Source: Trichocoleus desertorum ATA4-8-CV12
Lineage (GTDB): Bacteria > Cyanobacteriota > Cyanobacteriia > FACHB-46
Reading direction: 5' to 3'
Assembly (NCBI GenBank): GCA_019358975.1
Contig: JAHHIL010000004.1
Coordinates: 62,001 to 126,000, forward strand
Length of the DNA stretch: 64,000 bases
A program made the position numbers and the translations under genes. Position 1 is the first letter of the stretch. Every line of letters starts with the position of its first letter. Under the pieces are notes generated by a model. That model had not been told where the DNA came from. It saw only the letters and a program-made list of their open reading frames with translations, and made no database searches. Of this stretch, positions 1 to 64,000 are shown one piece after another.

Positions 1-371
1 CTGTGATCGTCTTGATCTCGCGTGGTGAGGAAGTATTACTGGCGCGGGCTCCTCGCTTTCCTCCGGGGATGTATAGCGTGCTAGCTGGCTTTGTAGAACC
101 GGGAGAATCCCTAGAAGAGACAGTGGCGCGAGAAGTGCGGGAAGAAGTAGGCATCGAGATCAAAGATATCCGTTATTTTGGCTCTCAGCCTTGGCCCTTC
201 CCCAACTCCTTGATGATTGGCTTCACGGCTACTTATGCTAATGGCGAGATCGTTGTGCAACTAGAAGAACTAACAGACGCAGCTTGGTTTCATAAACACA
301 ACTTGCCTAAAGTGCCACCCAAACCCAGCATTGCCCGCAAACTGCTCGACTGGTTTATCTCAACTCCCTAA
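1..371 (+). CDS. nudC: NudC-type Nudix hydrolase (NAD+/NADH pyrophosphatase), C-terminal part
   Basis: The gene runs in from the left edge, so only the last ~122 residues are visible. They hold a Nudix box (GFVEPGES...REVREEVG, about residues 29-51) that binds Mg and the pyrophosphate. Downstream is [11 protein letters not shown], the motif that marks the NudC subgroup acting on NAD(H) and on NAD-capped RNA. The zinc-ribbon N-terminus of NudC would lie outside the window. The stop is one base from the stop of the convergent neighbour. The family call is firm; the substrate is inferred from the NudC motif. Confidence 0.88.
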
Positions 372-372
372 A

Positions 373-2406
373 CTATTCTTCCCACTCATCATAATCAGGA
401 TATTGGGGTGGGGCTTCTCCGTGACGCTCCAGAATTGCCCCATAATCGGTTCCAGGGTCATCAGACTGAATTTTTTCTAACTGCACCTCAAATTCCCACC
501 AGTCACCAAAATCAAAAACATAAGTCATTGAGGCACCTTCAGCTAGGGGAAGATCCCCAATTCGTACCTCATCCGTTGCAGGAGAGCTTTCCGCATAGGG
601 ATGAGAAACTTCTATCGTGCGCCCTAGAGGGTTTTTATAGATGAACATATCCAAGTGATCGGAGTCGAACTCGACTGATTCGAGAATGAGGCTGCTTAAA
701 TCCGCTAGAGTCATTTGGCCAGAAATGCCAATGCGTCGCCACATTTTATCGAGGGATACCTTAAAGAGATGTAGCCCCGAACGAAATTCCAGCTTGGGCG
801 CTGCTAAAGTGTTTTGCCATTCAGGAAAGTAAGGTTGAAAATCAGGCTGCAATTCACCAAACGGAATGCTTGGATCGGTTTCTGACTCCCACACCATGCC
901 ATGCGCCATAAAAGCCTGAACGACCACTTTCATCAAGGCATTTCCTAGAGGCGATCGCTTAATTTTCTTAACTCGCCAACCTTTGCCAGCCTCTGGCTTG
1001 CCCGATTCTACTTCCAAGATGCCAAACATTTTGAAGAGCGCAAGATTATGGAGGTCGGGATAATAGATTAACCTTTGCTGCTCACTATAACTATTAAATC
1101 GCTTGCCTTGGCTAGGAATATCAGGCCAAAATCTCACACATTTTGTCCCCTCATTTAGATGAGATCTTCTCTCTCCCAGCATCTCTGCATGACCTCGGAT
1201 CAACCAAGCTTCCAGTAACGTAAAGTACTGCTCAGTCGGATTTAGGTTCTGCCAAGATTGCAGTAGCGTCGGCTCAAGCATGAGAAATCGTTTTTTGCCC
1301 TTGCCTGCCACCTGCCCCAAACCCGTCGCGCGGAGCAGCAGGTAAAGGCCATGAATGGATGAGTAAGACTTCTGTACAGGACGCTTGAGGTCTAGTTGAA
1401 CGGGTTCACTCAGACGCTGATTCAGCTCTGCCAACGACTTCTGAGGTAATAGATGCTGAGTCCCGCTGATCGCAATGCCTGCTTCTCCTACAAAATCAAG
1501 TAGGGTCTGAAAATCTCGGAGGATCGTTCCAGGTTCAGTGTCACTAATCTGCTGTTGGTTTAACAGCGCTACAGTTTCAGCCGAGAGGGGAGGTAGTTCC
1601 TCTGCTACCTGCTGCCACATGCTGTTTTGAAGTTCCTGTAGAAAACTCGCTGGAGATTCTGGCTCAAGTCCAGAGGTCGAGTTTTGGGCGATCGCATCTC
1701 CTTCTTCACTACCAGAAAACTCACCTCCTAAAGCACCTAGCAGCTCCTGCAATTCTGCGGGGACTGGTGCAGATGAGCCTACCAGCATTGCACCTAAGTT
1801 ACTCATTAGCATGCCTAAACCAGGGGGCACCCCAGGGGGCACAGGAGCGCTAGCGGAAGTTTCTTGAAGTTGCTGATTGTATTGCTCTTGAAAGGCTTTG
1901 AGTCCTGCTTCAGTCGTCATATCGAAGCCTGCTGCCATCCCAGCGGAGACAAAAGATTTCGCCATCCCAAACCGATTGGGATCGTTCATGATGTCTTTGT
2001 ACTTAGGCTGAGTTTTCTCTAGAAACTTGATGATTTGGGTCGCATGGCGGTGTTTATAGGCCCGCTTGAGAAATTGCCAAAAGGCGAGTAGTTCAGGAAT
2101 GGTGGTGTCTGCTTCGTCTGGGTGCGGCAAAGTTATCTTTTGTGGAAATAGCCCAGTCACAACTGCTTCCACATCCTGCTTGGTCATGCGCGGCAGGGTA
2201 ACGGAGCGATAGGCATAGCCAAAGTAAAGCAGCTGATTGATCCAACTGCCAACATACTCTGACATCTCTGGATGAGCACTCAGATAGGCTTTACCTTCAG
2301 GAGATTCAATGAATTCTTCGGCTAGATCTGCAACAAACTCTTCCAAGGCCGCGATCGCCTCGTCATAATCTTGAATGGCATCAATGCGGTTGAGATCAAT
2401 CGTCAT
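373..2406 (-). CDS. pRiA4b ORF-3-like domain protein of unknown function
   Basis: 677 residues. The last ~130 residues resemble the plasmid pRiA4b ORF-3-like domain: LHLFKVSLDKMWRRIGISG, then MTYVFDFGDWWEFEV and an acidic GEAPPQYPDYDEWEE end. That family is widespread and its biochemical role is not established. The first ~540 residues are mostly helical, with a Gly/Pro-rich segment near residues 190-235 that is probably a disordered linker; I recognise no catalytic motif there. ATG start at 2406. The gene stands alone between the convergent Nudix gene and the ABC exporter pair on the same strand. Confidence 0.7.
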   Translation of the reverse strand: MTIDLNRIDAIQDYDEAIAALEEFVADLAEEFIESPEGKAYLSAHPEMSEYVGSWINQLLYFGYAYRSVTLPRMTKQDVEAVVTGLFPQKITLPHPDEADTTIPELLAFWQFLKRAYKHRHATQIIKFLEKTQPKYKDIMNDPNRFGMAKSFVSAGMAAGFDMTTEAGLKAFQEQYNQQLQETSASAPVPPGVPPGLGMLMSNLGAMLVGSSAPVPAELQELLGALGGEFSGSEEGDAIAQNSTSGLEPESPASFLQELQNSMWQQVAEELPPLSAETVALLNQQQISDTEPGTILRDFQTLLDFVGEAGIAISGTQHLLPQKSLAELNQRLSEPVQLDLKRPVQKSYSSIHGLYLLLRATGLGQVAGKGKKRFLMLEPTLLQSWQNLNPTEQYFTLLEAWLIRGHAEMLGERRSHLNEGTKCVRFWPDIPSQGKRFNSYSEQQRLIYYPDLHNLALFKMFGILEVESGKPEAGKGWRVKKIKRSPLGNALMKVVVQAFMAHGMVWESETDPSIPFGELQPDFQPYFPEWQNTLAAPKLEFRSGLHLFKVSLDKMWRRIGISGQMTLADLSSLILESVEFDSDHLDMFIYKNPLGRTIEVSHPYAESSPATDEVRIGDLPLAEGASMTYVFDFGDWWEFEVQLEKIQSDDPGTDYGAILERHGEAPPQYPDYDEWEE

Positions 2407-2461
2407 GGCAGCACCGTTCCTGATCGCTACTTAAATTATGCGGGTTGAATCAATATATGAC

Positions 2462-4246
2462 TTAGGCCACTGTAGCTGCGCCTAGTTGAAGAGCATAGAG
2501 ATTGGCGTAAACTCCTTGTTGAGCGATTAGTTCGGCATGGGTGCCAGATTCTACAATTTGTCCTTGCTGAATCACTAGCACCTGATCGGCTTGGGTGACG
2601 GTGCTAAGGCGGTGAGCGATCACGAAGCTGGTGCGGCCTTGGAGGAGACGGGCGATCGCATCTTGCACCAGAGCCTCAGTACGGGTGTCGATGCTGCTGG
2701 TGGCTTCATCGAGGATCAAAATTCGGGGATTAATCAAGACGGCGCGAGCGATGCTGACTAGTTGCCGTTGACCTTGACTGAGAGGTGCTCCGCGTTCTCC
2801 TAGTTGAGTTGAGTATCCCTGGGGTAGGGAGGTGACAAATTCATGGACATTCGCGAGTTGAGCAGCCGCTTCAATATCCGCTTGAGTCGCGTGCGGAGAA
2901 CCAAAAGCGATGTTTTCTGCTACAGTGCCGCTAAAAAGGATATTGTCTTGCAAAACAATGCCAATCTGCCGACGCAGACTAGCTTGGGTCACACTGCGGA
3001 TATCAATGTCATCAATTTTGACTGCTCCACCCGTCACATCATAGAAGCGTAGGATCAAGTTGATAATTGTGCTCTTCCCCGCTCCTGTTGGCCCTACTAA
3101 AGCAATCATCTGACCTGGCTTGGCGCGGAGGTTGACTTCCTTTAGCACTAATTGATTAGGGCTATAGCCAAAGGAGACATTCTCAAAAGTAACTTCTCCT
3201 TGAATTGATGGCATTTCTGTAGCGTCAGGAGCATCATGGAGTTGAGAGGGTTCATCGAGTAGCAAAAAGATCCGCTCTAAACCCGCCAGAGCTGATTGGG
3301 CTTGAGTATAGAACTGGCTGAGAATCTGGATAGGGCGAAAGAATTGCTGCACATACAACAAGAAAGCAGTCACTACCCCCACTGTCGCAGCTCCAGTCAC
3401 CGCCAGATAACCGCCATAGGCTAGTACCGCAGCGGTTGCCAATGTATTGAGAAAATCAATCGAGGGGAGAAACGCAGCCGTGATGGCGACCGCCTGGACG
3501 TTAGCATCTCGGTTAGCCGCGTTCACTAAGTCAAACTCGGCAATATTAAGCTCTACCCGGTTGAAAGCTTGCGCTTCTCGGACGCTGGTGATGCCTTCTT
3601 CTAGCTTGGCCGAGAGGTCGCCGATAGTCTGACGGGTGACGCGAAACCTGGCTCTAGCCCAACCCGCAAAGAAACTGGTGGTAAAGATCATCAGAGGCAC
3701 TGCCAAATTGCTCAACAGCGCCAGCTTAAAGTTGATTAAAAACATGGCAATGATGATGCCGAACAAGCTGAATGTGTTGCCTAGCATTTGAGCGATCGTT
3801 TGTCCAAAGGCTTGATTCACCGTGTTGACATCATTCAGCAAACGGCTCATCAAGTCACCCGCTTCACTGCGATCGAAAAAGCTAACCGGGAGACTTTGGA
3901 TTTTGGTGAAAATGTCCTGCCGCAGTTGTCCCAACAATCGCTGCATGATCCAACCCACGCGCAAAATCTGGCCACGAATTGCCTGAATGCCAAGGATATA
4001 GATTAACGCTAGCAACGCCAACATCAACAGCAATCCGGGTAGGTTTCCTTGGGTGATCAGGTTGTCGATTGACCAACCAATCAGGAAAGGGCCTATAGAC
4101 TGAGTTGCAGCACCGAGCGCCACTAAAAGGAGAGCGATCGGAACTTCTTTTTTATAAGGTCGGAGATATTGCAAAAAGCGCTGCAATGTCGAAAGCTGAC
4201 GGCTCGCTTGCTGCTCTCCTGCCACAACTGGCCCTGCACCTCTCAT
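2462..4246 (-). CDS. ABC exporter half-transporter, catalytic (consensus) subunit
   Basis: 594 residues: an N-terminal six-helix exporter transmembrane domain (to about residue 320) and a C-terminal ATPase. The ATPase has Walker A GPTGAGKS, signature LSQGQ, Walker B LILDEATS with the catalytic Glu, and switch His in FVIAHRLSTV. The Gln-containing LSQGQ signature together with a complete catalytic site is the pattern of TM288/BmrD-like subunits of heterodimeric exporters. Its ATG overlaps the stop of the upstream partner by 4 nt, so the two are translationally coupled. Substrate (drug, lipid or peptide) cannot be read from the sequence. Confidence 0.92.
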   Translation of the reverse strand: MRGAGPVVAGEQQASRQLSTLQRFLQYLRPYKKEVPIALLLVALGAATQSIGPFLIGWSIDNLITQGNLPGLLLMLALLALIYILGIQAIRGQILRVGWIMQRLLGQLRQDIFTKIQSLPVSFFDRSEAGDLMSRLLNDVNTVNQAFGQTIAQMLGNTFSLFGIIIAMFLINFKLALLSNLAVPLMIFTTSFFAGWARARFRVTRQTIGDLSAKLEEGITSVREAQAFNRVELNIAEFDLVNAANRDANVQAVAITAAFLPSIDFLNTLATAAVLAYGGYLAVTGAATVGVVTAFLLYVQQFFRPIQILSQFYTQAQSALAGLERIFLLLDEPSQLHDAPDATEMPSIQGEVTFENVSFGYSPNQLVLKEVNLRAKPGQMIALVGPTGAGKSTIINLILRFYDVTGGAVKIDDIDIRSVTQASLRRQIGIVLQDNILFSGTVAENIAFGSPHATQADIEAAAQLANVHEFVTSLPQGYSTQLGERGAPLSQGQRQLVSIARAVLINPRILILDEATSSIDTRTEALVQDAIARLLQGRTSFVIAHRLSTVTQADQVLVIQQGQIVESGTHAELIAQQGVYANLYALQLGAATVA

Positions 4247-6021
4247 ACTTTCTCCTTTTGTTTTACCTGCGACTCTAAGATGGCTCCATACAGCGGACTA
4301 CTACGCATCAACTCCTCATGAGTTCCTTGAGCGACTAGGTTCCCTTTATCCATGAGCAGAATCCGATCGGCGTTCTGAACCGTACTAATGCGTTGGGCGA
4401 TCACAAAAGTTGTACAGGCTTTTTGGCGCATCAAGTTGTCGAGTTCTGCTTGAATTTGTGCCGCAGTTTTGGCATCGACGGCAGAGGTGCTGTCATCCAA
4501 AATGAGAATTTTGTAGTCGGTGAGGAGGGTTCGCGCGATCGCGATGCGTTGTTTTTGCCCTCCCGACAAGCCCACGCCTCGTTCTCCCACAATGGTTTCA
4601 TAACCATCGGGCAAGCTGGTGATAAAGTCATGCATTTGAGCTGTTTTTGCGACCTCAATCACTTCTTCTAGAGTCGCGTCTGGTTTAGCATACGCAATGT
4701 TTTTGTAGAGAGTGCCAGAAAACAAGGTAGTTTCCTGAAAGACAATGCCGATATGCGATCGCAGGCTCTCCAGGGTGAAATCTCGCACGTCTCGGCCATC
4801 AATCCGGATCGAGCCAGAGGTGACATCATAAAAGCGAGGTAGCAGGTTCATGATCGTGCTTTTGCCAGAACCCGTCATGCCCAAAATAGCGATCAGTTCT
4901 TTCGGTTTGGTTTCAAAGGAAACGCCTTTTAGGGCTTCGGTTGTAGCTCCGGGATAACGGAAGAAAACATGCTCGAAGGTGATTCTGCCCACGCAACTGT
5001 CAAACAACATGGCATGGGGGCGATCGCGGATCTCAATTTTGGCATCCACCACCTCATAGACTCGTTCGGCTGAGGCAGCAGCTTGAGCGATCGCGGGGGC
5101 AGCAAAACCAATTAACAAAATGGGTTGCAGAATTAGGAGCAAGTAGGAGTTAAACGCGACCAGTTCGCCGATCGAGAAGCGCCCGCCAATTACGGCTGCA
5201 CCTCCGTAACCCACCACTACAACGGTGACTAAATTACTCAGCAAAAAGATAAAAGGGAACGTGTCATGAATGGCGCGAATGGTCTTCATGTTAGTCTTGA
5301 CCAAAACATCATTCAGCATTGTGTAGCGGGCCGTTTCGGTGGACTCGCGCACAAACGCTTTTACCACTCGCACTCCAAACAGGTTCTCTTGCAACACCGC
5401 GTTCAAGTCGCCCAACTGCTGTTGTACCTGCCCAAATAAACTACTCGTTTTGCTGAGAAATTGGGCCATCAGCCATCCTGCCATTGGCACCACAGTTAGC
5501 GTAATCAGTGCCAGTCGCCAATTCATTAGCAGCAAAATCACAGCGACGCTTACCAATGTCACGATCGCACTAATGACCTGCATCAAGCTTGTGCTTAAAA
5601 ACGTGCGAATTTGCTCGATATCGCTAGTGACACGGGTTAGCAGTTGTGAGGTTTGCGATTGGTCGTGGTAGCTAAAACTGAGGTTTTGAATTTTACTAAA
5701 AATGTTGTTTCGGAGATCGTAGGCCACGCCTTGGGACGCTGCCTCTGCCCAAAAGCTTTGACCAAAGTTAAACAAACCTCTGGCGATCGCGGCTGCCACC
5801 ATCCACCCTGCACTATAGAGAACCACTTGCAAGTTTTTCTGGGCAATCCCGGCGTCAATGCCCCAGCGAAACAGTTGAGGCGTCACAGCGTAGGCAGCGG
5901 TTAAAAGTAAGGTGCTGAGCAACGCTCCGATTGCCGTCCAACGGTAAGCGCTTAAACTGCCCAGGACTCGCTGGAGTGGGTGTGTGGGTGAAGTTTCTCG
6001 CAGGTTTGGTGACTGAACCAA
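4243..6021 (-). CDS. ABC exporter half-transporter, degenerate-site subunit
   Basis: About 592 residues with an exporter transmembrane domain and an ATPase. Walker A is GMTGSGKS and the signature is a canonical LSGGQ. The catalytic Glu after Walker B is replaced by Asp (LILDDSTS) and the switch His by Gln (FVIAQRIST). These changes define the degenerate-site subunit of heterodimeric ABC exporters (TM287/BmrC type), which pairs with the following gene. No ATG or GTG exists at the 5' end. I chose the TTG at 6021 because GAGGGA lies ~6 nt upstream; a second TTG at 6048 is possible. Confidence 0.9.
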   Translation of the reverse strand: MVQSPNLRETSPTHPLQRVLGSLSAYRWTAIGALLSTLLLTAAYAVTPQLFRWGIDAGIAQKNLQVVLYSAGWMVAAAIARGLFNFGQSFWAEAASQGVAYDLRNNIFSKIQNLSFSYHDQSQTSQLLTRVTSDIEQIRTFLSTSLMQVISAIVTLVSVAVILLLMNWRLALITLTVVPMAGWLMAQFLSKTSSLFGQVQQQLGDLNAVLQENLFGVRVVKAFVRESTETARYTMLNDVLVKTNMKTIRAIHDTFPFIFLLSNLVTVVVVGYGGAAVIGGRFSIGELVAFNSYLLLILQPILLIGFAAPAIAQAAASAERVYEVVDAKIEIRDRPHAMLFDSCVGRITFEHVFFRYPGATTEALKGVSFETKPKELIAILGMTGSGKSTIMNLLPRFYDVTSGSIRIDGRDVRDFTLESLRSHIGIVFQETTLFSGTLYKNIAYAKPDATLEEVIEVAKTAQMHDFITSLPDGYETIVGERGVGLSGGQKQRIAIARTLLTDYKILILDDSTSAVDAKTAAQIQAELDNLMRQKACTTFVIAQRISTVQNADRILLMDKGNLVAQGTHEELMRSSPLYGAILESQVKQKEKV

Positions 6022-6261
6022 GGAAATTCCCTCTGCTATACGTGGCAATTGTATGTGGCAATCTTCTGCTGATTTAGCCTAATCCTGAATCACCATTCGA
6101 TGGATTTTCTACCAGTTCTTTCCCAAATCTCAGCTAAGGCGATCGCTCTTTTATCGCTAGAATCGTCTAGTTGAGAAACTAGCGTATCAGCAGGAAGAAG
6201 GCAAACCACTAACCTAAAGCTAGCCTAGAGATCAAGAGCCAGAAAAACGGAGGGAGTGAAG

Positions 6262-6474
6262 ATGCAGGATATACCGTTTACGTTCTTTATTGTCTTTGGC
6301 TTCGTCTGGGTGGTCATGGGCATTGCAGCGGTCGTTGCCATTCTCAAGGCCGATGGTCAAGAAATCCGCTTTGGTAAACAAGGTCTGCTTGTTGCCATTC
6401 CCATCCTCATTCCCATTGTTTTCACTCTGCTTTATCAAGTGTTCAGGTCGCTGAGCTTGGGGCACCACGCCTAA
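6262..6474 (+). CDS. small two-helix membrane protein of unknown function
   Basis: 70 residues with two hydrophobic segments (about 8-27 and 45-62) separated by a short charged loop (KADGQEIRFGKQG). The start ATG at 6262 has a good Shine-Dalgarno (GGAGGGA) about 7 nt upstream; a GTG two codons earlier lies inside that site. It stands alone between the divergent ABC pair and the AAA ATPase gene. I do not recognise the family. Confidence 0.65.
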   Translation: MQDIPFTFFIVFGFVWVVMGIAAVVAILKADGQEIRFGKQGLLVAIPILIPIVFTLLYQVFRSLSLGHHA

Positions 6475-6645
6475 GTGTAACGAGTCTGACACACTCGCCA
6501 ATCTGGCCTGAACTGGGATGTCTATACTGGAAGCACTCCCAAAGCACCTCAAAAGCACTCCCAAAACTGCCGAGTGGCCGTTGCCTTTACGCCTGTCTCT
6601 AGCTCCTTTCCAGCAAGCCCCCGCCCGCGATGCGGACACAAAATT

Positions 6646-8511
6646 ATGGATGACTTACTTAAAGAATTTGAAGACCTCTTAGATCAAGGATTTGAGGGTC
6701 TATTAGAGATTGTCAGAACGCTGGAAGGCAGAGCGGAACCAGAAGAGTTTCAGGCAGAAGTACGGCGCAACACTTCCAAGACTGACAAGGCGGAGAGCGG
6801 CAGGACAACCACAGCAGAGCACCCAAGCTCCACGGTTGCGGGTGGTAGCCGCACCCAGGCTAAACCGACTCCACCTCGTCCATCCTCAACAGCAGATGAG
6901 GTGATTATCACGCCTCCTCCAGCGGATAGCGTCGCAACTGTCTCTCTCGCAGGCGTAGGCGGACTGTCTGAGGTGATTAGAGAGCTACGAGAATTAGTTG
7001 AACTGCCACTAAAACGTCCCGATTTATTAACCTCCTTGGGTCTAGAACCACCTAAGGGAGTGCTACTGGCGGGGCCTCCGGGTACAGGTAAAACGCTGAC
7101 AGCGCGGGCTTTAGCTCAAGAACTAGGAGTCAACTACATCGCCATTGTGGGTCCAGAGGTGATGGGCAAGTACTATGGAGAAGCCGAGGCAAGGCTACGC
7201 AGCATTTTCATGAAAGCGTCGCGGTCAGCTCCTTGCATTGTCTTTATTGACGAGATTGACAGCCTCGCCCCCGATCGCGCCAAGGTAGAAGGAGAGGTAG
7301 AAAAGCGAGTAGTTGCCCAACTGCTGAGCTTGATGGATGGCTTTGCCAAGACCAAAGGCGTGATTGTCCTAGCTGCCACCAATCGGCCCGATCATCTTGA
7401 TCCCGCACTACGCCGCCCTGGACGTTTTGACCGAGAAGTGCAGTTTCGTGTGCCCAATCGAGTGGGACGGTTAGAGATTCTCAAGATCTTGACGCAGACC
7501 ATGCCTCTAGAACGTTCTGTAGATTTGGCAGCGATCGCAGATCTCTCCGTCGGAATGGTAGGGGCAGACCTGAAAGCGTTGTGCCAAAAGGCTGCTTATA
7601 CGGCTCTGCGGCGTCATGTGCCTGCTTTGGATGGTCCTATCTCTGCTAACTTGACCGTATCCCAAGCCGATTTTCTCCAAGCGATTAAGGAGATCAAGCC
7701 TGCCGTGTTGCGATCGGTAGAAGTAGAATCGCCTAACGTCTCCTGGGATGCGATCGGTGGATTAGACAGCCTCAAGCAGACCCTACAGGAATCCGTTGAG
7801 GGAGCGCTGCTATATCCTGAACTCTACCAGCGCACTAAAGCCAAAGCACCACGGGGCATCCTACTCTGGGGGCCTCCAGGGACAGGCAAAACCATGCTCG
7901 CCAAAGCAGTCGCCTCTCAAGCCCGCGCCAACTTTATCGCTGTCAACGGCCCAGAACTCTTAAGCAAGTGGGTCGGTGCTTCCGAGCAAGCAGTCCGGGA
8001 GCTGTTCACCAAAGCCCGTCAAGCCGCTCCTTGTGTGGTCTTTATTGATGAGCTCGATACACTAGCCCCAGCAAGGGGAAGTTTTGGAGATTCAGGCGTG
8101 AGCGATCGCGTCGTCGGCCAATTACTCACCGAACTAGATGGTTTGCACGAATGCCCCAACGTTCTCCTGATCGGAGCCACCAATCGCCCAGAAGCCCTCG
8201 ATCCTGCCTTATTGCGATCGGGCCGCTTGGACTTGCAACTGAAAGTTGATTTACCGGATCAAGCTAGCCGCTTAGCCATTTTGCAAGTTCATAACAGCGA
8301 TCGCCCTCTGGCCGCAGTTGATCTACCTCACTGGGCTGCTCAAACGGAGGGTTGGAATGGTGCTGACCTGACTTTGTTGAGCAACCAAGCCGCTCTAGAA
8401 GCCATTCGTCGCTACCGCAAACAAGGACTGAATGATCCCAGCAGCATTCAAATCACCACTGAGGATTTCACAGCAGCATATCAACGCCTCTGTGAACAAC
8501 GACACGTGTAG
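6646..8511 (+). CDS. CDC48/p97-like AAA ATPase with two AAA domains
   Basis: 621 residues. Two consecutive AAA modules are visible: Walker A GPPGTGKT near residues 144 and 409, Walker B CIVFIDEIDSLAP and CVVFIDELDTLAP, second-region-of-homology arginines (ALRRPGRFDRE and ALLRSGRLDLQ) and sensor Asn in AATNRPD and GATNRPE. This is the arrangement of VCP-like unfoldases that extract or remodel proteins. Instead of the Cdc48 N domain there is a ~90-residue Ser/Thr/Pro-rich, probably disordered leader that starts with an acidic helix (MDDLLKEFEDLLDQGF). I preferred the ATG at 6646 over an upstream in-frame start because that acidic helix begins there. Confidence 0.85.
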   Translation: MDDLLKEFEDLLDQGFEGLLEIVRTLEGRAEPEEFQAEVRRNTSKTDKAESGRTTTAEHPSSTVAGGSRTQAKPTPPRPSSTADEVIITPPPADSVATVSLAGVGGLSEVIRELRELVELPLKRPDLLTSLGLEPPKGVLLAGPPGTGKTLTARALAQELGVNYIAIVGPEVMGKYYGEAEARLRSIFMKASRSAPCIVFIDEIDSLAPDRAKVEGEVEKRVVAQLLSLMDGFAKTKGVIVLAATNRPDHLDPALRRPGRFDREVQFRVPNRVGRLEILKILTQTMPLERSVDLAAIADLSVGMVGADLKALCQKAAYTALRRHVPALDGPISANLTVSQADFLQAIKEIKPAVLRSVEVESPNVSWDAIGGLDSLKQTLQESVEGALLYPELYQRTKAKAPRGILLWGPPGTGKTMLAKAVASQARANFIAVNGPELLSKWVGASEQAVRELFTKARQAAPCVVFIDELDTLAPARGSFGDSGVSDRVVGQLLTELDGLHECPNVLLIGATNRPEALDPALLRSGRLDLQLKVDLPDQASRLAILQVHNSDRPLAAVDLPHWAAQTEGWNGADLTLLSNQAALEAIRRYRKQGLNDPSSIQITTEDFTAAYQRLCEQRHV

Positions 8512-8575
8512 GGGCGTAGCATTTGGCAGTGGATCTGTACAAAAACAGTTTGTGTCAATTCCAAATGCTACGCCC
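8512..8575. repeat. extragenic palindrome, 15-bp perfect arms
   Basis: GGGCGTAGCATTTGG (8512-8526) is repeated in inverted order as CCAAATGCTACGCCC (8561-8575), with 34 nt between. It begins within the stop codon of the AAA gene. There is no T-tract, so it is more likely a dispersed cyanobacterial palindrome than a classical terminator, though it may act as one. Confidence 0.75.
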
Positions 8576-8598
8576 TCAAATGCCTGCGTGGGGTAAAT

Positions 8599-8680
8599 TG
8601 CAAAATATTTTGCACTGGGCAAAGCATTCAGACCAAAATTTGGAACTAATGTCTTACACTAATTGCTGAATGCTTTGCCC
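8599..8680. repeat. second extragenic palindrome plus 16-bp AT-rich palindrome
   Basis: TGCAAAATATTTTGCA (8599-8614) is a perfect 16-bp palindrome. It is followed at once by 15-bp perfect inverted arms GGGCAAAGCATTCAG (8617-8631) and CTGAATGCTTTGCCC (8666-8680). The arms are related in sequence to the palindrome at 8512-8575 (both start GGGC, contain AGCATT and are followed or preceded by CCCTA/TAGGG). Confidence 0.7.
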
Positions 8681-8714
8681 CTACAGTACTGTCAGGGTTA
8701 GGGTCATGTTATTT

Positions 8715-10469
8715 TCAAAATGGAGTTTTCGATTTTAGATGTAGCGTTTTACCCGATCGCGGGTGCTGGAAACGTAGCTTTCTGGCATGCAGATGTAATC
8801 GATGCGTATCTACGTCACATCCATATAAGCGATCGCCCAATATCGGTATCCCCAATCCTTGAGCATCCGCCGCATGCACCCTCAGTTGATGAGTCCGTCC
8901 TGTCACCGGAAAGAACTCCAGACGGGTAGATTCTCCTTCTCTCGACATGACACGAAAACGAGTGATACTAGGCTTGCCCTGCTGCCAATCTACTTTTTGC
9001 GAAGGGCGATCGCTGGGATCTCCCCATAAGGGTAGTTCAATCATCCCCTGCTTTCTAGTAACCACACCTGCCACAACTGCCTCATAAACCTTCTGTACTT
9101 GCCGCGCTTGAAACTGTTGGCTCAGTTGCCGATGTGTTTCGCGATCGCGAGCCAGAACTAAGATGCCCGAAGTTTCCTGATCCAAACGATGAACGGGAAA
9201 AAGAGAAGCACCATCAGGCAGGAGATACCGTAAGCGACTGAGAATGCTGTCTTGGCGATCGCGATACCGTCCGGGCACAGAGAGCAGCCCTGTGGGTTTG
9301 TTGACGACAATTAGCCACTGATCCTCGTAAAGGGTTGTTAAACTCTCTGCACTTGGCCCCCCCGACCCCCCAATGCTGGGGGGAGCAGACCAATAAATTC
9401 CCCCCAGTATTGGGGGGCTAGGGGGGCAAGACCCCGAAAGGAGAAATCCCATTAATGGTTGACATCGCTCTGCACAAGCAGCATAAAATTCTCCCTGAAC
9501 TTTATCTCCGCTAGGTGACGCTGGTCCCCACCAGAATTCTGCCATCGCTAAGGGTTTGAGACCATGCGTAGCAGCATAGTGGAGCAATTTAGGCGCACAA
9601 CAATCGCCCGTTCCCATTGGAGCGGAGTTCCCCAACACTAACTGTTCCAAAGAGAGAGACTGCCCAGCAAAATTGGTTAAATAATAAGCCTGTTGCATTT
9701 GGTTTTGTAGCTGATGCGACAAGGCTTTGCGCCGTTTTTTGAGTTCTCCTATCTTGAGGTCTTCTGCTGATATTATTTGTTGCAGCGATCGCAACTCAGT
9801 ATCTCTTTCTTGTTTCAATTGCCGTCTTTCCATCCCATCCTGACGACTAGCTACATCCAGTTGTTGTAGCGCGATCGCCAATTCTTCTCCAGCCAATCTC
9901 TCTGAGAAGATCTGACGTTTCTTTTGTCGTTGTTTTTTGCGCTCTTGATGGCGATCGCTGATCTCCCGGAAGCGTTGCTCCCACTCCTGACATAACTGTT
10001 GGTACTGCTTCCGTTCTGGCAACTCCTGGAGCGTGATGATCTCCTGTTTCCAGGCATCCAATTCTGCCACGATCTGAGCTTCTACCAACGCTACTTGATC
10101 TCGCCCAGGAATTGGAGGCACCCACCCTTCACCTTGGCTTTGAGCGTTCAGTAGACCGGAAAAAGCTTTCAGAACTCTCTGTTCTCCGGATGGTAGCTCT
10201 ACTAGCAACACCCCATACATTTTTCCTTCATGTGAGTAGGCGGCATCCTTGGCTAACCGTTGCATTAGACCTTGGGCGATCGCTTCTGCCAAAGAGGTAC
10301 GAGGTAATCTCAGCCAAGCACCCGTTTGAGGGCAATATCCTTCATACCAGTAAACAGGAGTGACATTGCTGATTTCAATATTTTTATCAACAAAAGTTGA
10401 AAGTTTATGTAGATCCGCCATATCTAGTGATAAATCTACTGCCTCCTGGGAAGGTTTTTCTGTTTGCAT
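8715..10469 (-). CDS. RluA-family RNA pseudouridine synthase with long N-terminal extension
   Basis: About 584 residues. The catalytic domain occupies the C-terminal ~210 residues, with the active-site loop VHRLDQETSG (Asp isomerises U to pseudouridine in rRNA or tRNA) and the RTHQLRVH motif. Ahead of it is a ~240-residue charged, Gln/Arg-rich coiled coil, then a Cys-containing segment (GDCCAPKLLHYAATHGLKPLAMAEFWW in part). This layout is seen in a large-form RluA subgroup. About residues 350-374 (CPPSPPILGG...GGSGGP) are encoded by a C/G-rich inverted repeat inserted in frame at about 9355-9430. ATG at 10469 chosen over the TTG two codons upstream. Confidence 0.85.
   Translation of the reverse strand: MQTEKPSQEAVDLSLDMADLHKLSTFVDKNIEISNVTPVYWYEGYCPQTGAWLRLPRTSLAEAIAQGLMQRLAKDAAYSHEGKMYGVLLVELPSGEQRVLKAFSGLLNAQSQGEGWVPPIPGRDQVALVEAQIVAELDAWKQEIITLQELPERKQYQQLCQEWEQRFREISDRHQERKKQRQKKRQIFSERLAGEELAIALQQLDVASRQDGMERRQLKQERDTELRSLQQIISAEDLKIGELKKRRKALSHQLQNQMQQAYYLTNFAGQSLSLEQLVLGNSAPMGTGDCCAPKLLHYAATHGLKPLAMAEFWWGPASPSGDKVQGEFYAACAERCQPLMGFLLSGSCPPSPPILGGIYWSAPPSIGGSGGPSAESLTTLYEDQWLIVVNKPTGLLSVPGRYRDRQDSILSRLRYLLPDGASLFPVHRLDQETSGILVLARDRETHRQLSQQFQARQVQKVYEAVVAGVVTRKQGMIELPLWGDPSDRPSQKVDWQQGKPSITRFRVMSREGESTRLEFFPVTGRTHQLRVHAADAQGLGIPILGDRLYGCDVDTHRLHLHARKLRFQHPRSGKTLHLKSKTPF
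9355..9430. repeat. C/G-rich dispersed repeat inside the RluA-type gene
   Basis: Runs of C6-7 and G6 are arranged as inverted repeats: CCCCCCAATGCTGGGGGG, then CCCCCCAGTATTGGGGGG, then CTAGGGGGGC. The segment ATTGGGGGGCTAGGGGGGC (9409-9427) recurs almost intact at 51571-51588. The insertion keeps the reading frame of the pseudouridine synthase open. Confidence 0.8.
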
Positions 10470-10523
10470 TGACAACTCTAAAGTGTGACGCGATCCAGAG
10501 GAAACTAGCTTTATAAACTCGTT

Positions 10524-10990
10524 TCAAACTCTAAGTTTAGCAATTAGAGGACGATGATCAGAAACGCTGGGAGGTGCTGTGGTTATCTGCTCAACTCGGA
10601 TGTGAGGCCTGACAAGGATATGGTCGAGAGGAATCTTGATGAACTGGAAAAATTTGTGGGTTGAAGGAGTTGCTTTGGCAGAGGTTGCATAATACCAGGT
10701 GGGATGCAAACCATGCCCTACAGCCGCATTCCGTAGCCGCGATCGCTGAGTAAAATCATGCAAATAGAATGACCATGCCGTTGTATTGAAATCCCCCATG
10801 ACAATCAGCGGTGTTTTCTGTTGTTTTGTATATGCTGCTAAGGTTCGCAGCACTTGATTGCGGCGATTAAAGTAGTTTTGAATCTAATCCAGGTGGGAAG
10901 TCTATTTAAACTCCGCTCTTGTCCTTGACTGAAAACAAGACCAAGCAAGGGAATTCCGCACTCTAGCTTTAGTACAACCTGACAACTATT
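10524..10990 (-). pseudogene. remnant of an endonuclease/exonuclease/phosphatase-family gene
   Basis: The 3' part (10524-10853) encodes about 109 residues of an EEP fold: LIVMGDFNTTAWS (catalytic Asp/Asn), then DHILVRPHI and VSDHRPLIAKLRV (terminal DH motif). Reading further upstream in the same frame gives YFNRRNQVL and then a stop near 10880. A different frame just before it reads VVLKLECGIPLLGLV, which looks like another part of the same fold. The N-terminal half with the metal-binding Glu is missing, so I call it a 5'-truncated, frameshifted remnant. Confidence 0.6.
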
Positions 10991-11022
10991 TGTAACCCAA
11001 CCAGTTTTGCATGGCTATCCTA

Positions 11023-11403
11023 TCAATGGTTCCTCAGGATTTGATTTCGTGTATTGCGAGTGATGCAGGAATCTAACGAGGTTATCAATATGGCAATATC
11101 CTGTTTGTGATCTGTTTCAGTGTACTGATTAGGATCGCGATTCACGAGAGCTTCAGCGATCGCGACCCCTCCCGCCACTACTTCAAAACGAACTTTAAAG
11201 ACAAAGTCGCCCGTCCAACTACGATACAGATAGAGCCAGGGAGATTCATAGAAAACAAACCATTTCTCCTCCATTACCTCTGGAATCACCCCAGCAATGA
11301 GCTTATTGAACTCATCTTGAGAGTAAAACTTTTCGACTGAAATGGATGCCAACTTAGAAGGTATAGGTTGGATTTCCCAATCGTCCCGTTGAGCAATTCT
11401 CAT
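11023..11403 (-). CDS. conserved hypothetical protein
   Basis: About 126 residues, soluble, with a mixed alpha/beta pattern and several Trp/Tyr residues (EEKWFVFYESPWLYLYRSWTG). No motif I recognise. The ATG at 11403 is preferred over a TTG nine codons earlier because of the ATG itself and the natural-looking MRIAQRDDWE start; no strong Shine-Dalgarno is visible for either. It lies between the EEP remnant and the divergent carotenoid oxygenase gene. Confidence 0.55.
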   Translation of the reverse strand: MRIAQRDDWEIQPIPSKLASISVEKFYSQDEFNKLIAGVIPEVMEEKWFVFYESPWLYLYRSWTGDFVFKVRFEVVAGGVAIAEALVNRDPNQYTETDHKQDIAILITSLDSCITRNTRNQILRNH

Positions 11404-11545
11404 TGTCTTAATTTGGTTCTGTGTGGCCAATATCCTAGCTCAATCACTCAGAAATTCTTCTGCTCATTCACAGTTCAAGCCAATAGCGATCGCAGACTGG
11501 AAGAGTTTTTGCTAGAACAGAGTAGCAGGCTCATTTTTAGGTTCC

Positions 11546-12940
11546 ATGACTGCCACAAGCATCAACCCCTACTTGGCTGGCAACTTTGCCCCTATCCGTA
11601 CCGAGATCACAGTTGAAGACCTCCCGGTGATCGGGGAACTTCCGGCTGATCTCAACGGTATGTTTGTTCGCAACGGCCCCAACCCACAATTTCCGCCCCT
11701 CGGTCGCTACCATTGGTTCGATGGAGATGGCATGTTGCATGGGGTGCGAATTAAAAACGGCAAAGCCAGCTACCGCAACCGCTACGTCCGCACAATGGGA
11801 TATGAAGCCGAGCAAGCAGCAGGGAAAGCTTTGTGGGGCGGTATGTTGGAACCAACGCCTCCCAATAACCCCTACGGACCCAGTAAAAATGTTGCCAATA
11901 CTGCCCTAGTTTGGCATCGCGATCGCCTACTTGCCACTTGGGAAGGAGGTGCGCCCCACGCCGTCACAGTGCCTGAGCTAGATACCATCGGTTCTGAAAC
12001 TTACCAAGGTAAACTTACCTCCGCCTTCACCGCTCACCCCAAAGTAGACCCTGTGACAGGTGAGATGCTGTTCTTTGGCTACTCCCTCCTCCAGCCTCCC
12101 TACTTGCAGTACAGCATTGTTTCTCCCCAAGGCGAATTAGTTCGCACTGTTCCCATTGATCTCCCCGTAGGCGTGATGATGCACGACTTTGCCATCACCG
12201 AGCACTACACGATCTTTCTCGATTTACCGATGGAGTTTCGGCTAGAGCGGATGCAACAGGGGCAACCTCCTTTAGTGTTTCGGCGCGATCGCCCCAGTCG
12301 CTTTGGCATCTTGCCCCGCCACGGAGACAACAGTTCTATTCGTTGGTTTGAAGCTCCCAGTTGCTATATTTTCCATACCCTCAACGCTTATGAGTCAGGT
12401 GATGAGGTAGTTTTGCTAGCTTGTCGGATGAGCGAGTTAGATGTCCTTGGTGCTGCCGATTCACCTCTACATGACGAGAACGACCTCTCTCATGATTCTG
12501 GAGCCCCTTTTCTATACCGTTGGCGCTTCAACCTCAAAACAGGTGAGGTTCATGAAGAGAGACTCAGCGATCGCCCTGGCGAATTTCCTCGAATTAATGA
12601 GCAATATACAGGTCGCCCGAACCGCTATGGCTATCTGGCTAAGAGCGCTCCCGGTTCCATGCCCCGCTTCGATGGCTTCATTAAATATGATTTCACCACT
12701 GGATCTACCCAAGTTCATGAATTTGGGGCAGAACGTTATGGTGGCGAGGGCGTTTTTGCACCACGGCCCCAAGCAGCGGCTGAGGATGACGGTTGGCTAG
12801 TGACTTATGTACATGACCAGACTACAGACACTTCCGAACTGGTAATCATTAATGCTCAGGATCTAACCACCAAACCTGTTGCCCGTATTTCACTCCCCCA
12901 GAGAGTGCCCTACGGATTTCATGGCATTTGGGTTGCCTAA
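11546..12940 (+). CDS. carotenoid cleavage oxygenase (RPE65/CCD family)
   Basis: 464 residues, the usual length of cyanobacterial apocarotenoid oxygenases. Start region LPADLNGMFVRNGPNPQF and the FDGDGMLHG motif are diagnostic. The four Fe(II)-binding histidines are recognisable in TAHPK (near 164), MHDFAITEH (near 213), IFHTLNAYE (near 276) and the C-terminal YGFHGIWV (near 458), with supporting Glu residues. It cleaves carotenoids or apocarotenoids with O2 to aldehydes; the exact bond cannot be inferred. It ends at the canonical C-terminal His motif. Confidence 0.93.
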   Translation: MTATSINPYLAGNFAPIRTEITVEDLPVIGELPADLNGMFVRNGPNPQFPPLGRYHWFDGDGMLHGVRIKNGKASYRNRYVRTMGYEAEQAAGKALWGGMLEPTPPNNPYGPSKNVANTALVWHRDRLLATWEGGAPHAVTVPELDTIGSETYQGKLTSAFTAHPKVDPVTGEMLFFGYSLLQPPYLQYSIVSPQGELVRTVPIDLPVGVMMHDFAITEHYTIFLDLPMEFRLERMQQGQPPLVFRRDRPSRFGILPRHGDNSSIRWFEAPSCYIFHTLNAYESGDEVVLLACRMSELDVLGAADSPLHDENDLSHDSGAPFLYRWRFNLKTGEVHEERLSDRPGEFPRINEQYTGRPNRYGYLAKSAPGSMPRFDGFIKYDFTTGSTQVHEFGAERYGGEGVFAPRPQAAAEDDGWLVTYVHDQTTDTSELVIINAQDLTTKPVARISLPQRVPYGFHGIWVA

Positions 12941-13097
12941 ACTCATATCCGCTGTCCAAAACTAGCTTGAATTAGCACTCAACCCATTCATAGTTAGGTT
13001 GAATACACTTGTTGTCCCAATAAGCAATTGCTGAGAAATCTGTTGATTGTAGTTAGGGCGATCGTAGCCAGGGGGATAAGAATGACATTAACTTCAG

Positions 13098-13121
13098 CTA
13101 ACACCTACAATGAAGTGTTAG
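13098..13121. promoter_or_regulatory. inverted repeat upstream of arsR (possible operator)
   Basis: CTAACAC (13098-13104) and GTGTTAG (13115-13121) form a perfect 7-bp dyad with a 10-bp spacer, 43 bp before the arsR start. Its place in the arsR promoter region suggests autoregulation, but the sequence does not match the ATCAA-N6-TTGA motif seen before the aquaporin gene. Confidence 0.35.
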
Positions 13122-13163
13122 AAAGATCACTTCAACAAAAGTCGATTTAACAAGTAGGACTTA

Positions 13164-13493
13164 ATGCCAAAAGCACCCTCTTTGCCATCTACTTTAATCG
13201 TGGCTGGTTTCCACGCCCTCTCCGATCCGCTCCGCCTCCGGGTTCTGGATTTGATCAGAAATCAAGAACTTTGCGTCTGTGATTTGTGCGAAGCCTTAGA
13301 AGTCAGCCAGTCCAAGCTCTCCTTTCATTTGAAGGCACTCAAAGAGGCACAACTGGTACAAGCAAGGCAAGAGGGACGGTGGATTTACTACAGCCTCAAT
13401 CTGCCTCAGTTCGTGATTCTAGAGCAATACCTCGCAGAATTTCGCCGCTTCAGCCCTATTTTGCCTGGTCGCATGTGTCAAAACGACTCCTAG
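13164..13493 (+). CDS. arsR: ArsR-family As(III)-responsive repressor
   Basis: 109 residues forming a winged helix-turn-helix. The metalloid site ELCVCDLC (Cys 37, 39, 42) sits just before the recognition helix (EALEVSQSKLSFHLKAL), as in classical ArsR, where As(III) binding to three thiols releases DNA. The winged region QEGRWIYYSL follows. It heads a same-strand set arsR - aquaporin - arsC - arsH. Operator candidates lie at 13098-13121 and 13567-13582. Confidence 0.92.
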   Translation: MPKAPSLPSTLIVAGFHALSDPLRLRVLDLIRNQELCVCDLCEALEVSQSKLSFHLKALKEAQLVQARQEGRWIYYSLNLPQFVILEQYLAEFRRFSPILPGRMCQNDS

Positions 13494-13559
13494 ATGACCA
13501 GCTTGGCTCATCAATTTTTTAGCAAGTCGTTTCTAGAATTCTCTTCACAGTTTTGCTGC

Positions 13560-13587
13560 TTGACATATCAATTTTTCTTGAAATAAT
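13560..13587 (+). promoter_or_regulatory. promoter with overlapping ArsR-type operator before the aquaporin gene
   Basis: A TTGACA -35 box (13560-13565) is followed after 16-17 nt by AATAAT as -10. Between them is ATCAA-N6-TTGAA (13567-13582), close to the ATCAA-N6-TTGAT dyad bound by several ArsR proteins. Binding here would block RNA polymerase. Confidence 0.5.
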
Positions 13588-13613
13588 GGATGTAGTTTCA
13601 ATATAGGCCGTAC

Positions 13614-14354
13614 ATGCGGGCAGCGAAAACTTTATCCAAACCAAGGCAATGGAGAGCAGAGCAGTTCAGGTTTATTGCTTGTCAGCGAGAGGCGATCGCG
13701 GAAGCAGTAGGAACGTTCATCTTGGTGTTTGCGGGCACCGGAGCCGTTATGGTGAACCAGCTCAGCAATGGTGCTGTGACTCACCTAGGGATTAGTTTTG
13801 TCTTTGGGGCTGTTGTCGCTGCCTTGATCTATACGTTGGGACATATCAGTGGAGCCCACTTCAACCCAGCCGTCACGCTAGCTTTTTGGGCCAGTGGTTT
13901 CTTCCCTGGCCAGCATGTACTGACTTACATCTTGGCTCAGTCCCTCGGTGCCATAATTGCTTCTGCAACCCTTTTAGTCTCTCTGGGGCCAGTCGCTAAC
14001 TTAGGGGCAACGCTACCCCTGAACGATAATTGGCTACAGTCATTCGTGCTGGAGACGATTCTGACCTTTATTCTCATGTTTGTGATCTTAGGCTCGGGTC
14101 TCGATCGCCGTGCTCCCATTGGGTTTGCGGGAGTGGCCATTGGGCTGACGGTAGGACTAGAAGCCGCCTTCATGGGGCCAATTACGGGAGCTAGCATGAA
14201 CCCTGTGCGATCGCTTGGCCCTGCTTTCGTGGGTGGCATTTGGCAGCACCATTGGTTGTACTGGATGGCTCCCATTCTCGGCGCACAATTGGCTGTCTTA
14301 ATTTATCGCCAGTTGTCTAACAATTTTCAAGACATCATTCGAGATATTACCTAG
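13614..14354 (+). CDS. MIP-family channel of NIP type, probable arsenite channel
   Basis: 246 residues, six transmembrane helices and two half-helices. The first signature is NPA (84-86) and the second is NPV (196-198) in MNPVRSLGPA. An NPA/NPV pair occurs in plant NIP metalloid channels and in bacterial relatives encoded in ars operons (AqpS/AqpN). In Sinorhizobium the AqpS channel lets arsenite made by ArsC leave the cell, replacing ArsB/Acr3; no such pump is present here. It lies between arsR and arsC, behind its own promoter-operator. ATG at 13614. Confidence 0.88.
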   Translation: MRAAKTLSKPRQWRAEQFRFIACQREAIAEAVGTFILVFAGTGAVMVNQLSNGAVTHLGISFVFGAVVAALIYTLGHISGAHFNPAVTLAFWASGFFPGQHVLTYILAQSLGAIIASATLLVSLGPVANLGATLPLNDNWLQSFVLETILTFILMFVILGSGLDRRAPIGFAGVAIGLTVGLEAAFMGPITGASMNPVRSLGPAFVGGIWQHHWLYWMAPILGAQLAVLIYRQLSNNFQDIIRDIT

Positions 14355-14376
14355 TGCTTCACTCCATTAGATTTGT

Positions 14377-14418
14377 GGTGTTGGGCGGGCTTCTATAAGG
14401 CGTCGCCCGCCCAACACC
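14377..14418. repeat. 14-bp perfect inverted repeat between aquaporin gene and arsC
   Basis: GGTGTTGGGCGGGC (14377-14390) and GCCCGCCCAACACC (14405-14418) with a 14-nt loop. It could attenuate transcription into arsC or be processed as an mRNA-stabilising hairpin; it also resembles dispersed extragenic palindromes of cyanobacteria. No T-tract follows. Confidence 0.75.
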
Positions 14419-14477
14419 AACCAGCAAAATTAATGCGGTGAACTCCTGAAAACATTATTGAATTGGAGCAAATTGCG

Positions 14478-14882
14478 ATGAAACGTGTGATGTTTGTGTG
14501 CAAAAAGAACTCTGCCCGCTCCCAAATGGCTGAGGGTTTTGCGAAAACCTTGGGGCAGGGAGTCATAGAAGTGACAAGTTCCGGGCTAGAAGCCAGCCAG
14601 GTACGACCAGAGGCGATCGCAACCATGAAGGAGATCGGGATTGATATTAGCGATCAAACTTCTGATGCTCTGAGCGACTTCAATCCAAATAATTTTGATG
14701 TGGTGATCTCCCTCTGCGGTTGTGGTGTCAACTTACCTCCTGAATGGGTGACACGGGAAGTATTTGATGACTGGCAGCTAGATGACCCCGCCGAGCAACC
14801 CGAAATCTTCCCTAGAGTTCGAGATGAAATTAAGGAACGGGTGACTCGCTTGGTGACATCGTTGCAAGGAGTAGCAGTATGA
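14478..14882 (+). CDS. arsC: arsenate reductase (LMW-phosphatase fold, Synechocystis type)
   Basis: 134 residues from the ATG at 14478, with GGAGCAA upstream. The P-loop [10 protein letters not shown] places the nucleophile at Cys8. The pair [10 protein letters not shown] gives Cys80 and Cys82, the same three positions used by Synechocystis ArsC, a thioredoxin-family fold enzyme that recycles with the glutathione/glutaredoxin system. It reduces As(V) to As(III) in the cytosol. Its stop overlaps the start of arsH by 4 nt. Confidence 0.93.
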
Positions 14883-15535
14883 ACTCATTTGACCATCCGC
14901 CTAGAATCTTGTTCTTATATGGTTCCTTGCGCGATCGCTCCTATAGCCGCTTGTTGTCAGAAGAAGCGGCCCGGATCATTCAAGAATTTGGGGCTGAGGT
15001 AAAATTCTTCGATCCGCGGGAACTCCCGATTTACGGTAGCGTGCCAGACACCCATCCCAAAGTGCAGGAATTGCGAGAGCTGAGCCTATGGTCGGAAGGA
15101 CAAGTCTGGTCTAGCCCTGAGATGCATGGCCAGATTACGGGCATCATGAAAAACCAAATTGACTGGATTCCCCTTAGCATTGGAGCCGTTCGCCCTACCC
15201 AAGGGAGAACTCTGGCAGTGATGCAGGTGAGCGGCGGTTCCCAGTCCTTTAATGCCGTCAACACCATGCGGCTGCTCGGTCGCTGGATGCGGATGTTCAC
15301 AATTCCGAATCAATCTTCGGTTGCTAAAGCCTACCAGGAATTTAACGAAGATGGCACGATGAAAGATTCTCCCTACCGCGATCGCGTAGTGGATGTGATG
15401 GAAGAACTCTATAAGTTCACGCTGTTGTTGCGAGATCAGGTAGATTATCTCACCGATCGCTACAGTGAGCGGAAAGAAAAGGCTGCCAAGCAAGTGGCTG
15501 AGGTTGCAAACCAAGCCTTAGAAGCCAGTCGGTAG
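14879..15535 (+). CDS. arsH: ArsH, FMN-dependent NADPH oxidoreductase
   Basis: 218 residues with the flavodoxin-like FMN site [10 protein letters not shown] (residues 15-24) and the typical ArsH blocks [27 protein letters not shown] and [18 protein letters not shown]. Bacterial ArsH oxidises trivalent organoarsenicals and protects against oxidative stress. The 4-nt overlap with arsC indicates translational coupling at the end of the arsenic operon. Confidence 0.93.
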
Positions 15536-15878
15536 GATGAGTGCCTGAGGGTAATCATTACGATTTCTCAGAGTGTTCTGGTTGAATCAAAAACTAAAAA
15601 TTTTATAAAGCTGACCGCTGTCTAGGTTAGATAGTGGGGGCTGAACTGGGGTTCTCGTTGAATTTATGAGAGCCTCATTTCATTATGTAACAACTTAAGT
15701 TCTTTGTTAATAAATGTTGCAGCTATTTGATCCCATTGTTAGCTTGTGAGGGTTCAGTTCTGAGAGGAGTTTCTCTCATCTCTCAACCCGTGCTGAAAAT
15801 ACGATTCTACCGACTCTACAAAGTCATTCGATTCAATATCAGCTCAAAACAAGACCTCAATTTAGGAGGCTTTGCTTT
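15536..15878. other. intergenic region without a recognised gene
   Basis: This AT-rich stretch follows arsH. A 60-codon open frame crosses into the SDR gene but has no start signal or family resemblance. The only clear signal is TTAGGAGG just before the SDR start. Confidence 0.5.
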
Positions 15879-16703
15879 ATGGATATTCAAGGAAAAACAG
15901 CCCTTGTGACTGGGGCTTCTCGCGGCATAGGACGGGCGATCGCCTTGGAACTAGCTCAGCAAGGGATCAAGCGATTGCTCCTCGTTGCCCGCGATCGCCA
16001 ACGCTTAGATGCGATCGCCACAGAAATTGAGGGGCTGGAGGTGGAAGTTGTGACCTTGGCTCTAGATTTGTCTCAACCCGTTGCTGTCAGTATTGCGATC
16101 GCTCAAGCTTGGCGCGATCATGGCCCGATTCATCTCTTGGTCAACTGTGCTGGCATCGCCCACCAGGCCCCCTTTTTGCAGTCCAAACTATCCAATGTCC
16201 AAGACGAGATTGCCGTCAATCTAGTGGGTATGTACACCATTACTCGTCTGATTGCCCGACGCATGGCGGCTCAGCGACAAGGACAAATTGTGAATGTTTC
16301 TAGCTTGATGGGTAAGGTAGCGGCTCCCACGATGGCCACCTATTCCGCCACCAAGTTTGCAATTTTGGGATTCACTCAAGCTCTCAGGGGTGAGTTGATG
16401 GCTTACAACGTTCAAGTCGCGGCCTTATTGCCCTCGCTGACCGACACCGATATGGTCCGGGAACTCCGCTGGTTCCGCTGGGCCGTCCCCATGACTTCTC
16501 AGCAGGTCGCGCAGTCATTGGTGACAGGGGTGCGCAAGGAATCTGCTGAAATTTTAGTCGGATGGCAAGGTCATCTAGTCGCCTGGGGCAACCGGATTGC
16601 GCCTGGTTTATTAGAGAAAATCTTGCTGATCGCGGCTCCCTTACCTCGCCATAGACACCCCATGCAGCATATCCCTGCGGCGGATAGTCCAGCGGAACTC
16701 TAA
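15879..16703 (+). CDS. short-chain dehydrogenase/reductase
   Basis: 274 residues with TGASRGIG (cofactor loop, residues 11-18), NCAG, catalytic Ser in NVSSLMGKV and YSATK (Tyr/Lys). A strong Shine-Dalgarno (TAGGAGG) precedes the ATG. The C-terminal tail after about residue 230 is amphipathic and may contact the membrane. The loop of basic residues after the first strand (ARDRQR) suggests NADP. Substrate unknown. Convergent with treZ. Confidence 0.88.
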   Translation: MDIQGKTALVTGASRGIGRAIALELAQQGIKRLLLVARDRQRLDAIATEIEGLEVEVVTLALDLSQPVAVSIAIAQAWRDHGPIHLLVNCAGIAHQAPFLQSKLSNVQDEIAVNLVGMYTITRLIARRMAAQRQGQIVNVSSLMGKVAAPTMATYSATKFAILGFTQALRGELMAYNVQVAALLPSLTDTDMVRELRWFRWAVPMTSQQVAQSLVTGVRKESAEILVGWQGHLVAWGNRIAPGLLEKILLIAAPLPRHRHPMQHIPAADSPAEL

Positions 16704-16723
16704 TCTCCAATCTCATCTCCTAA

Positions 16724-16767
16724 TTGGCCCCAAGGGTGGAAAAACATATCTCCATGCTTGGGGCCAA
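16724..16767. terminator. bidirectional hairpin between the SDR gene and treZ
   Basis: TTGGCCCCAAG (16724-16734) and CTTGGGGCCAA (16757-16767) form an 11-bp perfect stem, flanked by AA on both sides. Its place between convergent stops fits a shared terminator. Confidence 0.7.
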
Positions 16768-16787
16768 AACTGCCCCTAAACACCAGC

Positions 16788-18623
16788 TTAGACATAAGCC
16801 TCATACAGGGCAAAAGTCTGGGCTGGGATCTGGGCTGACTCATAAGCTGCTAGTTTCTCTGGCAGAGTTGAACCCGCTCCTAGCCATTTGGGTTCCGCTG
16901 TATCTAAGATTTTTTGCCAATTTTGACTATGGCTATCTGCCGCAAAAGTGGCCGCGCGATCGCCAAAATTGATCACTAAAAACACTTGGCTCTCCTCGGC
17001 GTATCGACGCATCAACAGCAGCTTATCGGCTTCGCGGCTAGAGACTTCTAAGTGATGTTTGTCTAGCTGCTTCAGAGCGGGATGAGCGCGGCGTAGGTTG
17101 ATTAAATGTTGATGAAATGCCCACAGCACTTGATGTTTCCCTGTATATTGTTGCTCCCAATTCAGCTTGCTGTTTTGAAAGGTTGCGGCAGCTTGGGGAT
17201 CGTAGGAATCGCCAGCCACATCTACTTTTTTAAACTCCTCCTCTTTCGATCGCCTTACCATTTCAATCAGTTCCGGGTCTGAGTGACTAATGAAGTAGAA
17301 GAAGGGAGCCTCCTCTCCATATTCTTCGCCCATAAACAACATCGGCAGATAAGGAGAAAGCAGAATTGTCCCTGCTGCCAACTTCAACCCTTCAAAGGAC
17401 GTGAGTTTTGGCAACCTTTCAGCCAACATCCGGTTGCCCACCTGATCATGACTTTGGATATAGACAATAAATTTCTCAGCAGGTTCAGCCGCAGACGAAT
17501 TGCCGTGGCGACGTTTGCGGTGAGGCGCATACTGCCCAGAATAAACAAAACCTTCCCGTAAAGATTTCTCTAAATCCTGACATCGACCGAAGTCTTGATA
17601 ATAGTTGTGCTGTTCCCCAGTCAAAAGCGTGTGCAGCGAATGGTGAAAATCATCACACCACTGAGCTGCCAGTGCATAGCCCCCTCGTTCTTTCGGACGA
17701 ATAATCCGCACATCATTCAGATCACTCTCGGCAATTAAAAAGAGGTTTCTTCCCTGTTGCTGAGAGAGTAACTGCACGCGATCGCTCAACTCATCCAGAA
17801 AATGTTTCGCACCCAGATCGAAAATGCCCTGGACTGCATCTAAGCGTAAGCCATCAATGTGAAAAGTTTCTAGCCAATACAAAGCATTGTCGAGGAAGTA
17901 GTCGGTGACGCCATCGCTGTAAGCATCATCAAAGTTGAGGGCTTCTCCCCAATCTCCGCCGTATTTTTTCGTGAAGTAAGGACCGAAATCACCTAAGTAG
18001 TTGCCTTCTGGCCCCACATGGTTGTAGACCACATCTAAGATCACCGCTAATCCTTGTTGGTGGCAGGCATCGACTAAGCGCTTAAAGCCCTCTGGCCCCC
18101 CGTAGGAATTTTGTACCGCATAGGGATAGACGCCGTCATAGCCCCAATTTCGTTCGCCGGGAAATTGTGCCACGGGCATGATCTCGATCGCAGTAATGCC
18201 CAATTCTTTTAAGCGAGGGAGATGGGCGATCGCCGCTTCAAAAGTGCCTTCAGGGGTGAAGGTGCCAATATGCAGCTCATAGATGATCAAGTCTTCCTGA
18301 GCGATGCCAGACCACCCTGCATCCGTCCAAGCGTAGGCAGACTGATCTACTACCTCCGAGGGGCCATGCACACCTTCTGGCTGCAAGTGAGAGGCGGGAT
18401 CGGGACGCTCTATCTCACCCGCCTCACCAGCCCACTGATAGACATAGCGCGTGCCTGGTTCTACCCCTTCTGCCGTCACCTGCCAGTAACCATACTCCAG
18501 CGATCGCATTGGCAGAATTTGCTGATTGGGAGCCAAGAGTTTAACCGCGACTTGTTGATGCAGCGGTGCCCAAACGGTGAACTGACACCGAGCATCGCCT
18601 AAGTAATGAGCGCCTACTTTCAC
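16788..18623 (-). CDS. treZ: malto-oligosyltrehalose trehalohydrolase
   Basis: 611 residues, family length. An N-terminal beta-sandwich (FTVWAPLHQQVAVKLL) precedes the GH13 barrel. Catalytic positions are recognisable: Asp in DGLRLDAVQGI (near 262), Glu in LIAESDLND (near 297) and Asp in QSHDQVGNRM (near 394). TreZ releases trehalose from maltooligosyl-trehalose made by TreY. No treY is in the window; the next gene upstream is a different GH13 enzyme. Same strand, 43 nt downstream of that amylase gene, so likely co-transcribed. Confidence 0.94.
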   Translation of the reverse strand: MKVGAHYLGDARCQFTVWAPLHQQVAVKLLAPNQQILPMRSLEYGYWQVTAEGVEPGTRYVYQWAGEAGEIERPDPASHLQPEGVHGPSEVVDQSAYAWTDAGWSGIAQEDLIIYELHIGTFTPEGTFEAAIAHLPRLKELGITAIEIMPVAQFPGERNWGYDGVYPYAVQNSYGGPEGFKRLVDACHQQGLAVILDVVYNHVGPEGNYLGDFGPYFTKKYGGDWGEALNFDDAYSDGVTDYFLDNALYWLETFHIDGLRLDAVQGIFDLGAKHFLDELSDRVQLLSQQQGRNLFLIAESDLNDVRIIRPKERGGYALAAQWCDDFHHSLHTLLTGEQHNYYQDFGRCQDLEKSLREGFVYSGQYAPHRKRRHGNSSAAEPAEKFIVYIQSHDQVGNRMLAERLPKLTSFEGLKLAAGTILLSPYLPMLFMGEEYGEEAPFFYFISHSDPELIEMVRRSKEEEFKKVDVAGDSYDPQAAATFQNSKLNWEQQYTGKHQVLWAFHQHLINLRRAHPALKQLDKHHLEVSSREADKLLLMRRYAEESQVFLVINFGDRAATFAADSHSQNWQKILDTAEPKWLGAGSTLPEKLAAYESAQIPAQTFALYEAYV

Positions 18624-18665
18624 GATCTACTAGTTCCTGTATTGATGAATTTGTTGATGCTCTGC

Positions 18666-20594
18666 CTATGACTCGCGCCCAGAAGACCAAGTATCGCGCC
18701 ACTTCACGGTGCCTTCGCTGGCAATGACCCAACGACGAGACACGATGTTCTCACGGAGAGGAGATTGGCCTTCACGCAGCAAGACATATTTGTAATTGAT
18801 CAACTTACCAGCGCTTTCGTCAAACGGGATTTCCCCAAACCAAGTGTTGGTATTGATGTACTCCAAGGGATAGGCTTTGGCAATATCCCAATTACCCAGT
18901 TCGGGGCAGTCGCCAATCACGGCAATTTGCTCACCTAGCTTAGTTTGCACACCGTTGAGTTGCGCCCGTACAATCGTTTGGCCCTTCACTCGTTCACCCA
19001 CATGGCTCAGCACGATGACATCACGAGGTTCTAGTTCTAAATTGATCAGTTTGCCATCTACCACTTCAAACTTGCGCCGCGTCAGAATGCAAGTATGTTC
19101 ACCATCTGGCAAATCAGTCACTACCTCTGGCACCTGGCTGGCTTCACCACGATTCATCGCTACGAAACAAACAGAGTCCCGGTAACGCCGGATATAACAA
19201 TAAACATCGGGAGTGAGATATCTTTGCCACTGTCCACCCATTGCCACTGCTGGGTTAAGGCGACGCAAACCAGACAGTAAACGGATATCTCGATATAGCG
19301 GTGTATCGGTATCCCACTGGTTCATCATGGGGCGGTTGTAGGGGTCATCGCCACCGTTGGTATCATCATGTAGATACTGCTCAGTGCCGTAGTAGATACA
19401 AGGAATCCCCCGACAGGTCATGATCAACGCGATCGCCACTCTCACCAGATCTGGGTCAGAATTGAGGCTTTGGAAGCGCGGCATGTCGTGATTATCAATA
19501 AAGGTAATCAGTTCATTCGCGCCCTTGTAGCGGTGATCCAAGTCAAAAATAGTTTGAATCTCTTGAAATCCTGCCTCTGAACCCTGCGCTAAGGTGGCAC
19601 GAATAGCTAGACAGAGGCCAAAGTCCAGCATGGTCATGCCTGAGTCATTAGCAAACTCAACGGAGCGATCGCTGAAGGGGCTGCTAAAAATCCACTCACC
19701 AAAGATAAATACATCTGGTTTATGGCTCAGAATATCCGCGTTGAACTCCTGCCAAAACCAAATCGGCATGTGCTTCACCGTATCCACCCGCAGCGCATCT
19801 ACCCCTCGGTCTAACCACTGCTTAATCGCCGATTTGATGTAGTTACGATACTGGATGTTGTTTTCATTAAAGGTAGCCAAACCCGATAACTCGCAGTTTT
19901 GCACCTGCCATTCATCTTCCCAGTTGGTCACTTCGCCATAGTGGTGATACCAGTTGTCTTTGTCATCGTTGAAGTCGGCGATCTTGACTCCGTCGTCGTA
20001 CAGCTCTCCTTTCTTACCGCTGAAGTCGGGATTGCTGTGGTTGCAGACAATATCTAGCACCAACTTCATCCGCCGCTTGTGCATCTCCTCAATCAGGCGA
20101 TCGAACGTTGTATTTCTCGTTTCCTGCGTGTTATTCAAGGAAGGATCTTCTCCCTCGGCAATAAATCGGGGGTTAATCCGCTTGAAGTCTTTAGTCCAGT
20201 AACCGTGGATCGCTGCTTGCGCCACAAACAGATCTTCTACCTGTTCAAACAAAGGAGTGAGCCAGATGGCTGTTACGCCTAGATTTTTCAAATAGTCGAG
20301 TTTGTCGATCACACCCTGGAGATCGCCGCCCCAGTATTTGCCCCAATCTTGCCGCTCTGGGTCATACAGCTCAGCGTTGGGACCGATGCTGTTGTCCGGA
20401 TCGCCATCATGAAAGCGATCGACCACGATGAAGTAGATTGTTTCCTGGCGAAACTCAATGTCTCTCGTGTAGAGAAACTCTAAATCAATTTCGCTATCTG
20501 TTTTAGGGGCTTCTACCAGCGATTCAACTTTCTCCTGAGCATTCGTAACTTCATATTGTTCGGTGGAAAGTTGAGAGGGAGGTGTGCTTACCAT
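18666..20594 (-). CDS. GH13 alpha-amylase-family enzyme with C-terminal starch-binding CBM20
   Basis: 642 residues. After a ~40-residue acidic leader comes a GH13 barrel: IYFIVVDRFHDGDP, DIVCNHSNPDF, nucleophile Asp in DALRVDTVKH (near 267), acid Glu in FIFGEWIFS (near 298) and DNHDMPRF (near 368). The last ~100 residues (VRAQLNGVQTKLGEQIAVIG..., GNWDIAKAYPLEY) are a CBM20 starch-binding domain, as in cyclodextrin glucanotransferases and raw-starch amylases. No signal peptide is visible, so it probably acts on intracellular glycogen. ATG at 20594. Upstream of treZ. Confidence 0.9.
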   Translation of the reverse strand: MVSTPPSQLSTEQYEVTNAQEKVESLVEAPKTDSEIDLEFLYTRDIEFRQETIYFIVVDRFHDGDPDNSIGPNAELYDPERQDWGKYWGGDLQGVIDKLDYLKNLGVTAIWLTPLFEQVEDLFVAQAAIHGYWTKDFKRINPRFIAEGEDPSLNNTQETRNTTFDRLIEEMHKRRMKLVLDIVCNHSNPDFSGKKGELYDDGVKIADFNDDKDNWYHHYGEVTNWEDEWQVQNCELSGLATFNENNIQYRNYIKSAIKQWLDRGVDALRVDTVKHMPIWFWQEFNADILSHKPDVFIFGEWIFSSPFSDRSVEFANDSGMTMLDFGLCLAIRATLAQGSEAGFQEIQTIFDLDHRYKGANELITFIDNHDMPRFQSLNSDPDLVRVAIALIMTCRGIPCIYYGTEQYLHDDTNGGDDPYNRPMMNQWDTDTPLYRDIRLLSGLRRLNPAVAMGGQWQRYLTPDVYCYIRRYRDSVCFVAMNRGEASQVPEVVTDLPDGEHTCILTRRKFEVVDGKLINLELEPRDVIVLSHVGERVKGQTIVRAQLNGVQTKLGEQIAVIGDCPELGNWDIAKAYPLEYINTNTWFGEIPFDESAGKLINYKYVLLREGQSPLRENIVSRRWVIASEGTVKWRDTWSSGRES

Positions 20595-20851
20595 AGGATT
20601 TTTTATACTTCTATAGATTTTTAATGAGTTTTAGCATCACTAGTCTCTAGAGAATGTAACGAATCAAGTCTCTGTTTGTATATCTACCTATGGGTAGGCG
20701 ATAGGGAGGAATTCTGTTAGTAGCGATCGCGGATCAGGTCACTTTCTGACTGGCTATTTGCTACTAGCTCTTAAGGCGGACGTTCCCATAAATCAGAGAC
20801 AGCTATCCTTCTGAACATGACCTAACAGGCGATTTTGAGTAGTCAAACTTC

Positions 20852-21364
20852 ATGAACGACATTCAGCGAATCGGAGATTTGGAGATCATCCAAGACTTGG
20901 AGTTTCAGCGCCGAGCTTGGGTAGTACAGCGCCTAAGCTGGATTGGATTGGGATTAACTGTTCTAGGTGCATTAGCGGGTTTATTTGGCTCAGGCCCCTT
21001 AAGTCAAGGTAAGGCTAGCAGTCCAAGCAATTCGCTACAGTTAGAGTACGATCGCTTTAGTCGCTTCCAAGCCCCAGCCAAGCTGAAAATCATTTTGGGA
21101 GCAGGCACTGAGCGGAATGGTCAGGTGAAGGTCTGGGTAAGCCGCCATTATCTAGAAGCAACCGAAGTGCAACAGGTTACTCCACAGCCAGAGTGGGTGG
21201 AAGCGAGTTCCGATCGCCTGACCTATGTTTTTCGCGCTAATATCCGCGATCGCCCTACAGCAGTAACCTTTTATTTACAGCCTGAGCAAGTCGGTCTACA
21301 AACTGGTCAGGTTGGGCTCACTTCAGGAGCAACCCTCAAGCTCAACCAATTCGTTTATCCATAA
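20852..21364 (+). CDS. membrane-anchored hypothetical protein
   Basis: 170 residues. A short cytosolic lead is followed by one transmembrane helix (about 30-52, LSWIGLGLTVLGALAGLFG) and then a ~110-residue beta-rich domain ending LKLNQFVYP. I do not recognise the family; similar single-helix proteins often accompany other small membrane proteins. A TAGTCAAACTTC stretch precedes the ATG with no strong Shine-Dalgarno. Monocistronic. Confidence 0.6.
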   Translation: MNDIQRIGDLEIIQDLEFQRRAWVVQRLSWIGLGLTVLGALAGLFGSGPLSQGKASSPSNSLQLEYDRFSRFQAPAKLKIILGAGTERNGQVKVWVSRHYLEATEVQQVTPQPEWVEASSDRLTYVFRANIRDRPTAVTFYLQPEQVGLQTGQVGLTSGATLKLNQFVYP

Positions 21365-21483
21365 AGAATTTATCTATAACCAATGAACTCGGTGCTACGG
21401 GCTATTGGGATCTATGTTGTTTTACGAGGGTGATGCGTAAAGCCCCCGCATTTTAATCGGGGGATATCAGCGAATAGCCGAAT

Positions 21484-21633
21484 TTATTCGGCAGTGTCCT
21501 CCTTTGGTGGATTGGGTAGGCGATCAATCCAGTCCTCAATCAACTGAGTCATGGTTTTCTTTCTCACTTTTGCGACCTGTCGTAGTTTCTGAAGCCTTGA
21601 CTCTTCAACTCTGATATTGAGTGTCTTTTTCAT
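21484..21633 (-). CDS. small ribbon-helix-helix (CopG/Arc-like) protein
   Basis: A 49-residue frame starting ATG at 21633 and ending TAA at 21484. The sequence begins KKTLNIRVEESRLQKLR and continues VAKVRKKTMTQLIEDWID, i.e. one beta strand with alternating residues followed by two helices, the ribbon-helix-helix fold of small DNA-binding proteins. It lies back to back with tnpB (45 bp apart), inside the presumed element. A role in controlling tnpB or as an antitoxin-like factor is inference; no toxin gene is adjacent. Confidence 0.7.
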   Translation of the reverse strand: MKKTLNIRVEESRLQKLRQVAKVRKKTMTQLIEDWIDRLPNPPKEDTAE

Positions 21634-21678
21634 TCTATGTCTATACATTGCCTATGCGAATAGGTTATCATAGAACTC

Positions 21679-22803
21679 ATGAAGACACTGAAGTTCAAGC
21701 TCTATCAGCACCAGCGCAACCGCTATCTCAAGCGGACGATTAATGCTGCTGGAGTGATCTACAACCACTGCATTGCTCTCCACAAGCGCTACTACCGCAT
21801 GTGGGGCAAGTACTTGAGTTGTGCGAAACTTCAATCTCATATTGCCAAGCTACGGAAGCGTAAAGTGTTCTGGCAATTAGTCGGCTCTCAGGCTGTACAG
21901 GATGTCTGTCAGCGCATTGAGCAGGCATACCAACTGTTTTTTAAGCATCACAAAAAAGGAGTCAGACCACCGGGTTTCAAGAAAGTTAGACGATACAAAT
22001 CATTCACCCTGAAACAGGCAGGGTACAAATTCCTGGGGGGTAATCGCGTCAAGATTGGAGAGCGGGTTTATCAATACTGGAACTCTAGGGAGATTGAGGG
22101 CAAAGTCAAGACTCTGACCATTAAGCGGACTCCGTTAGGGGAGTTGTTTATGGTGGTGGTCGTAGACGCAGGCCAATACCCTGAACCAGAAGTCGCGCCG
22201 AGTCGTATCGCGGGCTTTGATTTTGGGTTGAAGTCGTTCCTCACTTGCTCTGAGGGCTTCAGTATTGAATCACCCCAGTTCTTCAAGCAGTCGCTAGCTG
22301 CCATTCAGAAGGCTAGCCGTCACCACTCCCGCAAACGCAAAGGCTCTCAGGGTCGTGAAAAAGCTCGGCTCAACTTGGCCCGCAGGCATGAGGATATCGC
22401 TAATCGTAGACGGGACTGGTTCTGGAAGTTGGCACACAAGCTGACTGAGCAATTTGATGTGCTGTACTTCGAGACACTAAACCTCAAGGGAATGCAGCGT
22501 CTTTGGGGACGAAAGGTGAGTGATCTAGGATTCCGCGAGTTCCTGCAAATTCTCGAATGGGTCGCCATCAAAAAGGGCAAGCACGTCGCCTATATCGACC
22601 GTTGGTTTCCCAGTTCTAAGACCTGCTCAAAGTGTGAACATGTTTTGGAATCGCTGGAACTCTCAACCAGACAGTGGCGTTGCCCTTCGTGTCAGTCGGT
22701 GAATGACCGCGATGACAACGCCGCAGTGAATATCAAACAGGTTGGGATCTCAACCTGGGGATTAGGGGATGTCAGTCAGGCTCAGCCTGCAATCTCTGTC
22801 TGA
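21679..22803 (+). CDS. tnpB: TnpB, RNA-guided RuvC nuclease of an IS200/IS605-type element
   Basis: 374 residues. An N-terminal OrfB helix-turn-helix region precedes the RuvC domain with Asp in GFDFGLK (near 180), Glu in YFETLNLKG (near 266) and Asp in DRDDNAAVN (near 345). The zinc ribbon has CSKC and CPSC. All three catalytic acids are present, so the enzyme should be active. In known systems TnpB cuts DNA next to a TAM using a guide RNA made from the element's right end, which here overlaps the 3' end of the gene. Confidence 0.93.
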
Positions 22804-22842
22804 GTCCCGAATCCCCGTTCTTTAGAGCGGGGAGTGGATCAA
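22700..22842 (+). ncRNA. candidate omega/reRNA at the right end of the first TnpB element
   Basis: In characterised elements the guide-RNA scaffold covers the 3' end of tnpB and the right end. Here an 8-bp hairpin CCCCGTTC-TTTA-GAGCGGGG (22813-22832) lies just past the stop and is followed by AGTGGATCAA, after which the guide would start. The 5' limit is a guess. Confidence 0.45.
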
Positions 22843-22959
22843 ATGGATTAGAGCGTCTAGATCAGATCAAATATGCTGTTTTAGAACGGAGTGGCGGAAT
22901 TTCCATTATTCCTAAATCGTAATTGCTCCTGCTAACTCTCGCTCCCCCGACTCAGCAAG

Positions 22960-23685
22960 CTACGTGTGCTTCAAAACATAAGGCAAGAAGGCCCGCCGAA
23001 CTTCCGATGCTCCTTGGAGGCTCGGTTCAATGGTGGCTGTGAACCATGAGGGATCGCCCGTCAGAAAATGAGCATGCAGATCGACTAGCTGACCATAACG
23101 GATAGCAATCTCTTGAATCACCGTATTAATGCGTTGGAGATTAGTTCGGGCGATCGCGGGATCAACGCCTAAAAAGTTGCGCGCGTCATCACCAAAAGTA
23201 GGATCGTACACATTCCCCAAGAGCACAGGCCGAACGGGGAGCTTCTGCACAAATTCGTCAAGCGCTTTGCCAAAGGTCGTGATTCCTGCGCCCGTATCCC
23301 GAATTAATCCGCCTAGGAGATCGTTGCCGCCAATGGTGATCAGAGCGAGGGCTGGCCCCTCCACTCGGAGTCCTTGTCCTTGGGATGACAGCGCCCTTAC
23401 TGTTGCTCCGTCTTGGGCTCGGTGCTCCAGATGAGCTTGCCCCCGTGATTGCAGGTCTTGACCTTGGAATTCTGGGAACAGGCGATCGTCGTTGCGAACC
23501 AGCAGTTGTCCTGGATGAACACCGTAGTCGTTGTACCGCGCACAGTCTAAGATCGAATCGCCGAAGGTGTATAGAGTTACCATGCTTTGCCCACCGCGTT
23601 CAACACAGCCGAGAAGTGCCAGCACACTTGCCTCTCCAGCGATCGCTTGGATAAACTGTCGCCTTGTGGGTCGAAATGGAGCCAT
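22960..23685 (-). CDS. SGNH/GDSL-family esterase or lipase, exported lipoprotein
   Basis: 241 residues. The N-terminus has a twin-arginine motif (TRRQF, Arg 8-9), a hydrophobic stretch and a lipobox LLGC (Cys27), so it is probably exported by Tat and lipidated. SGNH blocks: catalytic Ser44 in FGDSIL, Gly/Asn in TIGGND (119-122) and a late DLHAHF (202-207) that should supply Asp and His. Substrate unknown. Stands alone. Confidence 0.8.
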   Translation of the reverse strand: MAPFRPTRRQFIQAIAGEASVLALLGCVERGGQSMVTLYTFGDSILDCARYNDYGVHPGQLLVRNDDRLFPEFQGQDLQSRGQAHLEHRAQDGATVRALSSQGQGLRVEGPALALITIGGNDLLGGLIRDTGAGITTFGKALDEFVQKLPVRPVLLGNVYDPTFGDDARNFLGVDPAIARTNLQRINTVIQEIAIRYGQLVDLHAHFLTGDPSWFTATIEPSLQGASEVRRAFLPYVLKHT

Positions 23686-23780
23686 GACACTCTCCTCCTG
23701 AACTGAGCATAGCGTAGCCCCTAAGCCAAGATCTGAATCAGAGGGTAGATTTAGTGGGTTGATCCTGGTCTAGGAGGCTT

Positions 23781-23810
23781 ATGAATTGCCTCAATATGAA
23801 TTGCCTCAAA
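23781..23810. repeat. 15-bp tandem duplication
   Basis: ATGAATTGCCTCAAT is directly followed by ATGAATTGCCTCAAA. The second unit runs into the stop region of the cyclo-ligase-like gene. Confidence 0.8.
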
Positions 23811-24609
23811 CGGAGCGATGCTGAAGTTTTCGCAGAATGGGAATCTTCTCATACTGGTTGGGTCGGATTACGTCCCAATAGAGCCCGATTGGGCGAGGGT
23901 GAGTGTTTTGAGTCGCGATCGCAGCGTCTGGAGTCACAATCCAGTTAAGCGGCCAGTCATGATGCTGCATAGGTAATCGAGCTGACTCGACAATCTGTAA
24001 AGGATGGACGGTTGTCACAATGGGTGTATCCTGCCGAACTAAGCCAAACTCCTGAAGCATGGCTAATTCCAAGTCAGCAAAGCCCGCTCCTTTGCCTGTG
24101 CGACCACCATTCTGCGTCACAGCCACACAACCTACCATCACCAGATCGATCGCCTGCATTTCCTCAAAGCTGACCAAACGGCCATAGCTAAGGGCTTTAC
24201 GAGCGATCGCGGCATCTTCTAAAGCAATCTGGCGTTGCTGCAAATCTTCAGCTTGCAACTCAACAAAACAACGGCTATTTGTTAAGCGTGGCACAGCCAT
24301 ATAGAGGCGTTTTCCTGCTTGGAGTGCCCGAAGCCGCACCGGAATCTGAGCAGAGTCTGGATTGCACTTAATTACCTGAGCTTGTTGCCATGCGGGTAAA
24401 GCGGTGAGTTGTGCTGCTGCCTGCTCAGCGCCAACAAAGTTAGGGATATGCCCAAACGGTTCTCCAATGGCTGCTTGCGCTTGTTTAAGGTGTGACCAAA
24501 TTTCCGCCCTTAAAGCGTCTTTGTCAGCATGATAACCACTCCAAACTGTTGAAACCGAGTTAACCATATCTAGACTCATAAAGTCGTTCAAGTGCGGAAT
24601 TCTCACCAC
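23806..24609 (-). CDS. 5-formyltetrahydrofolate cyclo-ligase-like protein
   Basis: 267 residues, longer than classic MthfS (~190). Recognisable are the ALRAEIWSHLKQA start of the fold, IPNFVGAEQAA, CNPDSAQIPVR and the Gly-rich GGRTGKGAGFADLELAML that corresponds to the nucleotide/folate loop of the family. The longer form resembles the MTHFSD-like branch, whose reaction is less certain. The true start may be an internal Met (VRIPHLNDFMSLDMVNSV contains several). Confidence 0.75.
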   Translation of the reverse strand: MVRIPHLNDFMSLDMVNSVSTVWSGYHADKDALRAEIWSHLKQAQAAIGEPFGHIPNFVGAEQAAAQLTALPAWQQAQVIKCNPDSAQIPVRLRALQAGKRLYMAVPRLTNSRCFVELQAEDLQQRQIALEDAAIARKALSYGRLVSFEEMQAIDLVMVGCVAVTQNGGRTGKGAGFADLELAMLQEFGLVRQDTPIVTTVHPLQIVESARLPMQHHDWPLNWIVTPDAAIATQNTHPRPIGLYWDVIRPNQYEKIPILRKLQHRSV

Positions 24610-24742
24610 TTCTACGCTAATCCACCCTGTTGCTTCGTTTCAGGGAAATATAGACTAGGAAAGCATTGAATTTAACGGTGCGCTTTTCATTTTTCTCCCT
24701 CTCCCGCCAGTTGCTACCCCAGCTTAGTTCAGGAACTGCCCC

Positions 24743-25813
24743 ATGCCTACTAGAGAAGAAATTCTGCAAAACTTCAACCCTAACGATATTGGCCTCGACA
24801 ACGGCAATCTCTTAGGTCTGCCCTTTGACTACGAATCTGCTCAAACCATTGTATTTGGTGTTCCTTGGGAAGTCACCGTTTCCTATGGAGCAGGGACAGC
24901 CTCAGGCCCACAGCGAGTTCTAGAAGCTTCTCGCCAATTAGATATCTATGATTTCGATGATCCGGATGGCTGGAAGCAAGGTATCTTTATGGCCCCAATT
25001 CCAGAGCAAATCCAGCAGAAAAACGAAATGCTGCGGCAAGAGGCGACTCGCATCATTGCTCATATGGAGCAAGGGAAACAAATTGAAGATGAGCCAGAGT
25101 TGGCGCAGCTATTGCAAAGGGTGAATCAAGAATGCGAAGCCGTCAATCAATGGCTGTTTGAGCAAGCAAAAACGGCAATGGATCAAGGCAAGCAAGTAGC
25201 AGTGATTGGTGGCGATCACAGCGTTCCTCTGGGTTGTATTCAGGCTTTAGGCAAGCGTTATGCAGATTTTGGCATTCTCCACATCGATGCTCATGCCGAT
25301 CTACGTCAAGCTTATGAAGGCTTTGAATATTCCCATGCCTCGATTATGTTCAATGCGCTGAAAGTCCCTCAAGTCTCGAAGCTGGTTCAGGTTAGCATCC
25401 GAGACTTTTGCCACGATGAGGTTAATCTAATTCAGCAATCTGGTGGACGGATCTCGACCTACTACGATCCCATGCTGAAGCAAAAACTTTATGCAGGTGT
25501 GCCTTGGTTAGAACTGTGCCAACAGATGGTGGCTGAGCTGCCGCATCAGGTTTACATCAGCTTTGATGCCGACGGTCTAGACCCTAAGCTCTGTCCCAAC
25601 ACTGGCACTCCCGTTCCTGGTGGTTTGGAATTAGAGCAAGCTTTTTGTCTATTCCGAGAAGTCGTCAATAGTGGTCGGGAAATCATCGGCTTTGATGTTT
25701 GCGAAGTTGGCGATGATGAGTGGGATGGCAATGTCGGCGCGAGGGCCGTTTACAAGCTTTGCAATTTAATGGCTCTGTCACGCTCTGCTGCGGCTATCCC
25801 AGCCTTGACTTAA
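24743..25813 (+). CDS. ureohydrolase (agmatinase/arginase/guanidinase family)
   Basis: 356 residues. The binuclear-metal ligands are present in VIGGDHSVPLG, HIDAHADLR and SFDADGLDP, with the late GFDVCEVGDDEWDGN block. The family hydrolyses guanidino groups to urea. Cyanobacteria have several members annotated SpeB; one in Synechocystis (Sll1077) was shown to be a Ni-dependent guanidine hydrolase. The motifs I can see do not decide between agmatine, arginine and guanidine. A 40-residue insert (PIPEQIQQ...QIEDEPELAQLLQRV) sits before the first metal motif. Confidence 0.85.
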   Translation: MPTREEILQNFNPNDIGLDNGNLLGLPFDYESAQTIVFGVPWEVTVSYGAGTASGPQRVLEASRQLDIYDFDDPDGWKQGIFMAPIPEQIQQKNEMLRQEATRIIAHMEQGKQIEDEPELAQLLQRVNQECEAVNQWLFEQAKTAMDQGKQVAVIGGDHSVPLGCIQALGKRYADFGILHIDAHADLRQAYEGFEYSHASIMFNALKVPQVSKLVQVSIRDFCHDEVNLIQQSGGRISTYYDPMLKQKLYAGVPWLELCQQMVAELPHQVYISFDADGLDPKLCPNTGTPVPGGLELEQAFCLFREVVNSGREIIGFDVCEVGDDEWDGNVGARAVYKLCNLMALSRSAAAIPALT

Positions 25814-25944
25814 TTGTTTTAGGGCGATCGCTTGGCTACATCCAACAGATGCAGCGTTTTGTCATCGCGGCATTTTGTCATCGCGATCGCCTTGAAAAAC
25901 CTTATCTAACAGTTGGTGAAAGACTGATTCCTCCGGTGACACAG

Positions 25945-26649
25945 ATGAAATCTAATCAACCTTATCAACCGTTTCTCTTTCGCTTGTTGCATGGTCTCAC
26001 GGGTCTGTTTCTAGTCACCGCCATTCTGACAGCTTTCTGGACATACAACACCTATGATGGCCGTTGGGGAACTATTCCGCTCCCCTCCTTCCGAGAGATT
26101 GAAGGCATACATGGAACCTTTGGGCTCTATACGTTGTTGATATTTCCGGCGTTTGTCATCTACTCCTGCCATCAAGGACGGAAGCGGTTGGTTCAGCCTG
26201 ATTCATTCGCCAAACTAACACAGGTTGGTAAGCCGATCTGGTGGTATACCCTCAACCGTTTTGCCAATACATTTGCCCTGCTGGCATTAACGTTTGCTCT
26301 CTTTAGCGGCAAAATGATGGATGAAACTTGGTTGCCAAAAGGAGAATTAAATCATACCTGGTACTATGCTCACTTAATAGCCTGGGTGTTGATGGTAGCG
26401 GCGATCGCCCTTCACCTGTTGATGACTGCCAAAGTGGGTGGAGTATCCCTCCTGCTGTCTATGCTCCAATGGCAATTCCGTGAGCAGGATAGCCCAACTC
26501 TATGGTCTAGCCATGTGTCGCAATGGTGGTCAAGTGTCCGCCAAGGTTCCTGGTCAGCCTGGTCTTTATTCTCGCACTCTTTAGGAGGGCTAGAGATGGC
26601 TATCTTTTTCAGCCTGATTGCAGCCTGGATGATACCGTTGTTTAAGTAG
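25945..26649 (+). CDS. cytochrome b561-like membrane protein
   Basis: About 234 residues from the ATG at 25945. Several transmembrane helices carry His residues at positions typical of heme-b four-helix proteins (LLHGLTGLF, IHGTFGLYTL, YAHLIAWVL, IALHLLM), and a last hydrophobic helix anchors the C-terminus. Electron donor and acceptor unknown. An open frame extends upstream into the ureohydrolase gene but has no merit as coding sequence. The 3' end overlaps the convergent AAA gene by 8 nt. Confidence 0.75.
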   Translation: MKSNQPYQPFLFRLLHGLTGLFLVTAILTAFWTYNTYDGRWGTIPLPSFREIEGIHGTFGLYTLLIFPAFVIYSCHQGRKRLVQPDSFAKLTQVGKPIWWYTLNRFANTFALLALTFALFSGKMMDETWLPKGELNHTWYYAHLIAWVLMVAAIALHLLMTAKVGGVSLLLSMLQWQFREQDSPTLWSSHVSQWWSSVRQGSWSAWSLFSHSLGGLEMAIFFSLIAAWMIPLFK

Positions 26650-28153
26650 TTAAGTTTTGCCAGTCCAGCTTGCCCGCATGGACTTTAACCACGTTAACCG
26701 GGATATCTTCTGGAAGCAAGGTCGTGAGCACCTCGTCATCCAGTGATGACAGGACAGCTAACCGATTGGCTTGTTGTTCAATACTCTTCTCAAACAAATT
26801 ACGCACAACTCTAGCATTACCAAAGGTCTGATTTCGATTGGTATAGAGTTCTGAAAACAGCATTTGCAGCTTCTCTCTGGTGGCGGAAGTCAGGCGGAAA
26901 TGGCTTTTGCCAGACATCTTTTCAAAAATGGCAAGTAACTCTTCTGGCTTGTAGTGGTTGAAGTAAAAATAGCGATTAAACCGAGATTTTAAGCCAGGAT
27001 TAGATTCAATAAAAGTGGTCATTTCATCGGTGTAACCTGCCACGATAATAACTAGGCGATCGCGATAATCTTCCATCCGTTTGAGCAAAACATCGATCGC
27101 TTCTTGACCAAAATCGCGTCCAGCTTCTTTAGGAACTAGGGCATAGGCTTCGTCAATAAACAGAACTCCATCTAGAGCCGAGTTAATTAATTCATCTACT
27201 TTCTGGGCTGTTTGGCCCACATAACCCGCTACTAAACCTGTGCGATCGGTTTCTACTAAATGCCCTTTCTTCAGAAACCCAAGTCCATGATAGATCCGCC
27301 CCATTAACCGAGCTACAGTGGTTTTCCCGGTTCCAGGTGGCCCACAGAATACCGCATGGAGGGATACTGAAGTTTGAGCTAAACCTCGCTCAGCTCGTAC
27401 TTTCTGGATTTTGAGGAAATTAGTTAAAGTTCTGACCTCTTCTTTAATATTTTCCATCCCAATCAAATCATTCAACTCAGCTAGTGCCTGCTCCAGAATT
27501 TCTTCTGGATTATCCGTGGCTTGAGTTGCGGTGGCTTCAGGGTTTGCCGAATTTGGGTTAGAGCTTGATGTAGAGCTTTGTGTAATTGGAGCAAGGTGAG
27601 AAACAGCTTTTAATCCTGCTTGATAATTCTCTAGCTTCTGATAGGAGTGTAATAGTTGCCAAATTAAAGACAAAGATTCTAAATCTTGCAAATCTACGGC
27701 ATTATCAGCTTTAATAATAACCTGAGCAAACTTGTAGATGGCATTGATCATCTCTCCCAAATAGTTTGTTCCTTTCTCCTCATCTAATTGATTCAAAATG
27801 GAAGGCAAAATCAATTGTTCAGGCTGTTGATCTTTAGTGAAATCTAGCAGGAGCTGCAACGTGATTTTTTGATATTGCAACTGCGCTTCCGTAGAAGTTT
27901 CCCATAGATTAACGGCAGCATTGAGTTTATCCGCATCTTGCTTAATTAGGGCATAAATTACCAAATAGGCCAGTAATTCCGCAGAACTTAACCTACCAGT
28001 GCTGCGTCCACAGACTTGTACAATTTTTGCTAAGTCCATCAAGATCGCATCGCCAAATCTATTATCTACGCTCAAGAGTGGCGAGAGAGATTTATAGAGC
28101 AGATTAGCTTCTTTTCTCAGCAGTCGGAAATTCACAAAGTGTTTGAAATCCAC
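26642..28153 (-). CDS. CbbX/SpoVK-like AAA ATPase
   Basis: About 503 residues. The C-terminal half has one AAA module: ELNDLIGMENIKEEV, Walker A GPPGTGKT (near 270), GQTAQKVDELI, Walker B GVLFIDEAYAL, GYTDEM and RFNRYFYF. This is the CbbX/SpoVK branch of hexameric remodelling ATPases. The N-terminal ~220 residues are helical and TerB-like in character, with a Ser/Asn/Thr-rich linker. I chose GTG at 28153 because GAGGAG lies 6 nt before it; a TTG at 28192 is less likely. Confidence 0.82.
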   Translation of the reverse strand: MDFKHFVNFRLLRKEANLLYKSLSPLLSVDNRFGDAILMDLAKIVQVCGRSTGRLSSAELLAYLVIYALIKQDADKLNAAVNLWETSTEAQLQYQKITLQLLLDFTKDQQPEQLILPSILNQLDEEKGTNYLGEMINAIYKFAQVIIKADNAVDLQDLESLSLIWQLLHSYQKLENYQAGLKAVSHLAPITQSSTSSSNPNSANPEATATQATDNPEEILEQALAELNDLIGMENIKEEVRTLTNFLKIQKVRAERGLAQTSVSLHAVFCGPPGTGKTTVARLMGRIYHGLGFLKKGHLVETDRTGLVAGYVGQTAQKVDELINSALDGVLFIDEAYALVPKEAGRDFGQEAIDVLLKRMEDYRDRLVIIVAGYTDEMTTFIESNPGLKSRFNRYFYFNHYKPEELLAIFEKMSGKSHFRLTSATREKLQMLFSELYTNRNQTFGNARVVRNLFEKSIEQQANRLAVLSSLDDEVLTTLLPEDIPVNVVKVHAGKLDWQNLTT

Positions 28154-28167
28154 AAAAGGCTCCTCTA

Positions 28168-28518
28168 TTGGCGATCGCTGGTCAGCTAACAACGCTTCGT
28201 TTCATTCTGCTGAATTTTAATCTGTTTTTGGGCGTCAGCCTCATTAGGAGCGAATATAGCTCAATTCAGAACTTGATCACTGCTTTTTCTGTACCTATCA
28301 GCTTAGAAGAAATCGAAAGAATTGGTGAACGGGAAGGCTGGCGCGTATTTCCAGCTAACCAAGATGGCTTGTTTGATGTGGTTGAGTTCTGGGTAGAAAA
28401 CCGCTTGATGCTACAACTTTTGACTCCAGCGATCGTTCAGAAGTATCTCAATCTTTTCAGCCCAGAGAGCATCGAGAAGTTTGCCCAAGAATTTACTACC
28501 GCAGAAGCCCGTCGCTAA
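28168..28518 (+). CDS. hypothetical protein, start uncertain
   Basis: Up to 116 residues. The credible part is the soluble segment SEYSSIQNLITAFSVPISLEEIERIGEREGWRVFPAN... to the end, which reads like a compact alpha/beta protein. The first ~25 residues are hydrophobic and lack an ATG or GTG, so the true start is unclear. An AGGAG lies at about 28246. It is divergent from the CbbX-like gene. Family not recognised. Confidence 0.45.
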   Translation: MAIAGQLTTLRFILLNFNLFLGVSLIRSEYSSIQNLITAFSVPISLEEIERIGEREGWRVFPANQDGLFDVVEFWVENRLMLQLLTPAIVQKYLNLFSPESIEKFAQEFTTAEARR

Positions 28519-28528
28519 TCAGCTTCCC

Positions 28529-30025
28529 TTAGGCGATCGCCTCTCTGTAGAAAGTCTGCATCTCTGTAAACCACTGCTGGCGCGAGTCATCCCAGCTATA
28601 AAACATATGTCCACCCTGAAAATGTTTTAGTGTCAAGTTAGGGCGAATTTCAGGGTTGAGCTTCATGAGATCCGCTAGATGGTTTGAGGCAAAATAGGGA
28701 GTGACTAAATCAAAAAAGCCGTGGGTGATATACACCTGCATATAAGGATTTAGCGTCATTCCTACCCGCAGGTCATCGACTGCACCAATGAAGCCTTGTT
28801 TCAACTCTCCCTTGAGGTCAAACTGCCAAGCTTTGAAAGTTTCCAAATTGAGGAGATGATAAGTTAAGTCTGTTTCCACACCCAAGGTATCGCGCAAGTG
28901 ACTGTTGATCGCTCCTGTAAACAGGCGATCGAGTCCATCTAGAGTGGGGTCAATGCCTTGGTAAACGGTGCGATCGGGAAAGGGATCGATCGCGGTAATG
29001 GAGGCATCATACAAACCAACAATCCGCTGGCGATCGCGCAACAGTTCTCTCGAAAAGACTTCAATATCAACCCGCCCCGCCTGTCTCTCTACCAAAGACA
29101 GCGGCAAGCCAATCAAATTAGCGATCTGCTGATAGGCTGTTTGACGTTCCTCGGTGCTCAGGGCATCTCCCATTGCTAGTAGCGGAATTAGCGTCTTACG
29201 GGCAAAAAGTTCGGCTGCGGCCATATGGGTAGATAGATCTCCCGGTTCTCCAGCCCACTGAGCGCGTCCATGATGAGCTGCGGCTGCGGCCAAGGAAGGC
29301 AATAGAGTCGCCCAAGAGGTGAGGTTGTAATCATTACCGCCTAGTAAGCTGAATTCTAAGGCAGGAGAGATTAAGATCGCTCCAGAAAGACCAATGCCAA
29401 ACTCTTGCTGTAGCTTGCGAGCCAACTTAGCCACCCGGAAGCCACCATAGCTTTCTCCGGCGATAAAGATGGGAGACAACCAACGTTTGCGGCGCGAGAG
29501 AAATCTTTGGATAAACTCTCCTAACGCCTTCAAATCTCGCTCAACTTCCCAAAACTCCACTTCCTTGGGTTTATCGCTTTCTTGAGAATTAGCTGACTCA
29601 CCCGACTTATCCTGTTTATCTTTATCCGCTGGTAAACTGCGGCTAAAACCAGTCCCAATTGGGTCAATAAACACCAAATCCGTGAAACTGAGCCAACTTT
29701 CAAGATTATCGACTAATCGTACCGGAGGTTTTGGCAAACCACCATTGGTATCAAAGTAGATCCGCTTTGGCCCTAACGCACCCATGTGTAGATAGGCAGA
29801 AGCAGCCCCAGGCCCACCATTAAACACAAAAGTCAGAGGGCGAGCCGTTGCTTCATCCGCTTCAGCCAGGTAAGCGACATGGAACATTTCCGCCACAGGC
29901 TTTTCTTGGTCAAACAGAGTTTGCCACTCGGCTGAGGCTGTATAGCGAATCCGGCGATCGCTCAGCGCTAGAGCATGTTCGGTAGTGCTAGACTTACGGA
30001 CTACAGCGGGAGAAGTTTCAGACAT
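28529..30025 (-). CDS. S10-family serine carboxypeptidase-like peptidase
   Basis: 498 residues. S10 signatures: FNGGPGAASAYL (oxyanion region), FIDPIGTGFS, nucleophile Ser in IAGESYGGFR (near 190), Asp in HGFFDLVTPY (near 439) and His in GGHMFYSW (near 475). No clear signal peptide; the protein begins SETSPAVVRKSSTTEH. A charged, low-complexity insert (ADKDKQDKSGESANSQESDK) lies near residue 130. Substrate unknown. Confidence 0.9.
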   Translation of the reverse strand: MSETSPAVVRKSSTTEHALALSDRRIRYTASAEWQTLFDQEKPVAEMFHVAYLAEADEATARPLTFVFNGGPGAASAYLHMGALGPKRIYFDTNGGLPKPPVRLVDNLESWLSFTDLVFIDPIGTGFSRSLPADKDKQDKSGESANSQESDKPKEVEFWEVERDLKALGEFIQRFLSRRKRWLSPIFIAGESYGGFRVAKLARKLQQEFGIGLSGAILISPALEFSLLGGNDYNLTSWATLLPSLAAAAAHHGRAQWAGEPGDLSTHMAAAELFARKTLIPLLAMGDALSTEERQTAYQQIANLIGLPLSLVERQAGRVDIEVFSRELLRDRQRIVGLYDASITAIDPFPDRTVYQGIDPTLDGLDRLFTGAINSHLRDTLGVETDLTYHLLNLETFKAWQFDLKGELKQGFIGAVDDLRVGMTLNPYMQVYITHGFFDLVTPYFASNHLADLMKLNPEIRPNLTLKHFQGGHMFYSWDDSRQQWFTEMQTFYREAIA

Positions 30026-30075
30026 AGGCTCAGGTAGAGCAAAAGTTCAGATGGAGGTAGTCTTTAGACTAGCAT

Positions 30076-30399
30076 TCAGAATAATTCCTGGAAGTCAGCA
30101 ATCATCACTGCCTCAAGTATTAAAAGAAGGATCAGGCCAATCCAGGAAAGTCGGTTAGATAGTTGGCTCGGATGGCGTTGCCGTCTAAACCCTAAGGCTA
30201 AGCTACAAATCTGTAGCACTGAAGCCAAGAGCAACAATCCGAGAAGCCATAAAAAGCCAGGGCCAGGGCCGTAAAGCAAAAATCCAGTGAAGTCCAGTGG
30301 TTTTACTCCAGGTGCCATCCCTAGGAGAATGAGGAAAAGCATCAGTAGACTACCAACTAGCGACAGCAGCCAAAACAAAATCCTGATAACTAGATTCAT
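30076..30399 (-). CDS. small three-helix membrane protein
   Basis: 107 residues with three hydrophobic segments and a short basic loop (RRQRHPSQ). No recognised motif. It follows the GT-C gene on the same strand by 13 nt, so it is probably in one operon with the GT-C and CSP41-like genes. Confidence 0.6.
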   Translation of the reverse strand: MNLVIRILFWLLSLVGSLLMLFLILLGMAPGVKPLDFTGFLLYGPGPGFLWLLGLLLLASVLQICSLALGFRRQRHPSQLSNRLSWIGLILLLILEAVMIADFQELF

Positions 30400-30411
30400 A
30401 GACTCAGCAGG

Positions 30412-32142
30412 TTATCTAGCAGCGCAACGATAGAGTTGATAGGGCACGCCAATACGATGATAGTTCTCTTCGTCGCGATCGCAAGTCACCACTTCAGCTT
30501 TCAAATTAGATTGGCTCGGTAAACTCAGCTGCTCTGGAAATTCTTGACGCCTTAAACCACTACCGACAATCCACAAGTTCGGTGAACTAGAGACAGGCGG
30601 CTGGACATTCGCTAGATTTTGCCAAAATTGGCTGTAGGTCGGTTGGCGACTCAAGAAACCAAAGGAGATGTTTTGGTTGATGTCTGGCAAGATGAGCGAT
30701 CGCCGATGCACTTCTAAGTCAAAGCTGAGTCCTAGCGCCACTTCCAAGAGCGTGTCATACCCCGTCACGACTACCAAAGGTTTAGCGGGTTCTAGCAGAA
30801 AATTTTCAGCGACTCGTTGTGGCTGGTAGGGTTTCTGAAAGATTAAACCCAGTCCTAAAAAGATACAACTGAGGAAGCCGACCAATAAGACACTAAGCTG
30901 AACTCGGTAGGCTGTCCAGTAGTGCTGCCAAGATATTTTTTCAGGCCAGGGATGATTTTGAAACAGCCGAGCTAAACTGGCTCCCAGCAAAGCACAAACT
31001 GCTGGATAGTAGACAAAGTTGTAGCGAGGCACCACTGTAATGTCTTTACCCAAGACATAAACAATCCCCAAAAATTCCAGTACCACACAAAGGATAAAAC
31101 TACTTAGGGTGATCGTAGCCAAATGGGTTTCTGGCTCTCTCCACAACTGTTTCAAGCCACGAATAGCATATCGCCCCAACCAGACTGCAAACACCAACAT
31201 TAGTAGAGCGGCTGGAATCGCGATCCAGAGCGGTTGATTCTCGACAGGAAAGGAGACCACCATGATCAACCAAGCCGCAGGTAGTTGGTAGAGCGGTGCC
31301 AGTTTGTCGAGCCAACTGGGTTGAAAAGGAGATAGCCAATCAGTCTCTGGACGACCTGTGTGGCTAAGTAATGTTGGAATCCAAGGGAGATAGCTCAACG
31401 CCACACCAGAAATGGCTAGGGCGATCGCTCCCCAATGATAACGAGAGATTCTGGAGCGTTGCCAAACTGCCACCCCGACTAGGGTAACCACTTGCCCCAC
31501 AAACGCTAACAAGAAAAAGTAATGGATATAGAAGCCAATGCCGTTGACCAAAATCCAACCGAGCCAAGGCAATGGTCTGATCCGCCGCGATCGCCACAGA
31601 TCCTGTTGCATCTGCACTAACCCCAACAGTGCCAGCGTAATCAACAACATCGGCAAAGTGTAGTGACGCGCCTCTTGGGAGAGATAAACCGCAAAAGGAG
31701 ATACCGCCATCAGAGCTGCTGCCATCAATCCTGCTTTGGGAGAGAAAGCGACCCGATTTAGGCCATAGATGGCTATGATTACCGCAACCCCAAATAAAGC
31801 AGGGAGCGATCGCAGCTTCCATACCCACGACTGCGCCAATGGATTAATCCACTGCAACCAGCCATTCAGCAAGCAAAAGAACAGCGGTGGATGCACAGAT
31901 TCTGTGCTGACAGTTTGGGCGATTTGCGGGCAACTAACCCCCGCCTTGAGCGTAAACACCTGCTCCAAAACCGTATGGGGAAACAGCACATTCAGCGGCA
32001 CATCATAGTAGCTGCGACCAAAGCTAAAAATGGCCGTAATCACTTCATCCAGCCAGAGGGGTTTGGCATCCAAATTCCAGAAGCGTAAAGCTGTCCCCAG
32101 AGCGATCGCCCCAACCAAAGCCAAATAGTGTAAACGTTTCAT
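30412..32142 (-). CDS. GT-C fold membrane glycosyltransferase (ArnT/PMT-like)
   Basis: 576 residues, about ten or more transmembrane helices. The start ALRFWNLDAKPLWLDEVIT carries the acidic LDE motif of the first external loop, and ESVHPPLFF and SQEARHYTLPML are typical of GT39-like enzymes that move sugars from polyprenyl phosphates. A soluble C-terminal domain follows. Acceptor unknown. Its ATG overlaps the stop of the CSP41-like gene by 4 nt. Confidence 0.78.
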   Translation of the reverse strand: MKRLHYLALVGAIALGTALRFWNLDAKPLWLDEVITAIFSFGRSYYDVPLNVLFPHTVLEQVFTLKAGVSCPQIAQTVSTESVHPPLFFCLLNGWLQWINPLAQSWVWKLRSLPALFGVAVIIAIYGLNRVAFSPKAGLMAAALMAVSPFAVYLSQEARHYTLPMLLITLALLGLVQMQQDLWRSRRIRPLPWLGWILVNGIGFYIHYFFLLAFVGQVVTLVGVAVWQRSRISRYHWGAIALAISGVALSYLPWIPTLLSHTGRPETDWLSPFQPSWLDKLAPLYQLPAAWLIMVVSFPVENQPLWIAIPAALLMLVFAVWLGRYAIRGLKQLWREPETHLATITLSSFILCVVLEFLGIVYVLGKDITVVPRYNFVYYPAVCALLGASLARLFQNHPWPEKISWQHYWTAYRVQLSVLLVGFLSCIFLGLGLIFQKPYQPQRVAENFLLEPAKPLVVVTGYDTLLEVALGLSFDLEVHRRSLILPDINQNISFGFLSRQPTYSQFWQNLANVQPPVSSSPNLWIVGSGLRRQEFPEQLSLPSQSNLKAEVVTCDRDEENYHRIGVPYQLYRCAAR

Positions 32143-33071
32143 GCGCCCAAGATCTCGTCATCCACGGAAAAGTCTACTGCTGCTTTGTTCCGACCGGAGA
32201 CGAGATAATCCTGGTGAAACGAGTCTTGCAGACCAAAAACTAGATCAAACTTGGGCTGCCAGTTAAGTTCGGCGATCGCCTTCTGCACAGAGGCAAAGAA
32301 GTGTTGGGCTCGGAGGGGGAAGGCTTTCCGCTTACCAAAATCAAACTGTTTGGGATCGTAATGCACAATTTCAACCGCATCCGCAGACTTACCCGCAGCT
32401 ACAGCACAAGCCCGCGCCAAACCATCAAACGTAACATAGCGATCGCCAGAGACATTGTAAATTTGTCCGATTGCTGCGGGGTTGCCTAACACATTTACCA
32501 TTGCTTGAGCTAAATCCTGCACATGCCCTAGTTGCGTCAGGTGCAGCCCGTGTCCTGGGATCAGAATCGGGCGATCGCGAACAATGCGGTCAAAAAACCA
32601 AGCTTCTAAGTCGTTGTAGTTTTGCGGGCCGTAGATATAAGTAGGACGAATTGAGGTAAACGGTAATCCCTGTTCTGCTAGATAAGCTTCTGTCTCATGC
32701 TTACCCCGATGCCGACTTTTAAGATCTACCGCATCTCCTTCCACATGCGGCATTTGATCTGATTTCAAATACACACCCGCCGAACCCATATAGACAAAAT
32801 GTTGCACTTTATCTTTGAACAGTTCCGCTAACGGTTGAGTATCGCTCACCTCTCGACCGTTGTTATCAAAGATGGCATCAAATGATTCTGTGGCTAATTT
32901 TTCCTTGAGTTGAGCAGGATTTGTGCGATCGCCATGAATTTGCTGCACCCCCGCTACCGGAGCAGGTTTATTCCCTCGATTAAACAAAACCACTTCATGA
33001 CCCTGCTCAACTAGAATCCGGGTCAGGTAAACCCCGATAAATCGAGTACCACCCATGATCAAAATTCGCAT
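32139..33071 (-). CDS. CSP41-like atypical SDR (NAD-dependent epimerase/dehydratase fold)
   Basis: About 310 residues. The Rossmann start is MRILIMGGTRFIG. The YxxxK active site of true epimerases is not evident; instead SRHRGKHETEAYL and TSIRPTYIYGPQNYNDLEAWFF match the plastid CSP41 proteins, which bind and cleave structured RNA and stabilise chloroplast transcripts. Cyanobacteria carry orthologues. ATG at 33071 chosen because GAGGG lies 9 nt before it; an ATG three codons upstream is too close to that site. Confidence 0.8.
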   Translation of the reverse strand: MRILIMGGTRFIGVYLTRILVEQGHEVVLFNRGNKPAPVAGVQQIHGDRTNPAQLKEKLATESFDAIFDNNGREVSDTQPLAELFKDKVQHFVYMGSAGVYLKSDQMPHVEGDAVDLKSRHRGKHETEAYLAEQGLPFTSIRPTYIYGPQNYNDLEAWFFDRIVRDRPILIPGHGLHLTQLGHVQDLAQAMVNVLGNPAAIGQIYNVSGDRYVTFDGLARACAVAAGKSADAVEIVHYDPKQFDFGKRKAFPLRAQHFFASVQKAIAELNWQPKFDLVFGLQDSFHQDYLVSGRNKAAVDFSVDDEILGA

Positions 33072-33126
33072 GCTCCACATCCCTCATAACACAGCTTTAT
33101 TATCTTAGGACGTGGGAGGGGAGAAG

Positions 33127-33174
33127 TTAGGAATCAGGGGTTAGGAACCAGAAGCCAGGAATCAGGAGTTGAGA
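33127..33174. repeat. degenerate short tandem repeats (AGGAATCAGG-type)
   Basis: The motif AGGAATCAGG/AGGAACCAG/CCAGGAATCAGGAG recurs four times in about 48 bp. Such degenerate heptamer-like repeats are common in cyanobacterial intergenic DNA. Confidence 0.6.
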
Positions 33175-33265
33175 GACTTACTCCCTGGATAAATAGCTCA
33201 AAACCCCTCTCCGAGCAGAGAAGGGTTGAAAAAGAGAGTTGCAGGTTTTTCACCATAGCCTAGAT

Positions 33266-33418
33266 TTATGCACTCTGAAGTTTCCCCGTTTTAACTAGGC
33301 GATCGATGGCAACTTTTACGTCTTGTTGGGGATAATTTAGCTGGTATGCAATCATCGTGGCGCTCCAAACTGGACGGCGCTGAACTACATCCAACACTCT
33401 TTGCTCTAAGTTATTCAT
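33266..33418 (-). CDS. 50-residue winged-helix-like protein
   Basis: The frame starts ATG at 33418 and ends TAA at 33266. The sequence begins NNLEQRVLDVVQRRPVW and continues SATMIAYQLNYPQQDVKVAIDRLVKTGKL, the pattern of a small winged helix-turn-helix. GAGGAG lies 8-9 nt before the ATG. Downstream target unknown. It lies between the CSP41-like gene and surE. Confidence 0.65.
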   Translation of the reverse strand: MNNLEQRVLDVVQRRPVWSATMIAYQLNYPQQDVKVAIDRLVKTGKLQSA

Positions 33419-33577
33419 TGGAATTGCTCCTCTGCAAAACTTTGGGCTGTCATTCTCTTGATATTAACTTTCGTGATGAAGTTATAAATCCACCAATCAG
33501 CGCAGATTTCGCTGCTACAAAAACGGCATACCTACGATTAATCACCCTTAAGTTAGGAATTGAACCAATATTAAAGA

Positions 33578-34255
33578 TTATAGGTGGAGTTGAGTTATGG
33601 CAATTTTGCCAGAGAAACAAACATCCACATCGCTTCCGGGGGTGCGATCGCGCTTCGAGTATTCTCCTTTATAAATCAGAGAATCTCCTTCGACCCCATA
33701 GTCAATGGGTAAGGGTTGCTTGCAGGAATCACAAAACACCATTTCTGGATCAGGATCACTTGGTTCTAGATGAGGGAGATTGACATTCCAAAATCTACCC
33801 AGTTCTAGGGGGCGTTGATGCAGCTCTACCAAGACTTGGGCAGTCCAACGAGCGGCTCTATCCCAGTCCACAGGGCGTCTACCTTTGCGGTAATGAGATA
33901 TGGCAACCCCTGGAATTCCGTGTAGTGCTGCTTCTCTGACGGCGGCAACGGTTCCAGAAATATAGACATCTGCGCCCAAGTTTCCCCCAGCATTGATTCC
34001 AGAGAGGACAAACTGGACTTTGGGAAAGAGATGACTGATGCCGACACGGACACAATCGGCAGGGGTGCCTCCGATCGCATACTCGGCGGGCGATCGCTGC
34101 TCGATGTGAATCGGAGTGGTAGTCGTGACCCGATGCCCACAGCCAGACCACTCCAGTTTGGGGGCCACAACTACCCCTGCTCCATTCACTGCCTTTTGCA
34201 ACGCTCGGATTCCAGGGGCATCGATACCGTCATCATTGGTGAGAATTAGAGTCAT
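33578..34255 (-). CDS. surE: 5'/3'-nucleotidase SurE
   Basis: 225 residues. The metal site TNDDGIDAPG (Asp 8-9), the P/EWSGCGH loop, GTPADCVRVG and LSGINAGGNLG (Asn ligand) are all present, followed by ISGTVAAVREAALHGIPGVAIS. SurE removes phosphate from nucleoside monophosphates. The C-terminal swap region ends shortly after a Cys pair (CDSCKQP). Confidence 0.93.
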   Translation of the reverse strand: MTLILTNDDGIDAPGIRALQKAVNGAGVVVAPKLEWSGCGHRVTTTTPIHIEQRSPAEYAIGGTPADCVRVGISHLFPKVQFVLSGINAGGNLGADVYISGTVAAVREAALHGIPGVAISHYRKGRRPVDWDRAARWTAQVLVELHQRPLELGRFWNVNLPHLEPSDPDPEMVFCDSCKQPLPIDYGVEGDSLIYKGEYSKRDRTPGSDVDVCFSGKIAITQLHL

Positions 34256-34346
34256 ACTGGGTTAGTTGCTGGATCAGCGCAAGCACAAGGGGAATTGGCC
34301 TTATTCTAAGGGGGCGATCGCGCAGTTGATCAGGTGACTACTCAAT

Positions 34347-34376
34347 TAGAATGAGGTCAAATAGAATGAGGTCAAA
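34347..34376. repeat. 15-bp tandem duplication before the kinase gene
   Basis: TAGAATGAGGTCAAA occurs twice head to tail (34347-34361 and 34362-34376), about 30 bp before the histidine kinase start. Confidence 0.85.
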
Positions 34377-34407
34377 GGTCTGCCCCATCTTCTTAACTTG
34401 AGGCACG

Positions 34408-35604
34408 ATGGATTTTAGTCAATCGCTAGCCAACAAACGAGACACCATTGTCCAGAACTGGATCGATGCAGTTCACCAGGATCGACAGATTCCAGCGGCT
34501 GATGAGTTGCCACGCTCGGCGATTCGGGATCATCTGCCTGAAGTGCTCGTTGCAATGGTCAGTGTGCTCTCCCATTCTCAAGACAGTGATATTCAATTTA
34601 TTGTCTGCAGAAGTTTGGCGCATGGGACTTTGCGGGCGGCTCAAGGTTTTGCACCCAACGAGATTGCCCGAGAGTATCACCTCTTACGGCGGGTCATTTT
34701 TTCGACTCTAGAGATTGATTTCCTAGAGGGGACGGTGCCGGAAGTGATGCGAGTCTACAACTTGATTGACACGACCATTGATGAAGCGATTACCCAGTGC
34801 TTTAACAGCTATGTGGAGGAACGCTTGTGTGAGTTGCAGCAACTCCAAAGCCAAGCAGAACTGACTAATCAGGAATTAACTCGCTTAGTGAAGGCTAATC
34901 AAGATAATCTGTCGCAGTTAGCTCATGAGCTGAAAAATCCCCTCAACTCCATCATTGGATACTCAGAGCTGGTTTTGCGGGCTTCTCGGAAAGCTCCTGA
35001 GCCGCGAGATGCCACGCCTCACTTAGAGCACATTGAACAAGTGCTACGCAATGGTAGGCGACTACTGCGCTTAATCAATGATGCCCTAGAAATTTCCCGC
35101 TATGAGGCAGGGAAGATGGAGTTGCATTTAGAAGCAACGGAGGTGCGTTACATCGTCAAGGATGTGGTGGAGATGCTCACTCCTCTAGCGGATACCAAAT
35201 CCTTAGAGGTTGTGGTTGATTGCGATCGCGCCCCCGAAACAATACTCACAGATCCGCTGCGCCTACAGCAAATTCTCACCAACCTCTTGAGTAATGCGAT
35301 TCGCTATACTGAGTCGGGCACCATTTGGCTCACCTGCCAGACCTTAGGCGATCGCCAATGGTCGCTTGTCGTCAAGGACACAGGGATTGGGATTTCTCCA
35401 GAAGAACAGTTGCTAGTCTTTGATCCCTTTTATCGAGCTGAGAACAACAACGTGCATGTCCCGGACAGTACTGGTTTAGGTTTGGCGATCGTCTTACAGC
35501 TCGTTAATCTGATGCAAGGTAAGATTTCGCTGGCATCAGAGGTTGGAGTCGGATCTACCTTCACTGTAATTTTGCCCCTAGAGGTCAAAACCCAGATAAC
35601 CTAA
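34408..35604 (+). CDS. sensor histidine kinase with RsbRD-type N-terminal domain
   Basis: 398 residues, no transmembrane helix. The N-terminal ~125 residues (RDTIVQNWIDAVHQDRQIP..., GFAPNEIAREYHLLRRVIF) look like the RsbRD_N helical sensor domain. A coiled coil leads to HisKA with the phospho-acceptor His in LAHELKNPLN (near 173) and an ATPase domain with NLLSNAIRYT, DTGIGIS and GLGLAIV. It is convergent with a lone receiver protein, a plausible partner. Confidence 0.88.
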   Translation: MDFSQSLANKRDTIVQNWIDAVHQDRQIPAADELPRSAIRDHLPEVLVAMVSVLSHSQDSDIQFIVCRSLAHGTLRAAQGFAPNEIAREYHLLRRVIFSTLEIDFLEGTVPEVMRVYNLIDTTIDEAITQCFNSYVEERLCELQQLQSQAELTNQELTRLVKANQDNLSQLAHELKNPLNSIIGYSELVLRASRKAPEPRDATPHLEHIEQVLRNGRRLLRLINDALEISRYEAGKMELHLEATEVRYIVKDVVEMLTPLADTKSLEVVVDCDRAPETILTDPLRLQQILTNLLSNAIRYTESGTIWLTCQTLGDRQWSLVVKDTGIGISPEEQLLVFDPFYRAENNNVHVPDSTGLGLAIVLQLVNLMQGKISLASEVGVGSTFTVILPLEVKTQIT

Positions 35605-35605
35605 G

Positions 35606-35660
35606 GTTTCATAGAGAGTTTGGCTTTCCAAAAGCGCGAAAAACCAACTCTCCATGAAAC
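35606..35660. terminator. bidirectional hairpin between kinase and response regulator
   Basis: GTTTCAT-a-GAGAGTT (35606-35620) pairs with AACTCTC-c-ATGAAAC (35646-35660), i.e. 14 pairs with one mismatch, between two convergent stops. A second copy of CTCTCCATGAAAC follows. Confidence 0.65.
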
Positions 35661-35699
35661 TCTCCATGAAACTTGACTACGAAACCTGACCACAAAACA

Positions 35700-36113
35700 C
35701 TATTGCGCAGGACTCATGGTGTCTTTCAAACGCAAAAATGCGTTAATTCTTGCTATTAACTCGTCATACTCGATCGGTTTGCGGATGAAATCATTCGCTC
35801 CTAAGTCCAATCCTTCTGGAGCGCTAGCATCTTCAGACGCTGTAATTAGAATCACAGGGATAAACGGTAGGCTCTGATCTTGCCGAATCCGCCGAGTCAA
35901 TTCGTAGCCATCCATACCAGGCATCATGGCGTCAATCAGCGCTAGATCTGGGATAGAAGATTCAAGTATCGCTAATGCGGCTTTACCACTTTTCGCGCTA
36001 TCAACTTCAAACCCCTCTTCGAGCAAAATTGCTTCTAAAAGAGATAAATTATCAGCAATGTCATCGACAATCAAGATGCGTTTATTTTGGCGATGAGCTT
36101 GAGCAAAAGACAT
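35700..36113 (-). CDS. single-domain response regulator
   Basis: 137 residues, a stand-alone receiver: acidic pair DD (17-18), phospho-acceptor Asp61 in LIDAMMPGMDGYEL, Thr/Ser in LITASED and Lys in FIRKPIEYDE. No output domain, so it acts by protein contact. It is convergent with the histidine kinase gene. Confidence 0.9.
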   Translation of the reverse strand: MSFAQAHRQNKRILIVDDIADNLSLLEAILLEEGFEVDSAKSGKAALAILESSIPDLALIDAMMPGMDGYELTRRIRQDQSLPFIPVILITASEDASAPEGLDLGANDFIRKPIEYDELIARINAFLRLKDTMSPAQ

Positions 36114-36247
36114 AAAATTAATTTTTAGGTGGAGGTGTTATGGCCTTTTATCATAGTGATGGAGTCGCTGATTTACCTCCGTCTTAGGGTGATCTCAGTT
36201 GTGAGCTACCTCAAACCCAGATCATTCAAGACTCTTTCAAGACCGTT

Positions 36248-36563
36248 TCAAGCCGAGACTAGCTCGTCCTCGTAGTATGCTCCCTGGGCGGCTGGATCAA
36301 ATTCGAGTGGAAACTGGGTGGCTGCATCATAGATGGCTTGCTGAAAATCTGCCTCCGCTAACTCAGCACCCGATAAATTAGCTCCTTTTAAGTTGGCTGC
36401 TCTCAGACTGGCTTGAAGCGCCTGCTAAGTTAAGCCGACTAAGATTAACTGCATGGAAGTCCCGTTGGCCTTCTAAGTACCGTTGTAGCAGCTCGTAGTC
36501 GTACATCTGCTGTACCTCCGCAGGTTTGTCTGAACTCCACTCAGTTCTAGAGTTCCCTTGCAT
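36248..36563 (-). pseudogene. pentapeptide-repeat protein gene with a frameshift
   Basis: From ATG 36563 the frame reads QQMYDYELLQRYLEGQRDF, then NLSRLNLAGA, and then loses the repeat pattern. Shifting the frame by one base near 36410 restores ALQASLRAANLKGANLSGAE and FDPAAQGAYYEDELVSA to a TGA at 36248. The A(N/D)LxxA pentapeptide pattern is continuous only across both frames, so this is a real frameshift, a decaying gene or a sequencing error. Confidence 0.7.
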
Positions 36564-37000
36564 CAGTACGCTGTGTATAGATTGTACGGAAATTTACATT
36601 GCTACCTTAAACCACTGATCTCAGAGCCTGGTCTCAGAGTGTGATTTCAGCCTGTGATCTCAGAGTAGCGATCGCCCCACCTGAAACGTCCTTACCTAGG
36701 CCATTTGTTGCAAGCTAGCTTTTACGCAACTCAAGGATAAACAGGCATCGTCGCGTCAGAAGTCATGCCAAAGCTTAAGAACGAGGGAGCTACAGTGTTT
36801 GCGGTCTCAGCCGTTCTCAAGCCTAGACTTAGCAAGCCAGTGATGAGCGTTGCTAGCAAGAGTTTCTCTGCCATGATGTTGGCCCTCTCAGCTCAATTCC
36901 ATAGTCCAAAGATACTTCTTAGGTCAGAGATGGCTCTGCCACTAGAAACGAAATCGTCTTTCATCTAATCACCGTAACTGAATCATGGTACACTCATTGT
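36564..37000. other. intergenic region with GATCTCAGAG-type repeats
   Basis: Between about 36620 and 36666 the phrases GATCTCAGAG, GGTCTCAGAG and GATCTCAGAG recur with TGTGAT or CCTG spacers. The rest shows no convincing gene: a 67-codon frame at 36765-36968 lacks a family resemblance and a ribosome-binding site. CTCAT-TGT-ATGAG straddles the start of the next tnpB. Confidence 0.5.
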
Positions 37001-38227
37001 ATGAGGATTGCGTACCAGTATCGCTTACGCCCAAACACAGCCCAGCAAGCCATGATGGAGGACTGGCTGGAACGATTGCGTCGGCAATATAACTACAGGC
37101 TGGCTGAGCGGTTCAACTGGTGGGAGCAAAATCGCTGTGATGTGAATGCTTGCCCCCTACTCTGCTACTTACCTGAGCTGAAGGATCAACCTGATTTCTA
37201 CAGCCAAAAACGTGACTTGGTGAACAGCAAGGCTTTATTTCCTGAGTATGGAGCCATTCACTCACAGGTGCTTCAAAACTGTGTGGAGCGAGTCAAAAAG
37301 ACGTTTGAGCGGTGGCTGAAGGGGGATAGCAATGGCCACAGGTCAGGCAAGCCACGATTCCAGGGTCAAGGCCGCTACAGGTCATTTACCTTGCCGCAGA
37401 TCAAGCCAGACTGTGGGGATGGCAAGTTCGTCACACTGCCGAAACTGGGCAAGGTTAAGCTGATTCAGCATCGCCCCTTACCCGATGGATTCAAGATTAA
37501 AACTGCCACTGTTACCCACAAGGCTGACGGGTGGTATGTGACGTTAAGCCTTGAAGATGCTTCTATACCTGTCTTCTCGCCCGACGATCCAGTGATGGAA
37601 AACACCATCGGGATTGATGTCGGCTTGAAGTCGTTTCTGGTCGATGATTCAGCCAAAGAAGTAGTCATCCCTCAGCCCTACCGTAAATCAGAGAAGCGCC
37701 TGAAGCGGTTGCAGCGATCGCTCTCCCGCAAGCAGAAAGGTTCTAACCGTCGCAAGAAAGCAATTAAGCGGGTTTCCAGGGCACATCTAAAAGTCGCCAA
37801 TCAACGCAAAGACTTTCACTACAAGACCGCCAAAAAGCTTTTGTCTCAAGGGAAACACGTCGCACATGAAAAGCTGAATATCAAGGGGCTGGCTAAGTCG
37901 AGACTGGCAAAGTCAATCAGCGATGCTGGGTGGGGTCAATTCCTCGCAATTCTCTCAATCAAGGCTGAAAGAGCCGGGTTGATGACAGTTGCAGTGAATC
38001 CCAGCGGCACCTCTCAGAACTGCTCTGGATGCGGTACAAAAGTTCCAAAAACACTAAAGGACAGACTTCACGCCTGTCCTGAGTGTGGGTTAACGATTGA
38101 CCGTGACCATAATGCAGCTATCAATATTAAGCACTTGGCGGTAGGGCATTGCGTCAATAAAGCTCAGGTAACGTCCCATGCAATCGCAGGAGTCACTGAG
38201 AAGCCCACATTCTATGCTGACGCATAG
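37001..38227 (+). CDS. tnpB: TnpB, RNA-guided RuvC nuclease (second element)
   Basis: 408 residues. N-terminal RLRPNTAQQAMMEDWLERL region, then RuvC acids Asp in IGIDVGLKSF (near 206), Glu in AHEKLNIKG (near 290) and Asp in DRDHNAAIN (near 367). Zinc ribbon CSGCG...CPECG. The catalytic set is intact. There is no divergent small regulator beside this copy, unlike the first tnpB. Confidence 0.93.
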   Translation: MRIAYQYRLRPNTAQQAMMEDWLERLRRQYNYRLAERFNWWEQNRCDVNACPLLCYLPELKDQPDFYSQKRDLVNSKALFPEYGAIHSQVLQNCVERVKKTFERWLKGDSNGHRSGKPRFQGQGRYRSFTLPQIKPDCGDGKFVTLPKLGKVKLIQHRPLPDGFKIKTATVTHKADGWYVTLSLEDASIPVFSPDDPVMENTIGIDVGLKSFLVDDSAKEVVIPQPYRKSEKRLKRLQRSLSRKQKGSNRRKKAIKRVSRAHLKVANQRKDFHYKTAKKLLSQGKHVAHEKLNIKGLAKSRLAKSISDAGWGQFLAILSIKAERAGLMTVAVNPSGTSQNCSGCGTKVPKTLKDRLHACPECGLTIDRDHNAAINIKHLAVGHCVNKAQVTSHAIAGVTEKPTFYADA

Positions 38228-38245
38228 AATGTGGGAGTATGTCAC
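38100..38245 (+). ncRNA. candidate omega/reRNA of the second TnpB element
   Basis: CCCACATTCTATGC (38204-38217) and GCATAGAATGTGGG (38222-38235) form a perfect 14-bp stem with loop TGAC that includes the last tnpB codons. GGGAGTATGTCAC follows, resembling GGGGAGTGGATCAA at the end of the first element. The 5' limit is not defined. Confidence 0.45.
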
Positions 38246-38612
38246 TACGGGTATTGTATTTCGCCCATCTGAAGGAACCAGTTGGGTGAATGTGATAGCT
38301 AATCGCGATCGCAATTAAATAAATATTAAAAAATGTTAAGTAAGTATCAAAAAATGCCGCATGGAGCAGGGAAAATCACTGCATTTCTGCCCCCAACGAC
38401 GGATCTTTTAAGTCAGATTTGTACTGGTTTATTAGAAGAACCATTAGAGAAATAGGACAACTTTAGTTCAAGATATTTCAAGCGATCGCTTTTTAATGTG
38501 AAAAACTAATTGATCATTGAGGTCAACCGTCAATCGTTTCTAATTCAACATAAAAGCCCCAGCGATCACCGGAGCTTTTATATCAAAATTTAAGTGAATT
38601 CATGCCTTGGGC
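38246..38612. other. intergenic region, terminator only
   Basis: AT-rich. A 33-codon frame from about 38354 is the only open frame with an ATG and has no recognisable family. The terminator of the KGG gene lies at 38551-38580. Confidence 0.5.
38551..38580 (-). terminator. rho-independent terminator of the KGG stress-protein gene
   Basis: AAAAGCCCC...GGAGCTTTT pairs over about 10 bases with one mismatch and ends in a T-run on the minus strand, 33 nt past the stop of the KGG gene. Confidence 0.7.
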
Positions 38613-38852
38613 CTAGCGATTTTTGTGGCTATTACGACCACCCTCTCGACCAATCTCTGCCATGTGATCGCGGTCTTGGCTTACAACTTCGCCACCTTTA
38701 CGGCCTGCTTCTCTGGCTTCTTCAGGAGTAAATTCATGAGCAGTTCCTTTTTCATGGGCCGCTTTTCCACCCATGCTGGCAATCTCGCGCTGCTTCTTTT
38801 CGTCCATGGAGGCAAAGCCCTGTTTGCCTTTTTCTTCCTTCTTGTTTGCCAT
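38613..38852 (-). CDS. KGG-repeat general stress protein
   Basis: 79 hydrophilic residues containing KGG-type repeats: KQGFASMDEKKQREIASMGGKAAHEKGTAHEF in essence, then EAREAGRKGGEVVS and MAEIGREGGRNSH. This is the stress-induced repeat motif of YciG/GsiB/Con-10-like proteins, linked to desiccation and general stress. Disordered, Gly/Lys-rich, no Cys. Confidence 0.9.
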   Translation of the reverse strand: MANKKEEKGKQGFASMDEKKQREIASMGGKAAHEKGTAHEFTPEEAREAGRKGGEVVSQDRDHMAEIGREGGRNSHKNR

Positions 38853-39314
38853 AGAAAGCTCCTTGTTCTGACAGGTATTAAACTTTATTGAAATGCAAAT
38901 TATTACAAGTTCTTCACTTGTTGTTTATAGCCTAGAAAAATGAGTCTATTGCTTCCTCTGACTTAGGATTGATAATTAAGGCTGAAAAGAGAAAATTTAT
39001 CATTCTAATGGTGTAGGCAAGTAATTTGGAAATCCAAACTTGGAAATTAATTATATTTGCTTCAACTATGTTAGTAGAAGGTAAGCTTGAAACGTCGCTG
39101 TAGCCTATAGATCAGAACTCCTTAAGCGATTTTTTGGGTAAAGAGTTGTAGAGACTTTGCTTAAAAAGTGCCTATACTCTCAACTCTATTCGTTGGCAGG
39201 CTCTCTGACTGCGTTCTCGGTTAGGTCTGTTTTCATCCTTTAATCTCTGTAATAATTGTTCATGGTTTAGCTAAGCGGTGTATGGTGAAAAGATTGGTTT
39301 AGAGATACGTGCGT
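38853..39314. other. intergenic region without a recognised gene
   Basis: AT-rich, about 460 bp between divergent genes, so it should hold promoters for both. I see no long hairpin, repeat or small gene in it. Confidence 0.5.
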
Positions 39315-40046
39315 ATGAGACAGTTCTTCATTCACATTCGCCGTTGGAGTGCCTCGCTTCAACGATTGGTTCTATCCCTAGTGCTAATGACGTTGGCTGT
39401 GCAATTAGTGGCCTTACCCGCGATCGCCACTGGAATTTATGAGATGCCCAGTTCACCTCCAGACGCACTATTGCTGGATCAAGCTGATGTAGTCAGTCGC
39501 CTGAATGAAGGCAAAATTACGAAAGAGCTAGAAGATTTATCGAAGCAAACGGGGAACGAGGTTCGACTAGTGATTATCCGTCGCCTCGACTACGACGAGA
39601 ACCCAGGAGGGTTTACAAACAAGCTGTTTGAAAAGTGGTTTCCGACCCCTGAGGTTCAAGCTAATCAAACATTGCTGGTGCTAGATAAGGTGACAAATCA
39701 ATCGGCGATTCGTACGGGCGACCAAGTAAAAACGGTAATGTCAGATGCGATCGCTGAAAGTGTGGCTCAAGAAACGCTCTTGGTGCCTCTAGTGCAGGGT
39801 GATAATTATAACCAGGCATTTTTGGATACTAGCGATCGCTTGGTAGCAGTACTATCGGGACGACCTGATCCGGGACCTCCCCAGGTGGTAGATAATGTGC
39901 GGACAGAAGGTACATTTGCCACTGCGGAGCAGACGGAGCAAGAGCGTGGTAGTGCAATGGTTTGGGTGATCGGCTTGTTGGTTGCCGCAACTGTGATTCC
40001 GATGGCAACTTACTATTTCTATCTATATTTGCAATCTCAGGCTTAG
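39315..40046 (+). CDS. psb32: TPM-domain protein, Psb32-like
   Basis: About 243 residues. A basic N-terminus and hydrophobic signal (LVLSLVLMTLAVQLVALPAIA) lead to a TPM domain (LLDQADVVSRLNEGKITKELEDLSKQTG, LLVLDKVTNQSAIRTGDQV) and a single C-terminal transmembrane helix. This matches cyanobacterial Psb32, a lumenal protein that protects photosystem II and helps its repair. The assignment rests on domain layout and organism, so other TPM proteins remain possible. Confidence 0.75.
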   Translation: MRQFFIHIRRWSASLQRLVLSLVLMTLAVQLVALPAIATGIYEMPSSPPDALLLDQADVVSRLNEGKITKELEDLSKQTGNEVRLVIIRRLDYDENPGGFTNKLFEKWFPTPEVQANQTLLVLDKVTNQSAIRTGDQVKTVMSDAIAESVAQETLLVPLVQGDNYNQAFLDTSDRLVAVLSGRPDPGPPQVVDNVRTEGTFATAEQTEQERGSAMVWVIGLLVAATVIPMATYYFYLYLQSQA

Positions 40047-40057
40047 AACTGAACTCA

Positions 40058-40073
40058 GGGGGCATCTGCCCCC
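40058..40073. terminator. short G/C hairpin between convergent genes
   Basis: GGGGGCA-TC-TGCCCCC followed by AAAA, 11 nt past the Psb32-like stop and just before the stop of the convergent phosphoesterase gene. Confidence 0.55.
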
Positions 40074-40081
40074 AAAACCGA

Positions 40082-41671
40082 TTAAATCGTGAAAGGCTCG
40101 ATCGCGTAGTTCTTCCATTGCCGTTGCGCCCACTCCGACACAAAGGGCCGAATCACAAATTTAAGCGGCTTACCTTCTTTGATATCGATCCGCAAAAACG
40201 AGTAAGGGCGGCGCTTTTGAGTGCCTAATCCGGTACGTCCTACATAGAGGAGCGATCGCGCAACTAGGTGCTCATCATTGTTGACCACAGTGCCAATCGG
40301 TTCTCGCAATTCTGGCCCTTCCGTTCTTTGGCGACGCAAACTAAAGCCGCTACCACCACATACAATCCAGTTAAGATGCGAATCGGCATGACCTGTATTG
40401 AGCGTGCGGAGATATTCTAGACAGTGAGCATGGCCGTTGAGAACTAAATCTACCAAGGGGCGATCGCGCAGAGTTTCTGTTAAGGCATCTCCTGCACCAA
40501 TCTCAGCCGCCACTGCATCTAAGACTTGGCGTAGGCGATGACGAATGGCTAATGTCTGCCCTTGGTACCATTTAGTCGCTTCTGTCACATAGGGGGGATG
40601 ATGAAAGTAGATTACACGCCCTCGCACTGAGTCTGTGTGCCAAGACTCAACCAATCGTTGCTTCAACCAATTCAGTTGCTCATGGTCCACGACAGTCGTG
40701 CTATCTGCCGCTAATTGTTTTTCAATATCCAACTTGGCTTCTTCCAATTGCTCTAGCTTGGTACGCAGATCATCTAGCTGCTCAGCTTGTTCTGGTTGAT
40801 CGGGCTTTAGTGTCGTAGAAGTAGCCAATATTTGCTGGTTTTGCTGCTCTAATTCATTTCGTTGTTTTTCTAGCGCTTGGCGATAAGCTTCTCCTTCCCC
40901 TGTCTTAGGTAACGGTAGCGGCACATTAAATGTATTAGAGTCGAGCGCAAAGAAATCAACACCGCCATAACGGAAGGTGTAATAGCGATTGGGTAGCCGT
41001 GTAAATTCTTTAGGCTCATAACGTAGACATAAGCCTGTCTCTGTTTTCTCGGTATAATGATGATCCAAATGTTGGGCGATCGCTTGAGGCGTACCCAGTC
41101 GGTTTAAGCAGTCTAAAAAGGCGTGGGCATACACCTTGCCTTGCCCAGAACCCCGCCAACCCATATCAAAGTCTAAGTGCGATTGTAGTAAGCGACGAAA
41201 GGGTAGGGTTGCCTGTACCAGTAGGCCCAAGCCTAACGGGAGATCATAATAATCGTGATTGCCAGGAGTAGGGAGAAAAGGGAGATTGAACACCATGCGA
41301 TCGTAAGGAATCTTTTCCGGTCGCTCCCCCCCGACTAAAAACTCACGATACGGCTCAATGAAATTTTTCAGATAATACTCGCTAGAGCCGACTAAATAGA
41401 TCACATCGCCTGTATGCAGTACAAAACGGCAATCTTGCTGCTCCAGCATCTGCTCCGCCACTCGCCGCTGGGGGTTATGCCCGCGATGCTGCCCAGAGCC
41501 ACTATCCCCTACCACCATAAAAGAAAACTCTGTATCCTCCGATCCACTATCTGCGATCGCTAGCCGAGTTTGGTCAATGCCTCGCTCTAGCACCAGTGGG
41601 TCTTGCCACCGAACTCGCTGTTGCATTTGGCGAATCTTGACGGCGATCGGGGGATCAGAAACAAATTTCAT
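40082..41671 (-). CDS. calcineurin-like metallophosphoesterase with coiled-coil insert
   Basis: 529 residues. Metal motifs in order: VVGDSGSG, LHTGDVIYL, TPGNHDYYD, IYFHHPPYV and NGHAHCLEY. Between the third and fourth lies a ~75-residue Gln/Glu/Leu-rich coiled coil (about residues 250-325), an uncommon insert. Phosphatase or phosphodiesterase; substrate unknown. Its ATG overlaps the stop of the DUF2993 gene by 4 nt, so the two form a coupled pair. Confidence 0.85.
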   Translation of the reverse strand: MKFVSDPPIAVKIRQMQQRVRWQDPLVLERGIDQTRLAIADSGSEDTEFSFMVVGDSGSGQHRGHNPQRRVAEQMLEQQDCRFVLHTGDVIYLVGSSEYYLKNFIEPYREFLVGGERPEKIPYDRMVFNLPFLPTPGNHDYYDLPLGLGLLVQATLPFRRLLQSHLDFDMGWRGSGQGKVYAHAFLDCLNRLGTPQAIAQHLDHHYTEKTETGLCLRYEPKEFTRLPNRYYTFRYGGVDFFALDSNTFNVPLPLPKTGEGEAYRQALEKQRNELEQQNQQILATSTTLKPDQPEQAEQLDDLRTKLEQLEEAKLDIEKQLAADSTTVVDHEQLNWLKQRLVESWHTDSVRGRVIYFHHPPYVTEATKWYQGQTLAIRHRLRQVLDAVAAEIGAGDALTETLRDRPLVDLVLNGHAHCLEYLRTLNTGHADSHLNWIVCGGSGFSLRRQRTEGPELREPIGTVVNNDEHLVARSLLYVGRTGLGTQKRRPYSFLRIDIKEGKPLKFVIRPFVSEWAQRQWKNYAIEPFTI

Positions 41672-42426
41672 AGAGCATCGGTTCCGGCAGAAGGGATTTG
41701 ATAGACATGAGCTTCAAGCTGTAACACCAGATTACCTGGTTGCACCTCCAAGTGTTGAATTTGGCACACGATGCCTTGCCACTCAAAATAAGGCACCTCT
41801 AGCAGCTCCTTGAGCTTTTGAAAGAAGACAAAGGTGAGGCTGAAGGGTAGACCTTGACCGGGATGACAGCGAAATTCTTCTAGTAAAACAGGGCGATCGT
41901 TAGTTCTAGGCAAGATTACAGCCGAAAATTGGCTGCGCTGCTCTTGATGGTTCTCTCTGCACAATAAGTTTCCCGCAAATTGGATCTTGCCACCGTTCAA
42001 CAACCGGATCTCCATTGGCTGCTGCAATTCCACAGTCACAATTTCACCTTCGACATCCAGTTCCCAAGGAGATAGGTATTTGTGGATAGCATCTGAGTTT
42101 AGCGTTTGGTTAAGATCCGCTTCTGTCATGACTACTCGCATCGCTGTATCTACAGGACGCTCTAGCTTCACTTTTCCTAATAAAAGGCTCAGCGGGTTGA
42201 TTTTGACTCCGTGGGTATGCACGTCTAGCTGTTGCACCCGGATGTTAGGTTCGATTACCAATCCCTGACCTGTCACGGAGACTTCGGTGGCTTGTCCCTG
42301 TACGATTTTTCCTAGGTCAGTATGCACATCTACTGCGATCGCTTCCACGGCATCCAATTGGCTCGCCAAACCTGCTTCCATGACTTGAGCCAGGACTTGT
42401 TCTTCTAGACGCGGTTCTTCTGACAT
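41668..42426 (-). CDS. DUF2993/LmeA-like lipid-binding domain protein
   Basis: 252 residues. EQVLAQVMEAGLASQLDAVEAIAVDVHTDLGKIVQGQ and ISVTGQGLV-like beta repeats (RVQQLDVHTHGVKINPLSLLLGKVKL) fit DUF2993, a fold related to LmeA and other tubular lipid-binding proteins. No signal peptide or transmembrane helix is evident. Translationally coupled to the downstream metallophosphoesterase. Confidence 0.75.
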   Translation of the reverse strand: MSEEPRLEEQVLAQVMEAGLASQLDAVEAIAVDVHTDLGKIVQGQATEVSVTGQGLVIEPNIRVQQLDVHTHGVKINPLSLLLGKVKLERPVDTAMRVVMTEADLNQTLNSDAIHKYLSPWELDVEGEIVTVELQQPMEIRLLNGGKIQFAGNLLCRENHQEQRSQFSAVILPRTNDRPVLLEEFRCHPGQGLPFSLTFVFFQKLKELLEVPYFEWQGIVCQIQHLEVQPGNLVLQLEAHVYQIPSAGTDAL

Positions 42427-42473
42427 TGCTTTGCGATCCTATCTTTGTGACCTAAATACTTTTATCCGTCGTC

Positions 42474-42503
42474 AAATAAAAACAACGCCCCTCCTGGACG
42501 TTG
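42474..42503 (-). terminator. rho-independent terminator of the YqaE-like gene
   Basis: On the minus strand a stem CAACG-t-CC/GG-g-CGTTG is followed by TTTTTATTT, about 120 nt past the YqaE-like stop. Confidence 0.75.
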
Positions 42504-42621
42504 CTTTAAAGTTTTGAGCTTGAGAAGCTCACCCGCAACTATGACAAATTGGTGAACCTACAGCGGCTATCAAGGTTAGAAACCCAGCCTCATAACTGTT
42601 GACAGTACAGTCGGCAGCAAG

Positions 42622-42813
42622 CTAGTAAACGCCTTCCCGACGGTTGATCCGCTCGTCATGCTTGAAAATGACCCAAATTGCATGGATGCTTCCAGGCAAC
42701 CAACCCAACAGAGTGAGCAAAATATTGATGATTAAAGTAGGGCCAACTCCTACGGTGAGGAAGATGCCTAAGGGGGGCACCAAGATACCTGCAAGAACGC
42801 GAACTATTTTCAT
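42622..42813 (-). CDS. YqaE/Pmp3-family small membrane protein
   Basis: 63 residues with two transmembrane helices and the family signature VLAGILVPPLGIFLTVG... and LLTLLGWLPGSIHAIWVI. Pmp3/YqaE proteins are stress-induced proteolipids that affect membrane potential and salt tolerance. Own terminator downstream. Confidence 0.92.
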   Translation of the reverse strand: MKIVRVLAGILVPPLGIFLTVGVGPTLIINILLTLLGWLPGSIHAIWVIFKHDERINRREGVY

Positions 42814-42974
42814 AGAATTCCTTTCGTTTGTTAAATTTATTTTGTCTGTGCTCTGTTTTGTCTGTATTTTCCTAAACCCATTGCTCGAAATACTCCATCG
42901 AATGGGCTATTTCATGACCAAGACTGGGTAGATCCAGCCAGGGCAAAATTCAAGCTAGGGTGTAGCCGTCAAAA

Positions 42975-43343
42975 CTAAACTTCAGTTTTGAGATCTACGC
43001 TTCTCTCAGCAAAGTACCGATTCATAAAAGTGCTGACGAGAGACAAGATCACAGGGCCTAGCAAGAAGGCAATCAAACCATCGACTCTAAACCCAGGAAC
43101 TAAAACTGAGGCGAGCCAGAAACAAAGACCGTTGATGATGATCGAGAAGCCTCCTAGTGTTACGAAGTTCAGAGGCAAAGATAGAACATTCATAACGGGC
43201 TTGACGCCTGCGTTTACTCCACCGATCGCGATCGCCGCAATTAGAGCCGCTGGAAAGGTCGCGATATCAACGCCAGGAACAGCTAAATCTACCACTAGCA
43301 AGCTTAGTGCAGTCGCCACTAGCGTCAAAAGATTACTAATCAT
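42975..43343 (-). CDS. phage-holin-like (superfamily IV, YvlD-type) membrane protein
   Basis: 122 residues, four transmembrane helices, with GGVNAGVKPVMNVLSLPLNFVTLGGFSIIINGLCFWLAS in essence, the YvlD/Mycobacterium four-TMS holin-superfamily pattern. Despite the name these chromosomal proteins are not phage genes; their role is envelope-related and unclear. Confidence 0.85.
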   Translation of the reverse strand: MISNLLTLVATALSLLVVDLAVPGVDIATFPAALIAAIAIGGVNAGVKPVMNVLSLPLNFVTLGGFSIIINGLCFWLASVLVPGFRVDGLIAFLLGPVILSLVSTFMNRYFAERSVDLKTEV

Positions 43344-43560
43344 CTTGTTTTTCCCTTAAACACAACAGTAAAACGCTTTAAAAGTTCTACGTTGATCTTG
43401 CAAGACCTAGGCCGTTTATTACCTCTCTAAGAAGACAGATCTTCCACTGGGGCTTAAGTCGTAGAAATCCATCTCTCTAAGTGCTGACTCAAGGCTGTCA
43501 TTAAGACCTAAACCTCGTTTAAGATGTTGGGCGGAATAGGCCTTCTAATTAAAAAATGTG

Positions 43561-45012
43561 ATGAGTCGGAAGCGGTGGGTTGTTTTAGTTCTGGCCTTGC
43601 TGATGATTGGGCTGGCTTGGGTTGGGATCGGTGCGGCTCGGAGTGGGCTAGTGGTGCGTCAGATAGAGCGAAATAATGTGCCTATGCTTTACCTGGCCCC
43701 ACAAAATCAGGCTCGTATTCCTGGGGTGCTGATTGCTCATGGTTTTGCTGGTTCTAAACAACTGATGTTGGGCTATGGGCATGTATTAGCGCATGCTGGC
43801 TATGGAGTGATGCTGTGGGATTTCTCTGGGCACGGGGGGAGTACCCTGCCTCAGCGCGATTCTTTGCAAGCAGATTTACAGGTGGCTTATGCTGCCCTGC
43901 TAGCTCAACCAGAGATAGATGCGACTCGATTGGCACTGTTGGGACACTCGATGGGCAGCGGCTCAGTGATGAATGCTGGCATTCAACAGGCCGATCGCTT
44001 TGCCGCCACCGTAGCAGTCTCCCCCACCGGAGCCAGAGTCACACCCGAAGCACCGCGAAACTTACAACTGCAAGCGGGAAGCTGGGAAGGTGGCTTTATT
44101 GGCAATGCTGAGCGATTGCTAGACAGAGCAGGCGGAAAGAATGAGAACTTAGCGGCGGGACAAGGGCGATCGCTCGTTCTGATTCCCAAGGCCGAACACA
44201 TCACAATTCTGTTTCGTTCTGCAAGTCATCAAGCTGCTTTACGCTGGTTGGATGCCACCTTTGGTCGTCAAAGTTCTAGTCCTTATATAGATCGGCGGAT
44301 GGCTTGGTATGGGTTGCATCTCCTCGGCTGGTTACTGGCGATCGGAGCCGTCTTGCCAGGGTTGAGCCAAGTGTCGAACCAAGCCACTAAAATCGAGGTG
44401 CGATCGCCCATTCGTCGCTGGGGTAGCTTACTCGTTTCGACTTTAGCAGCGAGTGGGGTTTTACCGCTGTTGAGTCACGAAGCGAACTTAGCAGCACTGG
44501 GCGGTGTGCAAGTAGGTGGAGCAGTAGCGCTGTGGTTTGGCATTGCAGGAATCTTCTGGCTAGGACTGTTAACTCAATTTCCGCGACCGACACTTCTGGC
44601 TCTGCTGCTGGGCATTTCTCTATTTGCTCTCTTGTGGATCGGCTTTGGTCTCATGGCCCAGTTCGTGTGGCTTCAATGGTGGCTCATTCCTACCCGCTTG
44701 GCTCTTTGGCCTTGGCTGGCTCTCGGATTTTTACCGTGGTTCTTAGCCTCTGGTATCGCTCAGCAAAACATTCCCGGTGGCTCCCGCGTTCTGTGGTGGT
44801 TGGGTCAAAGCATTGCCCTGGTAATAGGGATTTATCTGCTGCTGCAATTTTCTCCCCAACTTGGTTTTCTCTATCTCCTGCTGCCCCTATTTCCAATTTT
44901 CATGGCTCTCTTTGCTTATGTGGCAGCCCTCCTCAACAATACTTGGAGTTATGCCTTAGGCTGTGCGCTGTTCTTTGGCTGGGCGATCGCGGCTGCTTTC
45001 CCCCTAGCGTAG
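43561..45012 (+). CDS. alpha/beta hydrolase with C-terminal multi-helix membrane domain
   Basis: About 483 residues. An N-terminal anchor is followed by an alpha/beta hydrolase domain (IAHGFAGSKQ, WDFSGHGGS, nucleophile Ser in LLGHSMGSGS near 143, His in PKAEHITILF). From about residue 240 on there are roughly seven to eight transmembrane helices. A hydrolase fused to a membrane domain of this size is unusual but occurs in bacteria. ATG at 43561 directly follows a GTG. Confidence 0.78.
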   Translation: MSRKRWVVLVLALLMIGLAWVGIGAARSGLVVRQIERNNVPMLYLAPQNQARIPGVLIAHGFAGSKQLMLGYGHVLAHAGYGVMLWDFSGHGGSTLPQRDSLQADLQVAYAALLAQPEIDATRLALLGHSMGSGSVMNAGIQQADRFAATVAVSPTGARVTPEAPRNLQLQAGSWEGGFIGNAERLLDRAGGKNENLAAGQGRSLVLIPKAEHITILFRSASHQAALRWLDATFGRQSSSPYIDRRMAWYGLHLLGWLLAIGAVLPGLSQVSNQATKIEVRSPIRRWGSLLVSTLAASGVLPLLSHEANLAALGGVQVGGAVALWFGIAGIFWLGLLTQFPRPTLLALLLGISLFALLWIGFGLMAQFVWLQWWLIPTRLALWPWLALGFLPWFLASGIAQQNIPGGSRVLWWLGQSIALVIGIYLLLQFSPQLGFLYLLLPLFPIFMALFAYVAALLNNTWSYALGCALFFGWAIAAAFPLA

Positions 45013-45026
45013 ACCCTTAAAACAAA

Positions 45027-45051
45027 AGCCTCTGCTACTAAGACAGAGGCT
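45027..45051. terminator. bidirectional terminator hairpin
   Basis: AGCCTCTG (45027-45034) and CAGAGGCT (45044-45051) form an 8-bp perfect stem between convergent genes. A-rich DNA on its left gives a T-run for the minus-strand gene. Confidence 0.75.
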
Positions 45052-45115
45052 CGGATTTCTCAAGAACTATTTAACAAAAATCAGATTTCGAACTCTAGAT
45101 GTTTCAAGCTAGGGT

Positions 45116-45391
45116 TTAGTAAACACCACGACGGCCAGAAACAGCGTAGTAGATGAATAGAGCTACAATTGCGCCTAAAACAGCGACCAAAATACCGCCC
45201 AAACTTAAGCCAGTGGAAGTTAAGGCCAGCGATCCGGTGGTCAAGAAGCTAAAGAGGCTACCACCCACGAATGCACCAATAATCCCCAACAGCATGGTGC
45301 CCAGAATGCCACCACCTTGACGACCAGGATAGATAGCTTTAGCAATAGCACCCGCGATTAAACCTAATACGATCCAAGCCAAAATATTCAT
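45116..45391 (-). CDS. GlsB/YeaQ/YmgE-family small membrane protein
   Basis: 91 residues with three hydrophobic, Gly-rich helices; LGLIAGAIAKAIYPGRQGGGILGTMLLGIIGAFVGG in essence is the transglycosylase-associated protein signature. Usually stress-induced. ATG after a GAGAAAAAAG stretch. Confidence 0.92.
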   Translation of the reverse strand: MNILAWIVLGLIAGAIAKAIYPGRQGGGILGTMLLGIIGAFVGGSLFSFLTTGSLALTSTGLSLGGILVAVLGAIVALFIYYAVSGRRGVY

Positions 45392-45566
45392 CTTTTTTCT
45401 CCGTTCTTAAAGACTATGGGTTCTAAATAAACGTTCTAAATTTGATGTTTGTAATGCAGGTATTCCTGAATACATTTATAAGTTATCGGATAGCACAGGG
45501 CTCTTCCAACTATCACAAGAGAGAAAGCTGTTCCTGCCTACGGCAGAGTTTGGTGAAATCCAGCCT

Positions 45567-48557
45567 CTACCTCTGCATAGAGCAGGGATGCTGCCAAGCC
45601 GTGTAAAAAGCGGCGTAGGGTAATTGCTGAGCACAATACCAAAGCAACTTGTAGCACTCTTGCGCTTGAGGAGAAAGCTTGGCTTTGGGAGGAATAGCTC
45701 TCAGATTTGATGGAATCGTAGGGTCAAAGCATTTCAGGGTAGAAACAATCATCGGTAACTGTTCCTGAAGCAGAATTTCCCTCAAGTCCTCACCCATGCG
45801 GCGATAGAGAGTTGTGGAGTGTTGAGACTGCAACAGTTGGAGCAAGACCTCAATTGCTTGAGGATGTCCTGGCTGTAGGTGCCCCAATTGGCAAGCTAGT
45901 CGTCGCTGGGTGGAAGCATCCGTCGCAACTACCAAACGCTGTTCCAAAGCCGCGATCGCCTGAGCGGGATCTCGTTGAACTTGAGGTTTAGCGCGTCGGG
46001 AACGTTTTGGGAAGGGAGCGGGCTGCTGATTCGCTTGGATGAACGTGTTAGCGATCGCATGGCTGGGATCAAGCTGCAATAAATTCTCTGCGGCTTGCAG
46101 GCGTAAAGAGATGTCTGTAGCCGTTTCGATCAAGTTGGTTAAAGTTGTGGCGGCGATCGCATTCCCTGAGTCAAGCTTGCCCAAAGCATAAGCAGCTTTC
46201 CGACGCAACGAGTCTTGTTTGGTAGTAGCAATGAGGTCTGTCAAGGTCGCGATCGCCAGCGGATTACCAGGGTCAACTTTGCCTAAGCTCTCACCAATTT
46301 GCAGCCGCAACGGTTCGCTATGTAGCGTCTTCAGGAGGCGAGTCATCGTCGCGAGCGCCACCCGATTCCCCTGCTCAAAGGTTTTGCCCAAACTGTAGGC
46401 CGCATTCCAACAGGCAAAGAAATCAGAGGTAGATTGAATAAATTGTTCTAACGCCGCGATCGCTTGGGTGCGGTCAGTTTGTAGCAGCGCCACTCTCGCT
46501 CCCTCTTGCATTGGAAATGGATAGCATTGCCAAGTTTGCTGCTGAGAATCGAACTCACCAAACCGCCAGCGCAGTAACTGAGTCAAGATAGATTCTGCAT
46601 CAGGATATTCCGGAAACTCGGTCAAACCTGCGGCTGCGAGAAAATAAGCTTGATAGTGATAGAACCCGCCACAGCCATCTTCCCACTCCGTTAGAGCTTG
46701 AAGAAAAGAGATCTTTTCTATAGCAGATATATCGGAGCGTCCTAACCACAGCAAGATCACCTCTCGCCATTGGGAGGCACAGACGAGCGGAGATGCCTCT
46801 AGATCCACCGGTGAGTTAGGAGCAGTTGGAGGGAGAAAGCAACGCCAATCAGCGATCGCTTGGGCGGCAAAATACTCCTGAAACGTCGGGTGATAAAAGG
46901 CGTAGACCTTTTCTCCAGATGTAGTAGAGATACCGACTTGATTTAGCCAGCCTAAATTGAGGGCGAGATCTAGCAACTCCAGGGATTGTTCTCTAAAGAC
47001 TTGCTGCACTAACGACTGGGATAAGCGAAACTTAGTGTTTGTTTGCGCCAACGCCTGCAAAGCTAGCTGCCCCAAAGCTTGATTCAGTTGCCAGCGTTGA
47101 GCCAAGCTGGTAGGAAAGCGGTCTTGCTTCCACTCGTAGATAGTCTCGACAAACTGTTGATATAACGCCGCTTTCGAGTTGGGTAGAGCACCCTGAGCCA
47201 GCGACCAAGCACGACAGAGCAAAGCTAATCGCAACGGATTTTTTACCACATCCTTGATTCGTCGGCGCTCCAGCTTGTCGAGTTCTACCTGCAAGCGATC
47301 GCCCAATGTGGGCTGCGACTGAAACCAACGCTCAATAAATTGTCCCACCTGATCTGTATTTGCAGCATCTCCATGACTAAACGTGAGATTACGATAAGTG
47401 GTAAAGGTTTCTAGCGCATTTTTGCCACTATCCCAAACATTAAGGCGACAGGTGAGAATCACATGGGCATCAGCAACCCAACCGCGCAACTGCCTCGCGA
47501 TCGCCGCCAAAGCAGAACTTGCCTCCGTTGCCATCTCATCGACAGCATCCAGCAGCAGCCACACTCGCCTTTGATTGAACTGCACTCCTAATTCTTCTTG
47601 TAACTCTGTTGCAACCGTAACTTTGCGAGTTGCTGCTTTCAACCAATCTTGTAGTAGATACTGCTCTAAGGTGGCTCCTTGCAAATCTGCCAAGGAGATC
47701 CAAATTGGTAAGGCTCGTTGTTCCAGCAACCAACTGGCGATCTTTTGTAGCAATGTGGTTTTGCCCGCTCCTGGTTCTCCGGCGATCGCAATCCGTTTTG
47801 CCAATCCGGTCTGCTGCAACTGTTCCAGAAATTGCTCTAGAACCAACTGAGCCGTATCTCCCTCTTCCGTCTCATAGAGTTTCGAGCCTTGATCTGCCCT
47901 CACCTCTATATCTCGCCGCTCCTGCTGTTTACGCTCCACTAACCCTAGCGGTACATATACTTCATCTACCTCAAATGCAACTCCATCTCCCACGGTCAGC
48001 GGATTGGTCGTGAGTCGTTGATACTGCTGCGCCTCTAAAACTTCTCGGCACCACTGCCACCACGCATCTGCTTGAGGCGAATCGCCATTCGCCCCTACAA
48101 CTGCTGCATCTGTATTTTGAGTACTTGTTTTCTGAGCTACCTGCTTCGACCTTTGCGATCGCCGCTGTTCCCACTCCGCCTCAAAGCGCTGCAAGTTGAC
48201 TGCGCGATCGCGCCGAGGATGCCATAACGTCAACGTGAAATGCCAAGTTTCCGAGCCACCCCGATTTGGACGATTATCCTCCAACAATTCCAGAAAATCT
48301 TCAAACCGTCGCAACGCTTCCTTAATCTGTTCACCCGTCAAAGGAGTCGCCGCCAGCTTGGTCAAAGCCTCTAAAAACCGCACCTTCGTCCGCACAATTA
48401 GGCGCTGTTCGGTCTGCCAATGCACCTGGATTTGCGATCGCAACCCATCCAAAGCCACCTCATCACAGTCCAACTCATCATTGGCGTAATCCAACAACAC
48501 CGCCAATAACTGCTGCGATCGCTTCTTCACTTCCGGGCCATAACTTAGACGTGCCAT
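45567..48557 (-). CDS. NACHT-domain STAND NTPase with C-terminal HEAT-like repeats
   Basis: About 996 residues. An N-terminal ~130-residue helical domain (ending in the ETWHFTLTLWHP block) is followed by a linker and a NACHT module: P-loop IAGEPGAGKTTL (near 261), Walker B VWLLLDAVDEM (near 337) and LTCRLNVW. Winged-helix and VFREQ/YHPTFQEYFAAQ segments follow, then about seven HEAT/PBS-type repeats of ~34 residues (residues ~690-950, e.g. AIATLTDLIATTKQDSLRRK). Bacterial NACHT proteins act in signalling or phage defence; no nuclease or other effector is recognised here. The ATG at 48557 leaves 11 nt after the Uma2 gene; an upstream in-frame start would overlap it. Confidence 0.85.
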   Translation of the reverse strand: MARLSYGPEVKKRSQQLLAVLLDYANDELDCDEVALDGLRSQIQVHWQTEQRLIVRTKVRFLEALTKLAATPLTGEQIKEALRRFEDFLELLEDNRPNRGGSETWHFTLTLWHPRRDRAVNLQRFEAEWEQRRSQRSKQVAQKTSTQNTDAAVVGANGDSPQADAWWQWCREVLEAQQYQRLTTNPLTVGDGVAFEVDEVYVPLGLVERKQQERRDIEVRADQGSKLYETEEGDTAQLVLEQFLEQLQQTGLAKRIAIAGEPGAGKTTLLQKIASWLLEQRALPIWISLADLQGATLEQYLLQDWLKAATRKVTVATELQEELGVQFNQRRVWLLLDAVDEMATEASSALAAIARQLRGWVADAHVILTCRLNVWDSGKNALETFTTYRNLTFSHGDAANTDQVGQFIERWFQSQPTLGDRLQVELDKLERRRIKDVVKNPLRLALLCRAWSLAQGALPNSKAALYQQFVETIYEWKQDRFPTSLAQRWQLNQALGQLALQALAQTNTKFRLSQSLVQQVFREQSLELLDLALNLGWLNQVGISTTSGEKVYAFYHPTFQEYFAAQAIADWRCFLPPTAPNSPVDLEASPLVCASQWREVILLWLGRSDISAIEKISFLQALTEWEDGCGGFYHYQAYFLAAAGLTEFPEYPDAESILTQLLRWRFGEFDSQQQTWQCYPFPMQEGARVALLQTDRTQAIAALEQFIQSTSDFFACWNAAYSLGKTFEQGNRVALATMTRLLKTLHSEPLRLQIGESLGKVDPGNPLAIATLTDLIATTKQDSLRRKAAYALGKLDSGNAIAATTLTNLIETATDISLRLQAAENLLQLDPSHAIANTFIQANQQPAPFPKRSRRAKPQVQRDPAQAIAALEQRLVVATDASTQRRLACQLGHLQPGHPQAIEVLLQLLQSQHSTTLYRRMGEDLREILLQEQLPMIVSTLKCFDPTIPSNLRAIPPKAKLSPQAQECYKLLWYCAQQLPYAAFYTAWQHPCSMQR

Positions 48558-48568
48558 TGGTCGTGTCT

Positions 48569-49132
48569 CTAGATCCCCATCTTGAGCCAACCAAAAACTT
48601 GCTCTACTGTTAAGGCTAGATCAATCTCTGGTAATACAGGCAAAACATCCTCTTCTTGAAGTAGAGAAGGCTGTTGCTTTGGTAAAAAGATCAAGATACT
48701 CAGGTCGTCGGGGTCAACAAACCAGCCTAAACGACAGCCATACTCCAAACAATGAAGAATATTGCCAATGACTTTATTGGCTTTTTGCTCAGGCGACAGA
48801 ATTTCAATTGTCCAATCTGGTGGTAGCTCAAAATTATCAGGCACTTCAGCGTTCGTAGTGAATGGTATATGCTGCCACTGGAAAACCGCTAGATCCGGTA
48901 CAAGCGATCGCCCGCCAAAACTACAACGTAACTCTGGGAATGCGTAGGCTATTTGCTGCTCCTCTGCCGTTTGATTTACAGCAGCACCAATTTTACCTTG
49001 CAGACGACTGTGTCTCCCTTTAGGTATGGATTTTTGAATAATGGCACCGTTGATGTATTCGCTAGCAGGTTCTGTTTCTGGAAGCTGCAAAAATTCCTCT
49101 AGGGTAAGGGGTTGAGACGTTACCGTAGCCAT
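48569..49132 (-). CDS. Uma2-family (DUF820) putative endonuclease
   Basis: 187 residues from the ATG at 49132 (MATVTSQPLTLEEFLQLPETEPASEYINGAI in part). Restriction-endonuclease-like elements are PDLAVFQ and WTIEILSPEQ, with a YGCRLGWFVDPDD end typical of the family, which is greatly expanded in cyanobacteria and without a firm function. The frame continues 54 codons upstream without a plausible start. It precedes the NACHT gene by 11 nt, so the two are likely one transcript. Confidence 0.85.
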   Translation of the reverse strand: MATVTSQPLTLEEFLQLPETEPASEYINGAIIQKSIPKGRHSRLQGKIGAAVNQTAEEQQIAYAFPELRCSFGGRSLVPDLAVFQWQHIPFTTNAEVPDNFELPPDWTIEILSPEQKANKVIGNILHCLEYGCRLGWFVDPDDLSILIFLPKQQPSLLQEEDVLPVLPEIDLALTVEQVFGWLKMGI

Positions 49133-49467
49133 TGTTCTAGCATCCTCTACAGATGTGTTCTGAGTGTAGCAAAGAGAATGGTGAGCGATCGCTTTATTAC
49201 ATAGGTCGTGAAGGCATTGACCATGAGGTGGGGCGTGAGTCACACACCCTACGATTCTGGGAAAGAAACCACAAAAGCTGGGGGAATCCCTCAAGTCAAA
49301 ATATTCCCCTAGCGCTCAAACCTTTAGAACAAAAGCATTTTGGCTCTTAGTTGATGGATTCGCCTGAGGGAAGATGGCCCGCCTATTCTGAATTCATCCA
49401 AGACAGAGAGGCAGCAGAACGATGAACCGACGACGAACTTAAACCCAGATCATTAACAACTTTGCAT
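49133..49467. other. intergenic region upstream of the tRNA-like RNAs
   Basis: This holds divergent promoters for Uma2-NACHT and for the RNA-Ro60 locus. A 65-codon frame on the plus strand (49153-49350) has no recognisable family. CATTAACAACTTTGCAT precedes the first RNA unit, without a clear -35/-10 pair. Confidence 0.4.
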
Positions 49468-49596
49468 GTGGCGGCTAGCTCAACAGTAGAGTACCAACTT
49501 TGCCCTTACGGGCCGCAGATTGAGGGTTATCGTTTACAAACCGAATCCCCCCTTAATCGCCGGAGATGCGGGTGCAATTCCCGCGCCGCTACACCA
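49468..49596 (+). ncRNA. tRNA-like RNA unit 1, candidate Y RNA (YrlA type), with encoded CCA
   Basis: Paper folding gives a tRNA body: acceptor GTGGCGGC (49468-49475) with GCCGCTAC (49585-49592), 8 bp including one G-U; linker TA; D-stem GCTC/GAGT with loop AACAGTA (49478-49492); T-stem GCGGG/CCCGC with loop TGCAATT (49568-49584); then ACCA (49593-49596). The anticodon arm is replaced by ~74 nt with hairpin GCCC-TTAC-GGGC (49502-49513) and a 9-bp helix GATTGAGGG (49518-49526)/CCCTTAATC (49550-49558). Bacterial Y RNAs that mimic tRNA sit next to Ro60 genes, and the Ro60/TROVE gene follows here. It is not a normal tRNA: no anticodon arm can be drawn. Confidence 0.7.
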
Positions 49597-49622
49597 AATC
49601 TCCAAAATTTCTCGATTTACAC

Positions 49623-49747
49623 TGGCAGGTCGCTTAACAGTAAAGCACCACTTTTTGCCTTTACGGGCCGCAGATTGAGGGTTATCGCTTGCAAATCGAA
49701 TCCCCCCTTAATCGCCGGAGATGCGGGTGCAATTCCCGTCCTGTCAA
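49623..49747 (+). ncRNA. tRNA-like RNA unit 2, candidate Y RNA
   Basis: The same plan as unit 1, 27 nt further on. Acceptor TGGCAGG (49623-49629)/CCTGTCA (49740-49746), 7 bp with one G-U; D-stem GCTT/AAGC with loop AACAGTA (49632-49646); T-stem GCGGG/CCCGT with loop TGCAATT (49723-49739). The insert is nearly identical: hairpin GCCT-TTAC-GGGC (a C-to-T change still pairs as G-U) and GATTGAGGG (49673-49681)/CCCTTAATC (49705-49713). The acceptor and D-stem sequences differ from unit 1 yet still pair, i.e. compensatory change. No encoded CCA. Confidence 0.7.
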
Positions 49748-49755
49748 TTTTCCAA

Positions 49756-49776
49756 TTTGCCCAAACGGGCCGGAGG
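49756..49776 (+). promoter_or_regulatory. third copy of the RNA hairpin over the Ro60 ribosome-binding site
   Basis: TTTGCCC-AAAC-GGGCCGGAGG (49756-49776) repeats the GCCC-NNAC-GGGC hairpin found in both RNA units. Its 3' flank contains the GGAGG that should serve the ATG at 49788. If the Ro60 protein binds this hairpin it could repress its own translation; that is inference. Confidence 0.45.
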
Positions 49777-49787
49777 CGTTACAAACA

Positions 49788-51392
49788 ATGAATTACCAAT
49801 TTTTTGTCCAAAACAAAACTCGCACCCCTCAAACTCAACCTATCCCTGGACGCGCAACGGAAATGATCCAGGGACGTTCTGGGGGCTACATGTTCCAGGC
49901 AGGGTTGTGGCAAACTCTGCGACGCTGCTTGCTGATTGGCACTGCCCAGAGCACTTACTACGCCGGAAAGCAAGAACTGACGAACGAGTTTGTGGATGTC
50001 TTAGAGCAGGCGATCGCAGAGAATCCGGAGCGAGTTGCGGCTGAGATTGTCTATGCTTCGGATGGTCGTGCCATCAACAACAGTGCGCCGATCTTTGCCT
50101 TAGTGCTGCTCTCGATGGGGGAAGCCCCGGAAGCGAAACAAGCTTTTCAAAAAATCTTTCCGCAAGTGGTGCGGACGGGTAGCCATTTCTATGAGTGGCT
50201 GAACTATACCAAGTCAGTGCGAGGATTCGGCAAAATTGTCCGAGCCGCAGGTCAACGGTGGTTAGCACGAGAGAACGTCAAAGAATTGGCGTACCAATTG
50301 CTTAAATATCAACAGCGCCAGGGTTTCTCTCACCGAGATGCGTTGCGGCTGTTCCACGTTAAGCCTCCCACAGAGGAACATAACCAGTTGTTTCAGTGGG
50401 TGACTCAAGGTTGGGAGAACCTACCTCACCAGGCTCCTTCAGAGGCTCTAGGGCAAATCTGGTGGTACGAGTGGCTAAAGCGGCACCCAGAGCAAGCTCA
50501 TGAGGCGATCGCGAAAGGCCGCTTAACTCACGAAATGGCTGCACCTGTGGGCAAAATGGACAAGCAGGCTTGGCAACTCTTGTTCAATGACATGCCAATT
50601 GGAGCCATGTTGCGAAACCTGGGTTCCTTGACAGAGCTAGGCGTTCTTCGATTTGACCACCGCAAAAACCTAGACAAAGTAGAGAGAGCTCTCAACAGTC
50701 GAGAGCATCTCCGTAAGGGTCGCATTCACCCCATTGATGTCCTCAAAGCGCTGAAAACTTACCAATCGGGCGGTAAATTAGGCCGTAGCCAGAAGACTTG
50801 GGAACCCATCCCACGCATTGTAGACATTTTAGAAAAGGCGTTAGAACTCTCCTTTGATGTGCTGCAACCTACTGGGAAAGTGTTTCTCCATGCGATCGAT
50901 GTTTCTGGCTCTATGTCTTACTACAGTGTGAGTTCTATCGGCTTAACCTGTTGTGAGATTGCTACCACAATGGCGCTTGCTACTGCCAAAGCTGAGAAGA
51001 ACTATGTGATTCGAGGATTTGCGGAGAATTTTCGAGATCTCAATATTTCTGCTCAAGATTCCTTCAGTTCCGCGATCGCCAAAGCCAACAGCCAGAACTT
51101 TGGTGGCACCGACGCTTCTGTGGCCTACGATTGGATGATTCAGCACAAGTTCAAAGCGGATGTCGTTTGCTTCTGGACGGATTGCGAAAGCTGGGCAGGA
51201 CAACGGCACCCTAGCCAAGCGCTAGCAGAATATCGCCGCAAGGTGAACCCTAACGTGAAGGCGGTGTATATCAGCTTGGCCCCCTACCAAATTTCCTTGG
51301 TTGACCCTAAAGATCCGTTGTCTTGGGATCTAGCAGGTTTTGACCCCGGTGCGCCTCGCCTGATTCAAATGCTAGCAACGGGTGAATTGTAA
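49788..51392 (+). CDS. rsr: Ro60-like TROVE/VWA RNA-binding protein
   Basis: 534 residues, the length of Ro60 (about 538). The N-terminal two thirds are TROVE HEAT-like repeats (SGGYMFQAGLWQTLRRCLLIGTAQSTYYAGKQELT in part, then DLEQAIAENP-like helices) that form the ring binding Y RNA and misfolded RNA ends. The C-terminal VWA domain has the MIDAS motif DVSGSMS (near 370) and GGTDAS. In Deinococcus and Salmonella, Rsr works with Y RNA and PNPase or other nucleases in RNA decay and stress recovery. ATG 49788 chosen from family length; an open frame runs further upstream through the RNA unit. Confidence 0.92.
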   Translation: MNYQFFVQNKTRTPQTQPIPGRATEMIQGRSGGYMFQAGLWQTLRRCLLIGTAQSTYYAGKQELTNEFVDVLEQAIAENPERVAAEIVYASDGRAINNSAPIFALVLLSMGEAPEAKQAFQKIFPQVVRTGSHFYEWLNYTKSVRGFGKIVRAAGQRWLARENVKELAYQLLKYQQRQGFSHRDALRLFHVKPPTEEHNQLFQWVTQGWENLPHQAPSEALGQIWWYEWLKRHPEQAHEAIAKGRLTHEMAAPVGKMDKQAWQLLFNDMPIGAMLRNLGSLTELGVLRFDHRKNLDKVERALNSREHLRKGRIHPIDVLKALKTYQSGGKLGRSQKTWEPIPRIVDILEKALELSFDVLQPTGKVFLHAIDVSGSMSYYSVSSIGLTCCEIATTMALATAKAEKNYVIRGFAENFRDLNISAQDSFSSAIAKANSQNFGGTDASVAYDWMIQHKFKADVVCFWTDCESWAGQRHPSQALAEYRRKVNPNVKAVYISLAPYQISLVDPKDPLSWDLAGFDPGAPRLIQMLATGEL

Positions 51393-51744
51393 AGACCTAA
51401 CCCCCAGCCCCTTCCCTACTAGGGAAGGGGAGCTAGATTCAAAACCAATCACAGCCGTTTTCAAATGAATGCACCACGCTTGTAAATTCTCTAAGCCCCC
51501 TAAATCCCCTTTTCTGGGATGCCCGCTAGGGCTTTATCCTGGGGGACTGTGAGTCTTGTTCCCCCCAAATTTGGGGGGCTAGGGGGGCCTGGTTTGGAAC
51601 GCTTTCGTTGTATGAAACAGCCCTGCTGGTAGGGAAGGGGAGCTAGATGCAAAACCAATTAATTTTCCTGTATGAGCAACACCTATTAGAACAATCTGAT
51701 TTAATGGAGGCAAGATTAAGTCGAGGGTGTTGAGAGTAGCTACG
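51393..51744. repeat. repeat cluster between the Ro60 and SNF2 genes
   Basis: A near-perfect palindrome CCCCTTCCCTA-C-TAGGGAAGGGG (51408-51430) is followed by AGCTAGATTCAAAACCAAT. The 29-bp unit at 51421-51449 recurs at 51631-51659 with a single T/G difference. Between the copies (181 bp) are C/G-run repeats, including TTGGGGGGCTAGGGGGGC (51571-51588), which matches the repeat inside the RluA-type gene at 9411-9427. Confidence 0.75.
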
Positions 51745-54700
51745 ATGCATATTCTTCATGGCACTTGGATTCCAGAAGAGACAACGGGTTTTGTCCAGAG
51801 TGGTGGATTTTATCTGTGGATTGAAACCACAGAAACGCTGCGACGGCGTAAGACAGTCCCTCTCCTCCACTTAAATCATTTGCCCCAAGAGAAACTAGCG
51901 AAATTTCTCACCGAAGCTCTTGGCATCAAGCCTGCTACTTATCAAAAACTCGAAACCGCGATCGCGCCAAAATATTTTTTGTTGCCGACCGTAGAAGATC
52001 AACCTTGCCCTTCTCCAGAACTAGCCCGCTATCTGGAACTGGAGCCACCCGAACAATGGCAGTGGCAATACTGGCAAGTCGATTGCTACCGTCCCACAGC
52101 CTATGTCAAAACTAGCACTTACAGCCATGCCTCTGTCACGAATGTCATTAAGCTGCTGAATGAGCTACATTTCATCGCTTTGCACAATTTGGCTGAGATT
52201 CAGTTGGGCGCAGATCTCCTATTTTGGTATCACTACACCCAATTCTTTAAACAAATCATTCTGCACGATCAATACATTCCAGCCCTAAAGTATCGATCGC
52301 TCACTCCAGCACCGACTCCCACCGCGCCCTCTGCTAAAGCAAAACGCAAAACCACAGCTTCAACCACCGCCAAGACCACCAAGGGTAAGCGCCAGACCAA
52401 AACCGAGACAGCAAAAGCAGGAACAGCCCCCAAAGAGTTTGAAATTTATCAAGGCTGGGAAATCCTTTCAGCTCGGTATGAAGCGGAATTAGAGCGATAT
52501 GTAGAACTGATGCCCTTCATTTGTGTAGCAGGTTGCTCGGAGCCGCAAAAGCCACCGCAACTCTACGATAAAACAACTTTGCTGCGTCATTTTTCGGAGG
52601 TATTGCTAGCCGAAATTGTCACTCATACCCCCACCTCCACTGCCTTTGAGAAACAGATTAACGATACTTTGTTGGGGAGTTGCTTACATCCCGGACATCC
52701 TTGGCAATATCCGGAAGGGTTAACCCAATATCAGCAGTGGAAAACCTGGCGCGATCGCATTGGCCGCAGTCAAGCTGATCTCCCCTTTCATTTATGTTTT
52801 CAGCTCCAATCGCCTGCCAAACCAGAAGATGCTTGGACGCTGGAGTTTCAGGTAGCTTCACGGCAAGATCCCTCAGTGCAGATCCCCTTACAGGACTACT
52901 GGCGGCTCCGCACCAATCGCCACAAAGCTCTGATTCAACAGTTTGGAGAAGATTTTGAGCAACATTTGCTGATTCATCTGGGTTATGCTGCGCGGATCTA
53001 TCCTCAGCTCTGGACTGGCCTAGAAACTGATCAGCCTGTTGGGATCTCTCTGACGATCGCCGAAGCTTCTGCCTTTTTGCAAGAATCAGCCTGGGTCTTG
53101 GAAGCAGCGGGTTATAAAGTCAGGGTGCCTGCTTGGTGGACTCCTCAAGGCTGGCGGCGAACCAAGCTGCGGATGAAAGCGCAAGGCCGCACCTTGGGCG
53201 GAGACGACAAAAGTAAAACTTACTTCTCCTTTGAAACCCTAGTAGATTACCGCTACGAGTTGTCAATTGATGGCAAGCCCGTGAGCGAACAAGAGTGGCA
53301 AGAGTTGGTCGATACCAAAGCTTCCTTGGTGCAGTTTCGCGGTCAATGGATGCAGCTCGACCAAGACAAAATGCAGCAAATGTTGGAGTTTTGGAAAAAA
53401 CATCAGCACGAGCGGCCAGAGCTGAGTTTGGTTGATTTTATGAAGCTGTCTGGAGGCAGCGAGGATGGCATTGAGCTAGAAGTCGATCACGACGAGACTT
53501 TGGCCGAGATGCTGAGTAAACTGAATGACAAAAGTCATCTAGAAATATTGCCCGATCCCAAAACACTCCAGGGAACCTTACGCACCTATCAAAAACGTGG
53601 CCTAGCTTGGCTGCACTATCTCGAAACGCTGGGCCTGAATGGTTGCCTCGCGGATGATATGGGCATGGGCAAGTCGTTACAGGTGATTGCTCGCTTGGTG
53701 CAAGAGCGGGAACAGGTGCCCAAGAAATCCAAAAAATCAGTAACTATCTCACCCACGTTGTTGATTGCGCCGACTTCAGTGGTGGGTAACTGGCAAAAGG
53801 AGATCGAGAAATTCGCCCCACATCTGCGATCGCTCGTCCATCATGGTAGCGATCGCCTCCAGAAAAAAGAGGAGTTTCAAGCCGCGATCGCCAACTGTGA
53901 TGTCGTCATCACCTCCTACACCTTGGTTCGCAAAGATATCACTCTGCTCTCAGAAGTAGAGTGGCGACGGATCGTGATTGATGAAGCCCAAAACATTAAA
54001 AATCCCAAAACAGCTCAAACTAAAGCCATCTACAAGCTACCAGGGCAATATCGGCTGGCGCTCACAGGCACTCCGGTCGAAAACCGCTTACTTGATCTAT
54101 GGTCCATTTTCAACTTCCTTAATCCGGGTTATCTAGGTAAGGAGTCGCAGTTTCGCCAATCCTTTGAAATCCCGATTCAGAAAAATAATGATGTCATGCG
54201 CTCTGCCACGCTCAAAAAATTGGTGGAGCCGTTCATTCTCCGTCGCGTCAAAACCGATCCCAGCATCATTCAAGATCTACCTGACAAGATGGAGCAAAAG
54301 CTCTACTGCAACCTCACCAAAGAACAAGCGTCTCTCTACGAAGCTACCGTGAAAGATGTGGAGAAGCAATTACAAGCAGCAGCAGGCATTCAGCGTAAGG
54401 GCTTGATTCTCGCTACTCTGATAAAACTGAAGCAAATCTGTAACCATCCCATGCAGTTTTTGCAGGATGGCAGTGACTTTACCCCAGAGCGATCGCACAA
54501 GTTAGAGCGCTTAACGGAGATGACCCAAGAAGCGATCGCGGAAGGAGAAAGCCTACTCGTATTTACCCAATTTTCCGAAATTGGCGAAGCGCTAGAGAAG
54601 TACCTGAAACATACGCTGCGCTGCAACACCTACTATCTCCACGGCGGCACCCCTCGCCCCAAACGAGAACAGATGATTACCGAGTTCCAAGACCCCAATA

Positions 54701-55035
54701 CTGAACCTTCAGTTTTTGTGTTGTCGTTGAAAGCAGGTGGTGTGGGCATTACCCTGACCAAAGCCAACCATGTGTTTCATTTCGATCGCTGGTGGAATCC
54801 GGCGGTAGAAGACCAAGCCACCGATCGCGCCTTCCGGATTGGTCAAAAGAAGAATGTTTTTGTGCATAAGTTTGTCGCAATTGGCACCTTGGAAGAACGG
54901 ATTGACCAGATGATTGAGGATAAAAAGAAACTGGTCGGCGCGATCGTGGGAGCGGATGAATCTTGGCTGACAGAACTCGACAATGAAGCCTTTAAGCAAT
55001 TAATTTCTTTGAATCGCAGTGCTGTGTTGGATTAA
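51745..55035 (+). CDS. SNF2-family helicase/ATPase
   Basis: About 1,096 residues. The N-terminal ~580 residues belong to the large bacterial SNF2 proteins (MHILHGTWIPEE start, WTPQGWRR segment), with a Lys/Thr/Ala-rich basic linker near 187-231. The motor has motif I DDMGMGKS (near 634), Ia IAPTSVVGNW, II VIDEAQNIKNP (near 746), III LTGTPVENRLLDLW, V LKAGGVGITLT and VI DQATDRAFRIGQ. Such proteins translocate on double-stranded DNA and remodel nucleoprotein; this bacterial class is often paired with a SWIM-domain partner, as here (21 nt downstream). Confidence 0.92.
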   Translation: MHILHGTWIPEETTGFVQSGGFYLWIETTETLRRRKTVPLLHLNHLPQEKLAKFLTEALGIKPATYQKLETAIAPKYFLLPTVEDQPCPSPELARYLELEPPEQWQWQYWQVDCYRPTAYVKTSTYSHASVTNVIKLLNELHFIALHNLAEIQLGADLLFWYHYTQFFKQIILHDQYIPALKYRSLTPAPTPTAPSAKAKRKTTASTTAKTTKGKRQTKTETAKAGTAPKEFEIYQGWEILSARYEAELERYVELMPFICVAGCSEPQKPPQLYDKTTLLRHFSEVLLAEIVTHTPTSTAFEKQINDTLLGSCLHPGHPWQYPEGLTQYQQWKTWRDRIGRSQADLPFHLCFQLQSPAKPEDAWTLEFQVASRQDPSVQIPLQDYWRLRTNRHKALIQQFGEDFEQHLLIHLGYAARIYPQLWTGLETDQPVGISLTIAEASAFLQESAWVLEAAGYKVRVPAWWTPQGWRRTKLRMKAQGRTLGGDDKSKTYFSFETLVDYRYELSIDGKPVSEQEWQELVDTKASLVQFRGQWMQLDQDKMQQMLEFWKKHQHERPELSLVDFMKLSGGSEDGIELEVDHDETLAEMLSKLNDKSHLEILPDPKTLQGTLRTYQKRGLAWLHYLETLGLNGCLADDMGMGKSLQVIARLVQEREQVPKKSKKSVTISPTLLIAPTSVVGNWQKEIEKFAPHLRSLVHHGSDRLQKKEEFQAAIANCDVVITSYTLVRKDITLLSEVEWRRIVIDEAQNIKNPKTAQTKAIYKLPGQYRLALTGTPVENRLLDLWSIFNFLNPGYLGKESQFRQSFEIPIQKNNDVMRSATLKKLVEPFILRRVKTDPSIIQDLPDKMEQKLYCNLTKEQASLYEATVKDVEKQLQAAAGIQRKGLILATLIKLKQICNHPMQFLQDGSDFTPERSHKLERLTEMTQEAIAEGESLLVFTQFSEIGEALEKYLKHTLRCNTYYLHGGTPRPKREQMITEFQDPNTEPSVFVLSLKAGGVGITLTKANHVFHFDRWWNPAVEDQATDRAFRIGQKKNVFVHKFVAIGTLEERIDQMIEDKKKLVGAIVGADESWLTELDNEAFKQLISLNRSAVLD

Positions 55036-55056
55036 AAGTTCCGGAAAGGAGTAGCC

Positions 55057-55896
55057 ATGAAAAAACTCTCGAAAACCTGGTGGGGCAATCGGTTTATTCA
55101 AGCCTTAGAAATGTTTAGTGATCCGGGGCGTTTGAGTCGGGGCCGTTCCTACGCCAACAGCAACCGTATCCGTCAACTAGACATCATTGACTCCGTGATT
55201 CGGGCAGAAGTTCGAGGCAACGTCAATCCTTACTTTGGGGTTTACAAGGAGCCAATCTATCAAATTGAGATTGCCATTCATCCGATTAGTCAGGCGCAAT
55301 GGGCGGCAGCGATCGCTTACATTGCTTCCAAAGCTAGTTTTATCTCGAAACTGCTGCTGAATGAGATGCCAGACAACATTGAGGATGCCTTTCAGACCTT
55401 GGGCTTGCATCTACTACCGAAAGCAAAATTAGATTTTGAAACTCGCTGCTCCTGCCCAGATTGGGGCAATCCTTGTAAACATGTGGCTGGAGTTTACTAT
55501 CGCGTCGCTGGAGAACTCGATCGCGATCCCTTTCTCCTGTTTGAGTTACGGGGGCTACCCAGGAAACAACTACATGCAGAGCTAGCCAAATCACCCCTAG
55601 GCCAAGCCCTGATCGCAGAACTCAATGCCGAAGCCAGCACTCCCGCACCCGTCACTTCCTATTACACCCGCCCTCAGCTTACGGCACTTCCTGAGGAGAT
55701 CAATCCCAAAACCTTTTGGCAGGGAAACAAACCATTCCCTAAAAATATTGAAGTGCTACCACCCAGTGCCGTTTCTGGAATTTTGGTCAAGAAACAAGGA
55801 GATTCTCCCGCCTTTTGGCAAAAGGATAACTCATTTATTGCCGCGATCGATGAGTTATATGAGCGCGTGAAGACAAAAAATCGTGACTTGCTATAA
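55057..55896 (+). CDS. SWIM zinc-finger protein, partner of the SNF2 helicase
   Basis: 279 residues. The SWIM motif is CSCPDWGNPCKHVAGVYY (Cys-x-Cys...Cys-x-His, near residues 131-148). The N-terminus has SKTWWGNRFIQALE and GRLSRGRSYANSNRI, characteristic of SWIM proteins encoded with SNF2 helicases. Likely DNA- or protein-binding adaptor. AAGGAG precedes the ATG. Same operon as the SNF2 gene. Confidence 0.92.
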   Translation: MKKLSKTWWGNRFIQALEMFSDPGRLSRGRSYANSNRIRQLDIIDSVIRAEVRGNVNPYFGVYKEPIYQIEIAIHPISQAQWAAAIAYIASKASFISKLLLNEMPDNIEDAFQTLGLHLLPKAKLDFETRCSCPDWGNPCKHVAGVYYRVAGELDRDPFLLFELRGLPRKQLHAELAKSPLGQALIAELNAEASTPAPVTSYYTRPQLTALPEEINPKTFWQGNKPFPKNIEVLPPSAVSGILVKKQGDSPAFWQKDNSFIAAIDELYERVKTKNRDLL

Positions 55897-55977
55897 TCGC
55901 GATCGCGGAGCCTGTCCTAGCCCTTAGTGCTCCTGTCGCCTTTAGCTTGCCTCAACCCCATCAGCCCCAGTAGGTTT

Positions 55978-56928
55978 ATGAAAGCAATCCCCCACCTCTC
56001 CCTACTATCTGATTCCACAGCCGCTCAGACAGAGTTTGCTTACCAACTCTTTGATGCGCTTTTTAGGGTTGGTGTGGCCTATATTCCTGCATCCCCCGCT
56101 ATTCAGGATGATTTGTTCAATAGCTTGCGAGATTTTTTTGCCCTCAGCGATTTACAAAAGCGATCGCTGGCTCAACAGTTATCCTCTCCCTGGCAAGGTG
56201 TGTTTCTCTCTCTAGGGCAGGAGCACCTGGGAGATGAACAGGAGGATTATAAAGAAGTCTTAGACCTCAATCTGGAAAATGGTACTTATGCTCAATGGCT
56301 TCGGCGTTGCAGAAAGCAGCCATCTGAGGATTCAAGCACTCTTGAAGAGATTCTTCCAGAGGAACTTGCTAGGCTAACAGTCCAACTTTGTGAAATCTTT
56401 CATGCCTTTCAAGAACAGGCTAATCGGGTTTTAGCTGCGATCGAGTTGGTATATCAACAGCCTACAGGTAGCCTGGTTAACCAACATGGCCAGAACAGCA
56501 CCCTACGACTTCTGCATTATCCTCCTGCCCCTCACTTCACCCTCGACTCGATTCGACTAGGAGCCCACCAAGATTATTCGGGCATTACTCTCCTTTGGCA
56601 AGACTCCACAGGAGGTTTAGAAGTTCTCACTCCCAATTATGAATGGGTTGCGGTAGATATCCCTCCAGATTGTATTGGGGTGCTTGCCAGTGAGGTGATG
56701 CAACGCTGGAGCGGAGATACCCTCCATGCAGCTCCTCATCGAGTACGGGTCACTGAGGCTCAGCAACTCCAGAAAACCCGATACTCGATCGCTTTCTTTT
56801 GTGAAACCAATCATGATTGTGTGGTTTATCCAGGCTCACTGCTGAACGAACCGAATTTAGCAGATGCCCCAATCGTGATCCAAGAATTTCTCAGCCAGAA
56901 GTACGACCAGATCTTCAAAAAACCCTAA
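55978..56928 (+). CDS. 2-oxoglutarate/Fe(II) oxygenase (isopenicillin N synthase-like)
   Basis: About 316 residues. The Fe-binding triad is recognisable in GAHQDYSGITLLWQD (His, Asp) and DTLHAAPHRV (distal His), with the co-substrate Arg in TRYSIAFF. LRLLHYPP is the usual block before the metal site. Substrate unknown; relatives act on amino acids, nucleobases or small secondary metabolites. ATG 55978 was preferred to a start 17 codons earlier. The stop overlaps the convergent flavoprotein stop by 4 nt. Confidence 0.85.
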   Translation: MKAIPHLSLLSDSTAAQTEFAYQLFDALFRVGVAYIPASPAIQDDLFNSLRDFFALSDLQKRSLAQQLSSPWQGVFLSLGQEHLGDEQEDYKEVLDLNLENGTYAQWLRRCRKQPSEDSSTLEEILPEELARLTVQLCEIFHAFQEQANRVLAAIELVYQQPTGSLVNQHGQNSTLRLLHYPPAPHFTLDSIRLGAHQDYSGITLLWQDSTGGLEVLTPNYEWVAVDIPPDCIGVLASEVMQRWSGDTLHAAPHRVRVTEAQQLQKTRYSIAFFCETNHDCVVYPGSLLNEPNLADAPIVIQEFLSQKYDQIFKKP

Positions 56929-58274
56929 TTGATCACCCCCACTTCTGATTCTGCCTCAAACCAGGAGCGATCGAAGTGGCATCCTAAATGCTGTTGAATC
57001 CGCAGGAGATCTTGTTCAGCATTTCCTAGGCAAGTAGTAGCTCCGGGGGAAGGTGTGATATTAAAACGGATACCCTCTCCTGGATCAATCTCTGCTTGCC
57101 CTAAAATCAGCTTTCGCTGAGTGCGATCGATCAGTTGAGGCCGAATCCCCCCGATCCCGTGGGCGAATTCTAGGTCTTCTAACTGTAATGAGGGCACGAT
57201 TTTACGAGCATCTTGCAAGAACAAGCGCCGATTCACTACGGGCACCTCAAAAGCTATGTTTTTGAAGATGTAGTTACGGATATCTTTCACCTTCAACAGA
57301 TCACCTAGAACACTAGCCACAGTTCCGTCGAGCCGCAACACCTCTAGATAATCTACCAAGGTTTTGAGGTTGTTTCGCTCTAGCAAGGGCAGTGGTAGTG
57401 CCGTTGGGCCAAAGCGCGTCTTACCAGGCATGGTGATATCCGGATCACCATGAATTGCCGCGAAGGGGAGCTTATCATTTTGGACAGTGTAAACCTTGCC
57501 GTTCAGCACCTCTGGTGTGAAGTAGAAGTTTCCTGCGACTGGCAAACAGGAATATTCCAAGCCGATGCCCATGCGGTGGGCAAATAGGAGGCTGTGACCC
57601 CCTGCCGAGACCACTACAAAGCGAGCAGTTACTGTGCCCTCAGCAGTGGTGACTTGGTAATTAGATCCAACCTGCTCAATGCTTTGAACGGGGTGGCCCA
57701 ACTTCAGATCAACGGTTTTATCCGTTACAGCTTGAGCTTGCTCCACAAAAGACTGAGCCAAAGCTCCATAGTTGATCGCGGTGTATTCTCCCAGAATGGC
57801 GATCGCAACTAACTCTTCCGGGCGATCGCTGCCATTCACCTGCACGACCCTAGGCTCAATTTCCGCAATTCGGGATTTTTCTAGCAGTTCCATGCCGCTG
57901 AAATGGGGCTTAAACACCTCATAGCGCTGCCGCAAGAATTCACACTCTTGGGAGCCAACCCCTAAGACCATCTTAGGAAACTGATAGATAATTTGGTCCC
58001 GCAGTGCAGGCGGCAACTGAGAACCATAGCGAACCAGCATCTGAGCCGATCGCCGTACCTTTATCGCTTTTTCTAGCGTGTAGTTCGTCTCAATGTCGCC
58101 GCAATGGATTGTCTGACTATTATTTGTGGCTTTTGAGTTGACTGAGGCAACGCTAGGATACTTTTCCAGAAGTGCCACCTTCTTCAAATCTGTAAAAGTT
58201 GCCAAAGAGTAGAGCAGGGCTGCTCCCGCTACCCCACCCCCAATTACCACAACATCGTATTCCTGATTGACCAT
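56925..58274 (-). CDS. Mqo-like FAD-dependent oxidoreductase (malate:quinone type)
   Basis: 449 residues. N-terminal FAD dinucleotide fold VVIGGGVAGAALLYSLA, then NSKATNNSQTIHCGDIETNY, a block close to the NAGTGH...ELNY region of malate:quinone oxidoreductase, and late GIGGIRPQLID and SPGATTCLGNAEQD. Mqo is a peripheral membrane enzyme that passes electrons from malate to quinone. Related hydroxy-acid oxidases share the fold, so the substrate is not certain. Confidence 0.72.
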   Translation of the reverse strand: MVNQEYDVVVIGGGVAGAALLYSLATFTDLKKVALLEKYPSVASVNSKATNNSQTIHCGDIETNYTLEKAIKVRRSAQMLVRYGSQLPPALRDQIIYQFPKMVLGVGSQECEFLRQRYEVFKPHFSGMELLEKSRIAEIEPRVVQVNGSDRPEELVAIAILGEYTAINYGALAQSFVEQAQAVTDKTVDLKLGHPVQSIEQVGSNYQVTTAEGTVTARFVVVSAGGHSLLFAHRMGIGLEYSCLPVAGNFYFTPEVLNGKVYTVQNDKLPFAAIHGDPDITMPGKTRFGPTALPLPLLERNNLKTLVDYLEVLRLDGTVASVLGDLLKVKDIRNYIFKNIAFEVPVVNRRLFLQDARKIVPSLQLEDLEFAHGIGGIRPQLIDRTQRKLILGQAEIDPGEGIRFNITPSPGATTCLGNAEQDLLRIQQHLGCHFDRSWFEAESEVGVIN

Positions 58275-58540
58275 CCCAGAGCCTGCTGAATCCCTAAACT
58301 TCTTCAGCGTATCGTATTCAGGAGCAATTCAGGCCCGTAAAATTTCATGAATGCCAAGTGTTTTCTGCTGAAAAGGACAAGTACTTTGGCTATTAAGAGA
58401 AATACTCCTTAAGTCTAATGATCAACTGACGCGCTGTGAATTGAATGAGATACAGTACAGGGTTTACGAGCTTTGAGAGGAGATCAGAGAGGCTAGGGAA
58501 CAGTTGGCAGGGCGGCAATATAAATATTGAGGAGCGAAAA

Positions 58541-58936
58541 GTGGAAAATTCGGGATTCTGGAAATCTGTATTTCTCACGAAGTCTGTTATTACTAGCGCT
58601 GAGGGTGCAGCATTATTTGTGGGTGACGCTTGGTTGCGGGCATATCTTCACACCGCTCCCTTGGTCAATGTTGAATATTCCCAACTGTTTTTTGGGCTAG
58701 TGTTCTTTATCGGCGTTGCCTACTGGTGGGTTGGTAGTGATCTTGACAGTAATCACGGAATTGTTAGGTTTGGCATTGGTGCTCAATCACTCGTTTTCTT
58801 TCTTCTGGCTTACTACACGGCGATCGGTAATATTCACCCAATTTATCTACTCCCAGGAATTATTGATTTGATCTACGCAGTTCTCTATAGCGCTTTTCTA
58901 TATTTCTACAATCAAGCCAAACCAGCGTTTGAGTAA
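58541..58936 (+). CDS. four-helix membrane protein of unknown function
   Basis: About 131 residues from GTG at 58541, which has GGAG at 58531-58534. Four hydrophobic segments (FVGDAWLRAYL..., LFFGLVFFIGVAYWWVG, FGIGAQSLVFFLLAYYTAIG, YLLPGIIDLIYAVLYSAFLY). The frame extends 32 codons upstream without a good start. No recognised family. Confidence 0.6.
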   Translation: MENSGFWKSVFLTKSVITSAEGAALFVGDAWLRAYLHTAPLVNVEYSQLFFGLVFFIGVAYWWVGSDLDSNHGIVRFGIGAQSLVFFLLAYYTAIGNIHPIYLLPGIIDLIYAVLYSAFLYFYNQAKPAFE

Positions 58937-59089
58937 AAGGTAGCCTGAAGTAGCGTTTTCCTAGATAAGCTCTATTCCTTTAAGCTTCTGTCAACGTTTT
59001 GAGATATAGCCAAAGTTAGAGGTAATTTCTGTGGGTAGCAGTAAGTTAGGGAATAAGTGAAGCTCAGAGATAGCTCAAGGATATTTGAT

Positions 59090-59275
59090 ATGGAAACTAC
59101 AAAAAAGAATTTTGCTCCAGGCTCTAGTGAAGATCTTTCAACTGTGATCGATCATGGTCAGGACGGCCTGAATCCTAATAAAAGCCTTCCAGTGAAATTA
59201 ACCTTTTGGCTTTCAATGGGAGCCTCAGCAGTCGTCCTCTTTGCTACCCTTTATTACTATGGGATTTTCTCCTAA
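59090..59275 (+). CDS. small tail-anchored membrane protein
   Basis: 61 residues from ATG 59090 (AAGGA upstream). A hydrophilic N-terminal part (METTKKNFAPGSSEDLS) is followed by one C-terminal helix (LTFWLSMGASAVVLFATLYYYGIF). Not recognised; size and shape resemble small regulatory or stress membrane proteins. A 14-bp hairpin follows the stop. Confidence 0.55.
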   Translation: METTKKNFAPGSSEDLSTVIDHGQDGLNPNKSLPVKLTFWLSMGASAVVLFATLYYYGIFS

Positions 59276-59304
59276 GTAATTACAGCAGCACTATTAGTCA
59301 TTGT

Positions 59305-59346
59305 GGCAGTGTCTTTGATAGGTCAGAAATTTTCAAAGACACTGCC
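59305..59346. terminator. 14-bp perfect hairpin after the small membrane-protein gene
   Basis: GGCAGTGTCTTTGA (59305-59318) and TCAAAGACACTGCC (59333-59346) with a 14-nt loop, 30 nt past the stop. No T-tract, so it may be a processing or attenuation hairpin rather than a classic terminator. Confidence 0.6.
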
Positions 59347-59440
59347 TACTGGTATGTAGTCTTGCGTACCTTATACGCACAGACGTGCGCAGCCAAACAG
59401 TCATGCTAAAACAAAGTGTATTCTAGGTTACTTTCGGCCT

Positions 59441-59580
59441 TAGCACGAGGTTGCTCACTAGGTAGAGCAGATCAAGACGCATACCCCTCATTGGTTAGAG
59501 GGAAGCCGTGATCCCAGTTTTTAGGATGAGTGATGAGGAGCTGAGCGCACCCGACCACTCATTGAGGTAACCGGGCAGCG
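59441..59580 (+). ncRNA. candidate structured RNA or 5' leader with tRNA-D-arm-like hairpins
   Basis: TGCTC-ACTAGGTA-GAGCA (59452-59469) is a D-arm in all but name. It is followed by GATCA (59470-59474), which can pair with TGATC (59509-59513) around a second D-arm-like hairpin CCCTC-ATTGGTTA-GAGGG (59485-59502). ATGAGTG and CACTCAT (near 59527 and 59556) close a third stem. No T-arm or acceptor stem completes a tRNA. It lies just upstream of the SDR-DehI gene, so it may be its leader. Confidence 0.3.
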
Positions 59581-59611
59581 ATCGCAAGTAACTAGCACGG
59601 AATATTTCTCA

Positions 59612-61678
59612 ATGGATTTCAATTATTCAAGCTTACTGTCTCTAATTGTAGGGGCTATTGCTGTATGGATCTGTGGCTTGCCGCTCGATCGCTGGTGGCG
59701 AGAACGCAGTTACGATCTTACTGGCAAAACTATTCTGATGACCGGGGGTTCGCGAGGTCTGGGTCTGGTCATGGCTCGGCAGTTGATTCAGCAGGGAGCC
59801 CGTTTAGCCATCTGTGCGCGAGATGAAGCAGAGCTAGAGCGGGCGCGGCATGAATTAGTTGAGCAACGAGGTGGAGAAGTTTTGGCATTGCCGTGTGATG
59901 TCACTGACCAAGCGCAAGTAGAGCAGTTGGTGCAGCAGGTGCGCGATCGCTTTGGGGCGATCGATATCTTGATTAACAATGCAGGCACTGACATCGTGGG
60001 GCCGATGGATACCCTGACCCTACAGGATTACGATGATGCGATGAAGCTGCATTTTTGGGCACCTCTCTACACCACTTATGCAGTGCTGCCAGAAATGCGC
60101 CAGCGACGGGAAGGCCGTATCGTCAATGTCTCCTCCATTGGCGGTAAGGTCGTGTCTCCGCATATGGTGGCCTACTGTGCCAGCAAATTTGCTTTAACGG
60201 GCTTGTCTGAAGCCATGCGAACCGAGTTGGATCAAGAGGGAATCACAGTCACAACCGTATGCCCCGGTTTTATCCGGACTGGCGTGGTCGATCATGTGAT
60301 TGTGAAAGGGCAAAATCGCAAAGAGTTTGCTTGGTTCAGCATTGGCGATTCTCTTCCCTTTATTTCAACCAGTGCCGAAAATGTAGCTCGACAAACCATT
60401 GCTGCTCTGCGTCGGGGTGATGCAGAGATAGTTATATCGTTTCCTGCTTGGCTGACTGTCCGCTTATACGGTCTGTTTCCAGGCTTGACAACTAATCTAC
60501 TCAGTTTGGCAAATCGTTTACTGCCTAAAACCGGAGGAATTGGCCCAGAGCGGGCGTTGGGAAGAGATAGCCACTCCTTGTGGTCTCCTTCCTGGTTAAC
60601 TTTCCTCAGTAACAGAGCAGCACGACGGAACAATGAGATTCCAGTCGCAGAGCCAGGAACACAAATAGGAAGCGATTCTCCTTCGGAAAGGCTGCGCCAA
60701 CGCTCCCTCAACCCAGTTGAGATAGGCACTGATCCCTTAAATGCGCCGATTGAGTTTAGTGGTGAACGATCCAATCAGCAGACGGTCGAGCGAGAGCGAT
60801 CGCCTGAAATAGCGCAAACAGATCCAGAGGCAACTCAGTCTACACAAATTGCTGAGATTACCCCTGAAATTCAAGCCTGTTTTGAAGATATTCAAGACAC
60901 CTTGGGGATTCCTTGGGTACCTGCTAGCTGGCGTGATCATGCCGCTTATCCAGCTGTAATGCAGTTGTTTTGGCAGCGTCTCAAGCCTGCGATGCAAACA
61001 GAAGCCTTTTTGCAGGATGCGATCGCCATTACCGAGCATATCTATCGCGACATCATTGATTGGTATCAACCTGGTTATCAAGTTGATGTCAACGAAGCGG
61101 AGCGGCATCGGATTCAGCGAGAACTCAACGCCTTTATCTTTGGTAATTCTCAACTGCTAATCCAGCAAATTGCTCTGAGCCGAGCTTTGGGAGGAGAGAT
61201 TGTTGGGCAGGATGGTAATACAGATCCGCGTCATGGGCCTAATGCTTATCGTCATACCAAAATCCAAATGACGGATGGGCAAACTGTGCCAGAAATCTCC
61301 GAGGAGATGCAGCAAGTTTATCAGGATATCAAGCAAATCCTAGGGATCGCGATCGTCAGTCCTGATTATCAAGCCTTAGCTCGCTGGTCTACCTTCTTTT
61401 TGCCAGCGTGGAAAGACCTCAAGAGCTGGCGAGATCGGCCAGAGTATCAGTTCTTAATTCAAGAGGTGGTGCGAAGAAGTGAGGAGGCGGCAAATCATCT
61501 CAGCTCTACAGTATTGGTGGGTGAGCGGGAAGTTCGCGATCTGCTGGATAACCCGGATGATTTTGACCAGATTCAGCAAAGAGTACAGATGTTCAAGGGT
61601 GTATTGCCAGAACTAATTGTCCAAGATGCTCTGTTTCACATGGCTCTCTCTGGGGCTCAATCGGTGGCTACGCCTTAG
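59612..61678 (+). CDS. SDR fused to a DehI-like (2-haloacid dehalogenase type I fold) domain
   Basis: 688 residues. A short N-terminal membrane anchor (LLSLIVGAIAVWICGLPL) leads to a complete SDR: TGGSRGLG (near 44-51), NNAG, Ser in NVSSIGGKV and YCASK. After a Ser/Glu-rich linker (about residues 340-410) come two copies of the DehI-type helical repeat: IQACFEDIQDTLGIPWVPASW and MQQVYQDIKQILGIAIVSPDY. DehI cleaves halogenated 2-carboxylic acids, but here its active-site residues cannot be confirmed, so the domain may have another role. Two enzyme-like modules in one chain are the odd feature. Confidence 0.82.
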   Translation: MDFNYSSLLSLIVGAIAVWICGLPLDRWWRERSYDLTGKTILMTGGSRGLGLVMARQLIQQGARLAICARDEAELERARHELVEQRGGEVLALPCDVTDQAQVEQLVQQVRDRFGAIDILINNAGTDIVGPMDTLTLQDYDDAMKLHFWAPLYTTYAVLPEMRQRREGRIVNVSSIGGKVVSPHMVAYCASKFALTGLSEAMRTELDQEGITVTTVCPGFIRTGVVDHVIVKGQNRKEFAWFSIGDSLPFISTSAENVARQTIAALRRGDAEIVISFPAWLTVRLYGLFPGLTTNLLSLANRLLPKTGGIGPERALGRDSHSLWSPSWLTFLSNRAARRNNEIPVAEPGTQIGSDSPSERLRQRSLNPVEIGTDPLNAPIEFSGERSNQQTVERERSPEIAQTDPEATQSTQIAEITPEIQACFEDIQDTLGIPWVPASWRDHAAYPAVMQLFWQRLKPAMQTEAFLQDAIAITEHIYRDIIDWYQPGYQVDVNEAERHRIQRELNAFIFGNSQLLIQQIALSRALGGEIVGQDGNTDPRHGPNAYRHTKIQMTDGQTVPEISEEMQQVYQDIKQILGIAIVSPDYQALARWSTFFLPAWKDLKSWRDRPEYQFLIQEVVRRSEEAANHLSSTVLVGEREVRDLLDNPDDFDQIQQRVQMFKGVLPELIVQDALFHMALSGAQSVATP

Positions 61679-61764
61679 ACTAGTCAGCGCGGTTAACAAA
61701 ACTGCCAAAGTTGCTAAAGCTGCCAAAGCAAATATTTTAACAATCAGCTTAAGGAGATAGAAGC

Positions 61765-62010
61765 ATGACTGATAATCATGATAAAAGAAATGAGGGAAAA
61801 CAAAATCAGCCTGCTCAAGCAAGCGATCGCCCTGAAGAGGTAGAAACCTATGATGTATTAAAGCTAGTCCGCACAGGTGGCTTTGATGGTGATCCGCAGG
61901 AGATTTTAGGTAATCCAGCCGTTGCCCCCGAAATGATTCAAGAAGGCAGAGATCTTAGACCCGATTTGTTTAGAGAGGCGGACGAAGCTAGCCCTGATCA
62001 AGGAGCTTAA
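61765..62010 (+). CDS. acidic, hydrophilic small protein
   Basis: 81 residues, no hydrophobic segment, rich in Asp/Glu/Gln/Pro (TDNHDKRNEGKQNQPAQAS start). The middle reads EVETYDVLKLVRTGGFDGDP, which could be a short motif. AAGGAG precedes the ATG. Not recognised; the preceding gene is the SDR-DehI fusion, 86 nt away. Confidence 0.6.
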   Translation: MTDNHDKRNEGKQNQPAQASDRPEEVETYDVLKLVRTGGFDGDPQEILGNPAVAPEMIQEGRDLRPDLFREADEASPDQGA

Positions 62011-62061
62011 GGCGATCGCCAGGATACATTGACATTCACAATTTTGTGTAAAGGAAAAATC

Positions 62062-62370
62062 ATGAATAAGCAATTCAAAGTTCTAGTTTCAGCGTTTGGC
62101 TTAGCTCTATTTCTAGCTGCTTGTGGCACTGGTGGCGGCACTGGTGGAGATACAGGTGGTGGTGCAGGTGGCACAGGTGGCACAGGTACCACCGGAACAG
62201 AGGGTGGTACGGGTACAGGTACCACCGGAACAGGTGCAACAGGGACAGGTGGCACAGGAACCACTGATACTGGAACTACCGGGACAGGTGGCACAGGTGG
62301 CACAGATACAACAACTACAACAACCTCTCCTAGCCCATCTCCTAGCCCATCTCCTACCACTTCTCCATAA
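62062..62370 (+). CDS. Gly/Thr-rich low-complexity lipoprotein
   Basis: 102 residues from ATG 62062 (AAAGGAA upstream). A lipoprotein signal peptide ends at LAAC (Cys about 21). The mature part is made almost only of Gly and Thr, with short GTGGTG-type runs, ending in SPSPSPSPTTSP. The DNA is a minisatellite with a 33-bp period (ACAGGTACCACCGGAACAG at 62182 and 62215), so length is likely to vary between strains. Anchored, disordered, probably on the cell surface. A good terminator follows. Confidence 0.7.
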   Translation: MNKQFKVLVSAFGLALFLAACGTGGGTGGDTGGGAGGTGGTGTTGTEGGTGTGTTGTGATGTGGTGTTDTGTTGTGGTGGTDTTTTTTSPSPSPSPSPTTSP

Positions 62371-62401
62371 AAATTTAGCGTTGACTGAAAGCCCAACGCA
62401 T

Positions 62402-62431
62402 AAGCCTCTTCTCATGATTGGGAAGAGGCTT
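62402..62431 (+). terminator. rho-independent terminator of the lipoprotein gene
   Basis: AAGCCTCTT (62402-62410) and AAGAGGCTT (62423-62431) form a 9-bp stem followed by TTT and T-rich DNA. Confidence 0.9.
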
Positions 62432-62469
62432 TTTGGTTTTATTTTTTGGTTTTACTGAGAACTAGCCAT

Positions 62470-62673
62470 TTATGGCTTTGATTCTTCCTCAACGTTGGCT
62501 TGGCCAGGGGATTCCGGATCTGATGTCATGGCAGGAGCAGCCTGATGAGCATTTGGATCGTTAGCATCTGTATCTGAATCAGCCTGAACACTATTAGAAC
62601 CGGGTGATGCTTCTAATTCCGCTTGGGGCAGTTGTTCAACTCCAAGAGATTCATCCTTTTGTTCGTCTAGCAT
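62470..62673 (-). CDS. acidic disordered small protein downstream of the hemerythrin-like gene
   Basis: 67 residues, very rich in Asp, Glu, Ala, Pro and Ser with no predicted fold. It is in the same frame as the hemerythrin-like protein and begins only one codon after its TAA; the start MLDEQKDES resembles the (M/L)LDEIK segment expected to continue a hemerythrin fold. It could therefore be a separated tail of that gene rather than an independent protein. Confidence 0.45.
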   Translation of the reverse strand: MLDEQKDESLGVEQLPQAELEASPGSNSVQADSDTDANDPNAHQAAPAMTSDPESPGQANVEEESKP

Positions 62674-62676
62674 GGT

Positions 62677-63252
62677 TTAACTCTGGATCACTTCGTCAGT
62701 TTGGTCATATATTTCTTGCATGTGCTCGTAATAAGGACGCAACGCTGGATAAAGCACCTGCTCCTCAGCCAAACCGTGAATACTAACGTCTTTGTAGAGC
62801 TGTCCAAAATACTCCTGAACTTTCTCAGGATCATCGCTTTCTAAAAGTTCGCTGAATAAAACATCCGATTTCGTATGATCAGCCAGCAGCAAGTCACGAA
62901 TACTCATCTCTTCATTAACTCGCGTCATCACACTCCCTACAACGCCAGTTAAAGCAGCGGCAGCATCCTGAACCCGCGCTTTCAGCCCCTGAGCTGGATC
63001 TTCTCCTGTAAGTTCGCGTATGCCTAAAACTTCTAAAATGCCTTTGAGCTGTTCTTGGTGGGCACGATTTTCAAAATTAATTGTATTAAGAGGGGTAATA
63101 GCCATTTCAATATCAGCACCCACCACTTGAGCCGCTTTATGAATTAGCAATCCTCTCATTGTCTGCCGATGCTTGAGCAGTTCCTGCGGAAATACTTGCT
63201 CAAACAATGTGAATTCTGCACTTGCCATGTAGTTCCGAACTTCTTCTATCAT
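62677..63252 (-). CDS. hemerythrin-domain protein, second part of a split gene
   Basis: 191 residues. ADHTKSDVLFSELLES and VSIHGLAEEQVLYPAL carry His/Glu ligands of an HHE hemerythrin domain that binds a di-iron centre (O2, NO or iron sensing). The first ~110 residues are a helical region. The chain stops shortly after the second ligand pair, so the last helices of the fold are missing. A start at 63252 overlaps the stop of the upstream 80-residue frame; the two parts were probably one protein (see findings). Confidence 0.7.
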   Translation of the reverse strand: MIEEVRNYMASAEFTLFEQVFPQELLKHRQTMRGLLIHKAAQVVGADIEMAITPLNTINFENRAHQEQLKGILEVLGIRELTGEDPAQGLKARVQDAAAALTGVVGSVMTRVNEEMSIRDLLLADHTKSDVLFSELLESDDPEKVQEYFGQLYKDVSIHGLAEEQVLYPALRPYYEHMQEIYDQTDEVIQS

Positions 63253-63491
63253 TGCCCGAATTTTTTTTGTGGCTCGCTCTTAACTCCATACTGAACAATT
63301 ACAGTTTCAATAATACCCATATTTTTCTGGTCATCTTGGAGCATATTCTGTAATTGTTGATGAATTTGCTCATCAACTACAGTACTCAACAAGACGTGTT
63401 CGTTGGCAATCAGCAAATTTTGTAGAGCTTGCATATCTGCCAATTGAGATGCGATCGCGATACGCTTTGCGTCATCCAGCATTACTACCAT
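63249..63491 (-). CDS. N-terminal part of the split hemerythrin-domain gene
   Basis: 80 residues, all helical. VMLDDAKRIAIASQLADMQALQNL and MLQDDQKNMGIIETVIVQYGVKSEPQ look like the opening helices of cyanobacterial hemerythrin-domain proteins, which then continue into a region like the next frame. The frame ends 8 nt after an A8 run (63261-63268 on the minus strand). One extra A would fuse it to the downstream frame without a gap. Confidence 0.55.
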   Translation of the reverse strand: MVVMLDDAKRIAIASQLADMQALQNLLIANEHVLLSTVVDEQIHQQLQNMLQDDQKNMGIIETVIVQYGVKSEPQKKFGQ

Positions 63492-64000
63492 TTTTTATTC
63501 TCCTTTACCCAGGTGATGACAACCTAGCAATTGTTGCTTATGCCATGACACTCAATGTATTTAGGTACGTCAGATATGTATCAGATATGTGTTAGATGCA
63601 GGCTCTAAAATCATCCATGCTATTTGACTAACAAATCAAGAAATAGCAGTCATTCCAACTTCTAGCTAAAGAGACAAATTATTGTTAAGTTGTTTCGGAT
63701 TCCTAAACACAGCTTTTAGGTTGTATTTATGGAAACAAGAATTTTTAATAAAGAACTGCTCTGAATCTAGTAGTGTCAGCTAGTTTAAAGGCTTCATAGT
63801 TTTTAAACTAATGTATTATCTGAGAATCCAAAAATAACGATTTAATATTTTAATGATATTCAAGAGATGTGACAAAGCTATCTCGGAAATTGTAGTATTT
63901 GAGATTACAATTTTGCTTAATAAAAGGCTTAATACAATTTCTACCTTTTGGTGAATTAGCTGAATTCCTTAGAGAGAAGCTATTCCAACAACAAAAGTGT
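63492..64000. other. AT-rich intergenic region to the right edge
   Basis: No gene is recognisable. The only clear structure is TAGTTTAAA (63781-63789) and TTTAAACTA (63802-63810), a 9-bp perfect inverted repeat with a 12-nt loop. Confidence 0.5.

What the first reader, a model, noticed from the sequence alone, without database searches (positions are those of the whole stretch)
49468..49747. Two tandem tRNA-mimic RNAs, probable YrlA-type Y RNAs, directly before a Ro60 gene
Both units show a full acceptor stem, D-arm and T-arm (loop TGCAATT), while the anticodon arm is replaced by a ~75-nt insert with a GCCC/GGGC hairpin and a 9-bp GATTGAGGG/CCCTTAATC helix. Acceptor and D-stem sequences differ between units but still pair, i.e. 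compensatory change, and unit 1 ends in an encoded ACCA. Known bacterial Y RNAs (Salmonella YrlA) mimic tRNA and sit by rsr. A tandem pair with a CCA-like end in a cyanobacterium may be a new branch.
Basis: partly seen in the sequence, partly recalled or inferred. Interest (0 to 1): 0.88.

Follow-up and report, generated by a model that had tools for sequence, protein, structure and literature searches.

The report
Tandem tRNA-shaped RNAs beside Ro60
Directly before a gene for the RNA-binding protein Ro60, this cyanobacterium carries two small RNA genes shaped like transfer RNAs with a Ro60-docking module spliced into the anticodon stem; the same design precedes nearly every cyanobacterial Ro60 gene checked and is a rearranged (circularly permuted) form of the known bacterial Y RNA.

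Summary
Two tRNA-like units (49468-49596, 49622-49747) sit 41 nt before an intact Ro60/TROVE gene. A parser found such units upstream of TROVE in 86 of 87 loci (224 units). In 242 cyanobacterial genomes, every strong covariance-model match lies in one of the 48 genomes that encode Ro60. Acceptor, D, T and insert helices covary; the D-loop/T-loop elbow covaries too (p=1.5e-33).

These are Y RNAs by anatomy and neighbourhood (binding untested), but not YrlA. Rfam YrlA has its 5'/3' ends in the Ro stem and a closed acceptor. Here the ends are at the acceptor (often with encoded CCA), and the Ro element sits inside the anticodon stem between nt 28 and 29: an exact circular permutation of YrlA. In most relatives the anticodon loop survives (U33 in 74 of 76 complete arms). 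The window's units are a further rearrangement, one strand of the Ro helix having moved to the other side.

New here: a hairpin resembling half of the Ro element covers the Ro60 ribosome-binding site (73 of 87; 0.7 expected), suggesting autoregulation.

Transcription, Ro60 binding and effector are unproven. Key Y RNA papers could not be read, so novelty is provisional.

The parts
49468..49596 (+). Unit A: tRNA-like RNA with Ro element inside the anticodon stem; ends in encoded CCA
   Evidence: (model R1, 58.0 bits, 49469-49592)
49469..49475 (+). Unit A acceptor 5' strand (G49468 adds an eighth pair); 3' strand 49585-49592
49494..49495 (+). Unit A outer anticodon-stem nt 27-28 (CC), pairing with GG 49562-49563
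49499..49516 (+). Unit A Ro element part 1: UUUGCCC-UUAC-GGGC hairpin with extra C 49514 (strands X and Y1)
49518..49558 (+). Unit A Ro element part 2: GATTGAGGG (Y2, 49518-49526), conserved GTTATCG, and CCCTTAATC (Z, 49550-49558)
49568..49584 (+). Unit A T-arm, loop TGCAATT (G55)
49622..49747 (+). Unit B: second tRNA-like unit, no CCA
   Evidence: 56.4 bits, 49623-49747
49654..49713 (+). Unit B Ro element: X 49654-49660, Y1 49665-49668, extra C 49669, Y2 49673-49681, Z 49705-49713
49756..49776 (+). Leader hairpin TTTGCCC-AAAC-GGGC-C-GGAGG: half Ro element overlapping the Shine-Dalgarno of the Ro60 gene
49788..51392 (+). Ro60/TROVE protein, 534 aa
   Evidence: PF05731 and PF25045; PDB 2nvo Rsr E=4.9e-72, 1yvp Ro E=5.3e-69
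49357..49405 (+). Conserved box CGCCTGAGGGAAG..CGCCTATTCTGaATTCATC about 90 nt before unit A; possible promoter
   Evidence: found in 7 loci of several genera; no sigma-70 consensus

Best explanation
The two units are cyanobacterial Y RNAs: small RNAs that hold Ro60 on one side and present a tRNA-shaped body on the other. Shown by sequence comparison: (1) each unit is a tRNA body with open acceptor, D-arm, T-arm and D/T elbow contact; (2) a Ro60-type element is inserted between nt 28 and 29 of the anticodon stem. It consists of a short hairpin with an extra (bulged) C, GGC-C-GA facing UU-GCC, followed by a second helix and GGUUAUC; (3) the units occur only in genomes with Ro60, in arrays before its gene; (4) relative to YrlA the molecule is circularly permuted (X and Y joined by a tetraloop, acceptor opened); (5) in the window's units strand Z lies after Y instead of before X, so the same Ro duplex is nicked at another place. 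Inferred: the array is co-transcribed with Ro60; units are cut out by tRNA maturation enzymes (RNase P; CCA is often encoded); Ro60 binds the element; the tRNA-like body recruits or gates a partner such as PNPase, as described for Deinococcus. Also inferred: Ro60 not occupied by Y RNA binds the matching hairpin over its own ribosome-binding site and shuts off translation, matching Ro60 to the RNA supply.
For: Units in 86/87 TROVE loci, 224 units. Of 242 genomes, 48 have Ro60 vWA, and all 44 genomes with strong full-length R1 matches (over about 60 bits, over 100 nt) are among them; no strong match is listed for the 194 others (cut-off set after seeing that ordinary tRNAs reach about 57 bits at 72 nt). 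Covariation in 63 units: 95.1% paired vs 84.5% shuffled and 38-53% slid; 26 of 35 pairs compensated; the interrupted outer anticodon pairs covary (CG 30, UA 20, GC 4). U33 in 74/76 and purine 37 in 72/76 complete arms. D-loop GG/AG with U55/G55: 183, 1, 1, 29, p=1.5e-33. Within-unit acceptor pairing 6.93/7 vs 5.58 between neighbouring units. Rfam YrlA structure and phage/actinobacterial Y RNAs show the permuted order, with the same GGYCGA...GGUUAYC signature. Vertebrate Y RNA sequence and bulged-C requirement: PMC4619022, PMC5331234, PMC8973356. Leader hairpin 73/87 vs 0.68 shuffled, only at Ro60 loci in 14 genomes searched.
Against: No transcript, processing or binding data. The window's units have GC where the element usually has GA after the bulged C, so one pair is lost. 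The leader resemblance covers only half of the element. RYPER/PNPase function is taken from Deinococcus (PMC8394870, PMC7790460), untested in cyanobacteria. The loci compared are related (TROVE proteins mostly 75% identical or more), so the counts are not independent.
Confidence: 0.85

Rival explanations
1. The functional RNA is in the YrlA phase: it runs from the Y strand and T-arm of one unit through the acceptors into the D-arm and X strand of the next, so the arrays are ordinary YrlA RNAs read in another frame.
For: The Rfam YrlA model matches across two neighbouring units in Picosynechococcus PCC 7002 (31 bits, below gathering score 69).
Against: Acceptor strands pair within units (6.93/7; all 115 adjacent pairs average at least 6.5) but not reliably between units (5.58/7; 22 of 115 pairs). 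Single-unit loci exist. First and last units are complete. X-loop-Y is a tight tetraloop hairpin with compensated pairs.
Confidence: 0.06
2. They are tRNA genes or pseudogenes carrying an intron or insertion.
For: Unit B passes the Rfam tRNA gathering score; bodies resemble several isotypes; most relatives keep an anticodon arm.
Against: The insert is conserved and covaries, occurs only beside Ro60 and matches no self-splicing intron family in Rfam. The genome has 40-odd other tRNA matches. Pseudogenes would not keep D/T-loop co-variation.
Confidence: 0.03
3. The region is only a cis-acting leader of the Ro60 mRNA, not separate RNAs.
For: Always upstream and co-directional, last unit typically 38 nt before ATG; a Ro-like hairpin covers the ribosome-binding site.
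Against: Encoded CCA in 96 of 138 distal units versus 1 of 36 tRNA genes of this genome, full tRNA elbow and acceptor ends argue for excised RNAs. Both roles could coexist.
Confidence: 0.08
4. The units are decoys or sensors for anticodon nucleases, carrying varied anticodon loops to soak up or report tRNA damage.
For: Canonical loops with U33/R37 and many triplets. TROVE rises with erythromycin (PMC6424891) and together with RtcB in coculture stress (PMC11423583). A competitive-inhibitor role for YrlA was proposed in PMC7790460.
Against: The window's own units lack a complete anticodon arm. Salmonella YrlA was not cleaved (PMC7790460). The stem is interrupted by a large module.
Confidence: 0.12

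Closest known systems
YrlA, bacterial Y RNA (Rfam RF02553; Salmonella, actinobacteria, phages)
   Same: Beside Ro60/Rsr; tRNA-like D, T and acceptor arms; Ro element with GGYCGA...GGUUAYC; mini anticodon arm also visible in Nonomuraea and phage copies (read)
   Different: Circularly permuted: YrlA ends lie in the Ro stem and its acceptor is closed; here the ends are at the acceptor. Below the YrlA score threshold.
Vertebrate Y RNAs (hY1-hY5 type)
   Same: Bulged-C helix GGUC-C-GA/UUGAC corresponds to GGC-C-GA/UUGCC; GGUUAUC follows in hY4 (PMC4619022, PMC5331234)
   Different: No tRNA body; strand order Y-Z-X instead of Z-X-Y or X-Y-Z
tRNA (Rfam RF00005)
   Same: Acceptor, D-arm, T-arm, elbow, often CCA
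   Different: About 50-60 nt module inside the anticodon stem; A18/G55 elbow variant in the window's units
RAGATH-21 (Rfam RF03097)
   Same: T-loop UGCAAUU and D-loop-like CUUAAuAGaAA; 19.8-bit match to unit B
   Different: Far below threshold (70.3); gene context of that family not examined
tmRNA
   Same: tRNA mimic with large insertion in the anticodon position (own knowledge)
   Different: No tag frame found by ARAGORN; linked to Ro60; different structure

Membership tests
Y RNA (Ro60-bound small RNA) | Gene next to a Ro60/Rsr gene | tested here: met
   86/87 loci; strong matches only in genomes with Ro60
Y RNA (Ro60-bound small RNA) | Ro60-binding helix with bulged C | tested here: met
   Extra C in 153 of 159 parsed elements; helix compensated; same signature in phage and actinobacterial loci. 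Sequence-level only.
Y RNA (Ro60-bound small RNA) | Bound by Ro60 in cells | not testable with these tools
   needs pull-down or CLIP
YrlA (RF02553) | Score at or above gathering threshold of 69 bits | tested here: not met
   no match at E<=10 in the window's genome or region; best in a cyanobacterial array 31 bits
YrlA (RF02553) | Topology: ends in Ro stem, then T-arm, closed acceptor, D-arm | tested here: not met
   order is acceptor, D, Ro element, T, acceptor; within-unit acceptor pairing 6.93/7
YrlA (RF02553) | tRNA-like D, T and acceptor arms | tested here: met
tRNA (RF00005) | Score above gathering threshold | tested here: inconclusive
   unit B 35.9 bits over 29; unit A not reported
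tRNA (RF00005) | Continuous anticodon stem-loop | tested here: not met
   interrupted between nt 28 and 29
RAGATH-21 (RF03097) | Score above gathering threshold of 70.3 | tested here: not met
   19.8 bits
RYPER (Rsr-Y RNA-PNPase) | tRNA-like module binds PNPase | not testable with these tools
   known only from other bacteria (PMC8394870)

The most novel reading that the evidence does not exclude
Ro60 docking elements exist in all three cyclic strand orders (vertebrate and YrlA Y-Z-X, common cyanobacterial Z-X-Y, window type X-Y-Z). In cyanobacteria they are grafted into near-complete tRNAs whose varied anticodon loops are kept under selection, so that each array displays a panel of tRNA mimics to Ro60 and its partners (for example anticodon nucleases or RNA-repair enzymes), while Ro60 represses its own mRNA through a copied half-element.
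Probability: 0.2. Interest if true: 0.9.

Novelty: new variant of a known kind. Interest (0 to 1): 0.7.

Why it matters
If right, bacterial Y RNAs come in two circularly permuted forms that tandem duplication can interconvert. That would be a natural example of circular permutation in a structured RNA, and would show that the Ro60 docking element is a portable module. The cyanobacterial form is open-ended like a tRNA, so it could enter tRNA processing, modification and CCA metabolism, unlike YrlA. The leader hairpin gives a concrete, testable hypothesis for how bacteria match Ro60 to Y RNA. Picosynechococcus PCC 7002, a genetically tractable strain, carries three units and Ro60 on plasmid pAQ7, so what Y RNAs do outside Deinococcus and Salmonella becomes directly testable.

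Tried and rejected
Rfam YrlA, RAGATH-21, skipping-rope, tymovirus tRNA-like and permuted tmRNA matches: all absent or below threshold. ARAGORN: no tRNA or tmRNA. Isotype assignment of unit bodies: best matches are spread over 17 isotypes with scores like those between different real tRNAs (25.0 vs 23.7), so I do not claim a parent tRNA; a few Leu- and Ser-like bodies are suggestive. The first D18/T55 table was mis-parsed and redone. The first column placement in A3 was off by one and redone. One search's X:Y1 lines were an indexing error and are not used, and its Z:Y2 counts are biased by choosing the best register; one search is used instead. RNAalifold on A2 did not find the Z:Y2 helix unaided; on A3 it did. 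Key papers (Chen 2014; Sim and Wolin 2018; Wang 2018; Sim 2020) are not held. Sigma-70 promoter scan: nothing.

Full report
What is in the window. Two tRNA-like units lie at 49468-49596 and 49622-49747, and a 534-aa Ro60/TROVE gene starts at 49788. The protein is a clear Ro60 (PDB 2nvo Rsr, E=4.9e-72; 1yvp Ro, E=5.3e-69). Unit B passes Rfam's tRNA threshold. Unit A ends in ACCA after an eight-pair acceptor (G-1:C73). The inserts of A and B are 95% identical over 85 nt although their acceptors differ, so the inserts were probably copied from one to the other.

Conservation. DNA similarity found the pair before TROVE in related genomes. A scan with a TROVE alignment gave 80 further cyanobacterial loci and five viral ones. 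A parser that looks for acceptor, D-arm and T-arm around the insert found 224 units in 86 of 87 loci, from one to ten per locus. A covariance model (R1) was run on 242 cyanobacterial genomes. Ordinary tRNAs reach about 57 bits at 72 nt; full-length matches above about 60 bits and over 100 nt are listed for 44 genomes, all among the 48 with the Ro60 vWA domain. The window's genome and G002 also have full-length matches (58 and 57 bits), beside Ro60. The two Ro60-positive genomes without a listed match (G012, G058) have fragmented assemblies, and in G058 only a fragment of the Ro60 domain. The cut-off was chosen after seeing the scores.

Structure. In 63 units of the commoner type, 35 proposed pairs form in 95.1% of cells (84.5% shuffled; 38-53% when slid), with compensation in 26 pairs. 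This includes the two outer anticodon-stem pairs on either side of the insert and the innermost anticodon-stem pair. Of the units with five pairs and a seven-nt loop, U33 is present in 74 of 76 and a purine at 37 in 72 of 76, although the register was chosen by pairing alone. So the Ro module sits between nt 28 and 29 of an otherwise normal anticodon arm. In the 23 units of the window's type, one strand (Z) lies after Y instead of before X. RNAalifold recovers its helices without being told and the structure covaries.

Tertiary contact. D-loop GG goes with U55 and D-loop AG with G55 in 212 of 214 classifiable distinct units (p=1.5e-33; relatedness is not corrected for). This is the expected mark of the tRNA elbow. 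The window's units belong to the AG/G55 class, which should lack pseudouridine 55 (inference).

The Ro element. The hairpin GGC-C-GA facing UU-GCC, followed by a second helix and GGUUAUC, matches the bulged-C helix of vertebrate Y RNAs (sequences in PMC4619022 and PMC5331234; need for the bulge in PMC8973356). The signature GGYCGA...GGUUAYC also stands upstream of Ro genes in several phage and bacterial loci: where present, two to four GGUUAYC copies per kb against about 0.1 expected; some loci lack it.

Relation to YrlA. The Rfam YrlA consensus structure, printed with its matches, runs basal stem, T-arm, closed acceptor, D-arm, basal stem. Opening its acceptor and joining the basal stem by a tetraloop gives exactly the common cyanobacterial order. 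A tandem pair contains a YrlA-phase reading, and the model finds one in PCC 7002 at 31 bits. But acceptors pair within units (6.93 of 7) rather than between them (5.58 of 7), single-unit loci exist, and CCA is encoded in 96 of 138 distal units versus 1 of 36 tRNA genes of this genome. The open form is therefore the one under selection. Tandem duplication offers an easy route between the forms (inference).

Leader hairpin. Directly before the start codon of Ro60, TTGCCY-NNNN-RGGC-[C/T]-G..GAG occurs in 73 of 87 loci by a strict pattern against 0.68 expected from shuffles, with C:G to U:A covariation. In 14 genomes an exact pattern occurs three times, always at the Ro60 locus, and the reversed control never. 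Similar hairpins precede Ro genes in Streptomyces phage Comrade and Microbacterium phage Zooman. It is half of the Ro element laid over the ribosome-binding site. Autoregulation is the simplest reading and is untested.

Function. Known from other bacteria: Y RNA tethers Rsr to PNPase for structured-RNA decay, and YrlA is modified like tRNA (PMC8394870; PMC7790460). In cyanobacteria, TROVE transcripts rise strongly after erythromycin (PMC6424891), and TROVE and RtcB rise together in coculture (PMC11423583). This fits an RNA-stress role. No transcript or binding data exist here for the units.

Verdict. I file it as a new variant of bacterial Y RNA. Novelty is provisional because the defining papers were not readable.

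Noticed in passing
window 49756-49776; also L105, L108, L101: Half Ro-element hairpin over the Shine-Dalgarno of Ro60 genes in cyanobacteria and some phages: candidate autoregulatory leader.
   Followed up: yes
L017 5200-7400 (G010): A TnpB-type IS element appears to be inserted inside unit A of this array, and the 3' part of unit A is present twice.
   Followed up: partly
L100 3552-3942 (IMG/VR contig, 104 kb): A viral contig carries three cyanobacterial-type units (78-88 bits) before its own Ro60 gene.
   Followed up: partly
G076 C79:11996-12250: A second array of two units on a contig where the Ro60 vWA search reports no gene.
   Followed up: no
window 49357-49405 and six other loci: Conserved box CGCYTGRGGGAAG...CGCCTATTCTGGATTCATC 50-90 nt before the first unit; looks like a promoter but is not sigma-70 consensus.
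   Followed up: partly
window 45567-48590 (-): STAND NTPase with EAD4, NACHT, HEAT repeats and NCC-H next to the Ro60 locus; possible conflict or defence gene.
   Followed up: no
window 51745-55896 (+): SNF2 helicase (DUF3670) plus SWIM protein directly downstream of Ro60; linkage to Ro60 in other genomes not examined.
   Followed up: no
Rfam RF03097 and RF02924 vs window 49622-49752: RAGATH-21 and skipping-rope share UGCAAUU and GGAGAUGCGGG-like stretches with unit B; these orphan families may be related tRNA-like RNAs.
   Followed up: no
L170 1158-1366 (Rhodococcus phage Trina): A feature annotated as pseudo 'tRNA-OTHER' before the Ro gene overlaps a Y RNA-like region; such RNAs may be mis-annotated as odd tRNAs elsewhere.
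   Followed up: partly
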